DNA of 64,000 nt from Cylicocyclus nassatus (lineage: Eukaryota; Nematoda; Chromadorea; Rhabditida; Strongylidae). This document shows, in pieces, positions 1 to 64,000 of this stretch (position 1 is the first letter of the stretch; the number at the start of each line of letters is the position of its first letter). The position numbers and the translations under genes are program-made. The notes beneath the pieces are model-generated. The model worked only from the letters and a program-made list of their open reading frames with translations, was not told the origin of the DNA and did no database searches. The DNA lies in NCBI GenBank assembly GCA_958299035.1, contig CATQJL010000112.1, positions 699,001-763,000 on the forward strand. Direction: 5' to 3'.

Positions 1-1670
1 TCGTGTCAATCTCTGGGATGTTTTTGCGACGAATGCGATTTTTTAGCGGTTCATTACGAACACCTCAAACAACGCTCCTTTTTTTACTCAGAACTGCGAT
101 CTTTCGAGTCAAGATTTTTTTGAAGTCACAGTCCAGTATCTGCCACACACTAAACTCAATGCTGTTCAAAAAATGAGCGTCACCTTTCTCAGATTGTTAA
201 AGTGCTTTTGAAGTTGAGCTTTGAAAACGTCCGTTTTTCTGTGGTTTTAGCACCCCAATTAGCTTCTAGCAAGGCTATGAAATAAATTAAGCTCCTTCAA
301 TAGATATCTTGTGTGAAGCTTCGGGAATCCCTGTATATTCGTTGCGTTCTTCCGGGTTCCAACTTTACCCTAAATTTAAGCACAATTTTGAGCCACAAAA
401 CTCAGCTTCTGTCCCGCGCAAAGAGCTACATGAAGCTGGTGCATTGCTCATATTGATTTATTTGTGCTGAAGTATTTGAATTTTCTGGAGAACTACCTTG
501 GGGTGTTTGAGCTGAAAGGCCAGGAAAAGCATGGCTGCGATTGAAAACATAGCCATTTTTGTAAGATGACATCTGCATAGGCAAAATACGTTTAGTATCG
601 CAGAATTTTTCTGGTCAAACGCAAACTCCTACGAATGGTACATATTGTGCGCTTCTTATCATAGTACAGAACTATCAAAAAAGTTTGATTCGTCTTACAG
701 CATCAGTTGAAGCCAATTTGAGTGCTTGATCCACAAAAAAAGCAGAATTTTCTGAGCGCACTGACTCCAAAAGCATTTCGTGCCATATGAGGACAGTAAC
801 GCTTTTTTTTTTGAAGTTGCACTGGATCCATTGTGTAGCAGATATCACAGGCTCTGTTACTGTGACTTTGCACAAAAACCTGATTTAAAGGAGCGCAGTT
901 TTAAGTGAAGAAAAAATAGCTTTCTTTGAGGTTTTCGGCGCAAAAACGCTCCTAAGGCTGACAAAAATTTCAGTTCTTCTTTAGAAGTACAACTGTGGAT
1001 TTGCAGCATTTCACACAAGTGTTAGAGCTCTACTCCTGGCCATAACTTGCTTCAGAGTCGACGGATTCTTAACACGTTTCGGACCGCGAAATCGCGCGCG
1101 GCGAAAAAGAGTGTACTTTCAGCCGTTAGCCTACAAAGGGACCTTATTTCGCAGCCTGTGGGCCACATTTGTAATCAGCATGTCAGATAAGCTCCATATC
1201 CAAAGTTCTGAGTGAATTCGAAGTGTTTGAATTTTGTCGCTTGAGAGGGACTTTTGTGCTTTCTTGAAAGATAGGAACAAGAACTCAGATTCTAATAGTA
1301 TTCAAAAGTATCTATGTTGTACACGGTACACATCATCATTGAAACTAGGGTTTTTCTCTTCGAAATCAAAGCAAAGAAAAGTTGCGACGTCGCACGCGTC
1401 GTTCGCGTCGCCGCACTTCGTTGCAACTGTTGTTCGATTTGTGCTCATATCTCCTAAACAAATAGCGGCGGCACAACTCTACAGAGTCACTTGGAAAGTA
1501 GAAGCTTTAGCCTTTGACTTGATAACCTTGGGCTAAGAGAAAACCTTCTGTAAACGTCAAAAAGATCCTTCAAAGCAGGGTGCTGCACCATGTGCAGCAC
1601 CGGCCCGAAACGTGTTAAACCAAGGGCATCATTCGACTCAAATTGGCGCGCCGCATCTTCTGATGTGTTT
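1..1670. other. No recognisable gene
   Basis: I see AT-rich, low-information sequence with only short ORFs in every frame. None shows a recognisable domain, transposon terminus or RNA gene. Confidence 0.5.
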
Positions 1671-1679
1671 AAGTCCCGC

Positions 1680-1845
1680 TCAGACACAGTAGAAGGCCAG
1701 AATCCACAAATAGTTTCAGATTTTTGCTCATAGTAAGTTACTCAGTGCTCTACTTATTCATTGCACTCACTGAGCAACCTACCGCAAAAATCTGAAACGA
1801 TTCTGGAATCTGGCCTCCTACTGTGTCCAAGCGGGCAAATAGGCT
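1680..1845. repeat. Imperfect inverted repeat (foldback)
   Basis: An arm of about 48 bp around 1680-1727 (CAGACACAGTAGAAGGCCAG...) returns in reverse complement at about 1791-1838 (...TGGCCTCCTACTGTGTCC). The internal sequence is short and has no ORF. It is probably a small MITE, but no target duplication was identified. Confidence 0.6.
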
Positions 1846-1941
1846 GTACAGGCTGTGAGATTTTTGGGTGAACCTCAGCTCGCGAACAGCGGCTCATCGA
1901 AGATTTTGATATACTGAGATTTCACTGATTTCTTTAGCCGA

Positions 1942-2132
1942 TGACCAAGATTGTTGACACGCTTTATTCAGTTATGCTAACGTTTCGATGCGTCTGCACA
2001 CTCAGTAGGCTAATGACTGTGCAGATGCTGTATTTGATGATTGCTCAACTTTCCTTGAAGAATGCCGAGGCTGCGACGAAAGTGAAGGCAGAAACGTTAG
2101 TCGACTGAACAAAGCGTGTTAACAATCTTGGT
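1942..2132. mobile_element. MITE-like inverted repeat, ~190 bp
   Basis: The ends ACCAAGATTGTTGACACGC (left) and GCGTGTTAACAATCTTGGT (right) are inverted. The match continues for about 45 bp, including CTAACGTTTC / GAAACGTTAG. It is non-coding. The superfamily was not determined. Confidence 0.6.
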
Positions 2133-2329
2133 TATTTGCTGAGTAATACCTATACAAATAACTACCTCATGCCAAGATTCGTCAAAAATCGAGCTTGGTC
2201 TTTGATGTCGTTCTTTATTTCCTGGTCATGGCATCGCAACAGTTTAAATCCCAGAAACATGTACGAGATTCGAAACAGCAAAACAAGTTCTACAAAATGG
2301 CGCTACTGCGTCTGCATTCAGTTTGGTTC

Positions 2330-2580
2330 ACGTGAAGTTCGAAGACGGCCAAAAAGTTTTCGAATGAACGAAAAATCAAAAAAAGTTTCTACGGGCCCCA
2401 ACTTGATCACGGACATGCATCCTCCATCAGACATTCATATATACAGCAATGCGCTGTAATTTTTCCTAGGGCAGGCATAAAGAAGTCGAAAACTTTCATG
2501 ATCCTGCCAAAGTGATGCTGGGCTGTTCAGGCGTAGGTAATTTTATACTGCATAGCTTGGGAAGTGCAATCGTAGATTTT
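2330..2580. repeat. Dispersed repeat, inverted partner at 11.93-12.19 kb
   Basis: This segment (GAAGTTCGAAGACGG ... TGGGAAGTGCAATCGTAG) matches the reverse complement of about 11930-12190 with scattered differences over about 250 bp. Both copies share the AACTTGMTCABGGACAT and CTGGGCTGTTC stretches. The element type is unknown and no coding capacity is seen. Confidence 0.6.
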
Positions 2581-2654
2581 CACTCAGACAGTCGACGGCA
2601 TACCTCCGAAGCAGAAATGGCCGAGCCGCGGGGTTTCCCCAGCGGGAGATTGCC

Positions 2655-2790
2655 ACTCGCGCTCCGGAGACCTCCCATTTATGTTCCTGAGTCCTCCCAT
2701 TTTGTGCTCCGGAGACCCCCATTTTGTGCTCCGGAGCCCTCCCATTTTGGACTCCGAAGTCCTCCCATTTTGTGCTCCGGAAGTCTGCCG
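2655..2790. repeat. Short tandem repeat, ~30-bp unit
   Basis: The motif CTCCCATTTTGTGCTCCGGAG is iterated about five times with small changes. The same unit forms a second array at about 4640-4790. ORFs here on both strands reflect the repeat rather than a gene. Confidence 0.7.
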
Positions 2791-3562
2791 CGGCATACTG
2801 TAATTAGCCCTAATTAAGCTCCAAACCCCAATTATGTCTCTAAACCCCATCCAAATTAGCTCTAGACCAGCGTCGAGCATGGCATACGACCGCCGAATAC
2901 GACTCCCCTCCCCCGGGTAGGAGTTCAGCGCGACTCTCAACCCCGTTCTTTACCCCCTCCCTCTCACCCCTAACTTTGTGGATAGAAGATAGAAGATTGA
3001 AGAGACAAGACATTTATCTCGAATTGACTGCAAATAATCTACTGCAAATCGCAAAACAAAACTTTTGTTGTACATTGCGTTGAGCTTGAGTTCGCTTCTG
3101 TCCATAGGTATCATCATGTTTACTCCACGACGGCTGCAAGTAGATGCAGTTGAGCGTATAGTAATCACGCCATACGTACTGTCTTTCTGCTTGTAGATTT
3201 TCCTACGAAAACGATTATATGAGAAATCAGAAGTGCCGAAAACCGGCTACCTGCTCTTTTCTCCTTCACTCTCCCCTATCTGACCCCGCGTCTCCGCTTT
3301 TTTGTAGGATTGAAAACAGAAACATTTTGAGCTGATGCTGTAAACTCTTAATCGATGCGTTTTAACTTTTTACGTGTCATAAAAGGATCACGTGAACTAC
3401 TTAAGAGGTCCACTATACCATGAATATTGAATAACGGCATATCCTATAGTACCTCCAAGGCCAATAGCACCTTCGAGACCATCTAAATACTGCGTCGAGT
3501 AGTGGGTGTTGTTTTTGCGCCATAAATGAGGATTGTGACTAAAGGAATCATATGAGAAAGCA

Positions 3563-3955
3563 AGGTGGAGCAAGGTGCATACCATTCGATGCAGCATAGA
3601 ATGCTGATTTCAGATCTGTCTTCCTTATCTGCAGAGCGCTCTTGTAGGCGAAGTTATAAGCCGTTAAATGTCATCATTTTGCTAAGAAATTGTGCGTGTA
3701 AAGGTCAAATTTGGCCGTACAAAGCCATTCTCGGTTCAGTGTTGAACCAAAACGTGTAACTAGGTCAGTTCATATGGCTCGTACCTAAAGGTGAGCTGAA
3801 AGAGCAGTGATCTGCCTAATTTCGCAGTTTTTGTGGACGATTTTTCCGTAAAGCTGCTCATAACTTCGCCCACAAAGGCGCTCTGCAGATACGGAAAACA
3901 CATTTGAGATCAGCATCCTATGCTGCATCGATTGGTATGCAGCTTGTATGGATTG
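3563..3955. repeat. Foldback repeat, arms ~110 bp
   Basis: The left arm at about 3563-3672 contains CGATGCAGCATAGAATGCTG and TCTGCAGAGCGCTC. It is repeated inverted at about 3845-3955 (CAGCATCCTATGCTGCATCG). The spacer has no recognisable gene. Confidence 0.65.
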
Positions 3956-4246
3956 GCCACTTCGACTTCTGACCATTCCCTTGTCAGAATGCTCGTGAGC
4001 ATATAGAGCAACAAAGGGATCTCCGCAAACACTTTCCTAAGATGCAAAGTTTCCCAATGTGAGAACGATTAGGACCATTAAAGCTAAGCAGGCTTACTAC
4101 GACCAGCGCGACCAGCATGCTACATAGCACTAGCTTTAGACATCGGTCATACTAATATTCAACACGAATTGCTCATAAACTTTTTGTTTCGAACATCCAG
4201 GATCTATCACAAAAACCACTCCTCAATAGTCAACGATGTCTCAGCA

Positions 4247-4575
4247 AGTCGAAAAGAGCCAAACACTAAAAGTGACTAAGGCATCCGCACGAAAACCTAA
4301 AACCTGAAACCTGAAAAGAAGGAACTGAACAAATAAACGTCAAAAGCGACGAAGAGCAACACGAAAAAGAAAAAGAACGGAAAATAACGCGGAAAAACGA
4401 CAGCAAGTCGAGAACGAGAGCCGAACACCAAAAGCGATTGAGTGCATCCGCACGAAAATCCGAAATAAACCTGAAAACGAATAACTTAAAACAACATAAA
4501 CGCCAACGCGCCGACGAGAACACGAAAAACCAAAAAAAGAAAAGCGAGCGCGAAAGAACGACAGAAAAGGGTAAG
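4247..4575. repeat. Direct repeat, two ~165-bp copies
   Basis: The stretch with AAGTCGAAAAGAGCC...GCATCCGCACGAAAAC recurs about 165 bp later with AAGTCGAGAACGAGAGCC...GCATCCGCACGAAAATC. The ORFs read on the minus strand here are purine/pyrimidine-skew artefacts of this repeat. Confidence 0.6.
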
Positions 4576-4639
4576 TTGAGAGCAACGGCAGCTTGTTTTC
4601 GAAAATGCTAAGCTCACAGCAAATTGGCTGCGTACCTAT

Positions 4640-4790
4640 TGTGCTCCGAAGACCTCCCATTTTCTGCTCCGGAGCCCTCCCATTTTGTTCCGAAGGTGTC
4701 CCAAATCTGGCGTATCTCCGGAGCGCAAATCTCTGCTCCGGGGCTCTCCCAAATCTGGCGTACCTCCGGAGCAGAGATTTGCGCGTCCCG
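4640..4790. repeat. Second array of the ~30-bp CTCCGGAG unit
   Basis: This array has the same unit as at 2655-2790 (GACCTCCCATTTTCTGCTCCGGAG and variants), here alternating with CCAAATCTGGCGTACCTCCGG. It is palindrome-rich and has no coding evidence. Confidence 0.65.
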
Positions 4791-4799
4791 GAGAGGGGT

Positions 4800-5782
4800 C
4801 CCATTCGCCTGCTTGTGACGTCACCGTGACCTACAAGAAGGGACAGGGCCCGGCACAGATCGTCTAGAAGCAGGCTGGACTTCGTTTTTTGAGGAAAAAG
4901 TAAAGGAGATATCGTTTTTGACGATTCGGGGCCCAACACCAAGAATAAGCGCCATTTAGTCGAATACAAGCTTTACAGACAGGTTATCACACGATTGACA
5001 TGCTCTATCGTGTATGGCGAAAAGTGCGCGCAATTTGAAAGCAAGGCTAAAATAAACAAATTGCTTGTTTACAGTGCACACAAAGTCATATGACACCAAA
5101 ATTGTACTGTATACATTAAAAATTATTTGCAAAAGAATTATGTAAAAAGGTTTGAAAACTTATGTGAAGTAATACGTTTTCCAAAATTAGATCGTCTACA
5201 GACGGCCACCAGACGATCTGAGATCGTCTGGAGCATATATTTCTGTCACTTCACATAAGTTTTGGATTTTTCTATCATAGACGGATTCCACGGTCAAAAA
5301 TCTACCCCTGAGCATAAAAACATTTTCATATCATTGCCTTTCCTTTGTTTTTTGCCTTCATTTTCTCATATATCGCTTTGTAAAATATCGCGCTCCAATC
5401 CCAACTCTTGTGCATGCGTAGTACTCAGCTAAGATTTGGATTTTCACTCTTATCTTACGTTTTATCTTTCAGAGTAGTAACTCTTTCTTGTTTTCATCTT
5501 CTACTAAGCAATTAGGTCAAAGGGGACTTCGTGAAACTTCCGAAAGTCATGGAAGACTTCGTTTTCAGAAACGCTAGAAACCGACTCGTGCCAGGCCCTG
5601 AGAAGGGACCGCCCCCTCGCCCCGTGTTCAATGGTCAATTGGGTCCTCCGCGGCTCTGCCAGATTTCGACTGTTCTCCGGAGCTACGGCACCGACTGTCT
5701 GAGCAGCCGTCTACAAGAGTTGGGTCTCGAGAAATATTGAATTTAGCCTTTTTTTGCTTTTCAGATTGATTTCTCGAGAACT
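4800..5782. other. No recognisable gene
   Basis: A short hairpin at about 5190-5235 (CAGACGATCTGAGATCGTCTG) is the only structure noted. An ORF of 69 codons at 5531-5740 (+) has no recognisable domain. Confidence 0.4.
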
Positions 5783-7321
5783 ATATATTTATTTATTGAT
5801 TTTATACGCCAGGAGGCGTGCTTCAATACAACAAAATCAGATCAGAGCAGGGTGTAAAACGACAAACCAATAGAGAAAAGGAAAAGAAAAACAACAAAGG
5901 AACAATTATACTGCAAAGAATAAGTCATCCAGACCTTGTCCAACCTACTTTGCACTCCATGGAGGAAATAGAAACATAAAACAACGTTGGCAATCTCATT
6001 CCCCCTACGCCCCTCAGCCCGATCAGTCGTGGGGTAGAGTGGAGGCCTGGCGACCGGCTATACTGGCCGCCGCCGCCAGACAAGCCAAAACGGGTTTACC
6101 GGCAGGGGGCTGCCAATACCACCGCTCACCGAAACTCCCGCTCCTCCCCACGAACCCGCCATGACCGACCGGAGTGGCGGAAGCAGACAAAACAACGCCC
6201 CCCGTCACTAGTATTACCGCCAGTGTAGTGAAAAGGAAAGAAACGATCTGAACAAAAATCCTTCAAAGAACCTGAGTGGAGATACTTGAAGAGGTGATGA
6301 AAAGTGAGAAGAGCTAGCTGACAAAAGCTGCACCCGGAACTGTGAAGCTCTGGAAAGACATAGGAAAACAATAGGAAAACATACTAAACGTAGACTGCTC
6401 ACGTTACTGCAGTGCAGGTAACATACAATCAAACAAGAAGCGGGTGATGAAAAAGAAAAGAACAACAACAAATGCTTCATTCCACGTCATGTATGCTTAG
6501 CACTTGTAAAATGTCCATTTTGCCGATGGCTTTTTTGAAGTGCGATGAACTTTTAAGACATAAAAGAGTAGTAGGCAAAATTCCAGCCATTTGGCGACTC
6601 TGAAAAAGAAGGAACTCGTATACCTAGACGATTTGCGCTCGGTAGCTTGAGTCGAAAAGCAAAACCGCCATGCATCCGTACACCGGACAAAACGCCCAAT
6701 AGCTCGAAGGGTTTTAAACGAAGTTCGCCTTTGGGAATCTACACGCTAAAATCAAGTCCTTCTATTTTTCAGTAAAAAAGACTCTTGGGGTTGAACTTGC
6801 GCAGGCGAACCTTATATGGGGGTAGCTGCTGCTGCTGACCCTGCTTATAGCTTGGGTCCGGAAAGACTCAGTAATAGAGTACTCCTGTAAACGTCCTCTG
6901 CACACTCTCAATTTTGTTAAGGTCTTTGGAGCGATATGGACTCCATTCAGGGCCGTAATATTCAATTAGTGGCAACACGAACATTTTACAAAGTTCGATC
7001 CAAAGAAAAGGATCCGAACTAGAAACATTTCTAGATAGACAGTGCAAAACCCTCAAGCCCTTGGCCGCCACCTCGTCAATCTGGCCCTCAAAGTTCAAAC
7101 ATTTCCAACTAGCATGCCAAGATCACGAACTTCCCTGCTCACTAACATGTTTCCTAGCTCATTGTTTTAAACGCTCAGTGAGAGCGATCCCATGGGAAGA
7201 TGCTGACTTTTGCGAAATATGACTCTGAGATGCCAAAAATTGTCCACTGCAACATACGTTCGACAGATTCCGTCAAAGCCTGCTGAACTGCTTCTTTTTT
7301 CTGTTTCACTATAAACTGCAG

Positions 7322-7520
7322 TGTTGTGCAGCCGCACAAGAAACCAATGCTGGAGAAGAATAACCGAATATGTTGATCTGTTGTTTATGATATGTGATAT
7401 AGTTGTGTGCACTATATATAGGCATTCCTTAGTAAGTATAGTTCATTCTTAGTTCCTTGTCGTCAAGTAAAGAACTCCGTCTCCAATCGTCTTCCTACAC
7501 ACGCCATGGCAAACACAACA
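7322..7520 (+). repeat. 5' LTR
   Basis: It begins TGTTGTGCAG and ends AAACACAACA, giving TG...CA ends inside a TGTTGT/ACAACA inverted repeat. A TATATATA box lies near 7412. The gag ATG lies at 7506, inside the LTR. Confidence 0.9.
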
Positions 7521-8450
7521 ACTGGCGATCAGAACCCGAACCCGAGCCCGAACCCGATCCCCAACATGGACCAAACACACCTTCTGATGCTGCAAATCAC
7601 GGAGCTGCGGAAAGAAGTAAAGAAGAAACAAGGATCCAGCGAGGATTACGTGATGAATGCACTTGATACTCGTCTACCAGAATTCGATCAGAACCCGAAC
7701 CCTAGCCCGAACACGGACACGATCCACTTTCTAATGAAGCAAATCATGGAACTGTGGAAGTCTTGTCGAGAACCCATGGCTGAACTGACGAAGCAAGAAC
7801 CCAACGAAGAGTACAAAGACTACTTGGAATTGCAGAATCATATACAGATGATCGACAAAGCCAAGGTACCTCAGGTCAGCGTGAATCAGATGAATGAGAA
7901 CCCGCAAGTCAACGCGATGCAGCGAGACGAGAAGCGGAAGCCATTCATTGGTCACAAGCCCAGAACACACCTTTGTATGAACTGCGGAGCGAAGACTCAT
8001 AGGACCAGGAAGTGCGAGAAGCCGATCACTGAATGCAATTACTGCAAGAAGAGTGGACATCTAGAGAGGTACTGTCTACGTAAACTATTTGTCGATGAAG
8101 CCAAGGACGTCCACCCTGTCGTCATCTCACCGCCTAAAGAAACGAAGTCGTACTGCAATGTGAAAACCAACAACACAAGTATCGAGTTACGACTTGACTG
8201 TGAAGCTGAAGATCGCGACACATGGATCAAGACTGGCCGACACAAGCTAAAGAAGCCGAAACATAATTCGACTGCTGCTAGGACCAGCATTACATGCCAT
8301 GGACACGGCACATGTGAGCATGCGCTAAATGGCATTGCCTTGAATGGTACCACAAATGTACATGATGACCAGCTCTACTTGAAGTGCATTGGAACCAGAG
8401 CGACTGTGCCTTTCACAGTGATATCGGCTGTCATAATTCGAATACAGTGA
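7506..8450 (+). CDS. Gag protein with two CCHC zinc knuckles
   Basis: A 314-codon ORF starts at the ATG 15 bp before the end of the 5' LTR and runs into the interior. The N-terminal part carries an internal duplication: DQNPNPSPN, followed by a hydrophobic LMLQITELRK-type segment, recurs about 53 residues later. Two nucleocapsid zinc knuckles follow, at about residues 158-171 (C-x2-C-x4-H-x4-C, from CMNCGAKTH) and 177-190 (CNYCKKSGHLERYC). These bind RNA in LTR retrotransposon Gag. The ORF overlaps the next one, so pol would need a frameshift. The start inside the LTR is unusual. No host role is implied. Confidence 0.8.
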   Translation: MANTTTGDQNPNPSPNPIPNMDQTHLLMLQITELRKEVKKKQGSSEDYVMNALDTRLPEFDQNPNPSPNTDTIHFLMKQIMELWKSCREPMAELTKQEPNEEYKDYLELQNHIQMIDKAKVPQVSVNQMNENPQVNAMQRDEKRKPFIGHKPRTHLCMNCGAKTHRTRKCEKPITECNYCKKSGHLERYCLRKLFVDEAKDVHPVVISPPKETKSYCNVKTNNTSIELRLDCEAEDRDTWIKTGRHKLKKPKHNSTAARTSITCHGHGTCEHALNGIALNGTTNVHDDQLYLKCIGTRATVPFTVISAVIIRIQ

Positions 8451-9151
8451 CCGCTACGAACGATACACTTGACAAGAAGCAAGCTCACCTGACAACACAG
8501 TTCGCAGAAGTGTTTCAACCCAAAACAGAAGACGGCACGAAAGCAACGACTGCCTTTGTGCTCGAAAAAGAAGATGAGAGCAAGATATTCGGCAAAACCC
8601 GTTCAAAATCCAGTCAATTTGAAAGTTCCGAGGTACCTGTTTTTTATGATATTACTCAATTCAGGATAGCCGAAATCCGCGATTCTGGAAAAGCCAGACA
8701 GGTTCGACAACCTCGCCATCAGCAGTTCAATGAACAGGCAGAAAGAATCGTCGACAACTTCCAGTGTCTAGTATCCAAGCCGAAAAGGGAGGAGACGTTA
8801 GCCGAAACAGTGCTAAAGTTTTCCATGCACTGTCGCGATATATCAAGCCCAACTTTGAATGACTGCTCCTTTGGTGAGATGTTCACTGAATACGAAGTTT
8901 ATATCGCTCCAGGTCCACTGTACTCGGCTGACGAGAAACATAAAGTGCAACCTAAGAAGAGGAAGTGTCAACTCAATTCTCAGCGCGGAAAGGACCCACC
9001 GCTTCACTTAGAAGGGGAGGTGTTGTGCAGCCGCACAAGAAACCAATGCTGGAGAAGAATAACCGAATATGTTGATCTGTTGTTTATGATAAGTGATATA
9101 GTTGTGTGCACTATATATAGGCATTCCTTAGTAAGTATAGTTCATTCTTAG
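8384..9151 (+). pseudogene. Pol remnant: RT N-terminus joined to integrase C-terminus
   Basis: The ORF starts inside the end of gag in another frame. Residues about 40-70 (TTQFAEVFQP ... GTKATTAFVLEK) resemble the segment that precedes Gypsy reverse transcriptase. Soon after, about residues 105-125 (HQQFNEQAERIVDNFQ) resemble the C-terminal part of the integrase core, where the family has an NGQAER-type motif. RT catalytic boxes, RNase H and the first two integrase acidic residues are absent, so most of pol was deleted. The element is non-autonomous. The ORF runs on into the 3' LTR. Confidence 0.65.
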
Positions 9152-9219
9152 TTCCTTGTCGTCAAGTAAAGAACTCCGTCTCCAATCGTCTTCCTACACA
9201 CGCCATGGCAAACACAACA
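9021..9219 (+). repeat. 3' LTR
   Basis: It is nearly identical to the 5' LTR. The one difference I noted is TATGATAAGTGA here against TATGATATGTGA there. It is preceded by the purine tract at about 9010-9019. Confidence 0.9.
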
Positions 9220-11196
9220 TGCAGTGACTTTGATCTCATCCGCGCACGCATGCACGAATATCCTCGTATCGTCTCGAGCAATGCGGGTAAATCGCACGTA
9301 TATATAAGAAGAAATATGGGCGACAAAATCCTTCCCTGCGGAAGCCCGATAGGCATTCCCTAGGAAAAGAAAAGTCATGAGAGAAGCGCACTGTCATCTT
9401 TCTGTCCACAAGATAAGATCGAAACCAATCAAGTAAAGTGCCTTCTATGCCCATACACCGCAATCTCCCCAAGAGGCACTCATGACAAACGGTATCAATG
9501 GCTTTGCTGAGATCACAGTAAACTACATCCACCCCTTTCTCTTCTCCCAACGCCTTATTTCAACGGAAAGAACATTCTATCAACTGTGAAAAGGTGGAAG
9601 ATCCTGCTAGAAATCTATGCTGTTCTATGAGAATGGGATTCAGGTAATCTAACAATCAAGCAAATGCTTCTTGATGATCCTCTCAAACACCCTTAATGAT
9701 TTGGAGAGGATATTGATCGGGCGGTAGTTGCTAACAGTTTGCAGATTTCTTTCCTTTTGGGATAGGTGTCACGATTGCAGCTTTCCATGGATTAGGGATC
9801 TTCCCTGTCATCAGAGAAATGTTTAAAATGTGGCTTAGGGGAATGCAAAGATGGCTGGAAAACATTCTGTAAAGTGTCTGCGGTATGCCGTCAGAGGTAA
9901 CCGACTGCGACGATTTCAGAGCTTTAATTTGCTTTACAACCATTTCGGGAGTGATAATTGACAAACGGAAGTTTTCATCTGTTACTTTTGTTAGGTTGTT
10001 ATGGCATTCCATGTGAGAAGAGAAAGTATTGTGAAAAAAGCTAACGAAGGCCTCCGCTTATTCAAAATCGGCACTGCAGAAGGATCCATCCTCACCTATG
10101 AGCACTGGTTGAGAGGATGACCGTTTTGTTCTGTCTTTGATATAAGAAATGATCCCCTTCATGTATTTGGTTTTGGAGAGCAATCTGGTCCTGTAGGATA
10201 TGAATTTCTTCAAATGATGCGCAAGGTTTTGGCTAACCGTTTTAAAAGTTACGCTGTGCAGTGGGTCCCGGGACTGCTCGAATATTCTCTGCCTCTGGTC
10301 GAAAAAATTCCGAATGTGGTCGGGATATTCTACTGTGCTCTGCCTACGAGTTTTTTTGCACATATTGATCGGTGATTGCACGTAAGACACAAAGGAAACG
10401 GGTGTAGACATCATTTACATCCAAGAAACCATCGAAGATTTCGAATCAGTCAAGAGAGGATAAGAGAGATTTGATCTGATCTACTTTGACATGCTTGAAG
10501 TCTAAGTAAGAAGTCTCAGGCAGTTCTCCATTTGCAGCCAACATATAAAATCCAACAATGTTATGATCTGAATTACCCAGCGGTGGATGTAATGAAAAGT
10601 CTGTGAGAGACTTTGTATTTGTCAGCACAATAGCTAATATACGATCTTCTCGAGTAGGGAAACGAACATGTTGTATCATATTCAATGACTCAAAAGTAGA
10701 AAGAAAATTTCTTGAGCTAGAATTCATAGCATTGTTGTTGAACCAGTCAACATCCAAATTTAAATCTCCCGTCAAAACCACTATTGATTTGCAAGAGGAT
10801 ACCAGATCAGATATCAAGGACATAAGCAGGACATCCTGTCCAGCAGTGCTCGAAGGCAGTCGATAGGCCAGGATGAATCGATAATTGTTCAAACAGGAAC
10901 TCTGACATATGCAATCAAAACAAACAAGGTCTGCTACGAGACCCTTGAGAGAAAACGTGACTTCTTTGAAAAGAATGGCACTGTGGATAAGAGCACACAC
11001 CCCCTCCCCCCTTCTTCCCAATCAATCTTTTCTAATCAATACGTATGGGAGGCCCCTACATATCTCGCCTTCAGAAATATCTGAGGTCAGCCACGACTCA
11101 GTAATCAATACAAAGTCTGGCTTCGATTCAGAAAGAAGGTGGTGGAGTTGCGTCAATTTATTTATCAGACTTCTAGCTTTAAGAAGTAAACAACAC

Positions 11197-11780
11197 TTAA
11201 TAATAGGGTTTTGTATTTTCAGTTTTTGAACCATTGCCACGGCGGGGAAGATCAGTTACTTTTACAACTTCACTTTTATAAACTACATAAGTGTGCTTAC
11301 CTTCTTTTGCACTGAGTTCACGAACGATGGCGCGTAATTCCTTTTCATGAAGCCTTTCTTCGAGAGTCATCGGTTTACGTACAAAAACTTTGCTGTAGGT
11401 CATGCTATTTCTGAGACGAGATAATTTTGCGAGCACATCACGGCAAAAGAATCGATTCGGAAAAGTGCATTTTACCATCCTTGGTTTATCCAAACTAGGC
11501 TTTTCCACACTATAGATTTTTGAAGGACGACATTCGATATCCAAAATTTGAGAATACCATAAACGAATTTTTCTGAGTGTTCTTGACGCGAAAGTGCGGT
11601 TAGATGAGAGTCGCCTTCAGGAATACCATAGAATACTACAAACCTTTCTCGTTTTTCGTATTTAACAAATCTAGACGATAATGAAGGAAACTTACCTACA
11701 AACTTTTCCGAGCGACACGGCTCAGGCCTTTTAACTGATGATGCCGTGAATTTGATGTAGAAGTTCGACGGCATCATCAC
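11197..11780 (-). pseudogene. LINE ORF1 fragment
   Basis: Two overlapping frames carry pieces of ORF1: CRPSKIYSVEKPSLDKPRMV and later VFVRKPMTLEERLHEKELRA. The same order and spacing (CRPVKIFHMG, MPRLVKVELPSRS, YIRRSLTAWERE) occur at 58164-57925. The conserved arginine-rich MT-x-EER block resembles the RNA-binding C-terminal part of LINE ORF1 proteins. A frameshift near 11500 separates the upstream half. Confidence 0.6.
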
Positions 11781-11797
11781 CCATCAGCGGGGTGGCA

Positions 11798-12190
11798 CTA
11801 AGGACAGCTGGGGAGGAAGGCTTTCTTGTTTTGGTAACGGAGTGCTGGCCGGCATAGCAGGAGATCAATAGGGTATTGGCCGCTCAGGATAACCACCGTC
11901 GAAGTATTTCCTATAGAAGGCTGAAAATCTACGATTGTACTTCCCAAGCTAGGTAATAGAATTATAAACGCGGAACAGCCCAACATCACTCCAGAATCAT
12001 GAAAGTTTCCAAATTTTCTATGTCTAGCTGAAGAATAATTACAGCGATTGCGCATATGAATGTCTGATGAAAGATGTATGTCCCTGAGCAAGTTGGGGGT
12101 CCGTAGAAATTTTTTGGATAAAGGTACGAATTTTTTTGTTTTTTCGGACTTCAAAACTTTTTAGATTCCGTCTTCGAACTTCACATAGTT
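11798..12190. repeat. Dispersed repeat, inverted partner at 2.33-2.58 kb
   Basis: About 260 bp (11930-12190) match the other copy in opposite orientation. No ORF with a recognisable domain is present. Confidence 0.55.
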
Positions 12191-12359
12191 TAAACTTGGT
12201 GCATAAGCAGTATTATCTAGTTTATAATTTATAGCTATAATTTTGTAGCGCTTGCTTTGCTCTATCGAATAGTATCTCAAACACGTTTGTGGGATTTGAA
12301 ATGTCGCGGCGCCATGCCGAGGAAATAAAAAACGACATTCTTTTCTTCCCAACCTAATA

Positions 12360-14061
12360 TTAGGTCGTTCCGAAAGTAATGTCGCTTTTTTCAAATGAAC
12401 GCCACATTTCGTGGAACCAAAATTTTCAAGAGCTCTTAAGATCAGTCGATGCAGCATTTTGCCCTCTTTCTAATGGTTGTAATTTCATTGCATAATTTTC
12501 ATTGAACTCTCGAAGAATTAACAAAATCTGCGACTCATGCTTTTTGCCATGGTCAAGTTCGACTATTTTTCTAAATTTTTGCACTTATTCTCCTCAGAAG
12601 TGCAAGTGACAGTCAGATAGAGCAAACCCTATAGGACACAAAATCATTTTTTCTTTTCCTTAGCTTGCTTCTTAGAGTTTCTGGAATCAATTTTTCAATG
12701 CCATTAAGTTCCATATTTGATCAACTCAAACCTCACAGAACAACAAACGGCAAGCAGCTCGGGTGTCATTCGACGCAGCATTTTCACCTCTTTCTACAAC
12801 TTGTCTTTTGTTTCTAATTCATCAAGTTTTCCGGGATAAAGTCATCATAATTCAGGTTTTCCAAGGCGCCCCAGGCCGTACCTGGAATTTTCGAAAGTTG
12901 CTAATCTGAAGCGGTGAATGCTCATTTGGTTTGTAGAAGTAGTGTCAAACCATAATCCATCTTTGTAAGTTTCAAACTCCGAAGATTTATTGGTGTTTGA
13001 TGCATATGAGTCTGAGACGAGCCTGCTAAAATTCGATTGTTCCATCAAAAAATCTATGCGAAAATCATGACGAGCTCCGGAATGTAGAAAAAAATTTTGC
13101 AGTTTCTCGTAGGGTTTGCTTTATCCATCCATTACTTAGATTCCTTCCGAGGGCTGTTACAAAAATTTAAAAAAATTACTTGGCCTTCTCAATTGGCCTT
13201 GGTCAATTTTTGTACCTAATCTCCGAAAAAGTGCAGGTGGCAGGTAGATAGAGCAAACCCTATAGGACACAGAGTAAGTTTTTCTTTTCCTTAGCTTGCT
13301 TCTTAGAGTTTCTGGAATCAGTTTTTAAATGCCATCAAATTCCATATTTGGTCAACTCAAACCTCACAGAACAACAACCGGCAAGCAACTCAGGTGCCAT
13401 TCGACGCAGCTTTTTCTTCTCTCTTTACCAGTCGTTTTTGGTTTCCGATACATCAAGTTTTCCGAGATAAAATCATCATAATTCAGGTTTTCCAGGGCGC
13501 CTCTGGCTGTACCCGGAATTTTCGAAAGTTGCTACAAAAATTTAAAAAAATTACTTGGCCTTCTCAATTGCTAATCTGAAGCGGTAAACGCTCATTAGCT
13601 TTGTAAAATTAGTGTAAAACCATAATCAGTTTTTGTAAGTTCCAAAACCCGACGATTTCTTGATGTTTGATGCATTTGTGTCTGAGACGAGCCTGCTAAA
13701 ATTCGGTGGTTCCACTGGTTCCATCAAAAAATCTATAAAGAAGTTATGACGAGCTCTGAAAAGTAGAAAAAAGTTGTGCTTTTTCCCGTAAGGTTTGCTC
13801 TATCCATACATAACTTGGACACCTTCCGGGGGTTGTTATAAAAATTTGGAAAAATTGTGAAACTTGACCTTCTCGAAAAGCGTGGGTCGCAGATTTTGAT
13901 AATTTTTCGAGAAGTTATCGAATTTTGTGCAGTGGTTATATAACCATTAAGAAAGAGAATGAAATGCTGCATCAGATGCTTCCAGAATTTCTTACACATT
14001 TTTGTTCCACGACATGTGGCGTACGTTTGAAAAGAGCGACATTATTTTCGGAACAACCTAA
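12360..14061. mobile_element. mariner-type non-autonomous element, ~1.7 kb
   Basis: The ends TTAGGTCGTTCCGAAAGTAA and the reverse complement TTAGGTTGTTCCGAAAATAA match for about 60 bp (on to GCCACAT.TCGTGGAAC). They are flanked by TA at 12358-12359 and 14062-14063. The interior holds two direct copies of about 630 bp (starting about 12560 and 13205; both contain TAGAGCAAACCCTATAGGAC). I found no transposase ORF. Confidence 0.8.
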
Positions 14062-14063
14062 TA

Positions 14064-14464
14064 TTAGGATGTCTCATAATTTTTTACCGTTTTTACCCTA
14101 AACATCAGCATTTCTCGAGAACTGGGGCACCTACAAAAAATTCAAATACATGATCGTACTTCCGTATGTATGGGCTATACGATCACATGCGTGGGAGGAG
14201 CTTAGCACGTCTAAAGTCGGAGTTCGTCGTATTTTTTAGATGCTTTGGAGCGGAAATATTTTTGACAGAAAACTTCGTTTTCAACAACTATCAGATTTCA
14301 ACTCAAAACTTCACGTGGGATATGATTTAAGCAGACTTTTGATAGAAATCTTGTAGAGCTTGCTTTGCCCTGTCGAATGATTATTCAAGTCACACCAGAT
14401 GAAGCAAAGATGCAAAAATACGGCGGTTGTAGTAAAAACGGTAAAAAATTATGAGACAACCTAA
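14064..14464. mobile_element. mariner-type MITE, ~400 bp
   Basis: The left end TTAGGATGTCTCATAATTTT and right end AAAATTATGAGACAACCTAA are inverted, with more than 30 bp matched. The left TA is 14062-14063. The right-hand TA appears only after the two Helitrons, at 16932-16933, so a Helitron inserted precisely at its edge. Confidence 0.75.
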
Positions 14465-14765
14465 TCTTATATATAAAGCTGAATGTCTGTCTGTATGTCT
14501 GTATGTCTGTCTGTATGTCTGTACGTATGTGCGGAATAGAAATTTTTATTTCTGAACCGATTTGTACCAAACTTGGCACACATATATTTCGGGGCAGGGA
14601 GCATGTCATAGGCTACTTTTCGTTATCGATCGATATCGATTTTATCGATTTTTTGCAAAATTTGAGCTACGGGGCTGGGAGTTGGCACAGGGGGGGGGGT
14701 AATCGAGCATGCTGATTACGAATATAATAATGACAGGGCCGGGCGGAGCCGGGTTTGCCAGCTAG
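14465..14765 (+). mobile_element. Helitron, non-autonomous, 301 bp
   Basis: It starts TCTTATATATAAAGC after an A and ends GCCAGCTAG before a T, the Helitron 5'-TC...CTAG-3' signature with A|T insertion. A GCCGGGCGGAGCCGGG hairpin sits just before the 3' end. Near the 5' end is a CTGTCTGTATG microsatellite, followed by the conserved GAACCGATTTGTACCAAAC block. There are no Rep or helicase motifs. Confidence 0.85.
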
Positions 14766-14944
14766 TACTATATATAAAGCTGAATGTCTGTTTGTCTGTA
14801 TGTATGCACGTATGTTCCGAATAGAAAATTCCATTTCTGAACCGATCCGGACCAAACTTGACACACATACCCTTCGGGCCCCGGCGGGTGTCATAGGCTA
14901 CTTTTCGTCAACGGTCGATATCGATTTTATCGATTTTTGTCGAT

Positions 14945-15260
14945 TTTTTGTTGAGCTCACCCACGGGGCTGGGAGTTTGCACAGGGGGTAATCGAGCATG
15001 CTGATTACGACTACAATATTAGTTTCTGGATTCATCCATTACTTTTATCGATTTAAATCGTTTTTTTGCAAGGTTTGACCTGCGGGGCTGGGAGTTTGCA
15101 CAGGGGGTAATCGAGCATGCTGATTACGAATACAATATTAGTTTCTGGATTCATCCATTACTTTTATCGATTTAAATCGTTTTTTTTTGCAAGGTTTGAC
15201 CTGCGGGGCTGGGAATTTGCACAGGGGGTAATCGAGCATGCTGATTATGAGTGCATTATT
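14945..15260 (+). repeat. Helitron-internal minisatellite, ~122-bp unit
   Basis: The block with GAGCATGCTGATTACGA occurs at about 14992, 15114 and 15236, each preceded by GGGGCTGGGA.TTTGCACAGG. A homologous array with 110-119 bp spacing lies in the Helitron at 48.4 kb. Confidence 0.8.
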
Positions 15261-16230
15261 AGTTTGGCGCTATCCGGATACCTGGGCCCCAAAATTTTTA
15301 TGTTCGTAGAGCTGCTCAGACTTCGTGTATATGGGTCATCTTACATGCTGATTACGGATATCACATTTTCTCCGCAGAACGTCTTCCCGTGTGGTTACGA
15401 TAGGTGTACGGTGGGAAGTCAAAAACATGAAATTGGCTGGAGTTGGGTCCAGAGAACTTATTCGACATGCTGATTACGAATTTCATACTCTCTCTGTAGA
15501 GTGGGGCTTTTACATAGAGTTATGGTGGTTATACGGATGGGGTCGAAAACATAGATTTGCTTTAAAATTCGTCTAGGGTGTGGTCATATAGCGCGCTGAA
15601 CATGAATATCATGCTGATTTCGCAAATAACGATTTTCTTGGGTTACGGTGGGTGTACAGTAGATGGGTCGAAATTCCAGATCTGCTTAAAACCTTACCTG
15701 TGACGGTTCACAAGCATACTGCTCATGAATATGATGCTTGCTCGCTGTCATAACGCATTATTGTAAAGTTATGGTGAGTTGCAGGGTTTGAACGGACATT
15801 TTTTCACTTTCGGGCCAATTTAGATCCCAGAAATTCACGAAATGGGGAAACGGCGTTTCGCATGGCGAACTCCAGCGCCATCCTGATGACCTGTCCCAAC
15901 GCGTAACGCACGCGGCAAATCTCCCTTCCCCTGCTTTTGCTTAAGCAAACGCCGCCGAAGGGTGTATCGCGCGCTGCAGTGGTCCTACAAGGAAAGCATT
16001 ACGTCGTGGGAAACTTTTATACCACACAAATTGCCTTTATCGTGGATATTCCTGAAACAGCTTTTTAGGTAAACCCCTGCCAAGGTTTCAGGCAGGTTTA
16101 TGATTTTTATCCGCTGCCACGCGATGACTATGGTATTTGTCATCAGCGGCTCAGATAACCCCCATATACCGAGTTTGAGCAAGATCCGTCACAAAAACAT
16201 TTTGAGGGCCGGATAGCCAAATAGTGCCAT

Positions 16231-16604
16231 TGTAACGGGGGTTGTCTAGTGGTATTGACGGTTTGAACCGGATCGATCAATAAGGACACGGTTAGAATAA
16301 AGATATTTATCTCTATGGCAACAATGAACGACAATAACTCGAACAAGTTGAACAACTTAAACACTCAACAACGAATACGGGTCCTTCTGATCCGGTTTGA
16401 TCCGCTCAGCAGGGTATTCTAGCTTTTCTCTATCTAAGGGGGGAGGTCCGCCTCTCTTCGACGGTACTTTCAAACTCCCTGGAGCGCTCTCTTCACGCTC
16501 TGCCTGCTCCCCCCTATTCACCGGTATTTATATCCTGCTGAGAGGGTCAAATCGGGCCCTTTTCCCGCCAAAGTCGCGATCTTCGCGATCAAGGCGCTGC
16601 AACA
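16231..16604. repeat. Solo LTR inside Helitron, 374 bp
   Basis: It begins TGTAACGGGG and ends GCTGCAACA, and is flanked by CCAT on both sides (16227-16230, 16605-16608). The paralogous Helitron at 50.08 kb reads straight from ...CGCCAT to CAGTTTTTAGAA without this insert, giving an empty-site control. A TTTATATCC promoter-like stretch lies inside. The family was not identified. Confidence 0.75.
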
Positions 16605-16931
16605 CCATCAGTTTTTAGAATTACCCTTACTTTTATCGAATTTATTGATTTTTTGCAAAGTTTGAGCTACGGAGATGGAGGTTAGTGAGGGAGTTAGGTG
16701 AGCATACTGATTATTAACACAACGGAAATAGGGAATTGCATGTAGAAGTGGGCACAGGTAAAGGTTGTACTGGGATAGGGATGGGAGTTAGGTGAGCATA
16801 CTGATTATTAACACAACGGAAATAGGGAATTGCATGTAGAAGTGGGCACAGGTAAAGGTTGTACTGGGATAGGGATGGGAGCTTTTTATAGTGTTTTGAC
16901 AGGGCCGGGCGGAGCCGGGTAAGCCAGCTAG

Positions 16932-17635
16932 TATAAACATGTAGTGTCAGTACAGTACTAGGTCGCGGTCCGAAAGTGTTGTCAGTTTTTTTAAATGACC
17001 CTCAGATCCCTTACAGTAAAGATAAACAAAAACGTCAGGCTGTATCCAACGAATTTCTTCCTCTTTTCAGCTGCCATAGTCCAAACGTGATTTATTGAAA
17101 GAGTACTGAGATAATTCGCTGGAAATCACAATCCTTCGTTTTCACCATGTCAAATTTTCGCCATTCTTCAAAATTTTTGTATGAGACTTTAGGAGAAGTT
17201 TGAATAACCACAAGTTAGGGAAAACCTTTTGCTATCTGAGGCAATTTTTCTTCTCTTTTTAGCTACAGTCTAACTTTTGCTAAATAAATTTCCAAAAGTT
17301 TAAAGTTTTGAAAAATCGCAAAATCTATTACAACAAACACTGCAAATTCTTCGAATGAATGAGTTTTCGAAACTCGATTAGCACTGTTATTAACCTTACA
17401 AGGTGAATGAGCGATTTTCCGTTATAAATGTGAAGATTGTGAAATTCAAGGTAGTCAGGCGCACTCGTGAAATCGAGAAATACTGCAATTTTCAGCGCAA
17501 ATCTCGCGTGTCTCCCCAAGAAAAGACAACCCTTCGAAAGAGGAAAAGAAGCTGCATCAAATGGTACCTGAGCTGTCTACCATTTCATGTTCTACGAATT
17601 CAGAATAGGCGGAATATAAAATCTAGCTAATTCAA
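16932..17635. other. mariner terminus remnant; no gene seen
   Basis: TAGGTCGCGGTCCGAAAGTG at about 16956 resembles the mariner ends at 12.36 kb. No matching right end was found. Short ORFs at 17328-17630 show no domain. Confidence 0.4.
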
Positions 17636-17639
17636 AAAA

Positions 17640-18375
17640 TCATAACTTATAATAACGGGCTAAGGATGTTTACGTGACTTTGTGTGTGTGTGTCTGTGCG
17701 TGTGTGTGAGAGTGTGTCTGTTACGAAATTCGTAGAGCGTGTTCCAGCCAATCTCCTGGGCTCAAATTTTGCACAGCGCATGCTACCCGCATGAAAGTCC
17801 AATACGCAAAAGCACGAGCAGTTTTGTTGAGTGGATCCCTCAGAAACTGCGCGCCAAACGGATCCACTTTGCATTTGAGCCGCAGAATTGGGTCCGTAAA
17901 TCCACTTTTTGCAGAGTTGTGGATGTTTATGCCATGTAAATGTGCAAGCCATGAACTTAGACCCAAAAAAGTGATCAAAAGTCCATTACTTTACAAAAAC
18001 GGCGCCAAAAAGTATTGGTTGCGTAAGTGGTCATTTTGCCAAACTCTTACCAGAACATTTGACGAGATTTTTGCACAAAGATATAGCTCACGGTGGCTGC
18101 TGTTCTTACTGCAACTGTCAAAACCATGGGAAAATCAAAAACTCATAAAAATTTGCGTTTGTTCTCCTGCAAAAAGTCTCACTCACGCGAGATTACCGAT
18201 TTCACATAGAAAAGCTTTTGGAATGAGTAGTTGTTTACATTTTGTCCGTGATAGTCAGCAATGCTCGGTGAGTTCCAATGCCATCATTATGCGAGAATAA
18301 GTAGGGCCTAGATAGTAGAGCGAGCCAGTGCGAGCCTCTGCGAAGCAGAGGTGACGCACTGGTATACTTAATCAC
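17640..18375 (+). mobile_element. Helentron/HINE-like non-autonomous element
   Basis: It begins with CATAACTTATAATAACGGGC and a (TG)n/CTGTCTGT-like microsatellite. It ends with a strong hairpin around CCTCTGCGAAGCAGAGG, framed by CCAGTGCG...CGCACTGG. A related copy in opposite orientation lies at about 40290-41010 with the same start and end, and both share TCAAACGGATCCAC inside. The architecture fits Helentron-associated elements, but the class is inferred from structure only. Confidence 0.55.
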
Positions 18376-18376
18376 T

Positions 18377-19378
18377 GCTGTGCCGTGCAGGTTTGTTAGG
18401 TGGTATATTTATTTATGGGCTGTTGCATGACGAAGGCGCAATATCTTCGGGCGCAAAGGCGAAAGTGAAGGCAAGCGCGCGCCGCGTTCGCGCCCGCTCA
18501 ACTATTACCGCTTCTGCGTCTTCTCATGCAGTAGCCTCTACTCGAATTGGCCTAACGTTTCGACAGCTTCGTCGTCCTGAAAGGCCTAAAAAGGGCTCAG
18601 AGCGTTATTTGCAACACCAGACAACCAGATATCTCCTTCAGCCCAGCTAGTTTCCGCATTCTTCTGACTTCTTTCCGCAGAAATTCTTGGTAGAAATGAA
18701 CGCACTTCTTTACCACTCCTGTTCGAGACATCCGCACCGGAAGTGACAGAAGTTAGCGGACAAATGAGCAATATAGTAGACAACCAAGACATCTACTATC
18801 AGAGCTCGCATAACGATACATACGGCAGGAAGTCGGCGGTAATGGACAAACACTCAATCTTGTTATTCACTTCTGGATTCTTTTCAGAGATCCAGAAAGC
18901 CTTGTTCATGCGTTGAAATTTTATTTGAAATTTTGAAATTTTAACGCATGAACAAGAGATCTCGGCTCGAAAGGCATTGGAAGCTTTCTGGATCTCTGAA
19001 AAGAATCCAGAAGTGAATAACAAGATTGAGTGTTTGTCCATCACCGCCGACTTCCTGCCGTGTGTATCGTTATGCGAGCTCTGATAGTAGATAGTTTTTG
19101 TTCGTCTACTATATTGCTCATTTGTCCGTTAACTTCTGTCACTTTTGGTGCGGACGTCTCGAACAGCGGTGGTATAGAACTTCATTTCTACCAAGAATTT
19201 CTGCGAAAAGAAGTTAGAGGAAGGCCGAAACTAGGTGGGCTGGAGGAGACATCTGGTGGTATGGTGTTGCAAATAACCAATGAGCCCTTTTTAGGCCTCT
19301 GAGAGCGACGAAACTGTCGAAACGTTAGGCCAATTCGAGTAAATAAATATACCACCTAATAAACCTGTACGGGGCAGC
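18377..19378. repeat. 1-kb palindrome (foldback element), arms ~480 bp
   Basis: GCTGTGCCGTGCAGGTTTGT on the left returns as AAACCTGTACGGGGCAGC on the right. Homology continues inward through AGGTGGTATATTTATTTA, GGCCTAACGTTTCG and AGAGATCCAGAAAG. At the centre (about 18906-18955) is a second hairpin, GTTCATGCGTTGAAATTT ... AACGCATGAAC. ORFs inside are mirror shadows of each other, so a protein is not supported. Confidence 0.8.
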
Positions 19379-20605
19379 AAAAGTGAAAAGTATATCTAAT
19401 GCCCAGATTTGAACAAAATGGAACTTGGACATTATACTTTATCAATTCTGAAGTACAAGCCAGAGAGCCATAAAAAATTGTCTTACTTGGCAAAAGGTTT
19501 GCTCTCTCTTCTGGTTATTAAAGTCCCCCTCTCCAAAAAAAAACTCTCATACGAAAATTTTAAAAATAGCGAAAATTGGACATGGTGAGTCTTTGCGATG
19601 TTATCGCCATATCTCTCTAAAGGCAGCTTCCCCTCAAAATGATGGGTTCCGGAATTTTACAGTGTTCCAATGTTAGACTCTCCAGACAGTCTATTAGCGA
19701 AGTCTGAGGCGAAAAAGCGCTTCTAGAAAGTTCAAAATCCGCTCCGGAAGTCTTCCGGACCCGCCCATTGCCAGACCCCGTCCACTTCTTACACGTAGTT
19801 TGGAGAGAACGACATAGAGAGCTTCCAAAAAAGCTTATTTTCGCCAGTTTCAAGCGCTGAAAAGCTCAGATATGGCTTTAGCGTGGCGAGAAGGCTCCGA
19901 AGCGGTGAAAAGCCGAGGAGCGAATTTTTGCCGGGACACTCCTATAAGGAGCTTTACAGTAACGCCATCTTGATTGAATTTCAAAAAATCTTGTCTTGAT
20001 ATTTCAAAAAAGCGCTGGACCGTTAGGTAGAGCATGTCTTTGGCTACATTGCATAGATAACATAGATTACGTTTCAAATTTAACTTTTTGGTCACGTTTA
20101 GAAAGTAAGAGTACAAGAATTAAAATTAAAATTCAAAAAATTCAAAAAGGGTAAGAATTCAAAAAGCGGACTTTTCAAACCAAATCAAACTGATCATGTT
20201 GCATAATTGTTGTTTACTAATGAACATTTCATTTTGCAGAATCTTAGTTGCGTGTATCACGACCTTATCAAAATTCGAGACTTTCGAAAAAAAATATTTT
20301 TCTGAGGTCGAAGCAGCATATGGAGGATCTAAAAGCATTAACGTTTAGTCCAAGATTTGCTATATCTGTGGCATACTTATCCCTTTCCAAAACTTCAGAA
20401 CAAAACATTAAAAAATTAACCGATATTTGGGAAGATAGAAATGACAGGCTAAGGATTTCTCCAATTTAAAAAAAAAATGTACATAAGAGGTGGTTCGAAG
20501 ATATAATCATGAAAAAGCTGCATCGAATGCATGTTGGGACATATTTGAGTCTTTATTTTGCGTGGTTTTATAATCGTTTGAAAAACCCGACAAAACTGTC
20601 GGGAC
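19379..20605. other. No recognisable gene
   Basis: There are short ORFs only (up to 88 codons, minus strand) with no recognisable domain. The sequence is AT-rich and unstructured by eye. Confidence 0.4.
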
Positions 20606-20609
20606 AATC

Positions 20610-21435
20610 TATCCCTGCGTACAATTTTACAGCATTTTCATCGAGTTTACAAATATATGTAGATGACTTTGAAAACTTGAGGTGATCCCCTGGGGATCTC
20701 CTAGATCACACAAAACAGTAAACACAGTTTGTATGGCAATGTCATCCATTGTACTCAGATATTAAGGTATGTGAAACGTCATAAAGTGGACAGAAAAAGA
20801 ATTACACAGATAGATTAAAAAAGAATACAGATACCCAGGCCCGTACGCACGTAAATCCCCGCGAGAGAGGAGAGGGGACCTGCTCAGACAATCGCCGGGG
20901 GAGGCGGGCACCGGAAAAATAGATTGCTGATCTCTCGCACCCCGCTCGCAAATTTTTTGGATAGCAATCAGGACTTTTCGGAAGATCGCTTGCTGAGTTC
21001 TCGATTCCTCAGAGATTCAGCAATATATCTGCAAAAGATAAGAGCGAAAAAAAATTCAACAGGCGGTCTCTCAAAAATCCGCTGACTCAGCAAGCGGTCT
21101 TCCGAAAAGTCCTGATTGCTTTCCAAAAAATCCGCGAGCGGGATGCGAAAGATCAGCAATCTATTTTCCGGTGCCCGCCTGCCCCTGGCGATTGTTTGAG
21201 TGAGAGAGGACGCGCCGTATCTCGCTACTCCAAATAGCTGCATTATTTTTTCTAACTATCTTGTATTGGTTCTCAAAGCCTAATGCTCTAATATAATTGA
21301 TGACAGAAAATCACCGTACAGACTCTGTTTTTCATCGTTTCGTGTGGTCCCCTGGAAATCCCCAGGGGGTCTCCTACATCTTCAAAGTCGTTTTCCTATG
21401 AATTCGATGAAAATGCTGTAAAATTGTAGCGGCGA
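20610..21435. repeat. Inverted repeat enclosing the 20.88-kb TIR element
   Basis: ACAATTTTACAGCATTTTCATCGA (about 20620) reappears inverted as TCGATGAAAATGCTGTAAAATTGT near 21410. The match extends over CCCCTGGGGAT.TCC. It appears to be an older foldback element that received the 318-bp element. Confidence 0.65.
20883..21200. mobile_element. TIR element, 318-bp palindromic form without SL module
   Basis: It begins CTCAGACAATCGCCGGGGG, ends GGCGATTGTTTGAG and is flanked by TG on both sides (20881-20882, 21201-21202). It is an almost perfect foldback made of the CACCGGAAAAATAG...GATCAGCAATC subterminal region seen at one end of the 578-bp copies. The SL-like module and the other subterminal region are absent. 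Confidence 0.75.
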
Positions 21436-21439
21436 AACC

Positions 21440-22520
21440 CCCCAAATATTATATATCATCTATAAGCTCTTGAAGAGGAGAATCCAATTTATGAAGTAGC
21501 AACATAATTCATGCAATTCTGAAGAAGTTATGAGCTGTCGAAATCTAAAAAGCGGTTTTTTAACTGTTTTTTTTCAAGAGCCTGGATCTCGGCCGTATCT
21601 CGATGAATCGGTAGGCTAAGATACAGTTTGATAGCGCAACCCTTACCCTACAAAACAATTAAAGTCGCAGCATTGTACACCTTCACATTCCAGATTTATG
21701 GGAGTCTAAACGTCAGCTGTCACTGAGCAACCTAAAATCGCCTAATTTTTTGAAGTTCTCGTTGTCGGCGGTCACTGTCAAATCGACCTGACTTCTTCGC
21801 TAACTGGTAGAACAACACTTACCCTTTAAAACCTATGAAGTCGCAGTTGCTAACATCTTCAACCACCAGATTTATAACAGTAGAATTTTTGCATGATTTT
21901 CGTTATTTTATCATTCGAAATTCTGGTTCTCGGTGTTTACTGCCTATATCGAACTACTTTCTTCGCAGTACGTTATGACAGGATTTACTTACCCCATTTT
22001 CAGGTGTTTAAGGCGCACCCTTTTTGCTCTGAACGCGAGCAGACCCAGGCGTGCCGCAGCGCATATGTCTCGCGAAGCGGTCTACTTATCGCATATTGTT
22101 CTCACTTAACGCGCTCCATGATGACAGTCAGTCTTTTGGCGTGTTCGCCTTTAGAGCGAAAAGGGTGCGGCTTATACACCTGAAAGTAGGGTAATAAGAT
22201 ACCTAACGTCTTACTGAGTTTCACTTACAAATACACCATTTGATCAAAGGTTTCCTTCAAATATTAATGCCGCAGAGCTCATGGAATCATCAAGAAGCTT
22301 GTTCTCCGAAGTTGTGGGAAGTGCTGAGGCTTAGATGCGTCCATGTCAAGATGGCCTCCGGGTGCTCGCAGTAGGCTACGGCGAGTTCCTAAAAGTAAAG
22401 TGAGCGAGAAAAGACTTTTAATGAGCTTTGAATTTGTTTTTCTTATTTTTTCTAGTCAGTGAAAAAACTTATGAAGCTTTTAATAAAGAAATTTTTTTGC
22501 GAAAGTGACGAGCTGTACTC
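21440..22520. other. No recognisable gene
   Basis: The ORF at 21893-22183 (+, 96 codons) has no recognisable domain and overlaps a local inverted repeat (TTTTTGCTCTGAACGCGAG / CTTTAGAGCGAAAAGG). Nothing else is supported. Confidence 0.4.
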
Positions 22521-22670
22521 CCCCCCCCCGGTCGAAGTGGTGAGTGTCCAACACTATCACCTTCACTTTTGGGAAGCCCGGCTCCACCCATCGCACCTCT
22601 GGTGCCAACTGTTTTGGGAAGCAGAATGTGGTGGAGATCGACGAAGCTGTCTATTCATGAGTCGTGCAGA

Positions 22671-23259
22671 CTCAGATAATCGCCGGGGGCAGGCGGTCCG
22701 CAAACTCGCGCTTTTCTGCAGGCGGTCAGCAGAATTTTGGGGCGTGGCCAAACCTTCAGCGGGCGGCACTTCCTTTACGGTCGCATATTCTGCCAGCGGG
22801 CAGCAATACAGCATTTTTTGCAAGCGCTCGGCAAATAATTTCTTTCAGCGAGCGCTGGCCAAACTTTCAGCAAGCGCTCGGACTCTTTTTAGGCATTTTC
22901 GGGCGTACGTCGAGCGCAAGTAAGACTCTGTGTGGCAGAAGTGTCACCGTTGGTTTAATTACTCAAGTTTGAGGTACTTTCCCCCAGCGGAAAGTACCTG
23001 GGGGTTGCGCGGTCCTCCACAAAGGACCGTGCGGCCCCCGAAATTTTTGCATATTCTCGCGGAAAGTCCGCGAGAATGCGGCCACTGCGCCGCAGCTAAT
23101 CCATAAAGAAACCGCGATTGTTCTTCAAGCATTCGTCTTTAATTTCGCCAATTTTCTTCCAAATTTCTGCAGGCGGGCGGCAAAAAATCAACGAACTATT
23201 TTTCCGGTGCGCGCTTGCTCAAAATTCGCATGGCCGCCTGCCCCCGGCGATTATCTGAG
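22671..23259 (+). mobile_element. SL-bearing TIR element, copy T2 (589 bp)
   Basis: Ends CTCAGATAATCGCCGGGGG and CCCCCGGCGATTATCTGAG, with a 2-bp duplication GA at 22669-22670 and 23260-23261. Subterminal regions contain iterated GCAGGCGGTCAGCAG and AGCGAGCGCTGGCCAAAC motifs. The SL RNA-like module is in the second half. It interrupts the Tigger pseudogene. Confidence 0.85.
22952..23080 (+). ncRNA. SL1 spliced-leader RNA-like module in copy T2
   Basis: Positions 22952-22973 match the canonical nematode SL1 exon at 21 of 22 bases (C to T at position 12). GT follows at 22974. GTACTTTC pairs with GAAAGTAC as a stem-loop, and GCGCGGTCC pairs with GGACCGTGC as a second. AATTTTTG at 23042-23049 resembles an Sm-binding site. 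A hairpin ATTCTCGCGGA/TCCGCGAGAAT closes the module at 23053-23077. This is the order of parts in nematode SL RNA: exon, donor, stem-loop, Sm site, 3' hairpin. Expression is not shown. Confidence 0.75.
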
Positions 23260-24199
23260 GAGGCGAGAGGCAAGCAGAGCAGTGCTTGTCAAGGGCATTC
23301 GAGCAAAAGCGCTGCAGCTAGCACAGGGATCTAGCCGGAAGACTCCAAGGCATTGGTGTCTTGGTGCAAACTATTTAACTAGAAAAGAACTTAGTTATTA
23401 GACGAAGAACCAGCGTCGGTCAACCACTGCAGGAAGATTACGAGAAATTTGCAGGGACTTTAGGAGATTCGTGCAAAGGGAATCTCTACACATCTCACCT
23501 CATAATCTTGGAAACGTCACGAAGTCCCAGTGCCCTTTGATATGTTTCATGCAAGGACCGTGGACCAAGTTGAAGCCAAGGCCATACGGATTGATTTAAC
23601 CAGGCATAAAAAATTCAACTTTACTGTTGTTCTCTCCATGACGGCCGCCGGAGAGAAATTGAATCTGATGACCATATTCAAAAAGAAGAGGGTTTCAAAA
23701 GATAGTTTTCACTTGGGACAGATGATAAAGGTTGGATAAATCAGAATCTTCTGAGAATCTGGCTGCTTGAGGTGGGGAACAAGAGACAGCGCTGAATCAA
23801 CGATCCGTCGTAGTCATTGTTGATATTGGATTCTGCAAGGTACCGTTTTGTATTTTATTATTTCTTAAGCTTATTTTGCTCTTTTAAGGTGCCATCTGAC
23901 GGAAAGCGTTCGAGAGCTTTTCAAGGAACATTCAAAAATTATTGCAGGCGGGATGACCAAATACTTACAGCCTTTTGATGTTGGCATTAACAAGCCCTAA
24001 AAAGATAATCTGAGAGCAAGATGGAAACGATGGATGGCCGATCCAGCAAGAGCAAGGTGTACTAAAAGCAGCGTTAGGAAAAGGATGAGCTTCGGCGAGG
24101 GCTGCACTCGGTTAGTTTCACAAAGGCTCTGGATGAAGAATCAATGATCGATGAGATAACGGGAGTTTTGACGCTTTGATTGTTACTGATAATAAATAA

Positions 24200-25370
24200 T
24201 AACGTGATGCTAGTCGTTATTTTATTAGCGTTGTTGCCATGAATGTTTTTAATGATGATGAACCATGAATGGAAACTGAATAAAATTTGAGATTAAAAAA
24301 GGCGACCCAAATTGCGCATCCTTTTGTTTTTCATCTGAGAAAAAAAGCGGACTCAACTGATGGAGCTTTTCTGTAGGCGGACTTATCTGCAAGATTCTTG
24401 CAGGAGCCAGTGGGCATTTTTATCGATTTTCCTTGTCAAAATAGTGGACTTATTTAAAGGCGGACATATCTGATGGGAGGACTTATCTGTGAGATTTTAG
24501 GGTACTACGAAGAGCAAGTTTGACGCACAAAGGGACCAATACGTAGCAACATGCTGTTGCTCGAGCAAATTGGATTATAGGCAGTTACAGATTTGATCAG
24601 ATTTGGATGACAGTACACATCTGCTGAGTAGGGAACGGAAGGAGCAAGAATAAAGTCGTGTTCGTGAAACTGCTCTCAGTCTTAAACCTAGTAACCTGCA
24701 AAATAGCAGAACAATAGTCTCGTTCAATTCACAATTGATGCGCAGAACAAAGCCGATATCATTGCGACGGATGAAAGCTGCCTTCTGAGAGATAAGAATT
24801 TCGAAAAAACGATCATGTGAACTGTAATCATTGATATCGATAAGTGCGGTAATAACTATTGTTAGTAAGCTGATAAGACGTTTATCTCACAACTCTAAGC
24901 AAAGCGACATTTCTTGTCGTTGCCCCGAATATGTGTGCTACCTTACTTATTCCCAGTACAGACCTGAGTCAAAGCTTTTGCTTCATATAATTCGTCAGTC
25001 AATCAAAACTGCCGTTTTTTGTTCTCTTCTTCTGCATAGGGTACCTTGCTGTAAATTTTGTTGTCTATTACATAAAGTATAACCTTGATAATTTTCGTTA
25101 TCACCATTGATGGCTCTCCCTGTTTATTTCTGCCCTAAAAAACTTGCGATTTTTTTTGGCATCGAAGTCGCCTTCAGTGGAATGGTCTCTCGACTTCTCG
25201 ACTTTTTGATGTCCACACATTTACAAATCTCCTCAAAAAACAGTGTATTTTTAGTGTCATAGACTATGGACTAACAAGGTTGTTCCTAAAGCATAATCTA
25301 ATTTATTTTCGAGCTTGAATTTATACAACATCCACAAACCAATTTCATTGATTATCGTTCACTTCTCAGA
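24200..25370. other. Decayed Tigger flank; no gene seen
   Basis: Repeated GGACTTATCTG-type motifs at about 24380-24510 may be the decayed right end of the pogo element. The rest, including ORF 24831-25082, has no recognisable domain. Confidence 0.4.
25360..25369 (+). promoter_or_regulatory. Splice acceptor just before the CDF start codon
   Basis: CACTTCTCAG ends 7 nt before the ATG. No upstream exon was recognised, so this is a candidate SL trans-splice acceptor. A normal cis-spliced 5' UTR exon is the alternative. Confidence 0.5.
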
Positions 25371-25376
25371 ATAACA

Positions 25377-28300
25377 ATGGTTTGGTTGTGTGGAAATAGA
25401 AAAGCCGTTAAGCGATTCTACGAAAACCAGAAGAACCTTGTCGAAGCACTGAAGGAAGACGAGAAAATCCTCAACGCAGCTGTGGATCCAATTATAATAC
25501 AGAAGGAGACAAAAAATAAGGTTGGTTGATTTAATATTTTGGTTGTTCTTTTAGCTCTTATGTTAATTCCTATCTCATCTATCTCATCCATGTACGATTC
25601 ACAAAGAAGTATTTTGCTATCTGCTGTGCGCCTTTCAAACATCTTGAAAAAATTTTTGTCAGCAAAATTTGCACTGTTTTCACGACAGGATTCACTAGTA
25701 TCGTTTGAATTTTAACTTACGCACTGTAAGATCGGAACTATTCGGTATATCAAAGGTCAAGAGACTTGAATACTGACGACTCTGTCTGCCTAGATCTCGT
25801 AAAATTATTATGGAAAAGTTGACCTGCTATGCAACTCCAAGTCTATTTACATTATCTGCTGTCGCGTTTCCAGCCGCAACTACTGGTATACATCTTACTG
25901 CGAAAAGCCACTGTTACTCTTGTAAGCATTGTAACCAGGGCCAAGCAAGAGGTGCGGCACGCGATCGCTGTTACGACCCCCCCTTCCTCTAATAGCTGTC
26001 TAAATAAGACCCCCTCCCTGAACTATATACCTAAGATAGCAGCAGATAATGTAAAGGCCCTGTTGTATTTGGAGGCCCTGTCAACAACGGGCAACTTATC
26101 CATTTAGCATGCCAATTAACCCCTGTAGACAATGTTTGAGTAAATTCTGAAGTTTCAAGATAGTGAGCCACCTAAACGCAATGGTCATTTTCCAACACGA
26201 TTGAATTTGTTTGGAAGGTGAATTAGCTAACCGTTTTTGCACTCAAGACAAAGCACGACTCCTTCTTTGTCCACTCCTCAAATCCCCCTTCAAAAGCTTT
26301 TATATTGTGGAAATATAAGCCAACCAAGATCTCGTTTTTCCTAATCTTTGATGGCTGTGCTTTCATCAGATATTACTCAGAGCTAAGAAGACAAGTCAGG
26401 CTTAAATCATTCCTGTGGAATCTACGAGGTTTAAGCTATCGATTCATATAAATACTGTTCGCTAAAAATGTTTTTTTTTCAATATAGTTAATGGGGTGTG
26501 GCACAACCCCTAAAAAGTTGTGGCGACCACAGCCTTTAAGGGCTTGTGCCACACCCCATTAACTTACCTTCAAGTCATTCAAATCTTTGCGTTTCTAATA
26601 TCGTTGCTACTGCTCAACCTTCTTCTTTGCATATTAGGACAACCATTTGAAATCTTCTCTTGTAGGGAAAGATATAATCGTTTTTCCTTACCTATGAAAA
26701 TGAAAATTACTTGCGAAAATATTGGGTTACGGTAACATGCCTAGTCTGCGCTACTTTGTAAATCGCGATGAAGACGACAAGAATGAGTATATGTGATAGC
26801 CCAACTCTCGTAATTTACATTAAAGTGATTTGAGTCTGATTGGTCTTCTCTAGTCTGAGATATTTGAAAGCGGAAAATGGAACAAATGGCTTTTGGCTTG
26901 CTCGTAATTTCATAGTTTGGATGTTATTCGAAGTAGGATTCATAATGTGAGCAAAAAAGTAGCAGTTCTTTGTATTAAGTGCAGAAAGATGTAACTAACT
27001 CACCTTTGAAACGAAGGTACAGTAAGTTTCGACTCGCTTTAGGCGGAAATTGGATTGGCGGGAGTCCGCCTCGCAACAGCTCGCGCCGTTTCGCAGCTAC
27101 AGTATATCCTATCGTGCTGAGAACCCATGTCTGCGTCTCTTTAATCTCCTTAGTCTCTGCTTGGCAAAATGCCAGCGCTATGCGCTCGCGAAGCTTCCAG
27201 CGATGCGCATGCGCTGCTCCACGTAGAATGTCTCGCCTAATCCGGGATGAAACTTACTGTAACATGTTTAAAAATGACTATCTCACTTGGATGGCCCAAT
27301 ATTCGGAAGCCTCAGAATTCGCTGAAACTTGCACATGGGTTATTTCACATTCTAGGAAAATGATGCTCTTATGATTAAAGTGCACTTATATCAGGCTTAT
27401 GGTACGTATACGATGGTAGGCTAAAACATCGATATGCTGGTACTTTACACCGTGCCTAACTGACATTGTTAACGAAGTTCATGTTATCGCTAACATCAGC
27501 TCACCTCGATAACGACCCTCCCCCTTTCCGACCCTTCAATACGACCCCCCACGTGTGGCGTGCCACACCCCACGCTTGACCCTGCACACGATCGCTAAAT
27601 ACGCCCCACCCCCCTAACTGCTCTCTCAATAAAACCCCCGTACTATTGTAAAGATTTTATCAAGCATAACAAGTAATTAGTGGCTAGTCAGTAATCAGCC
27701 GAACTTCCACTAATCTGAGAAAACGACAGCCTAGTCATGCTTTTCAATAATCAGTATGAATAAAAAGGCATAATCAGGGCTGATTGTACCGCGGTTCATG
27801 GATCGGCAATTTCAAACGAAAACACACCTGCTGACCGCCGCTATTATAATCAAGATCTTCGAGATTAGCTAGAGGGACGTCGTTGAATCGGCTCTTGGGT
27901 GATTCCGTAGCACTCTAAACAGCCGTTAGCTACGAAGCGCATAAGGAAGGAATAAATGTAACTCAAGAGGGGATTAGCAGTAGCTTTTTATCACAATGAC
28001 AATCTTGATCACATCTCTCCTTCCTTCAAGTCTAAGGGCGATCAAAATGCTAGCCTTGCAAAATCAAGAAAAGAAACTGAGCCTAACAACAGCATTTGTA
28101 TCATGTAGTCTGCCCTACAATTGAGAGCCCTTTCTAGGACTAGTCTTTTTTGGCTGTCGTGGCTTCCTACAATGTTGCTTTCGCGATAGACAATGAATTC
28201 GGATTCATCCATTTTGCCCCAAGAGCTCCTGAGAGAATTCTCTGTATCTCTTTCTAAAATGCCTGAAAGCTGGCTATCCTTGCGTGTAAAGAATTTGAAT

Positions 28301-31300
28301 ATTTTTTGAAGACTTTCAGCGCAAATCAGCTATTCCCGCAATTTTAAGATCACAGGCCGGCTAATTTTTTGTAAGACATCCACAGATTTTTCTGGAAGGG
28401 TTTCAATGCGTCCTTTTATTCACAAAAATCTTCTGTTTCTCCCCTCATCTCGAGAAAACTTCTTTGGACCGTTTCTGAATTTTCTTTCCACTGCGCTCAT
28501 AATTGTTCAAACGTTGCATCTCAGGTACCTTGCTTTCCGCGAACGCAAAATATCGTCTCAAATAAAAAAATTGAATCATCTGTAGTTAGCATAAACGTCA
28601 AAGCTAGCGATGTTGCAATTAAAATCTTAGATTTGGGACACTCGACTCAGCTCTTTCGCTGTTTTGGTTAACGTTGCTCTTATGATTGCTAAGACGACCG
28701 CCGTGTTACTATCGGACTCGCTTTCTGTTGTCGCATCTCTCGTGGATAGGTGGGTGTCAAATGTAAATGTTTACTGTATGTGTTTATGTACTACAGCGCA
28801 ATGGATATCACTTCTGGAGTGGTGCTTTGGTACACATGTCATTTAATAGTAAAATCCAGTGCGCATCATTATCCCGTTGGTTTGAACAGGTGACTTTCCA
28901 AGCAGGGCATACTACGGTCATTATGTGAGTGATAATAAGTTGCTTGTAGACAATTTTAGGCTTGAGCCGCTTGCAACATTGATTATTGGTATGATCATGG
29001 TATTTTCCAATGTGTTCGTTCTCCAACAAGCTGCTGTAGACTGCATCAGTGGTAATGTAAGTGCGATTCTAAGTGTGATTCCTGGGGCTAGAAATAACTT
29101 TTGATGTTGAACTCTTAAAACAAAAATCAAAGAATCAGACTATTTAGGTCCATCCCAGAGTTGATATACCAACGCTAGTTATTCTGTGCTCTGGAACAGC
29201 TGTAAAAGCAGGTGAGGCAATCACGTCTGTGCTTCTGTACGAATAGTGCATGACCTAGTGCTGTTTATCATCTGTCGCTCGAGAAAAACAACAGCTAGTC
29301 GTGTGCTGACCATTGATCAGCGTAACGATTGCATCACAAATCTTGTAGCCCTAGCGGGCGCTTACTTGGGAGATGGCTGGTGGCCATATGCAGACCCAAT
29401 CGGAGCATCAGTTGTAAGGTGAGCTCTCAACTACTGAGGGTTATGAACTTATAAGTCTTGTAAAACCTAATTGTCCACTCCGTGTCTTAAACACCAGCGT
29501 AAGCGAACGGTCGCCGCAAAGGACTGTAGGCGTCCAATATTTTTCGAATTTTCCGCCAACTTCCGTGTCGTTTTCAACAATGTAAAGTATTTTTTGACAA
29601 AAACTTCCTTCAAAAGCTTACAAAAATGGAGTTGGCATCCCGGGTTCCACCCCGGTTCGAAGCCATGCATCGTGCTTGACCTTCCATGTAGTAGAACTTA
29701 TCCTTCCTCTAATTCCGACTCGTCTTGGATTTGTTTTCAACCGTCCGTACCATACTCGATGACCAGCAGATCAAAATGAGCTTCACGTTCATCCTTCATG
29801 ACTATGCGAAATGTGCACAAACATATAGATTTTCTGCTTTATATACATAGAGATGGGTGAAATCGGTGCGCACTCATTGTCGCTTGTAACAAGCCTGCAT
29901 ATAGCGTTACGGGATTCAACGTTTCCAATTCTCCCCCCTGGGCAACTAAATTTCAAAGGGCCTGTACCCTCCTCGCACAGCATAGCATCGTTGTCACTGA
30001 GTTACACCGAGGGTCAAGCAAGAGGTGTGGCACACAATCGCTGGTTACGCCCCCCCCTCCCTCTCGTTGCTGTCTCAATAAGACCACCCGAACTATATAT
30101 CTAAGATAGCACTACTTGAAGGCCCAAACATAACGGGCAACATATACATGATTAGCATGTTAATTAACCCCTGTAGTCAATGTTTGAGCGAGTTCTGTAG
30201 TTTCAAGATACTGGGTCACTTAAGTAAAATCGCCATTTTCCAGCATAATCAACTTTGTTTCAAAGGTGAAGTAGCTGCTAGCTGTTTTTGCACTCAAGAC
30301 AAAGCGCTACTCCTTCTTTGGCCACTTCAGAGATCTCGTTTCGAAAGACTTCTCAACTTTGGAATTAGAAGCCAACCAAAATCTTGTTTTTCCTATTTTT
30401 CGCCTTTAATGGCTGTGCTTCCAACAAATATTACTCAGAGCTAAGAAGATGAATCAGGCTCAAATCGCTCCTATTCTACGAGGTCTATCGATTCGTATAG
30501 ATAAAGTTCGCTAAAAATGTTTTTTTTATATATTTAATGGGATGTGGCACTACCCCTAAAAAGCTGTGGCTGCCACAGCTTTTAGGGGTGGTGCCACATT
30601 CTATTAACTTACCTTCAAACAGATCAAACAGCTGCGTTTTTTATATCGTTGTCACTGCTTAAGTTTTTTCTTTGCATAGCAGAAATTTCATATGAAAACG
30701 TTTCTTCAAGAGAAGATATGATCGTTTTTCCTTACCTATGCAAGTGCAAAATACCGATGAAATACTGCGAAAATATTGGGATACGGTAACATGCTGAGTT
30801 TGCCTACTACGTGAATCGCAAGGGAAAGCGACAAGAATGTATATATTCGATAGCCTAAGCCTCGTAATCTACACTAAAGTGATTTGAGCCTGATTGGTCT
30901 TTTCTAGCCTGAGATATTGAAAACGAAAAATGGAACAAACGAGATTTTAACTTGCTCTTAATTCCTTAGTTTGGAGATCATATGAAGTAGGATTCCTAAT
31001 GTGAGCAAAGAAGTAGTAGTAACTTACCTTTGAAACAAAGTAACATGCTTGAAAACGACCATCTCACTGAGGTGGTTCTGTATTTGAAAATCTCAGAATT
31101 CGCTGAAATTTGGACCACAGGAGTTATTTTACTTGCTAATTACAAAACGATGCTCTTATGCTTTATAGATCTTTAATTATGCTTACTGTACGTATATGAT
31201 TATGGGTCAAACATCAATGTGCTAGTATTTTGCATGACGCGCCCATTTGACATTGTTAACGAATATCATGTTATGCGAACAGCGGACACTTAATAACGAC

Positions 31301-34300
31301 CCCCCCTCCTGATTCCTAAATACGACCCCCAAGTGTGGCATGCCACACCCCACACTTGACCTTGGTTGTGATTCCCGAACAAGCAATACAGAAGAGCGAA
31401 TTTGATTTATTTCGGTATTTTTCTCCATTCTTCCATTTTCAGCACACAAATTTTTGTTTCTATTGCGCTGTTTCCAAGGTGGATTTCATGAATAAGATCA
31501 TTAGGTGAAACAAGAACCACTATTTTGAAGGTTTGGGTTTCGCTGTGGTTAGAGCCTTTGTTGTGACAATTTCCGTATACTGGACAGGCTTTTTTAAGCG
31601 TAAATACTTAACGTTCTTGCGTTCTGATCTTGTTCTTGTAGAGTAGAATTATTAGTTTCCCCATGTTCTAGCGTTCTCTCGCCTGTCTTGATCAAAAAAT
31701 GTCGCGAGGCCTTGCTCGGCGATGTTCTGCGCTTTTGAAACAATCTTGTTCAAATTGTTACAATACCTAGTGAGAAGCGCTTTTTGGGAATTCGAGGTTA
31801 TTGGTCCTGCCATAATCAAAAATAATTTTTTTGTTATAGCGCAAATCATAAAGGTACTGAACAGATGATTCAGATTTTCTTTTCTCTCTCAATTGCTTTG
31901 TTTAGATGGCACACTGTGCATATGTAGATATAACCTCGCTTAATCCAACAAAATTTAAAATGTGCAAAAATGTTGATTTTGAAAGGAGTCATAACATTTA
32001 TAATCAGAAGATCTGCGAATCGGACAGAACTTTCGGAACAACTAATATAAGATACTAGATGGCTTACCCGGCTCCGCCCGGCCCTGTCATTATTTTATTC
32101 GTAATCAGCATGCTCGATTACCCCCCTGTACCAACTCCCAGAACCGTAGCTCAAATTTTGGAAAAAAGTCGATAAAATCGATATCGATCGATGACGAAAA
32201 GTAGCCTATGACACCCGCCGGGGCCCGAAGTGTATGTGTGCCAAGTTTGGTCCGGATCGGTTCAGAAATGGAATTTTCTATTCGGAACATGCGTAAAGAC
32301 ATACAGACAGACATACAGACAGACAGACAAACAGACATTCAGCTTTATATACAGGGTGTCCCAAAAAAATGTTAACACTGTTTGATCATTAGTAACTCCC
32401 TTGCTTTCATGTCTTTCGCCAAGCTTGAGGCACCATTGTGTAGAGCGAGGATCAGCTTAGATTTGTAGTATGGAGCGAAACACCGTTTGCTCTTCGTTAC
32501 TGTAGGATTACGGTAAGAACTTCCAGCATGTGGAACCGTTGTGAAATATGCCATCTGACAAAATTTTTTTCAAAAAATCCGAAAAATTGTACACTAGGGT
32601 TTTCGCGCACGCTGATTCCACTACACAACTTTCTACGAGTGTTTTCGGCTTTTTGACGGGGTAACCACATTTTTGACACATGCTGGGAAGTCAGTTATTA
32701 CAGCTTACCTAGGACTTTGAAAAGAAGCATCATAGTAAAGTAAGAATTTCATATTCGGAGTCAGCAGCTTCCATTACCATAGTACAAAAGATTTTGGCTT
32801 GTTTGGCTCTGTTTCGAGGCAGAAAATGACCTTTGACGGCCTAAAATCTTTGTCGAATTTCCTACCGTAATCCTACAGTAACGAAAAGCAAACGGTGTTT
32901 CGCTCCATACTATGAATCTAAGTTGATCCTCGCTCTACACAATGGTGCCTCAAGCTCGGCGAAAGACATGAAAGCACGAGAGTTATTAACGATCAAACAG
33001 TGTTAACATTTTTTGGGACACCCTGTATAAGATATTAGTTTGGCCCGAAAGTTCTGTCACATGATTTCCAGAAATTCGTAACATTTGAATTTACCATTCA
33101 ATTTGCTTGCTTCTATTGTTTGAGAGTGCAAGTCCTTCTCTTCACAGAGGTGCCTTAGCATCTTCCTTTAAGCCCACACTGCATAGATAGAAACGGAAGA
33201 AGAAAGTTACTCAAATTACTCAAATTTTGATTATTTTGTGTAGGGTCTACTGGACAGGCTTTCTTAAGCGTAAATCATACCTGACGTTCTTGCGTTCTGA
33301 TGGAATGTTTTGGGTAGGTTCATGCAATTCCTCTTCTTCTTGTAGAGTAGAACTATTAGTTTCCCCATCTTCTAGAGTTCTCTCGCTTATCTTGATCAAA
33401 AAATGTCGTGAGACCTTGCTCAGCGATGTTCTGCGCTTTTGAAACAACTTTGTTCAAACTGTTATAATACCTAGTGAAAAGCGCTTCTTGGGATTTCAAG
33501 GCTATTGGTCCTGCCATAATCAAAAATAATTTTTTTGTTATAACGCAAAGATGACATCAATTGGATGAGAAATGTCAAACAGCGCAAAAGCAATGACAAA
33601 TGAAAAAATACCAAACAGCGCAAAAAGGTAGTACCGAAAGTTTTATTTAGCGCAGGTACATTAGGGTACAAAAACGTCCCGCATTGTTTTTTGGTGTTTT
33701 TTTTTCTTTCTTTTGCGCAAAAGAAAAAAATATAAAGAAATGCAGAATGCGAAAAACCTCATATGAGCAAGCAACAAAAAGAGAGCGCAAAAAGGAGCGC
33801 TGGAATGAAAATAAGGGCACGACGGTGTCTGCCCTTCCTTATGTATGAGGAGGCAAACTCAACAAACAACTGTTTAACATAGTGTTTTGACAGTGCCGGG
33901 CGAAGTCGGGTATGCCAGCTAGTTTAAAATAAATATTCGAATGTTAATTCCTTCAAAAATCAAAATGTTCGAATAATCAAGTAATCGAATAGATTCAAAA
34001 ATGGTAGTTTTCGAGTAGGCGAATATTGAATATATTCGGGATTGAAAGTTTTCGAGTAATCGAATTTCGAAGATACATTATTTGAATACTTTTCGAGTAC
34101 TCGAATATTTATCCGATTTGATCCAAAGTATAGTTACGCATACGACATCTTTATTTTCAGTGGAGTCATAATAATTACATGGATCATGACAGTCAAAGAG
34201 CAGGTGCCGCTACTGATTGGAAGAACAGCCAGTCCGCAGCTAATTAATCGCATAATCAACGTACGTTGTGCAAAGAGAGAATTGCAAACGAATGAGAGTG

Positions 34301-34637
34301 TTATCCATATATGTCTATGTATACAGGTTGCAATAAGTCATGACGATCAAATTAAGCATTTGGAAACGGTGCACGTTTACCACTTCGGAGCTAACTTCTT
34401 GGTGGAGCTGCATGTGGTTAGCTTGAGAATGATTTTTGTAAAACAATCTGATTATTTTCCTATGACCATCAGGTTATGGACGGCAATACCACCCTTTTTA
34501 AAGCACATGATGTGGCTGAGTCACTGGAAAACAAGTTGGAACAGCTTTCTTTTGTGGAAAGAGCGTTTGTCCATTGTGACTATCAACCTGGTGGAGAAGA
34601 GCATATTCGGCCACGTCTTTGCTCGTCTCGGTCATAA
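25377..34637 (+). CDS. Cation diffusion facilitator transporter (Mn-type motifs), 9 exons
   Basis: CDF-family antiporter that exports divalent metal from the cytosol across a membrane. Exons: 25377-25520, 28631-28749, 28797-28889, 28960-29056, 29148-29211, 29247-29418, 34161-34260, 34327-34416, 34473-34637. All nine join in frame (347 codons) with GT-AG borders; intron 5 is only 35 nt. Residues 1-48 are the cytosolic N-terminus. Transmembrane segments follow (VLVNVALMIAK, TSGVVLWYT, LATLIIGMIMVFSN, LVLFIICR, TNLVALAGAYLG, GVIIITWIM). Both metal-site motifs are DxxxD: D87-D91 (DSAMD) and D196-D200 (DQRND). That pattern is typical of Mn-type rather than Zn-type members. YPVGLNRLEPL is the family signature. 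The C-terminal domain has VYHFGANFLVELHV and FVERAFVHCDY. A poly(A) signal AATAAA overlaps the stop (34636). Introns 1 and 6 hold transposons. The first ATG is inferred. Confidence 0.9.
26487..26563. repeat. Central hairpin of the intron-1 element
   Basis: GTTAATGGGGTGTGGCACAA is mirrored by TTGTGCCACACCCCATTAAC. The same hairpin is present in the intron-6 copy at 30534-30607 with compensating changes. Confidence 0.85.
27020..27259. mobile_element. Tc1/mariner-type MITE, 240 bp, nested
   Basis: The ends CAGTAAGTTTCGAC and the reverse complement CAGTAAGTTTCATC are inverted and flanked by TA (27018-27019, 27260-27261). The paralogous element in intron 6 has the uninterrupted site. Its interior is GC-rich compared with its surroundings. 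Confidence 0.75.
30010..31363. mobile_element. Unclassified TIR element in CDF intron 6, ~1.35 kb
   Basis: The left end AGGGTCAAGCAAGAGGTGTGGCA and the right end (reverse complement) AGGTCAAGTGTGGGGTGTGGCA correspond to those of the intron-1 element. Shared interior landmarks include AACTATATAYCTAAGATAGCA and TTAACCCCTGTAG. It is non-coding as far as can be read. Confidence 0.7.
30534..30607. repeat. Central hairpin of the intron-6 element
   Basis: TTAATGGGATGTGGCACTACC pairs with GGTGGTGCCACATTCTATTAA. It corresponds to 26487-26563. Confidence 0.8.
31555..31850 (-). repeat. Duplicated retroelement fragment, copy 1
   Basis: A minus-strand ORF (MAGPITSNSQKALLTRYCNN ... FFDQDRRENARTWGN) is repeated at 33240-33550 with about 85-90% identity by eye. 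The N-terminal pattern (short polar start, LTRYCN, NKIVSKAQ) recalls BEL/Pao Gag starts, but this is a weak call. The two copies flank the Helitron at 32055-33032. Confidence 0.5.
32055..33032 (-). mobile_element. Helitron (minus strand) split by a mariner MITE
   Basis: On the minus strand it begins TCTTATA (33032) after A and ends CCATCTAG (32055) before T. Without the 674-bp insert and its TA repeat it is about 302 bp, the same size as the Helitron at 14465-14765. It has the same CTGTCTGT microsatellite, GAACCGATCCGGACCAAAC block and GGGCGGAGCCGGG hairpin. Confidence 0.85.
32352..33025. mobile_element. mariner-type element with ~165-bp terminal inverted repeats
   Basis: Ends CAGGGTGTCCCAAAAAAATG and the inverse, with TA duplicated at 32350-32351 and 33026-33027 inside the Helitron's TATATA start. 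The inverted arms match for about 165 bp, through GGCACCATTGTGTAGAGCGAG and TACTGTAGGATTACGGTA. It is too short for a transposase. Confidence 0.85.
33240..33550 (-). repeat. Duplicated retroelement fragment, copy 2
   Basis: This is the second copy of 31555-31850 (MAGPIALKSQEALFTRYYN ... FFDQDKRENSRRWGN). A further frame ends VRYDLRLRKPVQ, a pattern seen near the ends of BEL-type polyproteins. It is disrupted and not a gene. Confidence 0.5.
33893..33922 (+). mobile_element. Isolated Helitron 3' terminus
   Basis: GACAGTGCCGGGCGAAGTCGGG and GCCAGCTAG, ending at 33922 before T, reproduce the 3' end of the other Helitrons with substitutions. The matching 5' end was not found. Confidence 0.6.
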
Positions 34638-35246
34638 TAAATTTGTGGTGTCTTACTAATTTCATCTCTATTCACTGCACATTTCATTAAAAATCGTGAA
34701 ATGTCATTGAAGTGGTTTTGCTTTTTTCTACTACTTCTTGCAACCCTCAACAACAGCTCGTGGTGGTACTGTGTGTCCCAACGTTGGAAGTCGTGGCGGT
34801 TGGCCCGTTGGCAGCGTTCGCAGCGTTCGCGTATGTATCGTTTGAGCATTTTGCCGGTCGATCAGGTGCGCCACTCGGATCCGCAGTCCCCTCACTCGTT
34901 TTTTTGACGATTCCGGCTCTTATCCTTTAGAAATAAACATTTTAATCTCTTCCTTGCCTAATTTTTAGCTGTATTGGTGTCTATATTTTGCAGTCATTTA
35001 AAGAGTTGCTTGTTTTGCTAATGGTCTTACACTTTCGCTAAGTGTAGGTTCCTGGAGTATTTTTTCTCGTTTTTTCGTACCTTTCAATAACTTTTGTAAA
35101 GATTGTTCATTTAGGATCGACTCCGTTGTTGGTCAGCCAACATCTGCAGAACATACAGCCTTTCTTGTTACCGTAGAGAAGGTCCATAGGTTGCCTGCAA
35201 CTGTGTCCTTGCCGAGGTTGCCGGCGTGCCGGGGCAGAGACAGTTT
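34638..35246. other. 3' flank of the CDF gene; no gene seen
   Basis: A second AATAAA lies at about 34932. ORFs at 34583-34930 on both strands are shadows with no domain. Confidence 0.4.
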
Positions 35247-35431
35247 TTCAGATAATCGCCGGGGCAGGTGGCCATGCGATTTATGGGCAAGCGGGCACTG
35301 GAAAAACAGTTGGACTGATTTCTTGCGGTCCGCTTGCAGATATTTGGAAGAATGTTGGCCACTTTTCGGACGAACGCTCAGAGAACAGTTGTCGCCTATC
35401 CAAGGATTCAATGTGGGGCAGTGGCCGCATC

Positions 35432-35549
35432 CCCGTGGACTGTCCGCGAGAATATGCAAAATTGTTGAGGGCCGCACGGTCCTCTGTGAAGAACCGCACA
35501 GCCCGTATTTCCGCTGAGAGAAGGTATCCCGAACTTGGATAATTAGACC
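35432..35549 (-). ncRNA. Degenerate SL1-like module in copy T8
   Basis: The exon-like segment 35549-35528 matches SL1 at 18 of 22 positions. The following dinucleotide is AT instead of GT, so the donor is lost. AATTTTG and the 3' hairpin remain. It is probably non-functional. Confidence 0.55.
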
Positions 35550-35584
35550 ATCGATGACAACTCTGCTACATAGAGTCTCACCTT

Positions 35585-36162
35585 CTCAGATAATCGCCGG
35601 GGGCAGGCGGTCCGCAAACTCGCGCTTTTCTGCAGGCGGTCAGCAGAATTTTGGGGCGCGGCCAAACCTTCAGCGGGCGGTAGTTCCGCGTTCTGCCAGC
35701 GGGCAGCAATGCAGAATTTTCTGCGAGCGCTCGTCAAATAATATCTTCCAGCGAGCGCTGGCCAAACTTTCAGCAAGCGCTCGGACTCTCTTTTTAGGTA
35801 TTTTCGGGCGTACGTCGAGCGCAGGTAAGACTCTGTGTGGCAGAGGTGTTATCGTTGGTTTAATTACTCAAGTTTGAGGTACTTTCTCTCAGCGTAGTAC
35901 CTGGGGGTTGCGCGGTCCTCCACAAAGGACCGTGCGGCCCTCGAAATTTTTGCATATTTTCGCGGAAAGTCCGCGAGAATGCGGCCACTGCGCCGCACCT
36001 AATCCATAAAGAAACCGCGATTGTTCTTCAAGCATTCGTCTTTAATTTCGCCAACTTTCTTCCAAATTTCTGCAAGCGGGCCGCAAAAAATCAACGAACT
36101 ATTTTTCCGGTGCGCGCTTGCTCAAAATTCGCATGGCCGCCTGCCCCCGGCGGTTATCTGAG
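35585..36162 (+). mobile_element. SL-bearing TIR element, copy T3 (578 bp)
   Basis: CTCAGATAATCGCCGGGGG...GGCGGTTATCTGAG, flanked by TT (35583-35584, 36163-36164). It is inserted in copy T8. It is closely similar to T2. Confidence 0.85.
35857..35982 (+). ncRNA. SL1-like module in copy T3
   Basis: 35857-35878 matches SL1 at 21 of 22 bases (same C to T at position 12 as T2), with GT at 35879. AATTTTTG lies at 35945-35952, followed by the hairpin with CGCGGAAAGTCCGCG. The stem after the donor is partly eroded (GTACTTTC against GCGTAGTAC). Confidence 0.7.
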
Positions 36163-36548
36163 TTTGCTCGGTGTGCGCCTGAAACTGGTAAAAAAGAGTC
36201 CGAGCGCCTGCTGAAGGTATGGCCAGCGCTCGCTGGAAGAAATTGTCTGAAGAGCGCTCGCAGAATATTCTGTATTGCTGGCAGAACACGGAAGTACCGC
36301 TCGTGAATGTTCAAAATTTCTAACTCTCTGACTCAAATAATCGCCTGCCCCCCGGAGATTATCTGAGTTAGAGAGCGCCGAAACGTGGAGGCTATCATGA
36401 AGTCCTAGAACGACCGGCACCGATGGCAACCTCGGCAACCTCGGACACACTTGCCGGAAACCGCTGGGCGTTCCCGTAGGTGACAGGATGAACGAAACTG
36501 ATAAAAAAAATGAAGTTGTCTAAGCAATGACTGCAAGTCCTGCACCTT

Positions 36549-37126
36549 CTCAGATAATCGCCGGGGGCAAGCGGCCATGCGAATTTTGAGCAAGCGGGCA
36601 CCGGAAAAATAGTTCGCTGATTTTTTGTGGTCCGCTTGCAGAAATTTGGAATAATTTTGGCCAATTTTTAGACGAACGCTCGAAGATCTAACGCGGTTTT
36701 TCTAAACATAGGTTGCGGCACAGTGGCCGCATTCTCGCGGATTTTCCGCGAGAACATGCAGAATTATTGAGAGCCGCACGGTCCTTCTTGAAGGACCGCG
36801 CAGCCCTCAGGTACTTTCCGCTGAAAGAAAGTACCCCAAACTTGGGTAATAAAACCATCGATGGCACCTCTGCCACATAGAGTTTCATCTTTTCTCGGCG
36901 TACGCCCGAAACTGCGTAAAAAGAGTCTGGGCGCCTGCTGAAAGTTTGGCCAGCGCTCGCTGAAAGAGATTGTTTGACGAGCGCTTGCAGAAAATTTTGT
37001 ATTGATGCCCGCTTGCAGAAAACGCAAATACCACCCGCTGAAGATTTGGCCACGCCCCGAAATCCTGCTGACCGCCTGCAGAAAAGCGCGAGTTTGCGGA
37101 CCGCCTGCCCCCGGCGATTATCTGAG
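36549..37126 (-). mobile_element. SL-bearing TIR element, copy T4 (578 bp)
   Basis: It has the same termini, flanked by TT (36547-36548, 37127-37128). Its orientation is opposite to T3. It has the same length as T3, T5 and T6. Confidence 0.85.
36730..36856 (-). ncRNA. SL1-like module in copy T4
   Basis: 36856-36835 matches SL1 at 20 of 22 positions (differences at 6 and 21; position 12 is the canonical C). The GT donor is present. The GTACTTTC stem-loop and 3' hairpin are intact. The Sm site is eroded (AATAATTCTG). Confidence 0.65.
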
Positions 37127-37433
37127 TTATAGCTGTTACTCCCTTCGATGCATCAACCAAATAAAAATGCTGGCCCAGCAAATTAGGACTAAACCGATCG
37201 TGAATGAACTAATGAGATTTAGTCATAGAATAAGGACCGAAACTTCGAAAAATACTGGAGAAATGGTCAAAATAGGAAGAAAACGAGTGAGGAGACGGCA
37301 GGCACCAAGCGAAGCACCAATCGAAATTTGGTGTAATGCCCCCAACGATACTTCGGCGAACGCACAAGCCCGAACGAGGCCCGCGATGACTAGAACTGCG
37401 GCTGCATTGACACTCACTTTGGAATGCCATGTA

Positions 37434-38011
37434 CTCAGATAATCGCCTGGGGCAGGCAGCCATGCGATTTATGGGCGGGTGGGCACCGGAAAAATAGTTC
37501 GCTGTTTTCTTGCGGTCCGCTTGCAGATATCTGGAAGAATTTTAGCAAAATTGGACGAATGCTTGGAGAACAATCGCGGTTTCCTTATAGATTAGCCTTT
37601 CCGCGAGGACTTTAGGACTTTCCGCGAGAATGTGCAAAATTTTCGAAAACCGCACGGTCTCTTGTGGAGGACCGCGCAGCCCCAGGTACTTTCCGCTGAG
37701 AGAAAGTACCTCAAACTTGAGTAATTAAACCATCGATGACACCCCTGTCATGTAGAGTCTCACCTTTGTCCGGCGTACGCCCGAAACGCTTAAAAATCGT
37801 CCGAGCGCCAGCAGAAAATTTGACCGGCGCTCGCTGAAAGAGATTATTTGACGAGCGCCTGCAGAACATTCTGTGTTGCTGCCCGCTGGCAGAACATTAG
37901 ACAGTAAAGGAAGTAGCATTCGCTGAGGGTTTGGCCACGCCCCAAAATTCTGCTGACCGCTTGCAGAAGAGCGCGAGTTTGCGGACCGCCTGCCCCCGGC
38001 GATTATCTGAG
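37434..38011 (-). mobile_element. SL-bearing TIR element, copy T5 (578 bp)
   Basis: It is flanked by TA (37432-37433, 38012-38013). The termini are CTCAGATAATCGCCTGGGG and CCCCGGCGATTATCTGAG. It is in minus orientation. Confidence 0.85.
37600..37731 (-). ncRNA. SL1-like module in copy T5
   Basis: 37731-37710 matches SL1 at 21 of 22 bases, identical to T2 and T3. GT follows, then the intact GTACTTTC...GAAAGTAC stem-loop and an AAATTTTG Sm-like site. The last hairpin is partly rearranged. Confidence 0.7.
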
Positions 38012-38013
38012 TA

Positions 38014-39130
38014 GGTGCAGGTGTAGGACCTGGCCTGGTGACCTTAACGTTGGTGCAAACGTTCTGTGACACCATTTTTGAATGTAACTTCATGCTCACT
38101 CAGTGGATTTGCACCAAAATTATAGTGATGGGGAAAGCATGTTCTTTCCGAATGATAGTACCTTTGCTGTTCTCTAATAAAAGGTAGCTTTTGATATAGA
38201 AGCAAGAGAATAAAAATTTGGTCTTCAACTTCTGCCTTTGTCTATTCAAGTTAGCCTGCTAAAAAGACGCAAGGTAAGTCTTTTAATCCACCCTTTTACT
38301 GTACAGAACTCATGTCGAATGAGCATCTCTGTCGAAAGTTCAGATTTTTTGGATAAGCAGTACAAAGAAGCAAATTTGATTTTTTTTAGTTTTTCTTTCG
38401 AAAATCATAACTCATCACAAAGCTGCTCATTTGATACAAACTCTGTAATTTTGCAAGGGGTTGATCAAAAGGTTTATTTTGCCGCTTGCCTTGAACTTTA
38501 TCACAGGTTTCAGCTTTTTAGCAGCCCAACCTGAAATGACTGATGAAATTTTATTCTCCTGCTTTTATTTCAACAGCTCCTTTTGTTAGACAGCAGCAAA
38601 GATACTATTACAAAGAATATGATTCTAATTAGACATCAAACTCGTGTAAATCGTTAGGTGAACAAGAGGTTATGATCATCAGAACTTTTGCAGCAACCTC
38701 ATAGGTGGTCAGTGGCCTTGCATCTGAAAAAGGTGCACAGCAAGCTAGATTTGTCCTTGACAGAAATGTAATATGAAAAACAGTTCTTTGTTCTCTATCA
38801 ACAATGACAAGGCTATCTCAGTTGGATCAAGTGGGTTTGGCTTAGTGAGGCCGCTAATTATTTGTTTGATTATATCCTCTTAAAATGGTTTCAAAGAAGA
38901 ATGGAAGAGAGAGGAGGGCACAAGAGGCTAAATCTCGTAATTCCTTTCTCTTTGCCCTGAATCCACGAAAATTCACCGATTTATTCCAAAAAAATGTGCT
39001 AACGATGGCGAGGCTTCCTGCTACAGAATACCTTTTTGAATAAAATTGTCTAAAAAATTCCGAACTGAGCCTCGCACATATGGGTTGTCGCTGAGGTTTT
39101 TTTTTCGCTGTCTCTTCTGTGCCGTGTAAG
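38014..39130. other. No recognisable gene
   Basis: The ORF at 38238-38534 (+, 98 codons) has no recognisable domain. No transposon ends were found. Confidence 0.4.
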
Positions 39131-39976
39131 AATCTTGAAAAAACGAACCATTCGCACTATACATCAAGGGGTAGGCCCAGTACGTTACTTACTCAAATGC
39201 TTCGATGGCCCGTTCTCACGTGACGTGCGGGCCCCAGTACAGAAAAGTCCATTGATCCCTGTCCCTCGCTTCGGACATTCACAATCTTCTTTGTCGTCGG
39301 TGGCTGCGTCCACGAATTCCAGGGGCGAAAATCGTATACAACTGATTTCTCAGCTGGTCCATCCGTTCCACGAACACGTCTGCCCATCACGTTGGAGGTC
39401 TTCCTCAGAGACGTTTCGCTTTGCGAGAAATCCGTCCAATGTTTTAGTGTCCATCTTTCGTCTGTTCTTCTCATGACGTGAGGCCTATCGATGTTTTGCA
39501 TTCGCAAGGTATTCCGCTGCGTCACGAAGACAGGACATTCTTTTCAAATCTGTACTGCGAAATTCGGCAAGATGCTGCTTGTGTCGGGTTATCTTCAGAA
39601 GATTGCGCTCGAACGCTCTGTGTATGGTCCGTAGAGCTTTCGAAGTGGCTACAGTGCTGACCCAAGTCTCAGGGCCGCATGCATTAACATCCCCACTGGG
39701 GAAGGGATCGCAGCTTACAAAAAAAGCTTCATGTTTAGAAGCTCCGAACTTCTGGATTTTACGCTGCCTACATATCCGTAAGTATTCCTACCATCTTTCA
39801 CTATAAACATATTGAACAGGAGCGAAAAGCTGTACAATCCGCATCTTCAAGCATTTTGTATGATCGCCTGATGATCCCCGGCGACCAACCTCTTTCCTTC
39901 AAGTCACTTTTGTTTTTTCGAAGTTAACGAAAACCTTCCAAAGTTGTAGTTAACATCTAACAAAACAGTACTAAAC

Positions 39977-40330
39977 ATGTTTCTGGTAAGAGCAGATGAG
40001 TTTTTGAAAAATATTTTTAATAACCCCCACATTATTGTGGTTCATAGCAAATTTCATGACTCCAATACATCATTTCTTTTTACCAGCAACATGCTTAGCA
40101 CTGTCGGGCTAGATGAACAGTCTCTTTGGAATGTTTTCGCTAACTTTAAACTAACTAACTAACTCTAACAAAGTTAGCGAAAACATTCCAAAGTTGGACT
40201 GTTCATCTCTAACAGTGTTAAGCATGTTGCTGATAAAGACAAATGATGTATTGGAGTCATGAAATTTGCTATGAATCACAATAATGTTGAGGTTATTGAA
40301 AACCAATGCGCCACCTCTGCTTCGCAGAGT
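39977..40330. repeat. Inner foldback of the composite element
   Basis: CAGCAACATGCTTAGCACTGT ... GGAATGTTTTCGCTAACTTT is mirrored by AAGTTAGCGAAAACATTCC ... ACAGTGTTAAGCATGTTGCTG. The centre is near 40160. Confidence 0.75.
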
Positions 40331-41010
40331 TCGCACTGGCTTTACTATCCGTACCTTCTTCGTTATAGCATAATAATGACTTTGAAACTCATCGTGCGAT
40401 GCTGAACAACACGAATAAATTGCAAACAACCATTCATTTTCAGAGCTTTTCCATGTAAGATCGGTAATTTTGGGAGAAAAAATTTTCTCGCAGAAAAACA
40501 AATGCGATTTTGAATAAGTTACTGGATTTATTTTGGCGTTATAGGCGCCATAAAGATAAATACCACCTTGAGCTACATATGGCGACAATAGGCCTACTCA
40601 AAAATCCTCTCAATTTTCATAGTAAAAAGTTGGCAAATCGACAGTTTGCTCAGTTACAACTTTTTGGCGCCAATTTTGTGTAAAAATAGACTTTTTGCTT
40701 ACTTTTTGAGGTAAAGTCAGTGTTTTTCGGATTTACTTGCTGAACAAATCCACGACTTTGCAAGAAGTCTAATTACCGATCCATTTTGGCGGGCCAAAAG
40801 TCGCGTGGATCCGTTTGACGCACAGTTTTCGATGGTTCTTACTGGATCGGTTTGTGATTTTGCACAGTTTACCTACACGCTGACAGGGTGATATGACCAA
40901 AATTCTCGATCAAGACGCTGGCTGCAACTCACTCTGTGAATTTCGTGACAGACAGATATACACACACAGACAAACAGACAGACGCTTAGCGCTTTATTAT
41001 AAGTCATGAT
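40290..41010 (-). mobile_element. Helentron/HINE-like element, second copy
   Basis: On the minus strand it starts ATGACTTATAATAAAGCGC, then a CTGTCTGTTTGTCTG microsatellite. It ends with the CTCTGCGAAGCAGAG hairpin framed by CCAGTGCG. It is the same family as 17640-18375. Confidence 0.5.
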
Positions 41011-41091
41011 ATTTGTCAAAAATCTGTTTCATCTGTTTTTTTATTATAAAATATATGAATTAATTTTTATTATAAAATATATTAGGTTGGT

Positions 41092-42704
41092 TCATAATTA
41101 ATGCACGTTTTGAATTTCAACCGCAATAAGTCATACATTTTTCATTCTTATATAGGCTTCAAAGTACCGTTGGATAGAGCAAAGCAAGCTCTACAAGATG
41201 GTACTCATTTCTTTGCGCCATGCTCGATCCACGGAGAGTTCGAACTCAAAATCTAAAGATTTCCAAATGCCCGAAAAATCGAGAAAAAAATCAGATCTTC
41301 GTCCAAATAATTTCTACGGACCTCCCAATCGCTCACATCAATACTATCGATATCTGATATCCATATGTGCGATTGCCGTATTTTTCCCTTGACTAGAAAT
41401 TGAGATAACGAAAAATTTCCTGATTTTCTCAAAGCAATGCTGAGCCGTTTTTGCATATGTAGTTCTATACTACAAGCCTAGGTAAGCATAAGTGTAGGTT
41501 TTCAGCCTATTTCGAACGGTACTTTTCGAGAAATGTCGATTTTAGCACTGAAACTGAAACGAAAAAATCCGAATTTGTTATTTTTCGAAAACTACCGCTT
41601 GGAATGGGCTGAAAATCTACAGTTATACTTACCTAGGCTTGTAGTATAGAACTACATATGCAAAAACGGCTCAGCATTGCTTTGAGAAAATCAGGAAATT
41701 TTTCGTTATCTCAATTTCTAGTCAAGGGAAAAATACGGCAATCGCACATATGGATATCAGATATCGATAGTATTGATGTGAGCGAGTGGGAGGTCCGTAG
41801 AAATTATTTGGACGAAGATCTGATTTTTTTCGATTTTTCGGGCATTTGGAAATCTTTAGATTTTGAGTTCGAACTCTCCGTGGATCGAGCATGGCGCAAA
41901 GACATGAGTGCCTTCTTGTAGAGCTTGCTTTGCTCTATCCAATGGTTCTTTGAAGCCTATATAAGAATGAAAAGTGTATGACTTATTGCGGTTTGTCGCA
42001 CTATTTTTAAAAAATCATAACTTCTTTCGGTCACAACGATTTGGCGCCATTCAAATTTTGTCTGAAAGCGTAAAGCGTTTAGTTTCCAAAAGCTCCCTGG
42101 AGAGTTTCTGACATGCTCAGGTGGCAGAGATAAAAATGAAAGAACGAGATCATTCGAAATTCGGAATTTTTAAGCAAGAATTCTAAAAATTCAGAAACTG
42201 TGCGATAAAATCCAGAAAAGCCATTATCCTGATTTTTCTTACATTTGATTACTATCTGAGTCAAGTGCTGATCGAGCCCTTCTTTCAAAAGTTATGACTC
42301 TTTGAAAAATAATGCCGAAAAATCAATTTCCTAAGAATTCTTGAGAAACGGATTTTTTGGCATTCTTTTCAAAAATTCATAACTTCTGAAAGAAGGGCTC
42401 GATCAGCGCAAACTTGACTCAGATAGTAATCAAATGTAAAAAAAATTAGGATAATGGCTTTTCTGGACTTTATCGCACAGTTTCTGAATTTTTAGAATTC
42501 TTGCTTAAAAATTCCGAATTTCGGATGATCTCGTTCTTTCATTTTTATCTCTGCAACTTGAGCACCTTGGAAAGTCCTTAGGAAACTCTTGGAAGCTAAT
42601 TGCTTTACGCTTTCAGAAAAAATTTGAATGGCGCAAAATCGTCGTGACCGAAAGAAGTTATGATTTTTTGTAAATGGTGCGACAGAACTTTCGGTTCAAC
42701 CTAA
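41092..42704. mobile_element. Chimeric double mariner palindrome
   Basis: The outer ends are TTAGGTTGGTTCATAAT (left) and, in reverse complement, TTAGGTTGAACCGAAAG (right), both next to TA. Between them lie two complete palindromes back to back. The first is about 41133-41995 (arms ~410 bp, centre ~41560). The second is about 41998-42697 (arms ~330 bp, centre ~42320). The two outer ends belong to different families. ORFs at 41253 and 41658 are identical mirror shadows. Confidence 0.7.
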
Positions 42705-43349
42705 TATAAACTAATTATAAGTTTTGAAAAATATTGAAAATAATTTTCAAAATTTCATCTGTTCTTACCAGCAACAAGTTTAGTACTGTTTTGTTAGATG
42801 TTAAGTACAACTTTGGAAGGTTTTCGTTAGATTCGAAAAAACAAAAGTAACTTTGAAGAAAAGATGGTCGGTCGCCGAGGATCATCAGGCGATCATACAG
42901 AATGCTTGAAGATGCAGCTTGTACAGCTTTTTGCTCGTGTCCAATATGTTCATAGTGAAGGAAGGTAGGAATACTCACGGGTAAGTGTACAGCGTGAAAT
43001 TCAGATATCTGGAGCTTCAGGATATGAAGCTTTCTTTTTAAGCTGCGATTCCCTCCCCAGTGGAATGTCAATGCATGCGGCCCTCAGCTGCGTAACAGAG
43101 CCGGAAGAACGGTTCAGTCCAATAAGTGAGCACGAAGCTCCGGTCCGTCAGTCGATCGATGACTTCTTCAGAGGCTCGAAAGCGGCCAGGGTGCCTTCTT
43201 TTCTTGTTAAATTCTTCCCTCAAGTCGTTCTTCATGTTCGTCAAACGTCTGATCCTTACTATAATATACATTCGATCCTTTCAAGCGCGACGGCAGAGTT
43301 TTCTGCGTCCCTCCTATCCTTAACCCCAGCGTGACGGAGGGTCCAGTTG

Positions 43350-43880
43350 CTGAAGAAATCCAGAAAAAGGAATGCGAATATAACGGCGCTTAGTGATGGC
43401 GAGAGGAGAGGCCAGTAGCCATTATGCCGGCGAGAGATTCGCTCGCACTATGGGTCCCGGGGCGGAGCGGACATTTTCCAACATTGAGCTAAGCGGCTAA
43501 AATTTGGCACAGGGGTGTATGTGTGAAGGCTGATCACAAAAATAATACATTTCAGGATTATCGATTACCTAAATATAGGTAGTCACGGTATATAGGTAGT
43601 CATTATTCTGGGCGAGAGATTGTTGTTGTGTTTCTGTCACACTGGCTCTCGCCGATGGGGTACGAAGAAGGTTATTGATCGCTTGTGTCATTTTGTACTG
43701 TCGTGCACGCATGCAAGCAGTATTTTGTTACCTATTGGAGGTCACGGCTCTTATTTGACTCTTCATGGGACATTTTTTCACAAAAAGTTAACCTTCTGTG
43801 GACTAGAGCCTTCCGCACAAATATCAGCAAAATACCCACTAAACTCTGCCTTACAGAACAACTATGCTAAAAATTTGGCT
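43350..43880. other. No recognisable gene
   Basis: Short ORFs at 43620-43898 have no domain. The sequence leads into the tandem array. Confidence 0.4.
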
Positions 43881-43884
43881 TCCT

Positions 43885-45565
43885 CAGCGGAAGACTGAGC
43901 ATTCAATTAATTTTGGCCCGGATGGGCGGCAAAATCGGCATTCTCTGAAGTGGGGCCTCATTTTGAAAGCTTCATTCTCTTTTCCGCTCGAATCCCATAT
44001 GTAACCACGAAAAACTCACCTATTGGGATATTGCTAACAAGCTAATTTTGGTTTTCTAGCGATAAACTGAGCATTTAAGCAAATTTTTCAAGGGAATTTC
44101 AGTTCGTGAGCATCCAGATTCAACGCTTTGTGTAACTGGAGATCCATCACGTAAGTTTCCATCCCCTTTTCCTCAAAGTTCAGTTCAGAGAAATTCGCGA
44201 AAAACTCGTTTTTTGCTCAACTTTCCTAGCGGCGAACTGAGCCTTCAGTCAGGTTTTGAGGGATCAGAGTTCGCGAGCATTCAAAATTGATTTTGGTTCC
44301 AAGGCCGGTAAAAAACCATATTTGTGATGGATTTCGTTTTAAAATTTTCATCCTTTTTTTCCTCAGAGTTCAGAGAAATTTGCGAAAAACTCGTGTTTTG
44401 CTGAACTTTCCTTGCGGCAAACTGAGCCGTCAATCAGGTTTTGAGGGAAGATAGTTTAGCATTCAACTGATTTTGGCCCCAGGGCCGACAGAAAGTGCTA
44501 TTTGTGGAGTGGGGTTTCGTTTTCATAGGTTTTATCCCTTTTTTGCTGAATGGTCAGGGAAATTCCAAAAAAGCTCATTTTTTCAAATATTGTTGAACCT
44601 TCCTAGCGGCGAACTGAGCCTTCACTCAGGTTTTGAGGGATCAGAGTTCGCGAGCATTCAAAATTGATTTTGGTTCCAAGACCGGTGAAGAACGATATCT
44701 GTTGAAGTTTTCATCCCCTTTTTCCTCAAAGTTAGAGAAACGCGAAAAACTCGTTTTTTTTATGAACTTTGCTAGGGCGAACTGAGAATTCAGTCATGTT
44801 TTGAAGGGGATAGTTTTGCGTTCAACTGATTTTGGCCCCAGGGCCGACAGAAAATGCTATTTGTGGAGTGGGGTTTCGTTTTCATAGGTTTTATCCCTTT
44901 TTTGCTGAATGGGCAGAAAAATTCCAAAATAGCTCATTTTTTGAGTATTCCTAAACCTTCCTAGCGGCGAACTGAGCCTTCAGCCAGGTTTTGAGGGGGA
45001 TAGTTCTGCATTCAATTGATTTTGGCCCCGGGGGCCGACAGAAAATGCTATTTGTGGAGTGGGGTTTCGTTTTCATAGGTTTTATCCCTTTTGCTGAATG
45101 GTAAGAGAAATTTTAAAATAGCTCATTTTTCGAGTATTTCTAAACCTTCCTAGCGGCAAACTGAGCCTTCAGCCAGGTTTTGAGGGGAGTTAGAGCTCGC
45201 GAGCAAAATTGATTTTGGTTCCAAGACCGGTGAAGAACGATATCTGTGAGTGGGGTTTCGTTTTGAAGTTTTCATCCCCTTTTTCCTCAAAGTTAGAGAA
45301 ACGCGAAAAACTCGTTTTTTTTGTTGAACTTTGCTAGCGGCGAACTGAGAATTCAGTCATGTTTTGAGGGGAAGAGTTTTGCATTCAACTGATTTTGACC
45401 CCGAGGGCCGACAGAAAATGCTATTTGTGGAGTGGGGTTTCGTTTTCATAGGTTTTATCCCTTTTTTTCTGAATGGGCAGAGAAATTCCAAAATAGCTCA
45501 TTTTTTCGAGTATTCCTGAACCTTCCTAGCGGTGGTCTGAGCCTTCAGTCATGTCTTGAGGGGAG
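43885..45565. repeat. Tandem array, ~180-bp unit, about ten copies
   Basis: The anchor AACTGAGCCTTCAG (variants) recurs at about 43896, 44065, 44235, 44420, 44604, 44779, 44967, 45159, 45342 and 45536, a spacing of 169-194 bp. Units alternate between GATTTTGGCCCCAGGGCCGACAG and GATTTTGGTTCCAAGACCGGTG types, so a higher-order arrangement is likely. Confidence 0.85.
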
Positions 45566-45579
45566 ATAGATTTTACTAA

Positions 45580-46291
45580 GGGCCGCATGCACTAACCTCC
45601 CCGCTGGGGAGGGGATCGCAGCTCAAAAGAAAGCTTTATATTTCGAACTTCAGTTACCTGGATTTCACATTGTGTACCTATTCCGTAAGTATCCCTACTA
45701 CCCTTCACTATGAACATGTTGAACAGGAGCGAGAAGCTGTACGAACCGCATTTTCCAGCTTTTGTATGATCCGTGATGATTCCCGGCGCTTTTCTTTGAA
45801 GTCATTTTTCTTTCTCCGAAGTAAACGAAAACCTTCCAAGGTTGTACTGAACATCTAACACAACAGTGCTAAGCATGTTGCTGATGAGAACAAATGAGTT
45901 TTTGAAAAGTCGAGTTTTTCGGTAAACCTCAAATTTCGACCTGTGGATCATCGAAAATTTTATGAGTTCAAAACATCATTTGTTCTCATCAGCAACATGC
46001 TTAGCACTGTCGGTTTAGATAATCTGCACAACTTTGGAGACTTTTCGTTAACATCGGAGAAAGAAAAATGACTTTAAAGAAAAGCCCGGGGATCATCAGG
46101 GATCATACAAAAGCTGGAAAATGTGGTTCGTACAGCTTCTCGCTCCTGTTCAGCATGTTCATAGTGAAGGGTAGTAGGAATACTTACGGATCGGTACACA
46201 ACGGGAAATCCAGGTATCTGGAGTCTCGAAATATAAAGCTTTCTTTTAAGCTGCGATCCTCTCGCCGCGGGGATGTTAGTGCATGCAGCCC
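45580..46291. mobile_element. 712-bp foldback element, GGGCCGCATGC family
   Basis: The ends are GGGCCGCATGCACTAACCT and GGGCTGCATGCACTAACAT (reverse complement), with TAA duplicated at 45577-45579 and 46292-46294. The arms are about 340 bp. It shares arm sequence with 39672-43083 (GAACAGGAGCGARAAGCTGTAC). Confidence 0.8.
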
Positions 46292-46369
46292 TAAATGTGC
46301 TTTGTACGCAAGCAAGTCCTGCGAATGAGCGAATCCTGCTGTTGTGGAAGGAAAACGCTGAGGGGCTTT

Positions 46370-47830
46370 TGGAATTCTAGGTTTCAAAACTGGGCCGAAA
46401 GATGCAAAGAGCAGGGCCAAATTGGTCTCGCTGGCAAATCAAGGAATTTTTGCGTCAAGACACTTTGATTTCTTGAGCTTCACAGATAAATATCAAAAAA
46501 AACTTTGCCGAAAGATGCTTTTGAGGTTGCCTTCCCAGAAAAAACCTGCTTTTGCTTAAGAAAAAGAGAAAAGAGCAGGGCAAATTTGGTCTTACTGGCA
46601 GAGAAGACCAGGCAATTTGTGCAACACACACTTTTTAGAAACAATTCTTACCCTTAATATACTCTAAGAACATCCTACTTTTGACTTTAAAAGGAAAACA
46701 ATAGGGCAAACTTTGTCTCGCTGGCAGATCTAGGAATTTGAAGATACTTTTTCTAGGAGCTCCTAAGCTTCACAGATTTATTTTTAAAGGACTTTGCCGA
46801 AAGATACTTTCGAGGTTGACTATCTTAGAAACTACTTGCTTTGCCTTTAAAAGAGAGAATAGGGGCAAATTTTTGGTCTTACTGGCAGAGAAGAGCTGGA
46901 AATTTATTTAACAGGACAATTTTTCTCAAAGTAATTCTTGGGCTCAAGAGACTTTGCCGATAGATAATATTGAGATTTGATACTCTAAGAACCTCCTCCG
47001 AAAGAAGAAAGCAGGGCCTTGCTAGCAGAATTGACCAGAAACTTTATGCGACAGGACACTTTTTCTAAGAACTCCTACGCTTTACAGATAAATAAAAAAA
47101 ACTTCACTGAAAGATATTCTTGACATTTTCTACTCTAAAAATATCCTACTTTTGCCTGCAAGAGAGAAACTTGGACAAACTTGATTTTGCTGGCGGAAAA
47201 TACCGGGAACTTCACCAGTTGGACACTTTTTAAAAATCTTTGTTCCGCATTTGAATTTATAAAAATTTGGCGAGAGTTTTTTGGGGTTCTTCCACTCTAA
47301 AAACATCCTACTCCTGCCTCCAAAGAGAAAAGAGCAGGGCGAACTTGGTCTCGCTGGCAGAAAGACCAGGGACTTTATGCGACACTTTTTCTAAGAATCT
47401 ATGCATGAGAGATAAATTTTGCAAAACTTCGTTAAAAGATACTTTTGACATTCTCTAATCTTACAACGTCCTGCTTTTGCCTCCAAAAAAGAAAAGAGCC
47501 AGGCAAATTTGGTCAACTTGGCAGAAGATACCAGGGAATTAGCTCGACGGGAACTTTTATAGCATCTGACTTAAAAAACTTTGCGGAGAGATACAGAGAT
47601 ACTTTTGAGATTTTCTGCTTTAAGAACGTATTACCTTTGCCTCCAAAAAGGAGAGCCTACAAGGCTTGGTCTCGGTGGAGGAAAGACCATGGAGGTCTCG
47701 CTCCACGAAAAGACTAGAGACTTTATGCGACGGAACACTTTTTCTTAACAGTTCCTAGCCTTGTAAAACTTTGCGGAAAGGTGCTTTTGAGATATTACAC
47801 TCTAAGAATTCTCTTTTTTGTCCTCAAAGG
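46370..47830. repeat. Tandem array, ~160-bp unit, about nine degenerate copies
   Basis: Blocks containing AGAAAAGAGCAGGGC..A.TTGGTCTCGCTGGCAGA, then ACCAGG.A.TTTATGCGACA and AAAACTTTGCCGAAAGATACTTT, repeat with heavy divergence. Short plus-strand ORFs here are repeat artefacts. Confidence 0.7.
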
Positions 47831-47849
47831 AGAAAAGATGACCAATGCA

Positions 47850-48330
47850 GATGCATGCTGGGTTCTCCGGGAGCAAAGGCATTTTGTGTGGCTGGAATTC
47901 TGTCGAGATCGAAGTTTTTACCATTTTTGGTGAAAATTGCGGGGAAAAACAAAACTTTTCGCTCCAAAAACTGGAAAGCCACAGAGAGAGCCTGCCGGAG
48001 CTCAACCAGCGAGACCACAGTTTCTATGCTGGGCCTTTTTTACGGGGGCAAAGGCATTTTCTGTGGCTGAAATTCTGTCGAAATCGAGGTTTTTACCGTT
48101 TTTGGTGGAAATTGCGAGAAAAAACAAAACTTTTCGCTCAAAAACTGGTAAGCAAAAGAAAGCCTGCCCGGGCTCAACCAGCGAGACCGCAGTTTCTGTG
48201 CTGGGTCTTTTTTCCCGGGGCAAAGGCATTTTCTGTGGGTGAAATTCTGTCGAAATTGAGGTTTTTACCGCTTCTGGTGGAAATTGCGGGGAAAAACAAA
48301 ACTTTTCGCTCTAAAAACTCAGAAAATGAA
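47850..48330. repeat. Tandem array, ~175-bp unit, three copies
   Basis: GGGGCAAAGGCATTTTSTGTG, AATTCTGTCGAAATYGAGGTTTTTACC and ACAAAACTTTTCGCTC recur three times, from about 47870, 48045 and 48220. The 187-codon ORF at 47845-48408 exists only because the unit lacks stops in that frame. Confidence 0.8.
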
Positions 48331-48609
48331 ATGAGTTCAAACCTATTTACAATGGCTCCCGAACGTATGCAACGTATCTGCCCCAACCCACTTGCTAGTG
48401 ACCCGTAGGGTCGCTAGTCTTATATATAAAGCTGAATATTTGTTTGTCTGTCTGTCTGTCTGCCTGTACGTACGTTCCGAATGGAAAATTCCATTTCTGA
48501 ACCGATTCGGACCAAACTTTGCGCACATACACTTCGGGTCCCGGCGAATGTCATAGGCTACTTTTCGTCATCGATCGGTATCGATTTTATCGATTTTTTT
48601 GCCGAGTTC

Positions 48610-49010
48610 ACCTACGAGGCTGGGAATTGGCACAGGGGGGTAGTCGAGCATGCTGATTACGAATGCAATATTAATTTTAGAATTACATTACTTTTATCGA
48701 TTTTATCGATTTTTTGCAAAGTTTGAGCTACAGGACTGGGAGTTGGCACAGGAGGGTAATCGAGCATGCTGATTACGAATACAATATTAGTTTTGGAATT
48801 ATCCATTAGTTTTATCGATTTTTTGCAAAGTTTGACCTGCGGGGCTGGGAGTTTGCACAGGGGGTGATCGAGCATGGTGATTACGGATACAGTATTTTGG
48901 AATTATCCGTCAGTTTGATCGATTTTATCGATTTTTTGCAAAAGTTTGAGCTATGGGGCTGGAATTTGGCACAGGGGTAATCGAGCATGCTGATTACGAA
49001 TACAGTATTA
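48610..49010 (+). repeat. Helitron-internal minisatellite, 110-119 bp unit
   Basis: GAGCATGCTGATTACGA-type blocks lie at about 48644, 48763, 48873 and 48984. They are homologous to the array at 14.95-15.26 kb. Confidence 0.8.
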
Positions 49011-49645
49011 TTTTGGCGCTGTTCGGCTATTCGGGCCCCAAAACTTTTTTCATCGTAGAGCTTGCTCAAACTTCGTGTATAAGGGTTGTCTTACATGTGC
49101 TGATCACAGATATCCCTTCTCCGCAGAACGTCTCCCCGTGTGGTTACGATGGGTGTACGGTAGGCAAAATCATAAATTCGGCTGGAGTACGGTCCAGAGA
49201 ACTTATTTAACATGCTGATTACGAATTTCATACTCTCTCTCATATTGGGAACTTTTCATAAAGTTATGGTGGCTATACGGGATGGATCGAACATAAATTT
49301 GCTTTAAACTTCGTGCAAGGTAGTCATTTAGCGCGCTGAACATGAATATCATGCTGATTTCGCAGGATAGCGCATTTTTTGGGGTTACGGTGGGTGCACA
49401 GTAGATGGGCTGAAGTTCCAGATCTGCTTAAAACCTTACCTGTAACGGTTCACAAGCATACTGCTTATAAATATGATGCTTGCTCGCTGTGATAACGCAT
49501 TATTTTGAAGTTATGGTGACTTGCAGGGTTTGAATGGACATTTTTTTCGCTTTCGGGCCAATTTAGATTCCAGATAGTCACGAAATGGAGAAACGGCCGT
49601 TTAAGATCTGCCGCGTGCGTTTATGTTAAGACAGATTATCAGGAT

Positions 49646-49753
49646 GCCGCGTGCGTTTATGTTAAGACAGATTATCAGGATGGCGCTGGAGACCGCGCAG
49701 GCGCGGTCTCCAGCGCCATCCTGATAATCTGTCTTAACATAAACGCACGCGGC
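49646..49753. repeat. Perfect 53-bp palindrome within the Helitron
   Basis: GCCGCGTGCGTTTATG ... GGAGACCGCGC (49646-49698), the two bases AG, then the exact reverse complement (49701-49753). A direct third copy of about 40 bp of the arm lies just upstream (49606-49645). The related Helitron at 15.86 kb has only a single copy of this segment. Confidence 0.9.
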
Positions 49754-50316
49754 AGATCTTCCCCCCCCCCCTTCTGTTTTTGCTTAGGCAAAAGCCGCCG
49801 AAGGGTTTATCGCGCGCGGCAGTGGTCCTATAAGGAAAGCATTACGGTCATGGGAAACTTTTGTACCACACGAATTGCCTCTATCGTGAGGACTAAGCAC
49901 GATTCTTTTCTTTAAACAGCACTTTGGGTAATTCCCTGCCAAGGTTTCAGGCAGGTTCACGATTTTTACCCGCTGCCACGCGAAATGACTACGATATTCG
50001 TTGCTTAAATAACCCCCATATATCGAGTTTGAGCATGATCCACCACAAAAACATTTAGGGTCCGGATAGCCGAATAACGCCATCAGTTTTTAGAATTATC
50101 CTTACTTTTATCGATTTTATTGTTGTTTTTTTTCGCAAAGTTTGAGCTACGGGATTGAGGGTTGGTGAGGAAGGTAGGTGAGCATACTGATGACTAACAC
50201 AGCGGGAATAGGGAATTGCATGTAGAAGTGGGCACAGGTAAAGGTGTACAGGGATAGAAATGGACCTTTTTCGTTTTTGACAGGGCCGGGCGGAGCCGGG
50301 TAAGCCGGCTAGTATA

Positions 50317-52690
50317 CATACAGAAAGACACCTGCAAAATAGGGGTGCCTTCCAATTCCACTTCTGCATCCTAGCAAAGGACGTCTTCCTGAACTGTGTC
50401 ATCTTCCTATTTATTCGCAAACCGATCTTCTTCGGTTTTCGTTTAGTTCCTCTAAGCATCGTCTCTGCTCCAGTGTTCACTGCTCGAAAAGAGAACGATG
50501 CCTCTTAGGGCGATGGAATAGCTGCACGTGGTTGTACAGTTCTTGTAGCAGTCGTTAACGCCTCATGTAGCTGAGTCCACTCCTTGATCGACTGGCGCAG
50601 ACAGGATGGCTGTGGTTTCGACACTGTTAAAGGTTTTCTCGTAGTCGACGAAGATTAGGACGAGAGGCAGTCGGTAATCTCGGCAGACTTCTATGACTTT
50701 CAAAACCGCCAGGATGTGGCCCATGCAGCTGAATTCTTTGCGAAACCCAACTTGTTCTTGGGGTTGGGCTTCATCCAGTTCCTAGATATGCGAGCGGATA
50801 GTCCTCGTGAAAAGTTTGTAGAGCACCTCAGCAGGCATATTAGACGATAGTTTTGAAAATCTTCGTTTGCCCCTCTTGAAGAGAAGGGCGGTACTCGACG
50901 TTTTCCACTGGTAGGGAATCGTTTCCTTCTAAGGCCCCGGACAGACTTCACGCGATTTAATCGTCGCGACTGAATCGCGACGAGACAACTGTTACAACAT
51001 CATTCCATGCCGATCAATTTGCATTTCGGTTGTGATACTTTTCCAGCCCGAAATTTTTGAATGTGAAATGAAAATGGATGGAAATGTCGGCGATTGAGTC
51101 GCGACGATCAAATCGCGTGAAGTCTGTCCGGGGCCTAAAGGTAAGGCCAAGTGCGACGTAAGAATTTCGTGTAGACGTTGTCTTCCGGCTAGCAGAAATT
51201 CGACGGAAAGGTGGTCTGATCCCGGAGACTTGGACGTCTTCATGGTTTGAATCGCCGTGCGCACTTCAGCAGGTAGAATTCGTGGTGGTACTTCTCCAGT
51301 TGGAACAATGGGCATCGGCACGAGTGTTGATGAGCGAAGAGGTTGGTGTAGAAGTTTTTTGCGATAGAATCCATCTTATATCGGGAAGAAGTCGGAGTTC
51401 CGTCTTCGTTCAATAGTGCAGCCGGCGGTACGCGATATTTGCAGGGGTCCTTCGGCACTTCTTAGACTTTTTCTTCCTTCAGCGGTCCCGTATCTTGGCT
51501 TGCCTGTAATTCCTGAGATCCTCCTGCAAAGCTGCTCTGCAACTGGCGTTGGCTATCAGTCGATCGAAATGGGTTGCATTCGGATCCTGCCTCAGGAATC
51601 TTCTTCTTTCGAGCGATTCTTAACCGGTCTTTAAAATGCGTTCCAGATTCTTTACAGAAGTCAGGTTTGCGAGCGCGGCGAGGCGCACTCTCCACAAGCT
51701 CACAAACCTTTCAGAAGCCGGTCGTAACCATACATTGGTCCTCCTCGATGGCCCAGTTATAACTTGATATAAGCTCTTCCAGCTTAGCCCCATAAACGAC
51801 CTCCGCAGCACTGTAACAGACTTTCTTTTCCAACTTTCGACACAGTCGTAACTTCGCTCGAAGGAGGCGGTGTTCGGAGCTGCGGAAAGATAGAACTACT
51901 GGAACATCGAGCAAGCACTACCCTTGGCTAGTGAGAATGTGGTCAATCTCCGCGTGAGTCGTTTCCTTGAGCATGTACACCGGCGATGTTCTTTCTTCGT
52001 GAAAATGGAATTTCCATGGAAAAGTCATGCGGCGGAGAGAAGTCCAACAAGACGGTTGCCATTTTTGCCCATATTCAAACTTCCAAATTTTATATTCCTC
52101 TTCTAGTGGCATCCCGATCTTCGCGTTAAAGTCGCCCACAACGAACTTACGATCTGCTCCAAGTCTTCGTAGAAAGCATCTAGCTTTGAATCGTCAGCTG
52201 CTGATGTTGGTGAATAGCAGTTGATGGCTGATGGTCTTCTGGCGTGAAGTCGCAGTCGTAGGAGGCTAGTCGAGGGATAGGATCTCATGCGAATCGACAA
52301 GATGAACGGTATATGGGTGGACAACAAAGTCAATGCCTCTAACGTTTCGTAATGGTACCCTTTCACACGAATGATGAGGTTCCCACCACTCCTCTGTCGC
52401 ATGTCTTTCTTCCTGGACTTCGTTTCCTGCAGAGCGATGACGTGGTGCTTGATATGCTCTGCAGCGTCGAAAATAGCGTGGAGGTCGGAGTTTGTGGAGA
52501 ATGTTCTGACGTTGTAGGTGCAGAGCATGAGGCAGTCTCCATGGCATGGCGTGTCGTCCGGGCAGACGTGTAGTTTTTGGGGGACCTGGCCCGGCCGGCT
52601 CTTAGCTAGGCATCCGGCCTATATCGGGAACGTCAAACTCCTTCCAGCTCGGGAGGCCCCCTACCAGAGTACACACTTGGCTGTGCAACG
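50317..52690 (-). pseudogene. RTE-type LINE with truncated 3' end
   Basis: On the minus strand a GC-rich 5' leader leads into an endonuclease. It starts CTYNVRTFSTNSDL, with ALQETKSRKK, MGDFNAKIG (52139) and AEIDHILTS. The RT follows: LPAEVRTAIQTMKTSKSPGSDHLS (51321-51200), then GFRKEFSCMGHILA, LIFVDYEKTFNSVET and GLRINRKMTQF (near 50430). The YADD region is deleted and frames shift often. A MITE at 50933-51135 and the Helitron at 50312 interrupt it. It is the same clade as the remnant at 39.2-43.3 kb. Confidence 0.8.
50933..51135. mobile_element. PIF/Harbinger-like MITE, 203 bp
   Basis: Ends GGCCCCGGACAGACTTCACG and its inverse, with TAA duplicated (50930-50932, 51136-51138). The inverted match is about 39 bp with few mismatches. 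It is nested in the RTE LINE. A sister copy lies at 59451-59640. Confidence 0.8.
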
Positions 52691-52799
52691 CAGTTCGACA
52701 CCCAGTGTCACGCCTACGCCACGTTGGGGAACGATTATTATGGGGGGGGGACCTAGTACATCTACTGATGTAAAACGGGTGGGGACAGAAATTGAAAAA

Positions 52800-53205
52800 C
52801 CTTAAAGGAGCCAATTTTTTGTATTCCTGGATGCCCAGAAAGCGAGCATTCTCGACATTTTTGCAATCTCTCTTGAAAAAAAAAAACGTAAATTTTCTGC
52901 TCGAACCACTGCCTATCCAGCCATTGGCTACACAATGAAAGTGCGAACCATTCTACTAAATTTTAGAGTAAGTCATGGTCTCTCAAATAGGGGTTTCCGG
53001 AGTAAATTTTTTTGACTCATATATAAGCGTTGAATTGTCCATGCTCATAAGCGGCGCTTGTGCATTGCGAAAGTATGGCTAATGACTGCCTATGGGGAGC
53101 TGGCCGGGACACACACTGTAGCTAACCCTTTAACGGTTAAACGACGAAGTCTAATCAGAAATGTAGGATATGTATGCAAAGAGTGTTAAATCACGGTCAG
53201 AAAGC
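52800..53205. other. No recognisable gene
   Basis: No domain, RNA gene or repeat terminus was recognised. Confidence 0.4.
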
Positions 53206-53209
53206 GAAA

Positions 53210-53615
53210 AGTTCTATGGTGAAGCTTGAAGGCATTGTTCCAGGTCAATTGGGGGTGGTGGGGTTTTGACGCAGTGCGGGAGCACGACTCTTGACTAATG
53301 CAACAGTTCAAGTCCAATCGAAAAAGGTGGATTCTGAAGCGAGAAAATCGGTCCAGACAAAAAAAGCGGTCCACCAACCCCGGCTCCTTGACAAGTTCTG
53401 ACTTGGCGAATACTGTAGATCTAATGTATTAACCACGTCAAGACTTGTCAAAAAGCGATATCAGCGAATCGCCTCTTTTTTTCCGAGCGATTTTCTCGCT
53501 TCAGAATCCGCATTTTTCAATCGGACTTGAACTATTGCATTAGTCAGGAACCGTGCTCCCGTACATCAAAATCCCACCACCCCTCAGTTAACCTAGCCAA
53601 TGCCTTCAAGTGGAA
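53210..53615. repeat. Foldback repeat, arms ~170 bp
   Basis: CTTGAAGGCATTG ... GCGGGAGCACG ... GTTCAAGTCCAATCG is mirrored by CGGACTTGAACTATTGCATTAG ... CGTGCTCCCG ... CAATGCCTTCAAG. The centre is near 53410. Confidence 0.75.
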
Positions 53616-53619
53616 CATG

Positions 53620-54048
53620 TATCATAGTCAATGTGAAAGAACGTTGTTGTTATACCAAGGCATGTATTCCAAACTACTTCTCCAGCACCAAAAGTTGCAG
53701 TCGTTAAAAAGGAGTTCTGGCGCTTTTGGGCGCTTTTGGGAGCATATGAGTGGAGTGTGGCCGGAGCCTAAAAAAATAGTTCACTCATGCATTCGACTTT
53801 CTAAACTATAGACAAAGGTGATCTCGTTGGCCGTCAATAAAGTATTAGCACAATCTTTGCCTACTGCTTGATTCATTCACACGGCTATTAACTTATCACA
53901 CCAAGATAATGAATAGCCATATTTGGACGATGGGCTAAAGGTTAGTCCCACAGACGGCCTCGCATAAGATACGACGCAATGTTAGGGGTGAAATCGAAAT
54001 GTGCATGAGAAGTGAAACTGCCTATTGGGAATGACATATAGGCTCACC
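53620..54048. other. No recognisable gene
   Basis: No supported feature was seen. Confidence 0.4.
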
Positions 54049-54073
54049 TATTGATAATCGCCGGAGGCAGGCG

Positions 54074-54651
54074 CTCAGATAATTGCTGGGATAGGCGGTC
54101 CGCAAACTCGCGCTTTTCTGCAAGCGGTCAGCAAAATTTTGAGCCGTGGCCAAACCTTCAGCGGGTGGTACTTCCGTGTTCTGCCAGCGGGCAGCAATAC
54201 AAAATTTTCTGCAAGCGCTCGAATAAGCGCTCGAATAGCGCTCTCTTTCAGCAAGCGCGGGTCAAACTTTCAGCAGGCGCTCGGACTTTTTTACGCAGTC
54301 GGGCGTACGGCGAGGAAAGGCAAGACTCTACATGGCAAAGGTGTCATCGATGGTTCTTTTACCCGAGTTTGGAGTACCTTCTTTCAGCAAAAGGTACCCA
54401 CGGGCTGTACGGTCTCACAAAAGAGTGGTGCCCTAAACAATATTGCATATTCTCGCGAAAAGTCCGCGAAAGTGCGGCCACTGCTCTGCAATTAATCTAC
54501 GAAAAAGCCGCAATTGTGCTCTGAGCGTTCGTCTAAAACGTCGTCAACATTTTTTTGTTCTCCGAGCGTACCGCAAGGAATCAGCTAACTATCTTTCCGG
54601 CGCCCGATTGCCCATAAATCGCATGGCCGCCTGCCCCGGCGATTATCTGAG
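54074..54651 (+). mobile_element. SL-bearing TIR element, copy T6 (578 bp)
   Basis: CTCAGATAATTGCTGGGA...CCCCGGCGATTATCTGAG, flanked by CG (54072-54073, 54652-54653). Confidence 0.85.
54352..54474 (+). ncRNA. Degenerate SL1-like module in copy T6
   Basis: 54352-54373 matches SL1 at 16 of 22 bases. The last base is A, so the boundary reads GA|GT. The Sm-like site is reduced to AATATTG. The 3' hairpin (TCTCGCG...CGCGA) persists. Probably inactive. Confidence 0.5.
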
Positions 54652-54906
54652 CGAACCGCAGACTCGCGTTTTCTTGCAGGCGGTCAGCAGAATTTTGGGG
54701 CTGGCCAAATCTTAAGCGAGCTGTACTTCTTTTACTGTCGCATGTTCTCCAGCGGGCAGCAATATAGTATTTTCTGCAAGCTCGTCAAATATATTCTTTC
54801 AGCAAGCGCGGCCAAATTTTCAGCGAGCGCTGCGACTCTTGTTACGCAGCTTAGGGCGTATGCTAAGCAACGGTAACACTCTATATGGCAGAGGTGGTTC
54901 ATCGAT

Positions 54907-55031
54907 GGTTTAATTACCCGATTTTGAGGTTTTCTTTCAGCGGAAGGTACCTACAGGCTGTGAGGTTCTTTACAGAGGACCGTGTGGCACTAAACAATAT
55001 TGCATATTCTCGCGGAATGTCCACGAGAATA
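54907..55031 (+). ncRNA. SL1-like module in copy T7
   Basis: 54907-54928 matches SL1 at 20 of 22 positions (differences at 14 and 16; canonical C at 12), with GT at 54929. The Sm-like site is reduced to AATATTG. The 3' hairpin is present with one mismatch. Confidence 0.6.
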
Positions 55032-55203
55032 CGATCACTGCTCCGCAATTAATCTACAAAAAAGCCGCAATTGTCCTCTGAGCGTTCGTTTAGAAACTGG
55101 CCGACATCTTCCGAAAATCTGAAAGCGGAAATCAGCGAACTATTTTCCCGGTGCCCGCTTAACCATAAATCGCATGGCCCCCTACCCCCGCCGATTCTCT
55201 GAG

Positions 55204-55560
55204 TAGGAGTTCTCCGTGATAGCGGATGATCTCGTCTTATTTATACCCAGTTCAGCTGTTGGGAAGGGGTTGGAAATGATCTTAACTGGTTGTCCCCGAC
55301 ATTCTGAGCGGTGAACTGCACACGCATGCACGGCCAAGCGAAAACCCATTTCAGGGCTAGGGGTAGAGGACACTAGGTCGCCGAAGAGTAAGATTTCGCG
55401 CGGACATCTGCAACAATGCGCACTTCTCGCCATCACGGCTCGTGGTAGCTGTCCGCAGGGGTAAAGCTTATTGTCGACCTCTTGTCCTCTACCCTGGGCT
55501 GACCCTCTGCTAGCGCGGGCCAGCAGGAGACAATAGAACGCAGATGCACACTTGAACACT
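55204..55560. other. No recognisable gene
   Basis: The minus-strand ORF 55182-55571 (129 codons) has no recognisable domain and partly overlaps a transposon end. Confidence 0.35.
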
Positions 55561-55569
55561 TGACACAAC

Positions 55570-57111
55570 ACTCAACACTTGCAAGTCTGGTTTCAGGGTG
55601 CTATCGAACATAACACCTAAGTCTTTAATAGATGTTTTATTCACCAAAGAAACTCCCGCATGCTGATAGTGTTCATCACTTGCAGTAGCACCAACATGGA
55701 ATACCGAGCTTTTATTTATATTTACTGAAATGTCCCAATTTGTGCACCATTCGACCATGTTATTGATGGCCTGCTGCAGAGCATCTTTAATTGTTCTCCG
55801 GTTATCCCTATTGTATATACCATAAATTTTGATATCGTCGGCATACATGAAAACATGTATGTCAGGATGAGTTTTTAGAATCTGGGGTAACTCAGCAGTA
55901 TAGACTAGGAATAGTAAGGGTGAAAGAGCACCGCCCTGCGGAAGCCCGCTTATACAACGAAAGCGTCCAGAATGATTTTTCCCCACTCGAACCGTCATAT
56001 ACCTGGAGTGCAGATACGATTTTAGCCAATCAAGCAAGGGTCCTCTAATACCATAATGCTCAAGCTTGTGCAACAATTTACCATGACTTATACGATCAAA
56101 AGCTTTCGACAAATCGAAACATATAACATCTACTTCTTTCTTATCATCTATTAGCTGGGTTACTGTGGATGCACCGCTGACAAACCCATGTTGTTCCGCG
56201 GGTATGAAATTGAACCTTTCCAGCCAAGAAAGAAGTTTGTCACGGATAATTTTTTCAAGGACTTTACATGGTACTGGATTTATGCTTATAGGTCTGAACT
56301 CTGTCACAGATTGAGGTTTGGGAACTTTCGGAACAGCAGTAACAATTGCTTCTTTCCAGATGTCAGGTATTTCACCAAAAATGAAACTAATATTGAAGAT
56401 ATGTGACAGAGGGAGCGAATGTTTTCTTGCACAACGTTTGAAGACAATCTGGGGAATGCCGTCAAAAGGTTCAAATGTAGAATGCTTTAGAGTTTTGAGA
56501 AAGTTTTCGACAGTAGAAGGCATGATTATAGGTGTTGAGCAGGTATGGTTCAGAGATGCCCCCAATGCTTTAGTATCCGTAGTACTTGTGGAAAAAGTTG
56601 TTGCAAAAAACTCAGCTAATGCTGAAGCCTTAGAGTGATTTGTTAGGCAGGTGTTGCCTAGCATGTCTTTCAAGGCGCCGTGATGTTGTAAATGCTGTAT
56701 ACGATGGATATAAGCAAAGAGATTTTTAGAGTGATTAGACGAAGCCAGGTGTCTCTCGTGATTTGTGAGGAATTTCTTGATGTGGAATGTCACGTCAGAA
56801 CAGACCTTACTGTATAATGGGCGGTTGTACTGAGCAGTTCTGAAAAGTTGTTCTTTCTGGAGCAGAAGCGGCTGTATGTGACGCGGGTATCGTAGATAGC
56901 TAATTCTGTGTACACCAAATGGAGTATATTTAGTCAGTAGACTATACATAACACAGCAGAATCTGTAGTATACATCAGAGGGGCTAATGTACCGATCGAA
57001 GATCTCTTCCCAGTCAAATGAGTGAAGGTCAATTTTCATTGCTTCGAAATCAATTTTGTTGAACATAGGAAATGGAATAAGTTCATTTTTGGAATTTTGG
57101 AATTTGTACAA
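55570..57111 (-). pseudogene. LINE reverse transcriptase, long uninterrupted ORF
   Basis: About 510 codons of continuous frame. The RT domain includes FEPFDGIPQIVFKR, WKEAIVTAVPKVPKP, FRPISINPVPCKVLEKII, AEQHGFVSG and DVICFDLSKAFDRISHGKLL. It continues with CISGLPQGGALSPLLFLVYT and FMYADDIKIYG. All three catalytic aspartates (FDLSKAFD and YADD) are present. A frameshift near 57100 separates it from the endonuclease, and the C-terminus is missing, so the element as a whole is dead. Confidence 0.85.
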
Positions 57112-57757
57112 AAATTCGATGGTACTGTGATGGATGTGCCAAACGGCGCCTTGACGGATAGTTTGTGTACTGAGTTAGCACCTGATAGCACCCAATCTAA
57201 AATGGCACCATCGCGGGTGGGTACAGTAACGAATTGCTTAAGGCCCAAGTCACGAAAGAACTCGAGAAATTTCTGAACTTGTGGATAAATATGTTGTAGT
57301 GAGTCGCCAGAGCATCTCATGGGAAGATTGAAACCACCAGCGATCAGGATATTCGGAGTACAGTGGGTAAAAGCTAAGAGGAGGTTCACAAGCATATCAT
57401 CTGAATCAGAAGCGGAGCTGGGAGGACGGTAGATACATATGACTCGGGTTTTAGAGAGAGTTCCGGGCTGGATAGATCAATCAGCTTTACTTCACAACTG
57501 CAGTTATTCTCGATTGCAATGCTCTCACATAATAACGTTGATTTAACCAATATGCAAACTCCTCCTCCCTTCTTACGTATTCTATCACACCGAAAAACCA
57601 TGTACGGTAGATTAGAAACTATTTCAGCATCACTTATTTTCGAAGATAACCATGATTCAGTGATAAAAAGAATATCGGGGAGTCTACTAGTCAAAAAATG
57701 ATGTAACAGTTGTAACTTGTTTACTAAGGATCTAGCATTGAAAAGAATACATCGCAA
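57036..57757 (-). pseudogene. LINE apurinic-like endonuclease fragments
   Basis: MRCILFNARSLVNKLQLL and PDILFITESWLSS give the N-terminal EN motifs. A second frame (57395-57036) continues with NILIAGGFNLPM, a GDFN-type motif with G for D, and VPTRDGAILDWVLS. The SDH region is partly lost. A frameshift lies near 57390. Confidence 0.75.
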
Positions 57758-57924
57758 AGAATCTCCTTGCTCACAACTCAGTCTCCCTGCATTACAGAGG
57801 AAACGTGGTGTGAGCCTATTGCAGACTGAGAAGAAGAAGGATTGTTGCCAGCCAATGAACTGGCAAGCACCAGCTCACTCTTGTAGACAACAAATCTATC
57901 TTCAAAGCTCCGACTCTGATTCAG

Positions 57925-58164
57925 CTATCTAGCCTGGTCCCTCAACTCACGCTCCTTTTCTCTTTCCCAAGCCGTCAAGCTGCGCCGGATATAGACCCCC
58001 TTACGAACAGGAGAATCTTTGAGCAGTCTGGCTTGGGAAAGAGCGGAGGCCCAATGACTCCTCGATGGCAGTTCTACTTTTACCAAGCGCGGCATATTAG
58101 TCGTTTTTCCGCCCATGTGAAAGATCTTAACTGGCCGACACTCCAAATCAAGAACATCTAACAC
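57925..58164 (-). pseudogene. LINE ORF1 C-terminal fragment
   Basis: CRPVKIFHMG ... MPRLVKVELPSRS ... YIRRSLTAWEREKERELR matches the ORF1 piece at 11544-11197. The 5' half is absent. Confidence 0.65.
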
Positions 58165-58219
58165 CTTGCAAACTTTCTTTTCTATATCCTCTTGGCGCGC
58201 TGAAGTGGTACAATATTAC

Positions 58220-58350
58220 TTCTTCAGCCAGCGTTCGGCTGTCTTACAGTAATATTGGCGTGAAATATACTGCTGCCGGTGTAATTGCACAATGATTGTT
58301 ACTTATTTCACGCCAACTTTAACGCGTCATGCCGAACGATGGCTGAAAAG
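58220..58350. repeat. Short foldback repeat
   Basis: CAGCCAGCGTTCGGC at about 58227 pairs with GCCGAACGATGGCTG at about 58332. Internally TTGGCGTGAAAT pairs with ATTTCACGCCAA. Confidence 0.6.
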
Positions 58351-58643
58351 TGTTTTTCATCCTATTTTTCTTTTGCGCATCTACTCCAACAAACAGTTGG
58401 ATAGAAATCCGATTGTGATATAGTGTTCTTATTTCTAGTCGCTGTCTCTCCTTGCTTAGTCGCACGAATGAAGCTGACACTAACCTGGTAAGCTTTTAAA
58501 GTCAAAATGATGTGAATTTGCCTGTTTTTTAGTGTTTTAATTGTTTTTTCTTCGCTTTTGAATGCTTGGTATGCTTTCGATACTTTTGATAGAGAGCCAC
58601 TAGTATGAGCGTTATCGACTTCAAATATTGATTTCTATTGCAG

Positions 58644-59244
58644 AGTCTTGGGAGAGGTTGTCAGGCGATGTACGCAAATCCAACGGGTTTGGGACCTGAG
58701 ATAGCGTACTTCAACATGTTACTGGTCAAAAAGAAGATCTCTCTATCAAAGTTGTTGTTTTGCTATTTTTCAAGCGCATATGCTTTTCAACATCGTCCTT
58801 TAGCCTCTGGATGCACATTCACTTTTGCAACCAGAAGCGATTGAAGCCTGGTTCTACCTCTACAGAACGACTTGTGAGTTATACACCAATGACTTTTATG
58901 TATAATTCATCAGTACAACCAAGTTTAGGTGACAAAACTTATCAAGAATGACGTTGGAATGCCTTTGAAGCGAATTAAGAATATGCGCGGGTGCGAAATG
59001 GTTACCAGTGAAGAGTGTCAAGAAAATCCCTGTTACATACAGGTCTGTTTACCACACGATAATGTTATTTTTGCTGTGATCATCCTAAATTCAGAGATCT
59101 GATGGAACTGTTTTTATCTGCTAAGGTTTCAACTATCTCTATCTTCTATTTGCTGATAATCAAAAGGATTTGTTCCCATTGGACAAATGGGTATACAACA
59201 CCGAAGCTCTCCTCTACCAATTGATCATTAGCATATGCCCCTGA
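58644..59244 (+). pseudogene. GH47 alpha-1,2-mannosidase pseudogene (ER/Golgi type)
   Basis: GH47 enzymes trim mannose from N-glycans in the ER and Golgi. Four exon-like blocks keep family order and splice borders. 58644-58718 has CQAMYANPTGLGPEIAYFN. 58804-58873 has PLDAHSLLQPEAIEAWFYLYR. 58929-59042 has DKTYQE, stop, RWNAFEAN, stop, EYARVRNGY. 59095-59244 has DLMELFLSAK, frameshift, YLYLLFADNQKD and PLDKWVYNTEA. Premature stops are TGA at 58949-58951 and TAA at 58976-58978. A frame change after NGY and another after SAK add to these. Family R in the RPE motif is Q here. The N-terminal two-thirds, with most catalytic residues, are absent, and the LINE lies just upstream. Confidence 0.85.
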
Positions 59245-59450
59245 CTATACAGATGAGTTCGGAAGTTGCTCTGTCCCTGCTAATCAGATCTTGAGAGCTG
59301 CCAGCAGGCCGCCGAAGATGCCATCTCAGTTTGGTTGAGCCAGTTCAGAGCTCATAATCGATTGACCTTATTGTGAGAGAGATCATGCTCAAGAGACTCA
59401 TTCTTCATCAATCAATATGAGATCACTGACATTAGCTCTAGTTACCCTTA

Positions 59451-59640
59451 GACCCCGGACAGAGTTAACGCGATTTGATCGCCGCAATTCAGTCGCGACA
59501 AGACAACTAATACGAGGTCATTGCATGCCGACAAGCTTGCATTTCGGTTATGATACTTTTCCAGTCCGAATTTTGAATGTAAAATGAAAATGACTGGAAA
59601 ACACGGCGACGATCAAATCGCGTGAAGTCTGACCGGGGCC
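59451..59640. mobile_element. PIF/Harbinger-like MITE, 190 bp
   Basis: Ends GACCCCGGACAGAGTTAACG and CGTGAAGTCTGACCGGGGCC, with TTA duplicated (59448-59450, 59641-59643). It is the sister of 50933-51135, sharing CATTTCGGTTRTGATACTTTTCC. Confidence 0.8.
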
Positions 59641-59937
59641 TTAGGGTTATTTGCAAACACATTCATTTTCAGCTGCTCCTGCCTATTCGCCTCGTAAATC
59701 TGTATGTATCTAAATAGAACTATGAGTTGTTATGTTGTTATTTACTAACTTTTTTGACTTCTAGTCATTCACTTGATGACTTTGATGAAACCTTGATGGA
59801 TTTTTCATACTGATTCAATGTCCTCTTTCTGTAGAAGAACTGTAGTGCTTTTAATGCAGGTATGCATCTATGTCAATTGTGAAGCGTCTTCTAAATCGTG
59901 TTGTTTTTCGTCCTACCTTTGAATTCGCATTTACTCA

Positions 59938-60072
59938 AAGCAGTTCGATAAATCATGCGATTGTGATATAGCTATACTTATTTCCAGTCACTGTCGTACT
60001 GCGAAAGCCAAGCAAGGCGAGGCAGCGACTACAAATAAGTATAGCTATATCACAATTTATCGAACTGCTAGT
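59938..60072. mobile_element. Hairpin MITE, ~135 bp
   Basis: AGCAGTTCGATAAATC and GTGATATAGCTATACTTATT are mirrored by AATAAGTATAGCTATATCAC and ATTTATCGAACTGCT. The half-element at about 58411-58470 (GATTGTGATATAG) is a relative. Confidence 0.75.
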
Positions 60073-60245
60073 TTGAGTCCAAGCTGACAGTAACCGAAAA
60101 CATCACACGATAGGCTATTGCATATTTTTCATTCGCAATCAATTGTCGCCATTGCATTTGTTTACCAGATAACCTTTTCCACCTTCAAAAGGTAGTGCAC
60201 ATTCTTTTGTTTCAGACGTGACTATATTTTGATGTTTAGCTGCAA

Positions 60246-60601
60246 ATGCTGGATCCAAGCAAAGAAAATGCCGGCGAAAGCAATGGAGCAAGTCTCAAGA
60301 AGTCTGTTGACGCTGGTGATGATTTCAAAAATGATTCTGTTACAGTGGAGTCTGTCCGGAGTGTAGCAAGCACCTAGGAAAGAATTTATCTGCGCACCTG
60401 TTTGATGTACATAGTTACACTAAAGAGGAGATAGCCAATCTACAAGCCGCAAAGCGACGAAAAATACTTGGAGAACAGAATTATTTCTGTGATAGTTGCG
60501 AAACTACATTCGCCACGAAAAAAAACCTACTAGAGCATAATAAAATGGAACACGCATCCCGAAGAAAAATCTCATGTCCCTTATGTGGAACTTCAATAGA
60601 T
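60246..60601 (+). CDS. C2H2 zinc-finger protein, 5' part
   Basis: The ORF starts ATG (60246) MLDPSKENAGES and is acidic and serine-rich. The finger region lies in another frame: CPECSKHLGKNLSAHLFDVH, then the canonical finger CDSCETTFATKKNLLEHNKM-EH (C-x2-C-x12-H-x4-H), then CPLCGTSID up to a GTAAGT donor at 60602. A 35-nt intron at 60316-60350 (GTGATG...GTGGAG) joins the two frames; an alternative is a 44-nt intron ending TTACAG at 60345. The CDF gene here has a 35-nt intron, so this is plausible. A frameshift is the other explanation. Later exons were not identified. An acceptor TTTCAG at 60211-60216 lies 29 nt before the ATG. Probably nucleic-acid binding. Confidence 0.6.
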
Positions 60602-61880
60602 GTAAGTTTTCCACTCGTGCTCATTTTTCGTTAAGAGAAGTCATTTTATTATGACGAACGGACGCGGAAGACTTCGTAGGATTTTTTATTTTTGGATTTG
60701 TTATTTTCTTTCATCTAGTAATCAATGTTACTTGTTTTCATCTGATTATCAAAGTTGCTTTCTTTCATATGATTATCAGCTTACATCCTAATCAGAAGAT
60801 TCCGGTGCTATATCTGCCTTTCAGTTAGATCTGTTGTACATTAGCTACGAATCATCTTCACTGTTGTCTTTTTTTTTTGATTTGCTCACTTCAATAGCGA
60901 GGACTTCTGTCATTCTCGCATCTCCGTTCACAACATCATCTTCACGCATCGCATTCAAACAGATATTTGTGTTTATATCTTTACCAATGTGTCATTTCTA
61001 ATCTACCTCTTTTCTCTTTTTTGCCACACTCATTGTAGGTCCTATTGCTATCTGACTGAATAACGCAATAATCTTAAGTCGCAGCCCGCTCTGCAATGTA
61101 TTGAGTGACTCAGGTCTCGATGCAGTTGTATCTAAATTCTGATGCTTTTAAAGCATGTAATACGTAAGGCTCATAAAGATTGCGCCTTTTTAGTCGTGTC
61201 TTGTTGTTATGAAGGGTTCATTTACGCAAATAGTACGCTAAAGTCCGTAAGTTTTATGAACTCGTTTTTATATCTGAGCAAAGTTTGTGGCAGTCGAGCG
61301 TACAAAAAGTGCACAAAAGTCACAATCAGTCGGGTGTCATATTTTCCACGAATCGACGATCGACGATCGAAGATCGACGCTTTTTATCATGGTAGCTTAA
61401 AGGCAGTTAACATTTTTCTAGACGATAAACTGGGTGCGTTCTGTATGATATCTCTGTTAAAGGTTGTAACTAGTGGAACAACAAAGCAAGTCCTATAGCA
61501 AGACTGATGTCTTACTTGAAATAATTCTGATTTTCCTCTAAGGGAACGGCCATAGGTTACCGGCAACGGTTGTGGAAGTTGCCAAGGTTGTCAGAGAGCG
61601 CAGAACACACGGAGGGTACTATGGGATCTTACAATGACCGGCAACCTCGGCAACCGTTGTCGACAACCGGACCGTTCTCCAATGGCAAAGGCAATGTGAG
61701 TCACCCAAGCATAAATAGTGGTGACGATTATAGCCTCACGACGTAGCCCTTACTGGGCAGGGCTTCAAGTTGCTCGCGTTTGGGAAAAAACAGCCCGTCT
61801 TCGCATGCTCTATCACTATTTCATTTGATCTTTGCCTAGTAAGATTGGAAAGCTGATACACAAATAAATAGTCGAACCCG
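60602..61880. other. Intron or intergenic sequence; no further exon identified
   Basis: The zinc-finger gene should continue here, but I could not recognise another exon. An inverted repeat lies at about 61555-61690 (GGTTACCGGCAACGGTTG... and CCGGCAACCTCGGCAACCG). The ORF 61142-61498 (+) has no domain. Confidence 0.4.
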
Positions 61881-61884
61881 AAAT

Positions 61885-62112
61885 GCTTAGTACAGTCGAG
61901 TAGATTTAACGGTAAATATAGTGTGCTTGCACAGAAGGTGAAATGCGGTGAAATTTGCGCGTGAATAGGTAGCCACGTCAGTACCGCGGGTATCTTGCGC
62001 GCGCAATTGGCCGGCGTCACAATCGAAACTATTTCTTCACGCGCCAATTTCACCGCATTTCACCTTTTGTGCAAGCACACTATATTTACCGCTAAATCTA
62101 CTCGACTGTACA
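61885..62112. repeat. Foldback repeat, arms ~85 bp
   Basis: TACAGTCGAGTAGATTTA ... AGTGTGCTTGCACA ... GGTGAAATGCGGTGAAAT is mirrored by ATTTCACCGCATTTCACC ... TGTGCAAGCACACT ... TAAATCTACTCGACTGTA. Confidence 0.8.
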
Positions 62113-62205
62113 TGGGGCTACAATGTACGGTAGTAACAATGCATACAAGTAACCAGCTAGTATGTGACCTTGTTTTGACTTTAGGTGAAATTAATAGTAC
62201 GGAGT

Positions 62206-62343
62206 TCATTGGCCGTTGGGTTCAATGACCACAACGTGCCAATACTTGTCCAGCTGATCTCGCAAAAGGCCGACTTCTTCTTCACTAGTGATTCGCTGCA
62301 CATCGTAGTCATGGGAACCCAACGTGAAGCCGTTCTGCTTGGC
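62206..62343 (-). CDS. Possible terminal exon, family unknown
   Basis: An acceptor (TTATCAG on the minus strand) precedes a 45-codon open frame, AKQNGFTLGSHDYDVQRITS ... DKYWHVVVIEPNGQ, ending TGA at 62206-62208. Its composition looks coding (charged, then a VVVIE strand), but no family was recognised. A further exon-like stretch with a GTGAGG donor lies at about 62631-62700 (minus). It could belong to the poly(A) polymerase-like gene or to a separate one. Confidence 0.3.
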   Translation of the reverse strand, partial: AKQNGFTLGSHDYDVQRITSEEEVGLLRDQLDKYWHVVVIEPNGQ

Positions 62344-62939
62344 CTGATAAGATAAGCAAAAATTGAGAGGATATTTGCATAGTATTTTTGAGAATAAGTA
62401 TAAAACAAAAGCTGTACACATTCCACAAGAGTACAAGTTGATAACTCCAAGAAAAATTGCAATATTGCGAAAACCTAACAAAACAAAACCAAAACACAAA
62501 ACACAACTGTTATTTTTATCATAGGCCTTTTGATGGTTTTTCTTGAGAGAGCCGTTCTATCTATGGCCAGCAGCATGACTACTTCAAAAATAAGTTAAGC
62601 TGACGAATTACGAAGACTGACAAGTCCCTCACCTAGTAAGAGTGGTCTTAAAGCCAGCTTTGACAGCTTGTTCAACGGTTGTTCTCCAGTCCATGGCACA
62701 TCTTCATCTTAAGCTTCTTCCTCAGTTTAAAGATAACGAGAAAAGAGTTAGATATCTAAATATTCATAGTGTGAGCAATCTACTGCTAACAACACAGCAA
62801 AAATCTTAAACGATCAAAAACCTTGAGAATTTAAGGTAATAACAAGCAAAACCAAATAAGATTCTTAAATTGTAAACTCCAAACACTCTTGCACAAAACA
62901 TTCTTATTTGAGAATGGAGTTTGAGACAGATTGAGCACC

Positions 62940-63856
62940 AAGCACATCTTTTAAGTGGACTTATGGATATTTTGAGTTTCAAATTTTGCAGTAAATTGAA
63001 CAAAAAATAGCCCTCGTACAAAAATCCATTGATCTTTAGCGCTGTGACAGAACTCATTCGCCCTCTTCTACAAATGAAAAGAGGAGTAAAATGCAAATGG
63101 GAGGACAATTACTTTAGAAAATTCTCAAAGGAATCAAATATGCCAAAACATACCGATATCGCCTAGTTTTGCAAGATGCGAATACTTTGATGCGAACGCG
63201 TCAATCTGTAACATCCCGTGCAGCTATGATGCTGTAAGATGTGGTGCTCTAGCGATCGCATCATATCCGCCTGGTAACGTGTCATCCCGCATTATGGTTG
63301 CAGCTGGCTCAGGAGATAAACTGCGCTCGTCCACAAAACTTGGGCCTAAAATACGACAGAGGTCAATGATGTGACTACCGGACAGCAGTCTAGCTTCCCA
63401 GAACACCACTCCTATGTACACATACAGGGAGCCGATCTTGTCAGAACTGATGAGAAACTCTCCAGTTATAAGAGGTACATCATAGCAAATCAAAAAAGTT
63501 CAGTAGGTAGCACCAAGTTCAATACATCCATTGCAACACCTTGGGAGCACCCCACAAACAGTCAAAAATGGTTTAAATTTGCGGAAAAAAGAGATTCATA
63601 TTCAGACCACTCAGAAAGTACTCTTTTCTTGTTGAAAAGACGCTTTGCGCTCCTTTATGTAAGCAATAAGTAGTCGAGTAAACAAACTTGAAAAATTAAA
63701 ACACAAGATAACATAGCTACCTTGACCACCTCCAGAAGCGACTGAATCCTCCTCTCGCTTTTGTCCAGAACGAGACCCCGGTCTACGAAATATTCTTGAA
63801 ACGTTCTTATTTCAGCCAGTTCACAGTCACATGAGATCGGTGGTTTACTGATACGC
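62940..63856 (-). pseudogene. Poly(A) polymerase-like gene, degraded
   Basis: Canonical PAPs add poly(A) tails to pre-mRNA in the nucleus. 63856-63721 (exon with AG and GT borders) encodes RISKPPISCDCELAEIRTFQ ... RGLVLDKSERRIQSLLEVVK, like the family N-terminus (PIS...L..T..L..FL...GL.......R...L..L...V). Further on, about 63405-63345 reads VFWEARLLSGSHIIDLC where the family has the FGSYRLG...GADIDALC catalytic loop. After an acceptor TATTTTAG, GPSFVDERS follows, as in the family's GPSxVxRE. Near 63040 TALKINGF resembles the VIKxKFxGI strand. Both aspartates of DxD appear lost, and FGSY would need frame changes. I read this as a pseudogene. It could instead be a very divergent paralogue. Confidence 0.45.
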
Positions 63857-64000
63857 CTAAATACACCTAAAAACAAAAACCGATATATGGAACTGTTTGT
63901 TCAAGTGAAAGATAAGAAGATATTAGGAGATAGGAATAGCTATTTACACAATCGATGTTTATCGAACTAATTGTTCGAATAAATGGAAGTAGTAGAGGAA

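Follow-up and report, generated by a model that had tools for sequence, protein, structure and literature searches.

In Cylicocyclus nassatus, a small strongyle that parasitizes horses, a non-autonomous transposon with terminal inverted repeats (TIRs) has most likely captured an SL1 RNA gene of its host, and it now occupies approximately 3,000 places in the genome. We consider this account probable, and under it intact copies are predicted to encode an RNA that folds, binds Sm proteins and could pass its 22 nt leader on to mRNAs. SL RNA genes are familiar chiefly as tandem arrays. The DNA analysed was a 64 kb stretch (C112:699001–763000, hereafter the window), for which a preliminary description had proposed that a TIR element carries an SL RNA gene. 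That proposal holds at the sequence level, and has gained support from copies across the genome, from target-site duplications (TSDs) and from a likeness to the tandem SL1 genes of the host that extends beyond the leader.

All seven SL1-like segments of the window sit within TIR elements of approximately 580 bp (541–589 bp), which have 26 bp TIRs and ends of the form CTCAGATAATCGCC...GGCGATTATCTGAG. E1 (22671–23259, + strand, 589 bp; TSD GA/GA), with its left TIR at 22671–22696 (+) and its right TIR at 23234–23259 (−), contains the best-folding of the seven SL RNA copies. E2a (35247–36367, −; TSD TT/TT) harbours a module at 35426–35549 that matches SL1 at 18 of 22 positions and has lost its donor, and is split by E2b (35585–36162, +; TSD TT/TT; module 35857–35981, 21/22). 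These are followed by E4 (36549–37126, −; TSD TT/TT), with a subfamily B leader in its module (36730–36856, 20/22), and by E5 (37434–38011, −; TSD TA/TA), in which stem III of the module (37595–37731, 21/22) is broken. Similarly, E6 (54074–54651, +; TSD CG/CG; module 54352–54476, 16/22) lies within the left end of E7 (54049–55203, +; module 54907–55032, 20/22), the seventh element, which has an eroded left end and no matching TSD. Each of the two split elements, E2a and E7, aligns through once its insert is removed. The 2 bp duplications at six of the seven elements (GA, TT, TT, TT, TA and CG) and the nesting are additions to the preliminary description. As no Pfam match exists for any of the six frames that lie over the elements or next to them and reach 150 aa (the size scanned), the elements look non-autonomous. 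With their TIRs and TSDs they resemble, as far as sequence can indicate, a MITE-like DNA transposon.

Several further features of the window are recorded here. A shorter element of 318 bp with related TIR ends (20883–21200, strand unassigned; TSD TG/TG) was found to hold no SL segment. Between positions 46 and 200 of the element consensus, copies of a motif close to CWGCRRGCG recur in the left arm and may be sub-terminal transposase-binding repeats; a similar sequence, TTTCAGCGG, occurs within hairpin I of the module. At 7321–9219, two direct repeats of 200 nt (1 mismatch), with starts 1,699 nt apart, TG...CA ends and TGCAG on both outer sides, enclose a frame sharing 93 % identity, over 55 % of its length, with a CCHC-type protein from C. 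nassatus; judged by these features, this looks like a short LTR element. A large inverted repeat at 41119–41993 comprises two arm pairs, each 96 % complementary, and is probably the reason for sub-threshold microRNA-precursor matches at 41427–41687. Finally, the region 55510–57874 has a reverse transcriptase frame (Pfam RVT_1), whose best named relatives are in strongylid nematodes, adjoined by an endonuclease-like frame that falls below Pfam's cut-off.

With regard to the leader, the places and scores previously given for the seven segments (21, 18, 21, 20, 21, 16 and 20 of 22 positions) were all reproduced. Five sites of at least 20/22 exist in the real window; among 200 versions simulated with an order-2 Markov model there is not one site of 19/22 or better, which speaks against a likeness to SL RNA arising by chance or convergence, with the leader being an unrelated motif and the hairpins serving transposition. 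G|GT follows exactly after the leader in five of the seven copies, as had been noted, and GT alone in six. In E1 the leader (22952–22973, +) matches SL1 at 21/22, with T at position 12, and is followed by the predicted GT splice donor (22974–22975, +). Position 12 is C in four window copies and T in three; the literal T12 leader had no occurrence in the literature searched. The majority leader of the window is identical to SL1 at 22/22 positions, as first described, but this identity does not carry over to the genome sample, in which the consensus leaders of the six subfamilies agree with SL1 at 20 or 21 of 22 positions and none is identical, four having T12 and two having A6T plus A21G. Over the seven window copies, conservation of the leader (0.814) is not above that seen elsewhere, as 271 of 567 windows score at least as high.

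Downstream of the leader come, in turn, the GT donor, hairpins I and II, the unpaired AATTTTTG and hairpin III, such that the SL RNA order previously reported (stem–loop, GC hairpin, Sm-like site, closing hairpin) is indeed present. On the + strand of E1, the predicted fold comprises stem–loop I (22972–22999, 11 bp), which contains the donor; stem–loop II (23000–23039, 17 bp); the putative Sm site AATTTTTG (23042–23049), single-stranded in the fold; and stem–loop III (23053–23077, 11 bp in the structure counted). The E1 fold has an energy of −73.2 kcal/mol and a z-score of −9.97, followed by E4 (module at 36856; −9.01) and E2b (module at 35857; −6.70), with the remaining four at −3.14, −2.83, −1.92 and −1.36. 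With z below −6 in three of the seven window copies and weaker values elsewhere, the fold is clear in three and eroded in the others. The 39 pairs of the structure are kept in 90 % of cells over the seven copies, compared with 36 to 54 % for slid versions of it. Covariation is modest: the seven copies add 24 pair types, a number matched or exceeded in 7 of 500 shuffles, and include four pairs changed on both sides (likewise in 53 of 500). The Sm-like core is unpaired in the best folds, and the base after its G is C, and not the purine of the motif purine-A-U4–6-G-purine given in the available part of PMC6362198. Simulated pairing tests on window copies, which favour E1, E2b, E4 and E5 and not E2a, E6 or E7, were not leaned on because their outcome changes with the copy used as reference (E1 to E4, P=0.066; E4 to E1, P=0.00085).

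The Rfam SL1 family (RF00198), proposed as a check in the preliminary description, went against the module: the three best copies, scanned singly, are listed on the right strand with 19.1, 12.2 and 15.8 bits, all far below the gathering threshold of 75. Their alignment starts at base 1 of the leader for E2b and E4, and in a shifted register for E1. When the whole window was scanned with E-values up to 10, neither SL1 nor 5S was listed, and ARAGORN reported no tRNA in it. A covariance model (R1) recovers all seven modules; the remaining rows of its output are weak or incomplete, and the sole nominally full-length one has an E-value of 1.3.

The SL1 genes of the host itself form a tandem array from C1:30138576, where the exact leader recurs, among the matches listed, mostly every 680 bases, with two steps of 794. 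The RNA of the array unit consists of the leader followed by GTATTTTCTAG..., AAAATTTTGGATATCTC and a closing hairpin; scanned singly, it scores 37.5 bits against Rfam SL1 (E-value 2.3e-05), which is also below the threshold of 75. In C. elegans, SL1 genes have a 5S-linked arrangement. At the gathering score the 5 kb array stretch (L034, C1:30136500–30141500) has no match to any Rfam family, 5S and SL1 among them, and in having no 5S match it is unlike C. elegans.

Element modules and array genes share a 22 nt leader (20–21 of 22 positions identical), a GT donor directly after it, eight of the nine following bases and, before the final hairpin, a AAAATTTTGSATATYCTC Sm block with its Sm-like site. 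Beyond the leader, it is at this Sm block that the best local match to the array lies, with P=0.0010, 0.018 and 0.35 for the consensuses of three subfamilies, and the likeness outside the leader is short. In contrast to the array genes, the module is dispersed in TIR elements, spans approximately 127 nt (the array RNA being taken as approximately 102 nt), and has stronger, GC-rich stems; its donor is predicted to pair with the downstream intron, so that the donor hairpin forms within the intron, whereas in the Rfam SL1 model and in the fold of the array RNA the donor pairs with the leader. On the basis of the likeness in leader, 9 nt block and Sm block, the module is read as a captured SL1 RNA gene, which, judging by sequence, is most likely what it is. 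Hairpins are common in TIR elements, and the shortness of the similarity after the leader, not significant for one of the three subfamilies, would suit the chance or convergence reading mentioned above; yet leader, donor position, 9 nt block, Sm block and hairpin order all agree with an SL1 gene of the same genome, and we regard such convergence as very unlikely. A reverse direction, in which the tandem SL1 genes derived from the element, would have had its opportunity in some 3,000 copies, with nothing direct in its favour. Brugia and C. elegans, however, have the same leader as the array (available text of PMC7181701), and the best local alignment between array unit and element covers, in that alignment, the leader and adjacent bases alone and no TIR, making this direction highly improbable.

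A different relationship between SL1 and mobile elements is described for Brugia malayi, in which SL1 lies beside Pao LTR retrotransposons and is explained as a leader that trans-splicing added to the transcript of the retrotransposon (PMC7181701, in the part available). Applied to the present case, the SL segment would be a DNA copy of a trans-spliced transcript. In line with this, 10 of the 30 exact-SL loci fetched have no surrounding TIR element, and one that was examined precedes frames with a Pao peptidase domain. A spliced leader would, however, have neither donor nor intron, whilst GT follows the leader in 120 of the 127 aligned element copies and the element has stretches resembling the first intron bases and the Sm part of the host's SL RNA. 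The retained donor already contradicts an origin from a transcript, which we judge exceedingly improbable for the module. Thus the Brugia case, in the part of PMC7181701 available, is alike in having SL1 sequence dispersed with a mobile element, and differs in that here an RNA-gene-like module lies inside a DNA element. Exact leaders outside both TIR elements and array are those of L021 and L135 (C1:4820810), L004, L012, L014, L015, L017, L018, L022, L026 and L028; eight of ten have a CCCGCGTGGCA-like stretch after the leader, and at L135 the leader lies approximately 200 nt before the open frames, one of them that with the Pao peptidase domain. An SL1-tagged retroelement of the Brugia type thus seems to exist in C. 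nassatus too.

Turning to conservation of the element across the genome (514,686,895 bases, 369 contigs), the search for further elements suggested in the preliminary description gave approximately 3,000 pattern matches, with TSDs. The left-arm pattern gave 1,484 + 1,550=3,034 matches and the right-arm pattern 1,076 + 1,090=2,166, with 0 + 0 for the reversed control of each. The SL pattern with up to three mismatches gave 2,243 + 2,276=4,519 (reversed control 19 + 21=40), a count that takes in array genes and retroelement leaders; as these are repeats, all such counts may be lower bounds. The same kind of search in viral and genome contig collections yielded nothing useful, and three matches there to an 18-letter pattern were taken as chance. 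For closer analysis 160 places were chosen by their arms and not by their leader (90 + 10 by the left arm, 60 by the right), all on C1 (107,728,306 bases) and C112 (89,099,805 bases). Because they were chosen as exact arm matches, the sample leans to younger copies. Both ends were obtained for 135, and 120 copies of length 520–620 were aligned with the seven of the window to give 127, of which 98 fall into six groups of at least four copies. TSDs of 2 bp flank 93 of the 126 testable sampled copies (61/83 + 32/43), where approximately 1 in 16 would be expected; their sequences are varied, with TA in 26 of the 93. Besides the GT donor mentioned above, an Sm core (A-T4 or more) is kept in 102 of the 127 aligned copies, and at least 37 of the 39 pairs in 77 (all 39 in 27). 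Elements of 426–429 bp that have no SL segment (L036, L048, L144 and L145) were considered as pre-capture forms; their gap borders are of three kinds, such that deletion explains them equally well, with L144 and L145 having common gap borders and being 95 % alike.

The principal rival to a captured gene that still yields RNA is that the module is a dead pseudogene passenger, captured once, untranscribed, and copied only through its position between the TIRs. This is a serious possibility, although we hold it to be distinctly less than even. Several window copies have lost donor, Sm site or stems, and the leader consensuses have drifted from SL1, both as a passenger might. Likewise, the 110 nt upstream of the module, where the snRNA-type promoter (PSE) of an SL RNA gene would be expected, bear no similarity to the region upstream in the array (P=0.19, 0.32 and 0.99). 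Conversely, donor, Sm core and at least 37 pairs occur together in 65 of the 127 aligned copies, more intactness than a passenger would suggest, in a sample that leans young.

Substitution patterns within the 98 grouped copies bear on both readings. The preliminary description had raised constraint on the leader, and this stands for differences overall and for shared ones, though not for private changes. Counting all differences, the leader has 48/2,153 against 1,395/32,000 in the flanks (ratio 0.51; site permutation P=0.004), with none of 266 flank windows as low. Changes common to at least two copies are similarly depleted (8/2,153 against 249/32,000; ratio 0.48, site permutation P=0.013), which disfavours a passenger. 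For private changes the leader shows no such deficit (30/2,153 against 504/32,000; ratio 0.88; P=0.59, or 0.23 by site permutation), and their match to the flanks in leader, stems and Sm stretch is what a passenger would show. From this contrast between private and shared changes, it appears that single insertions drift freely, whilst copies that have multiplied show less change in the leader. By all differences, stems are less variable than flanks (ratio 0.80), loops more so (1.29), and the Sm stretch shows no conservation (0.98). Among the 54 grouped copies sampled first, variability was approximately fourfold lower in the leader than in the flanks (ratio 0.24; private changes 0.45), also at non-CpG and composition-matched sites; a fourfold constraint on single insertions is not claimed, as for private changes it was not upheld in the 98 copies. 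A parsimony count over 79 copies, older ones included, was null, at 3.00 changes per site against 3.30 (P=0.30). Leader mismatches number 23 in 1,012 letters of RNA-intact copies and 48 in a broken set of 726 letters, a difference that could be an effect of age alone.

As for the stems, pairing is kept by 49 of 104 private changes and, no better, by 26 of 54 shared ones. All seven stem columns that differ between subfamily consensuses, however, keep pairing (P=0.013 against the private changes; P=0.027 when counted as six pairs, one of them changed on both sides), which would not be expected of a passenger; these are few columns, and the structure was derived from one of the compared copies. 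It would seem that individual copies decay freely after insertion and that the founders of subfamilies kept the RNA fold.

Comparable associations are known from other systems, as far as the available parts of the sources indicate. In flatworms, 597 SL-RNA-like loci are associated with mobile elements (PMC12582326); they likewise tie SL sequence to such elements, but have partial leaders only, belong mostly to LTR and LINE elements, and were discarded as non-genes. The MelSat01 satellite of Meloidogyne, with Mi-SL1b (PMC9673304), resembles the present family in that a repeat spreads an SL RNA gene, and differs in being tandem satellite DNA whose leader and Sm site are conserved between species. 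Tm1 of Meloidogyne (PMC3169594) and the CERP2/CELE2 MITEs (PMC9757741) are, like our elements, nematode inverted-repeat elements, many of them non-autonomous; they carry a histone-hairpin motif or promoter motifs, with no SL RNA found in the accessible text, and the TSDs of Tm1 are of 9 bp. No case of a DNA transposon carrying an SL RNA gene was found in the literature searched, which is mainly non-subscription and was available in part (including PMC3169594, PMC7593179, PMC9673304, PMC12582326, PMC6362198, PMC2527325, PMC9757741, PMC7181701 and PMC4054779).

Under the favoured reading, that of a captured gene, a TIR element would have taken up a host SL1 RNA gene, with the direction of transfer as argued above, and the hairpins of that gene would subsequently have been remodelled. 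Source copies would have kept a foldable RNA whilst spreading as several subfamilies, all with the module, using transposase presumably supplied in trans. Transcription from the element, capping, Sm binding and use in trans-splicing may then follow. That the module really serves as a trans-splicing donor is a real prospect, though in our estimation clearly less likely than not. We are equally tentative about the broader proposition that a living transposon family disperses more than 1,000 working SL donor genes and puts T12 and A6T/A21G leaders on host mRNAs.

If the module does work as a donor, each jump of the transposon would plant a new potential trans-splicing donor in the genome. The element-specific leaders are distinguishable by RNA-seq, and pipelines that drop SL-like loci near mobile elements, or that apply Rfam SL1 at its gathering score, could miss such genes. 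A TIR element with a whole SL gene would offer a concrete route by which donors may be spread and diversified, and bears on why families of leaders multiply and diverge.
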